NCBI GenBank assembly: GCA_001871075.1
Contig: MNUP01000021.1
Location: 1 to 9,927, forward strand
DNA: 9,927 nt
Source of the DNA: Candidatus Desantisbacteria bacterium CG1_02_49_89
Lineage (GTDB): Bacteria; Desantisbacteria; UBA1551
Direction of reading: 5' to 3'
The translations under genes were made by a program, and so were the position numbers. This document shows, one piece after another, positions 1-9,927 of this stretch. The notes under the pieces were generated by a model. The model worked only from the letters and a program-made list of their open reading frames with translations. It made no database searches and had not been told where the DNA came from. How positions within the stretch are numbered: the first letter of the stretch is position 1; every line of letters starts with the position of its first letter.

Positions 1-1
1 A

Positions 2-1195
2 TTAGAGGAAGCAAGGATAAAGAAAGAAGAGGATTTGCACCAGTCAGCAAGCAATACCCTGCAGGCCAAGCGGGCTGAGCTTGAAAAGCTTGAAGCAGAA
101 AAGGAACAGATAGAGCCCACATTGAAAGCCAAAGAAACCAGAAAATCTTTAAAGTCTACAATGGCAAAAATATCCCAGCTGAAACCCAGGATAAGTTCGC
201 TTTCCCAGTCTATTGTGTCATCAGAGAAGGCGCTTGAAAGATCAAGGAACGAAGAGCCTTTCCGCTATCGGATCGATTACGCGATGAATATTTTAATGAT
301 CGACGCTCCCCTCCTGACGCACAGGTTCTCGTTCGGCGCGGATTTCGACACGTTTGATGTGCTTGCAAAGAAGGCCGAGGAAGAAAAGGCAAGGAAGGCC
401 GAAGAAGCAAGGCTGAAGAAAGAAGAAGAAGAGAGGCAGAAAGCCGAACTTGAGGCAAAGCGCCAGGCGCTTGCGGAGGAAAAGAAGCAGAAGGAAGAAG
501 CGGAAGCGCAAAGGCTTCTCGAAGAGAAGGCGAAAAAGGAACAGGAAGAAAAACAGAAAGCGCAGGAAGCCGGGAATTTGATCCTTGAGGCGGAGAAACT
601 CGTAAAGCAGGCAGAACTGCAGACCTCCACGCAGGAAGCCGAAAAGCTGAAAGCAGAGGCGGCAAAGAAGAAACAGGAAGCGGCACTGGCGACAGCCGAC
701 GCGGAAAAAGCAAGAACCGAGGCAGCGGCGCTTGCGGACAGGGAGCAGCAGGAAAAGCTCGCGGCCGAGGCAAAATCCGCCGAGTTAAAGACGAAATTCG
801 AGTCGCTGGCCAAAGAAAGGCCGAAGGACGTGGTCATAAGGGACAGCGCAAGGGGAGTAAGCGTCAGTGTGAACGCGGGTACGCTTTTCGCGACAGGCCG
901 TTCCACGCTTAACCCGAAGAGCCTTCCGATACTGGATAAACTGGCAGAGGTTCTGGGTACGACCTCCGAGAACATCAGCGTAGAAGGCCACACCGATTCG
1001 ATAGGCAGCCGGGACGCCAACGTCAAGCTTTCGACAGCCAGGGCCGAGGCCGTTGCGAAGATACTTATCGACAAGGGGATCGCGAGGGAAAGGATAACAA
1101 CGACAGGTTACGGGCCTGACCGTCCCGCGGCTTCCAACGCCACAAAAGAAGGAAGGGAGCAGAACCGCAGGGTCGAGATCATCCTTTTAAAGTAG
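2..1195 (+). CDS. Coiled-coil protein with C-terminal OmpA-family peptidoglycan-binding domain (5' partial)
   Basis: The reading frame is open from base 2, with no stop before a TTG at 35, so the gene starts upstream and the TTG is probably internal. Counting residues from that TTG: 1-75 is a charged predicted coiled coil; about 76-107 is a non-helical segment rich in aromatic and hydrophobic residues (around RYRIDYAMNILMIDAP); about 108-262 is a long Lys/Glu/Ala/Gln coiled coil resembling TolA domain II; 267-386 is an OmpA C-terminal domain. The OmpA domain shows GHTD with D321 and LSTAR with R336, fifteen residues apart. In the family this Asp/Arg pair binds the diaminopimelate of peptidoglycan. 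NRRVE (377-381) closes the domain. The inferred role is a periplasmic tether or spacer between the envelope and cell wall. The N-terminus, and therefore the signal peptide or anchor, is not visible. The next gene begins four bases after the stop, suggesting co-transcription. The domain call is secure; the biological role is not. Confidence 0.9.
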   Translation, partial: LEEARIKKEEDLHQSASNTLQAKRAELEKLEAEKEQIEPTLKAKETRKSLKSTMAKISQLKPRISSLSQSIVSSEKALERSRNEEPFRYRIDYAMNILMIDAPLLTHRFSFGADFDTFDVLAKKAEEEKARKAEEARLKKEEEERQKAELEAKRQALAEEKKQKEEAEAQRLLEEKAKKEQEEKQKAQEAGNLILEAEKLVKQAELQTSTQEAEKLKAEAAKKKQEAALATADAEKARTEAAALADREQQEKLAAEAKSAELKTKFESLAKERPKDVVIRDSARGVSVSVNAGTLFATGRSTLNPKSLPILDKLAEVLGTTSENISVEGHTDSIGSRDANVKLSTARAEAVAKILIDKGIARERITTTGYGPDRPAASNATKEGREQNRRVEIILLK

Positions 1196-1199
1196 ATAA

Positions 1200-1835
1200 T
1201 TGAAAAGAAAAAGTCTGCTGAAATGCTTTTTGTTTGTCTGCGCCTTAGGCGCATGTTTCGCATGCCAGCTTTTACTGCCGGACCTGCAGGGACGCGCTGA
1301 AGCCGGCAACATCCTGATCACGAATTTCATCAACTTGAGCGGTTACAGCGGCGACTGGGACCTGGAGAACGAAATACCGGGGCAAATAACAGAAGAGCTC
1401 GTGCGCAGGTACCAGGAAATACCAGTATTCCGGAAAAGGTCCTGGAAGGACAGACCGGAAGACCTTAGAAAGAAATTTCCCGGTTTTATGATCATAACGG
1501 GTGAGATCACGGATTTCGGTTACAATGACAACACGATGCTCGTCTGGCCCGTAATGTACAAGACGACAGTTGCTACAGTCGAGATCAAACTGGATATAAT
1601 TACCGATGAGGAGATATACACCCAGACGCTGAACGCGGAGGCAAAAAAAGACGGGTTTGAGCTTCAGTTGTTCGGGCCGGAGGAATCCGGTGAGGAAAAA
1701 GACGAACTCGCCGGGGTGAAATTCGGCGACGCTGCATTCTGGAATATCCTGCCCGGCAAAGCGATCCGGGAAGCGATAGACAAATGCATGAAGGAGGTGG
1801 ATGTTCATCTACCGAAAGAACAGGAAAACAATTAG
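1200..1835 (+). CDS. Exported protein with a CsgG/LpoB-like pattern, possible lipoprotein
   Basis: This 211-residue protein starts with TTG four bases after the upstream stop. No ATG or GTG offers an alternative near the signal sequence and no clear Shine-Dalgarno is seen, so translational coupling is likely. Residues 1-35 form a signal peptide: a basic n-region (MKRK), a Cys-rich hydrophobic core, and two competing cleavage options. One is a lipobox LGAC with C19 as the lipidated residue; the other is a type I site A33-E34-A35 before G36. The mature part resembles the CsgG/LpoB/TolB N-domain fold by eye: an opening strand ILITNF followed by Asn-rich turns, a helix ending in VFRKRS, a GEITDFGY strand, alternating strands VATVEIKLDI and a closing helix with KAIREAIDKC. 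In that superfamily such proteins are periplasmic or outer-membrane lipoproteins that assemble or regulate envelope machines. The fold is inferred from pattern only and the specific function is unknown. It probably shares an operon with the OmpA-domain gene and ends before the terminator at 1942. Confidence 0.72.
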   Translation: MKRKSLLKCFLFVCALGACFACQLLLPDLQGRAEAGNILITNFINLSGYSGDWDLENEIPGQITEELVRRYQEIPVFRKRSWKDRPEDLRKKFPGFMIITGEITDFGYNDNTMLVWPVMYKTTVATVEIKLDIITDEEIYTQTLNAEAKKDGFELQLFGPEESGEEKDELAGVKFGDAAFWNILPGKAIREAIDKCMKEVDVHLPKEQENN

Positions 1836-1930
1836 AAAATTTAAATTTGAAATTAAAAATAGTGGAATTACTATCTATAAATTTTGCATTTTTAGTTTTT
1901 TTCCGAAGGAATCCTTTAGGGCATTTTTAA
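1836..1930. repeat. AT-rich inverted short-repeat tract downstream of the CsgG-like gene
   Basis: Directly after the stop codon is a run of degenerate seven-base A/T words on one strand (about 1836-1860, AAATTTG-like). They are followed, after a small dyad (ATAGT at 1859-1863 with ACTAT at 1870-1874), by the complementary kind of words on the other strand (about 1880-1902, ATTTTTAG-like). An imperfect palindrome lies at 1903-1920; its word CCGAAGGAATCC recurs with one mismatch at 2168-2179. No coding potential is seen. The tract could act as a weak terminator or merely be a repeat remnant. Confidence 0.45.
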
Positions 1931-1941
1931 TTGAAAAGGGT

Positions 1942-1968
1942 TCCCGGCTGTGAAGTCGGGATTTTTTT
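1942..1968 (+). terminator. Intrinsic (Rho-independent) terminator
   Basis: An eight-base-pair stem pairs 1942-1949 (TCCCGGCT) with 1954-1961 (AGTCGGGA), including one G-U pair, around a GTGA tetraloop. Seven T residues follow at 1962-1968. This is a textbook intrinsic terminator for transcripts reading rightward from the OmpA/CsgG-like pair. Confidence 0.88.
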
Positions 1969-1969
1969 A

Positions 1970-1998
1970 TTGATTTTTTCCCGTTTTTATGGTATAAT
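1970..1998 (+). promoter_or_regulatory. Sigma70-type promoter of clpC
   Basis: The -35 TTGATT (1970-1975) and the exact consensus -10 TATAAT (1993-1998) are separated by 17 bases, the optimal spacing. The spacer is AT-rich and runs of T lie immediately upstream. Transcription would begin near 2005, giving a leader of about 250 bases before clpC. The -35 starts two bases after the T-tract of the preceding terminator, so the two transcription units are packed back to back. No inverted repeat resembling a CtsR or HrcA operator was recognised across the promoter. Confidence 0.8.
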
Positions 1999-2048
1999 AT
2001 ATATATTGTGTTTCCATATACTACAAATGTACAAAATAACCTGACGAT

Positions 2049-2216
2049 GTCATTGCGAACGAACGAAGTGAGTGTGGCAATCTATAGATTGCTTCGTCGC
2101 TTCGCTTCTCGCAACGACTACGTCGGATTGTCCCGAAGATCCCTCCGGGGCTTCGTCATTCTGTTCTCCGAAGGAGTCCGTATGACTCTTCGGAGTCCAT
2201 CGGACCTCGCAATGAC
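2049..2216. repeat. Composite palindromic interspersed repeat (MITE/REP-like) in the clpC leader
   Basis: The 168-bp element is bounded by perfect ten-base inverted ends, GTCATTGCGA (2049-2058) and TCGCAATGAC (2207-2216). Nested inside is a first dyad (2049-2118) with a perfect 16-base palindrome GCAATCTATAGATTGC at its centre (2077-2092) and arm TCGCAACGAC (2109-2118). A second hairpin at 2166-2195 pairs CTCCGAAGGAGTC with GACTCTTCGGAG, with one bulged base. The general type, with CATTGCGA ends and GCTTCGTCGCTTCGCT-like interior, is a widespread non-coding interspersed repeat in bacterial genomes. No transposase or convincing target duplication is visible. Lying downstream of the promoter, it would be transcribed as a large structured leader of clpC mRNA. 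Confidence 0.8.
2166..2195 (+). other. Hairpin within the clpC leader repeat
   Basis: Bases 2166-2178 pair with 2184-2195 through twelve base pairs with one bulged G, leaving a five-base loop CGTAT. No T-tract follows, so it is not an intrinsic terminator. It sits about 60 bases before the clpC start codon and may affect mRNA stability or translation, but may simply be part of the repeat. Confidence 0.6.
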
Positions 2217-2248
2217 TGATTACTTAATGCGTTTGTGTTAGACATAAC

Positions 2249-2254
2249 AGGGGG
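2249..2254 (+). promoter_or_regulatory. Ribosome binding site of clpC
   Basis: AGGGGG sits six bases before ATG 2261 and three before GTG 2258. Spacing favours the ATG, while family N-termini (MMFGRF) allow the GTG. Confidence 0.65.
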
Positions 2255-2257
2255 TTT

Positions 2258-4711
2258 GTGATGTTCGGAAGGTTCACGGAAAGGGCGAGCCGCGCCCTCC
2301 TTCTTGCCCAGGAAGAGGCAAGGAGGCTTAATCATGATTATGTTGGGACAGAACACATACTGCTTGGCCTGGTGCGCCTCGGCGAAGGGGTTGCCGCTGA
2401 CGTGCTGCAGAACCTGAACGTTGACCTTGACAAGGTCCGTATCGAGGTGGAAAAAATAGTCGGCAAGGGCCGCGCGATGCTTGTGCTGGGTGAAATACCT
2501 TTTACGCCAAGGGCTAAAAAGGTGCTTGAGCTTGCCATGGAAGAAGCCCAGAACCTTAAGCATAACTACATGGGCACCGAGCACCTGCTCCTGGGGTTGA
2601 TAAGGGAGGAAGAAGGCATTGCCGCAAGGGTCCTGCAGAACCTTGGCGCAGATCTGGGGAAGATACGCGACGCCGTGATATCACAGTTAGAGGGAATGGG
2701 CGTTGATTCGACTACGGGCATAAAAAAGAAAAGCAAGACGCCGACCATAGATTCTTTCGGAAGGGATCTTACGGAACTGGCGGAGAAAGGCAAGCTCGAT
2801 CCCGTGATAGGCAGGCAGGACGAGATCGAAAGGATCACCCAGATCCTGGCAAGGCGCACCAAGAACAATCCGGTGCTGATAGGCGATCCCGGAGTCGGGA
2901 AGACCGCTATAGTCGAAGGGCTCGCGCAGAGGATCGTCTCGAAGAGCGTGCCGGAAGTGCTGCTGGAAAAAAGGGTCATCAGCCTTGACCTTCCCGCGCT
3001 TGTTGCCGGGACAAAATACAGGGGAGAATTCGAAGAGCGCCTGAAACGGGTCGTCGATGAGATCAGGAGGTCCGCCAACGTCATCATTTTTATTGACGAG
3101 ATACACAACCTTGTCGGCGCGGGAGCCGCGGAGGGCGCGATTGACGCTGCCAGCATCCTCAAACCCGCGCTCGCCAGAGGGGAGATACAGTGCATAGGCT
3201 CAACAACGCTGGACGATTACAGGAAATATGTCGAGCGGGATAGCGCCCTGGAGAGAAGGTTTCAGACCGTAAAAGTGAAAGAGCCCGGCGTGCAGGAGAC
3301 GATAGAGATATTAAAAGGGCTGAGGGACAGATACGAAGCGCACCACAGGGTAAAGATAACGGACAAAGCGCTTGAGGCGGCAGCTGAACTGAGCAGCAGG
3401 TATATCTCGGACAGGTTCCTCCCCGACAAGGCGATCGACCTTATAGACGAAGCCGGGTCGCGCGCAAGACTTATGACAACGACGCGCCCCCCCGATATCA
3501 AGACCATGGAAGCCGACCTTGAGCAGGTGACGAAAGAAAAAGAATCGGCGATCAAAAACCAGGAATTTGAGAGCGCCGCGAATATACGGGATAAAGAAAA
3601 AAAGCTGAAGGATAAGCTCGAGTCCGTGAAGCGCGAGTGGGACAAGCACAAGCTCGAGCACGGCGAATCCGTTGTTGACGAGGAAGGCATCGCGTACATA
3701 GTTTCCAAATGGACGGGGATCCCGCTTTTGAAGCTGACCCAGAAGGATCAGGAAAAAATACTGAACATGGAAAAAGATCTCCAGAAGGCCGTAGTAGGCC
3801 AGAAGGAGGCGATAGACGTTGTAAGCAGGGCGATAAGAAGGGCGAGGACAGGGCTTAAAGACATACGCAGGCCGACCGGGTCATTTCTTTTCCTGGGACC
3901 CACCGGAGTGGGCAAGACAAAGCTCGCGAAGAGCCTCGCGGGTTTCCTTTTCGGGGACGAGGACGCCATTACGCGCGTCGATATGTCGGAATTCATGGAA
4001 AAATTCAGCGTTTCGCGCCTGATAGGCGCGCCGCCGGGATACGTGGGTTATGACGAAGGCGGGGTCCTGACCGAATCAGTAAGGCGCAAACCGTATTCCG
4101 TGGTCCTGCTGGACGAAATAGAGAAGGCCCATCCGGACGTCTTCAACATACTGCTGCAAGTCCTTGATGACGGAAGGCTGACGGATAACCTGGGCCATAC
4201 CGTTGATTTCCGCAACACCGTGATCATAATGACCGCGAACATAGGGGCAAGGGAGATCGTGAGGGGAAAGACCTCCATGGGTTTCCAGACCGTTGACGAC
4301 AAAGAAGGGACCTACCAGGACATGAAAGACAAGGTGATGTCAGAGGTCAAGCGCACGTTCAACCCCGAGTTCCTGAACCGGCTGGATGAAATAGTGGTTT
4401 TCAGGCCTCTTGGCAAAGAGGAAATACTGAAAATAACGGACCTGATGATATCAGAGATCAACTCGGGGTTGAGCCAGAAAGGCATACGCATAATCCTTGA
4501 CGACGACGCGAAAGAACTGCTCGCGAAAGCCGGTTTTGACCCCGCTTTTGGAGCCAGGCCCCTGCGCAGGACGATACAGAGAATGCTTGAAGACCCGCTG
4601 TCATCCGAGATGCTGACAGGCAAATTCAAGGGTGGGGAAGTATTCGTTAAGGCAAAAGAAGACGTTCTTGTATTCGAGGAGGCGATACCGGTTCAGGCGA
4701 AAATAGTCTGA
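2258..4711 (+). CDS. clpC: ATP-dependent Clp protease ATP-binding subunit ClpC
   Basis: This Hsp100 AAA+ unfoldase threads substrates into the ClpP peptidase in the cytoplasm. At 817 residues it is the usual ClpC length. Two Clp N-domain repeats each carry a GTEH-LLGL core (about 2-70 and 77-145). AAA+ module 1 has Walker A GDPGVGKT (209-216), Walker B ending D280-E281 and an LERRF arginine region. A UVR-type middle segment (about 432-467, EFESAANIRDKEKKL) marks ClpC rather than ClpA or ClpB. Module 2 has Walker A GPTGVGKT (547-554), D619-E620 and FLNRLDE. A loop with MGF (674-676) fits the ClpP-docking tripeptide, so a protease role is likely. Start: GTG at 2258 gives MMFGRF as in Bacillus subtilis ClpC, but ATG at 2261 lies six bases after AGGGGG (2249-2254) and is equally plausible. 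No clpP, ctsR or mcsAB is adjacent. It is likely transcribed from the promoter at 1970-1998; no terminator follows it. Confidence 0.97.
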   Translation: MMFGRFTERASRALLLAQEEARRLNHDYVGTEHILLGLVRLGEGVAADVLQNLNVDLDKVRIEVEKIVGKGRAMLVLGEIPFTPRAKKVLELAMEEAQNLKHNYMGTEHLLLGLIREEEGIAARVLQNLGADLGKIRDAVISQLEGMGVDSTTGIKKKSKTPTIDSFGRDLTELAEKGKLDPVIGRQDEIERITQILARRTKNNPVLIGDPGVGKTAIVEGLAQRIVSKSVPEVLLEKRVISLDLPALVAGTKYRGEFEERLKRVVDEIRRSANVIIFIDEIHNLVGAGAAEGAIDAASILKPALARGEIQCIGSTTLDDYRKYVERDSALERRFQTVKVKEPGVQETIEILKGLRDRYEAHHRVKITDKALEAAAELSSRYISDRFLPDKAIDLIDEAGSRARLMTTTRPPDIKTMEADLEQVTKEKESAIKNQEFESAANIRDKEKKLKDKLESVKREWDKHKLEHGESVVDEEGIAYIVSKWTGIPLLKLTQKDQEKILNMEKDLQKAVVGQKEAIDVVSRAIRRARTGLKDIRRPTGSFLFLGPTGVGKTKLAKSLAGFLFGDEDAITRVDMSEFMEKFSVSRLIGAPPGYVGYDEGGVLTESVRRKPYSVVLLDEIEKAHPDVFNILLQVLDDGRLTDNLGHTVDFRNTVIIMTANIGAREIVRGKTSMGFQTVDDKEGTYQDMKDKVMSEVKRTFNPEFLNRLDEIVVFRPLGKEEILKITDLMISEINSGLSQKGIRIILDDDAKELLAKAGFDPAFGARPLRRTIQRMLEDPLSSEMLTGKFKGGEVFVKAKEDVLVFEEAIPVQAKIV

Positions 4712-4721
4712 CAAAACCAAT

Positions 4722-4745
4722 ACTAACACTAACACTAACACTAAC
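4722..4745. repeat. Tandem hexamer array, ACTAAC x4
   Basis: There are four perfect, contiguous copies of ACTAAC in the 56-base gap between clpC and the TPR gene. One of its reading frames contains TAA stops, consistent with its position outside coding sequence. No terminator, promoter or convincing Shine-Dalgarno is seen in the rest of this gap. It is the shortest unit of the repeat family also seen at 4825, 7396 and 9000. Confidence 0.95.
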
Positions 4746-4767
4746 TCAAACACCTAAAATAAAAACT

Positions 4768-7269
4768 ATGCTTAAAACTCCTATATCTCTAAAACTGTTT
4801 CTTATACTACTCTTATTCTTCCCCTTACACGTTACACGTTACACGTTACACGATAATTTATACGCTCAGGGGATGGCGGAAGAAGACGAGTTCAGCGTTG
4901 CGTACGGCCTTTATGAGAGAGGGCTTTACGAACTTGCGCTTACCCGCCTGCAGGCTTTCAGGGATTCGCATCCCGCGAGTTCCAGGACAGACGATGTTGA
5001 ATTCCTTACGGGCGAGTGTTATTTTAATACGGCGCGTTTCAAGGAAGCGCTTGTTCGTTACGGCATGGTGAGGTCAAAACAATATGAGGAAATTCTCCTG
5101 CTCAGGACCGGGCAGGTTTATTTTTTTCAGGATGAATACGACAGGGCCATATTGAAGCTGCAGGAGGTAATTACCAACTTTCCGAAAGGCAAGGCCGCGG
5201 ACGCCGCCCTGTTTTTCCTCGGCGAATCCTATTATAAAAAGAACGATTTTCTTTCTGCAACAGGTATCTACACCATTCTGATCAAAGAGTATCCCGTATC
5301 GTCCTATCTGGACCAGTGCTATTATTCGCTGGCTTATTGCAGGTTCAGGAGGGGCGACCTTAAGGATGCGCTTGCCAGTCTTGAAAAAATCCTGAAAGAT
5401 TTCCCTGATTCTTCGGTTGCAGCAGAGGCGAAAGTATTGAAAGGCCAGGTCCTGCAGGGCATGGGAGACAACGCGGGAGCAGTCCGTGCTTACAAAGACG
5501 TTCTTGCGTCGTTTTCCGCCGGTGAAAGCGGCGGCGATTTCGTGCTTTACCAGCTTGGAAACGCGTATTACAGCCTGAACGACTGGGCGGGCGCTGAAAC
5601 GGTTTTTCACGCTATCCGCAAGGATTATCCCGGAGGTGAGTTTGTTCCATACGCGGACAAGGGTATAGCGGACTGCTTTTTCAAACGGGGGGATTACGGT
5701 TCAGCGCTGAAACTCTACGGGAAATTTTTAGGCGATTTTCCAGCGCACGACCTTGCGCCGGATGTCAAATACTGGATCGCAGTAACGCTTGACAGGCCGG
5801 GGAAAACAGAGGATGCCGTTTCCGGCTTCAGGAATTTTATAGGGGAATACAGGGGAAAGGGCGTGAGGGATGAGCTCGTGCTTGACGCGTGGCTGCAGAT
5901 CGGCGCAATTTTATACCGGAAGGGCGATTACGCGGGCGCGCGCAACGCTTTCGGCGAAGCGGTTCAGGCGCCGGAAAGGTTCGGCAGCATCAGGCGCGAC
6001 GCGATGCTGGGCATAGCGGACTGTTATATCGCGGAAAAAAAGTACAATATAGGGCTTGAATATTACAGGAAGGCAGTGGAGGAAACCGCCGGCGACACCG
6101 GACAGCCCCAGGTCAAGTACCAGATCGCTTACGCGTATTATAAGCAGGACGATTTCACCCGGGCGGTCCCTCTGTTCCTGGAGATCCTGGAGAATGAAAA
6201 GGCCGTTCCCGCGGAAAAACGCGAGGAGCTGGTTGTAAACACGCTTTACTGGCTGGGGTGGTCGTATTTCAAGCAGGGGAAATTCAGGGATGCAGCCGGA
6301 TCCTTCGGGATGCTTGCCGCCAGGTACCCGTCAGCCGCCCTGCGGTCTGACGCCCTTTACAGGCTGGGAGATTCGATGTATAACCTGGGCGCGTATGATG
6401 AGGCGCGCAAGGCTTATGAATCGGTTCTGCTGTCCGGAGAGCTTGAGGCGGAAGCCCTTTACGCGATAGCGTGCAGCTATTCCATGGACGGCAAGGCCGA
6501 GAGTGCGGTTAAGACCTACAGGGTCGTGATAGAAAAATACCCGCAGAGCGACATGGCGGTTGAATCGGCTTTCAAGATAGCCGAATTTGAGGGCAGAAAG
6601 GGCAATTATGACGAAGCGTCTTCATATTATAATTTCGTGCTTGCCAATTCGCCCCAGAGTTCCTTTGCCGCCAGGGCGCAGATGGGCGTGGCCGGCATAC
6701 TGCTGAAGAAAAAGAAGGCCAGGGACGCTATCGCGGCTTACGCCGAGGTCGCAAAGAAATACCCGCAGGAGGAACGCCTTTGCATGGAATCGGAATTCAG
6801 GACGGGAGTCTGCTACTCGCAGCTTGGGGATACCGGGAGATCCGAAGCTATTTTCAAATCTTTTATCGCTAGATACCCGAACAGCGATTTCCTGCCGGAG
6901 GCAGGCTACAGGCTGGGCCAGATATATTTTGACGCGGGCAGGTACAGAGACGCGCTCCCGTATTTCCAGAAATCAGCTTTACTTTCCCCGAGGCGCAGCG
7001 GAGTGGGTGCGGCTGCGCAGCTGAAAACCGGTGACTGCCTTTTTAATACCGGCAAATATGAAGACGCGACTTCCGAGTACCTGAAGGTTGTAGTGTTGTA
7101 CCCCGGCGTAACCGATATGCACCCTGAGGCCGAATATAAAATGGGTGTATCGCTTCTTATGAGCGGCAAAGCAAAGGAAGCGAAGGAATACCTGAAGAAG
7201 GTGATCGAGAAATACCCGGACTCAAGCTGGTCCGCGGAGGCAAAGAAAGAACTTGGCAGAATACAGTAG
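4768..7269 (+). CDS. Large exported TPR-repeat protein of a Tol/Exb-type locus
   Basis: This 833-residue protein is built almost entirely of tetratricopeptide repeats, roughly 18-20 units, many with the A-x-Y-x-x-(V/I)-(L/I)-x-x-(Y/F)-P ending (for example KDFPDSS, EKYPQSD, ARYPNSD, EKYPDSS). This matches the CpoB/YbgF and outer-membrane lipoprotein style of TPR. The N-terminus is a signal peptide: a basic start, hydrophobic core at about 9-20, then a predicted cleavage after A33 (LYA before QG). Between core and cleavage site is a nine-residue segment LHVTRYTLH encoded by the TTACACG array. ATG 4768 is chosen because it gives the signal peptide, although no Shine-Dalgarno precedes it; the in-frame ATG at 4873 would remove the signal and its G-rich tract is too close. 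The inferred location is the periplasm, acting as a scaffold between the ExbB/ExbD motor and envelope partners. The substrate is unknown. The following gene's frame overlaps or lies very near its end. Confidence 0.85.
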   Translation: MLKTPISLKLFLILLLFFPLHVTRYTLHDNLYAQGMAEEDEFSVAYGLYERGLYELALTRLQAFRDSHPASSRTDDVEFLTGECYFNTARFKEALVRYGMVRSKQYEEILLLRTGQVYFFQDEYDRAILKLQEVITNFPKGKAADAALFFLGESYYKKNDFLSATGIYTILIKEYPVSSYLDQCYYSLAYCRFRRGDLKDALASLEKILKDFPDSSVAAEAKVLKGQVLQGMGDNAGAVRAYKDVLASFSAGESGGDFVLYQLGNAYYSLNDWAGAETVFHAIRKDYPGGEFVPYADKGIADCFFKRGDYGSALKLYGKFLGDFPAHDLAPDVKYWIAVTLDRPGKTEDAVSGFRNFIGEYRGKGVRDELVLDAWLQIGAILYRKGDYAGARNAFGEAVQAPERFGSIRRDAMLGIADCYIAEKKYNIGLEYYRKAVEETAGDTGQPQVKYQIAYAYYKQDDFTRAVPLFLEILENEKAVPAEKREELVVNTLYWLGWSYFKQGKFRDAAGSFGMLAARYPSAALRSDALYRLGDSMYNLGAYDEARKAYESVLLSGELEAEALYAIACSYSMDGKAESAVKTYRVVIEKYPQSDMAVESAFKIAEFEGRKGNYDEASSYYNFVLANSPQSSFAARAQMGVAGILLKKKKARDAIAAYAEVAKKYPQEERLCMESEFRTGVCYSQLGDTGRSEAIFKSFIARYPNSDFLPEAGYRLGQIYFDAGRYRDALPYFQKSALLSPRRSGVGAAAQLKTGDCLFNTGKYEDATSEYLKVVVLYPGVTDMHPEAEYKMGVSLLMSGKAKEAKEYLKKVIEKYPDSSWSAEAKKELGRIQ
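4825..4852. repeat. Tandem heptamer array, TTACACG x4, inside the signal peptide of the TPR gene
   Basis: There are four perfect contiguous copies, in coding sequence, specifying L20 to H28 plus the first base of the next codon. The heptamer is open in all three forward frames and always yields the cyclic peptide LHVTRYT. A near-identical array lies at 7396-7423 in the next gene. Confidence 0.97.
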
Positions 7270-8947
7270 CAGGGAGGCAGCCATAAAGACAGTGTCAGAG
7301 TGTCCCGCCTCATCGGCGGGTCGCCGCAGGGGCGACCAGTGTCCAGTTTCCAGTTTAACCCTAAAATTCTTTTTAATAACTTTTTTAATCCTGCCTTACA
7401 CGTTACACGTTGCACGTTACACGGGTTTCGCGGACGAGCCGATAATCCTGCCGCCGGTCACGATCACGGGCCAGGATAAGTCAACAGACCTGTTCGACAA
7501 ACCGGTAAAGAGTCCGAGGCCCGCGGCAAAAAATCTCCTGCCCAAGGGCTCCATGGCAAAGGAACAGCAGGCAAGCGCGTCCTTTTTCACGATAGGCCTT
7601 TACGGCGGGGGATATGATTACCTTGAATGGAAGGTGACCGGGGGGAGGCAGGCCGGAATAGGTTTCCTGCTGCTGCTGGACAGGATAAAAACAGGAGACT
7701 ACGGGGTAAACTCAAGGCTGCAGAATTACTCCGCGGATAACTTCAACGCTGATTTCTCGGTTCCGTTTTTTCTGAAATCGTCGATCTTTTCCTCGCTTAA
7801 ATACTATGACAGGAATGAAGGCCTGACGCACCCGGCTCTGCTTGCCGCAGGTGGCAACATTCTCAACCACTGGACAAGGAACGCTGACGTGCGGATCGGC
7901 TGGAAGGGGAATTTCGGGAATCTGTCGATCATCTTTACCCCAGGGTATTCATCGGCTTACATCAACGACAGGATGCCAAACGTCAATACTGCGGTTCTTC
8001 CGGCTGCCACGGCCGAGGAAGTCAGGGGCGGCGCAAAGCTGGGTATAAGCGCGCAGTTTACCGACCACGCGGTCGCAGGCGAAGTGCAGTATGAATACGA
8101 GGAAAGGAAAAGCCTGTCCCGGTCCGGAGGCAATTTCAGCCTTTCAGTTGAAGACAAATTCAGGATAGCCGGGATCCCGGAATGGCGGTTCAGGGCAGCC
8201 GCCAGGTATCTGCGGCCTTACAGGTTCATCGACCAGTTTATCCTGAACCCGGAAGTTGATGTTTCCTGCGAGATGAAAAACGGCATGACAATGGACGCGG
8301 GTTTCAGGAGGACAAGCGTTCTTCCCGGTTACGCGATGTTCCTGGGGAATTTCACGCAGTTCAACCCGGGCCTGGGCATGGAGCATTCCTGGGACATTAA
8401 CGCGGGGGTAAGAGGCAGGTTCAACTCATCAGATGGGAAGTTCAGCGGTTTCTGGGACGCCGGGTTTTACTTCAGGATAATCCAGGATTTCATTGCATAC
8501 GGCGATACGGATACTCTCTGGCAGCCGTTCAATATTCCTCTTGTAACCCATTTCGGGCCTGCCGGGAACATTGGGGTAAGGTACCAGCTTTTCGGGGGCG
8601 ATATTGTGGGAAAGGCAGGTTTCACTCACCGGGAGATAGTATCAAGCGAAATGCACGTTCCCTATCTTGCCAGGGACGAGTTCACGTACAGCATCGGTTA
8701 TGAAATAGGCAGGTTCGAAATGCAAGTTGCGGGAAACTACAGGGGTCCGGTGTATTCCGACACCCAGACCAACGCGAGGGAAATACCGGGCTATTTCATG
8801 ACGGGCCTTAATACCGCTTTTAACGCCGGCGACGGAATAAGATTGTATTTTAATATTGAAAACCTTGCCGATGTTTTTTACGAATCAATGAGTGAATACC
8901 CCTGCAGGGGAAGGAACTTCAGGGGCGGAGTCGAGCTAAAATTCTAA
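7253..8947 (+). CDS. Plug-less TonB-dependent-receptor-like outer-membrane beta-barrel protein
   Basis: The C-terminal part reads as an outer-membrane barrel: alternating aromatic and polar strands throughout, a closing segment LYFNIENLADVFYE typical of the last TonB-receptor strands, a Y/PGRNF-like turn, and a terminal Phe (VELKF) as recognised by the BAM machinery. After a predicted cleavage behind A60 comes a TonB-box-like VTITG (69-73) in a short Pro-rich linker, then the barrel begins near residue 95. The roughly 130-150-residue plug domain of true receptors is absent. The start is uncertain. TTG 7253 overlaps the TPR gene by 17 bases and gives a 36-residue n-region encoded partly by repeats. 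GTG 7292 is an alternative. The best Shine-Dalgarno (7271-7277) faces an in-frame ATA at 7283 that begins Ile-Lys-Thr. The hydrophobic core is at 37-48. By context it is the outer-membrane partner of the downstream ExbB/ExbD motor; the ligand is unknown. Confidence 0.72.
   Translation: MAEYSSREAAIKTVSECPASSAGRRRGDQCPVSSLTLKFFLITFLILPYTLHVARYTGFADEPIILPPVTITGQDKSTDLFDKPVKSPRPAAKNLLPKGSMAKEQQASASFFTIGLYGGGYDYLEWKVTGGRQAGIGFLLLLDRIKTGDYGVNSRLQNYSADNFNADFSVPFFLKSSIFSSLKYYDRNEGLTHPALLAAGGNILNHWTRNADVRIGWKGNFGNLSIIFTPGYSSAYINDRMPNVNTAVLPAATAEEVRGGAKLGISAQFTDHAVAGEVQYEYEERKSLSRSGGNFSLSVEDKFRIAGIPEWRFRAAARYLRPYRFIDQFILNPEVDVSCEMKNGMTMDAGFRRTSVLPGYAMFLGNFTQFNPGLGMEHSWDINAGVRGRFNSSDGKFSGFWDAGFYFRIIQDFIAYGDTDTLWQPFNIPLVTHFGPAGNIGVRYQLFGGDIVGKAGFTHREIVSSEMHVPYLARDEFTYSIGYEIGRFEMQVAGNYRGPVYSDTQTNAREIPGYFMTGLNTAFNAGDGIRLYFNIENLADVFYESMSEYPCRGRNFRGGVELKF
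7271..7277 (+). promoter_or_regulatory. Strong Shine-Dalgarno facing an ATA codon
   Basis: AGGGAGG is five bases before the in-frame ATA at 7283-7285, followed by AAG ACA. The geometry matches that of exbB (GGGAGG then five bases then ATG). It is too far from GTG 7292 (14 bases) to be ideal for it and lies downstream of TTG 7253. This leaves the barrel gene's initiation codon unresolved. Confidence 0.6.
7291..7356. repeat. Mixed repeat block in the start region of the barrel gene
   Basis: The block holds, in order: two octamers AGTGTCAG and AGTGTCCC (7291-7306); two adjoining perfect hairpins, CCCGCC/GGCGGG with a five-base loop (7304-7320) and TCGCC/GGCGA with a five-base loop (7321-7335); and a heptamer array CCAGTGT, CCAGTTT, CCAGTTT (7336-7356). 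All lie in frame in the extended N-terminus of the barrel protein. Neither hairpin is followed by a T-tract, so they are not terminators. Confidence 0.85.
7396..7423. repeat. Tandem heptamer array, TTACACG x4 (one mismatch), inside the barrel signal peptide
   Basis: There are four contiguous copies, the third being TTGCACG. It encodes YTLHVARYT (residues 49-57 from TTG 7253), between the hydrophobic core and the predicted cleavage site GFA. The codon phase differs from the array at 4825, yet the peptide is the same because seven is coprime to three. Confidence 0.96.
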
Positions 8948-8952
8948 AAGCG

Positions 8953-9031
8953 TATCAGAGTATCAACGTATCAGCGTGTCAGAGTTACTGCTTTAAACTT
9001 TGACACGTTGACACTTTGACACGTTGACACG
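8953..9031. repeat. Head-to-head octamer arrays between the barrel gene and exbB
   Basis: Four degenerate octamers (TATCAGAG, TATCAACG, TATCAGCG, TGTCAGAG; 8953-8984) are followed by a 15-base spacer and four octamers TTGACACG, TTGACACT, TTGACACG, TTGACACG (9000-9031). Read on the opposite strand the second set is CGTGTCAA, a close relative of the first set, so the arrays face each other. The inner units form a twelve-base-pair stem (8975-8986 with 8996-9007, one G-U pair, nine-base loop). No T-tract follows, so no terminator is called. Confidence 0.9.
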
Positions 9032-9040
9032 TTATTTTGA

Positions 9041-9046
9041 GGGAGG
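9041..9046 (+). promoter_or_regulatory. Ribosome binding site deciding the exbB start
   Basis: GGGAGG with a five-base spacer (ATAAG) before ATG 9052 fixes the start and excludes the upstream TTG at 9037. Confidence 0.85.
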
Positions 9047-9051
9047 ATAAG

Positions 9052-9660
9052 ATGCCTAAATGGTTTATTGAGGGCGGGGTAATGATGTATCCGCTGCTGC
9101 TTTGTTCAGTGATCTTGGTGGCGGTCGTTCTGGAAAGGTTCTACAGTCTGTCAAAGACAAAAACAGACACAAAAATCTTTATGCATAAGGTAAAAAAGGC
9201 GCTTGTAGGCGGGCAGACAGACAGGGCGCTCTCAGTATGCGATGAATCCAGGATCCCGCTTTCCTATATTTTCAAGGCGGGGATCACAAGGCAGTCCCTG
9301 CCGAAAGAGGAGATCGAGAAGGCTATCGAGGACGAAGCCAACCACCAGATCCCTACTTTGCAGAGGTTCCTGAAGAGCCTCGCGATCATCTCCAACATAG
9401 CTCCGCTTATCGGGTTCCTCGGGACCGTAACCGGCTTATACAGCGCTTTTATGGCGATCGTGTCTGCCGGGGGCGTGACCAGCAGTTCGGTCGTGGCAGC
9501 CGGTATCGCGGAAGCCCTTATTACCACGGTCGCGGGGCTGTGCATCGCGATCCCGACAGTGGTATTCCACGGCTATTTCATAAGTATGGTAGACGGCCTT
9601 ATACTTGAAATGGAAAAGGAATCCATGGAGCTTATAGAAACGCTTAAAAGGGGTGGATAA
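9052..9660 (+). CDS. ExbB/TolQ-family proton channel subunit
   Basis: This is an inner-membrane MotA/TolQ/ExbB-family protein that, with ExbD/TolR, converts proton flow into mechanical work on TonB- or TolA-like proteins. ATG 9052 is chosen (202 residues) because GGGAGG ends five bases upstream; a TTG at 9037 would add five residues but lies before that site. There are three membrane segments at about 9-28, 112-136 and 153-176, with the long cytoplasmic stretch between the first and second as in the family. Conserved signatures are visible: IAPLIGFLGTVTGLYSAF in the second segment and ALITTVAGL in the third, where family Thr residues line the proton path. It is slightly shorter than Escherichia coli TolQ or ExbB. 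Sequence alone does not settle whether this serves a Ton or Tol role; the neighbouring barrel and TPR protein allow either. Its stop overlaps the next start by one base. Confidence 0.93.
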   Translation: MPKWFIEGGVMMYPLLLCSVILVAVVLERFYSLSKTKTDTKIFMHKVKKALVGGQTDRALSVCDESRIPLSYIFKAGITRQSLPKEEIEKAIEDEANHQIPTLQRFLKSLAIISNIAPLIGFLGTVTGLYSAFMAIVSAGGVTSSSVVAAGIAEALITTVAGLCIAIPTVVFHGYFISMVDGLILEMEKESMELIETLKRGG

Positions 9661-9927
9661 TGAAATTCAAAAGGAACCTGAGCATAGAGGCAAATATCCC
9701 GACCACCAGCCTTGCGGACATAGTGTTCCTGCTCCTCGTGTTTTTTATAATCTCAACGACTTTCATGACCCAGCCTGCCATTAAAATAAAGCTCCCCGAG
9801 GCTTCAACAAGGGAGCTTGAGCCTACGGAAGCCGTGGTGATATTCCTTGATTCCCAGGACCGGCTTTTCATAAACGAGGAAGAGGTGAGGTGGGAAAGGA
9901 ATCTCAAGGACGCGCTGAAACCCAGGA
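9660..9927 (+). CDS. ExbD/TolR-family proton-motor subunit (3' partial)
   Basis: The frame begins at ATG 9660, sharing one base with the exbB stop (TAATG), with AAGGGG (9648-9653) six bases before. It runs open to the right edge, giving 89 residues. A short cytoplasmic N-terminus precedes the family signature IPTTSLADIVFLLLVFF, with the essential membrane Asp at D20 (equivalent to the protonated Asp of ExbD/TolR) and one membrane helix at about 19-37. The periplasmic domain then starts (KIKLPEAST, then a strand AVVIFLDSQDRLFINEEEV), matching the family's layout. The overlap implies translational coupling with exbB for stoichiometric production. The C-terminal portion is outside the window. 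A TonB/TolA-like gene might follow. Confidence 0.94.
   Translation, partial: MKFKRNLSIEANIPTTSLADIVFLLLVFFIISTTFMTQPAIKIKLPEASTRELEPTEAVVIFLDSQDRLFINEEEVRWERNLKDALKPR

Follow-up and report, generated by a model that had tools for sequence, protein, structure and literature searches.

Short tandem arrays in signal peptides of a Candidatus Desantisbacteria genome: probable products of array turnover in weakly constrained DNA

We analysed a 9,927-nucleotide stretch of DNA from Candidatus Desantisbacteria bacterium CG1_02_49_89 (the window, by which the whole stretch is meant). The two TTACACG arrays that it carries in the signal-peptide code of neighbouring genes appear to belong to a large population of short arrays specific to this lineage, with a period of 7 and also of 8–10 nt, a length of about 31 nt and many different units. 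In this genome, arrays recur in one slot of the signal peptide, exchange units between paralogues and orthologues, show a sharp length mode, are present in loops of mature proteins and are scarce in constrained coding DNA. The explanation that we consider probable is that a lineage-specific turnover of short arrays writes into weakly constrained DNA, of which signal peptides are the most permissive coding part. The disposable export tags appear to be places where repeat DNA is tolerated when it lands, rather than a special repeat-coded signal.

The preliminary description of the window gave four TTACACG units in both genes. Read from the window sequence, this is correct for the first array, all units of which are perfect, and incorrect for the second, which reads TTACACG TTACACG TTGCACG TTACACG, three exact units and one variant (Table 1). 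TTACACG dimers with up to two mismatches were observed six times in the window against 0.01 expected, a count reached in none of 200 shuffles. The host genes encode a TPR protein (PF13174) and a TonB-dependent-receptor-like barrel (PF00593, E 3e-9); as had been claimed, the two proteins are unrelated, so no gene duplication is involved. The genes are adjacent, and their order is identical in G001, the sole same-order relative compared. Signal peptides were called by a rule-based script of our own that scores n-, h- and c-region features, rather than by SignalP, and on this reading the leaders have a basic n-region, a hydrophobic core and a −3/−1 cleavage motif. The TPR leader, MLKTPISLKLFLILLLFFP-LHVTRYTLHD-NLYA↓QG from the ATG at 4768 (the arrow marks predicted cleavage), is a clear signal peptide by its sequence features. 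The barrel leader ends in LKFFLITFLIL-PYTLHVARYT-GFA↓DEP; its ORF has no ATG upstream of the array, the candidate starts being TTG 7253 and GTG 7292, and its N-terminus is uncertain. In both leaders, in agreement with the first reading, the hydrophobic core precedes the array and the predicted cleavage site follows it. That the array adds residues holds for the TPR signal peptide, which is about 11 residues longer than that of G001, but not for the barrel, where the stretch that runs from LK up to the mature start has 25 residues in both genomes, so that the array replaces sequence there.

Table 1 Features in and around the two array-bearing genes (window positions; ↓, predicted cleavage site)
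Feature	Position	Strand	Basis
ACTAAC hexamer array, 5′ leader of TPR gene	4722..4753	+	
TPR-repeat exported protein gene, 833 aa from ATG	4768..7269	+	ORF; TPR_6 E 2e-90; G001 orthologue next to barrel gene
Predicted signal peptide of TPR protein, MLKTPISLKLFLILLLFFPLHVTRYTLHDNLYA↓QG	4768..4866	+	Sequence features; G001 orthologue MLKIFLVVFFVTQYISCDFLFA↓QL, same place
TTACACG x4, perfect, c-region of TPR signal peptide	4825..4852	+	
Outer-membrane beta-barrel (TonB-dependent-receptor-like) gene, start TTG 7253 or GTG 7292	7253..8947	+	ORF; PF00593
Predicted leader and signal peptide of barrel, given GTG 7292 start; cleavage ...GFA↓DEP	7292..7432	+	
Two GC-rich inverted repeats (CCCGCCTCATCGGCGGG, TCGCCGCAGGGGCGA), barrel leader	7304..7335	+	Read from sequence
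Second heptamer array, CCAGTTT x3, n-region coding part of barrel leader	7336..7356	+	
TTACACG array with TTGCACG as unit 3, c-region of barrel signal peptide	7396..7423	+	
Two octamer arrays, GTATCAGA (8952–8985) and TTGACACG (9000–9033), between barrel and exbB-like genes	8952..9033	.	Short-array class like the heptamers

The window contains further repeats. The two octamer arrays form an inverted pair with 41-nt arms that are 76% complementary, and an intergenic repeat-like stretch of the type GTCATTGCGAACGAACGAAGTGAG...GCAATCT lies at 2040–2225. A structured-RNA reading of the barrel leader was ruled out, the RNA fold of the whole leader being no better than that of shuffles (z −0.5).

A 462-kb sample of the same genome, chosen without regard to arrays (L093–L112 and L146–L165), held 91 period-7 arrays (about 20 per 100 kb), 79 of them non-coding, and Markov shuffles gave none. 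Arrays of periods 8, 9, 10 and 14 were also present. Array length had a sharp mode at 31 nt (four units plus 3 nt), and the period-7 units were diverse, including AATTATG, CGTCGTA, AGTAACA, CTTTCAG, ACGACGC and others. G001 had one period-7 array in 158 kb and three unrelated genomes had none in 400 kb. A period-7 array was present in 7 of 77 signal-peptide segments, each defined as the 75 nt that begin with the hydrophobic core, versus 3 of 849 segments from the interior of coding sequences (odds ratio 28, Fisher p 2e-6). Periods 5, 6 and 8–11 gave no array in the signal-peptide segments of this sample, and no lag-7 array was found in 61 signal-peptide segments of the three unrelated genomes. 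Intergenic DNA held about 1.5 arrays per kb; genes held 0.37 per kb over their final 45 nt, 0.22 over their initial 90 nt and 0.04 in the interior. An inverted partner, giving a long hairpin, accompanied 22 of 170 arrays of all kinds (control 0); AATTATG/TCATAAT pairs with loops of about 45 bp lie at L098:19576-19678, L152:442-544, L159:14937-15034, L164:12392-12479 and elsewhere.

The exact TTACACG dimer occurs 41 times on the two strands of the 2.48-Mb genome (reversed control 0) and nowhere in 58 other genomes, which rules out TTACACG as a unit common to relatives. Delimited at 3 mismatches per 21 bp, the family comprises about 41 arrays (a little over 40 non-overlapping), each of which was read in its context. 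Array-bearing leaders were read by extending frames upstream, because the arrays lower the codon score and such signal peptides escape gene calling. Seventeen arrays lie in sense orientation within signal peptides of largely unrelated proteins, all in frame with the protein and with frames 0, 1 and 2 of the heptamer all used. Nearly all follow directly on the hydrophobic core, 3–4 codons ahead of a plausible cleavage site, as in MKYKKILSILLLLLA-LHVTRDTLHV-CYA↓SF, MKRLRQYFLLGLLF-FTLHVTRYT-AFA↓EG and MLRHRKFLPILFLIFCFS-ITRYTLHVTR-ICSA↓AD; in one of them, an ApbE lipoprotein, the array stands before the lipobox, inside the core itself. The hosts include PorV-like barrels, OmpA-type, HtrA, SurA-like, ApbE, CBM9, CHU_C-type and radical-SAM proteins. 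Giant surface proteins, one of which has Ig-like and lectin domains, carry four further copies, and GcpE contains one. With 17 of the 22 coding copies in signal peptides, the peptide cycle is not found mostly inside mature domains here, the outcome that the preliminary description had named as telling against it. Against some 20 non-coding copies, the 17 signal-peptide copies compare with about 2 expected by target size, and the density of TTACACG in signal peptides is about 14 times its non-coding density.

The heptamer is, as had been stated, free of stops in all three forward frames and encodes the LHVTRYT cycle, the reverse strand having stops in every frame. This property is weak evidence, since on any one strand 69% of all heptamers lack stops. 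Units with a stop (TAACACG, TGACACG and similar), counted over all four-unit TTACACG arrays including the non-coding copies, are confined to units 2 and 3 (14 of 50 versus 0 of 50 in units 1 and 4).

Some TTACACG copies stand within larger structures. Four are part of a longer hairpin-bearing element, TTATCCG-CCCCGAT...ATCGGGG-CGAGACCTCGCCC. A dispersed two-hairpin element of the form TTACACG..TTATCCGCCCCGATnnnATCGGGGCGAGACCTCGCCC..GGGCACCTTACAC was seen at L065:4005, L068:4034, L072:2598 and L079:3886, and a related hairpin lies in the leader of the PorV paralogue L131. At L074:3952-4207, directly past a stop codon, are four tandem 57- to 64-bp copies of a T-rich stretch plus TTACACG array. 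A viral origin was not supported by any exact 21-mer in viral contigs and was set aside. Spread of leaders by gene duplication or signal-peptide swapping was likewise discarded, as the leaders of unrelated hosts share upstream only T-richness and a few bases.

Comparison of paralogues and orthologues revealed that the slot is filled by different units. Besides TTACACG, the heptamers CTTTCAN, TAACTTG, TTTAACC and CTCTTCA were found in it. The PorV-like protein L113 has TTACACS x4, and in L115, which is 88% identical to it over the mature region, the slot holds CTTTCAN x4; L117 has CTTTCAN together with a CTCTGTGTC-type repeat in the core, L136 has TAACTTG and L137 has CTTTCAC, and further paralogues have no array. 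About 10 of the genome's 18 PorV paralogues with a complete N-terminus have one of three unit types; no array above threshold was found in the PorV copies of G001. The leader of L113 is no longer than that of L115, and that of the barrel does not exceed its G001 counterpart in length, so that arrays replace as well as add sequence. In G001, the signal peptide of the SurA-like orthologue is built from GTCATCT-like units, about eight in number, a pattern reached by none of 2000 shuffles, and the barrel orthologue tentatively has a repeated AACCCGGCAAC in the slot; no G001 orthologue of the BatD-like gene L063 was found. In our reading, the units of L154 and L163 deviate exactly where an in-frame stop would arise (TAACTTG to TCACTTG, TTTAACC to TTCAACC), a change expected from coding constraint on an otherwise arbitrary sequence. 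The earlier suggestion that the array might be selected in signal peptides found no evidence favouring TTACACG: paralogues and orthologues have other heptamers in this position, and the array density in signal peptides (about 1.2 per kb) is close to the intergenic one.

Arrays are also kept in mature proteins. LeuRS has two different heptamer arrays, CAGTGTC at L148:11271-11301 and ATCCAGG at L148:11674-11707, both in the editing domain. One array lies in mature aconitase, and others in radical-SAM and MFS proteins; those of LeuRS and aconitase are located in loops whose length and sequence differ across all the genomes aligned. The proposal that arrays are tolerated only where the product is discarded after cleavage is thus borne out by the signal-peptide excess and too narrow in its "only": the rule would be low constraint, with the discarded leader as the strongest coding case. 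Among 84,980 species, TTACACG was found in 30 stretches; these come from many phyla and lie chiefly between genes or within mature ORFs. In Patescibacteria, such arrays lie inside genes for TIM, peptidyl-tRNA hydrolase and a glycosyltransferase, and one is in a prepilin leader. Candidatus Tritonobacter lacicola (Auribacterota; L039, L053), with TTACACG runs mixed with CATCTTG/TTTCTTG heptamers, is a second array-rich lineage.

Taking these data together, we infer that tolerance is the reason for the distribution, that array-bearing signal peptides are functional and that local slippage or copying is the source of the arrays. Arrays would appear and turn over in weakly constrained DNA, with intergenic DNA as their main home; they would form or be copied locally, and selection would leave those that preserve the frame and a workable leader. 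Within genes, they would survive where the demands on sequence are slight, almost anything stop-free, non-acidic and moderately hydrophobic being good enough: mostly at the end of the h-region and in the c-region of signal peptides, and less often in surface loops that are hypervariable and at the ends of proteins. Signal peptides would use the array as filler between the hydrophobic core and the −3/−1 cleavage residues, where it either replaces part of a signal peptide of normal size or makes it longer, by anything from a few residues to about 11. TTACACG may be common there because, on that strand, it is stop-free in every frame and its cycle includes one Arg but nothing acidic, and because it belongs to a dispersed motif found behind T-rich DNA, the DNA of a hydrophobic core being likewise T-rich. 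Three results count against this explanation. The 14-fold excess of TTACACG in signal peptides is more than plain tolerance predicts, unless the unit has a target or survival bias; the limitation of stop-bearing units to positions 2 and 3 is not explained by tolerance; and the sequence to the left of the array is similar in copies outside signal peptides.

These points bear on a first alternative, namely that TTACACG array and T-rich left flank together form a defined, dispersed mobile element of about 45 bp, sometimes an inverted pair, that targets T-rich DNA, including signal-peptide cores, and supplies part of the export tag. The T fraction of the left flank is 0.50 in signal-peptide copies and 0.41 in other copies against 0.29 in intergenic DNA, and CTTGCC or TTTCCC precedes unit 1 in both classes; the presence of these features in copies outside signal peptides suggests a defined element with an insertion preference rather than blind slippage. 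Inverted pairs with short AT-rich spacers occur in L081 and L084, nine copies lie 0–8 bp past the stop codon of a convergent gene, all antisense and so with the strand that has stops in every frame, and the unit number is nearly constant at four. However, other heptamers fill the same signal-peptide slot, a plain insertion of 28 nt, which is not a multiple of 3, would shift the frame, and in the barrel and PorV leaders sequence is replaced without net gain in length. No transposase link was found, in a search that was not in depth. Neither was a conserved body with terminal inverted repeats, as in MITE/RPE-like elements: the signal-peptide copies have in common the array, a few flanking bases and T-richness, and nothing beyond. 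Inverted pairs are a minority of the non-coding TTACACG copies, and nearly all signal-peptide copies have no inverted partner (the exception, L062, has an inverted array 91 bp upstream). We regard a mobile element as somewhat unlikely. A different extension of short-array turnover, which we put forward tentatively and hold to be rather unlikely, is an active process that inserts arrays of about 31 nt, with a fixed length but an arbitrary unit of 7–10 nt, wherever DNA is free of constraint, and later overwrites them where they stand. Orthologues would then have their signal peptides remade time and again from different repeat units, by an array-forming activity that is dedicated or unusual and distinct from ordinary slippage.

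The arrays could also be nucleic-acid sites bound by a translational or transcriptional regulator close to gene ends, a role that has been proposed for the TAACTGA repeats of Beggiatoaceae (MacGregor, 2015; PMC4679880). The strong concentration at gene edges and the long hairpins of some arrays would fit such a role, but the many arrays have unrelated units, and their positions range from upstream of starts, through signal peptides, to past stops, which makes it very unlikely.

Phase variation, in which gain or loss of 7-nt units in signal-peptide code would switch an exported protein on and off, is highly improbable as well. The precedent is Neisseria opa, where CTCTT repeats in the signal-peptide code, in arrays that are long, perfect and variable in number, cause on/off switching. 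As in opa, the tandem repeat has a unit that is not a multiple of 3 and lies inside the signal-peptide code of surface proteins. Unlike in opa, there are almost always exactly four units here, usually imperfect, which should suppress slippage, and no long, near-perfect array with a unit number varying between genes was seen across the approximately 41 arrays. In addition, all signal-peptide copies are in frame, the array class is commoner in non-coding DNA, and arrays are also present in housekeeping-type genes (HtrA, SurA-like). Although the 17 exported hosts are largely unrelated and place the array at a near-equal distance from the predicted cleavage site, it is scarcely credible that LHVTRYT itself is a selected export or sorting signal, given that three frames are used, with a peptide phase that differs between genes relative to that site, that paralogues have other peptides (TFTFQLSALSL, LTCNLSLVTC) in the slot and that the same DNA occurs in non-coding positions and mature loops.

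Dispersed heptamer repeats are known from several bacteria. The GGGNATC repeats of Xanthomonas and Nostoc are one family of G-rich units, explained by G-quadruplexes (Rehm, 2015; PMC4692102). Like these and the cyanobacterial STRR, the arrays described here have a 7-nt unit, are dispersed and mostly non-coding, prefer four units and lie near ORF ends with strand polarity; their non-coding share, their absence from shuffles and the 31-nt mode place them with heptameric SSRs of the Rehm, MacGregor and STRR type. Unlike the GGGNATC repeats, they have many unrelated units, a length near 31 nt and a recurrent place in signal peptides, and runs of at least three G per unit are absent from TTACACG/CGTGTAA and from nearly all the units listed. 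The TAACTGA repeats of marine Beggiatoaceae (PMC4679880) are likewise dispersed heptamers, with 2–6 units, near gene edges and in the stop-free orientation in ORFs, where coding copies were noted mostly at protein peripheries. In contrast to the arrays studied here, they have a single unit and lie mostly just upstream of start codons, and the sections of that report consulted make no link to signal peptides. Repeat DNA within coding sequence has precedents as well. In YPO1552, the predicted signal peptide is encoded in part by the enterobacterial RU-2/YPAL repeat (Delihas, 2007; PMC2759123, PMC2229807), but this is a 168-bp MITE-like sequence in one protein, whereas here short tandem arrays occupy many signal peptides of one genome, with units differing between paralogues. 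Rickettsia palindromic elements, palindromes of 105–146 bp, are similarly tolerated in frame in many coding genes, conserved enzymes included (PMC2229807); the present arrays differ in being about 31 nt long and in having signal peptides as their main coding site.

In summary, dispersed four-unit heptamers and repeat-derived coding inserts are already known; in the literature, we did not find a description of one genome in which many signal peptides carry short arrays with paralogues differing in unit, and this recurrent occupation is apparently undescribed. Close paralogues with different repeat-coded peptides in one slot offer a natural experiment on how little the sequence of a signal peptide matters. 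Turnover of short arrays can, on this evidence, remodel coding DNA, and the origin of the 31-nt array length becomes testable by comparison of related strains.
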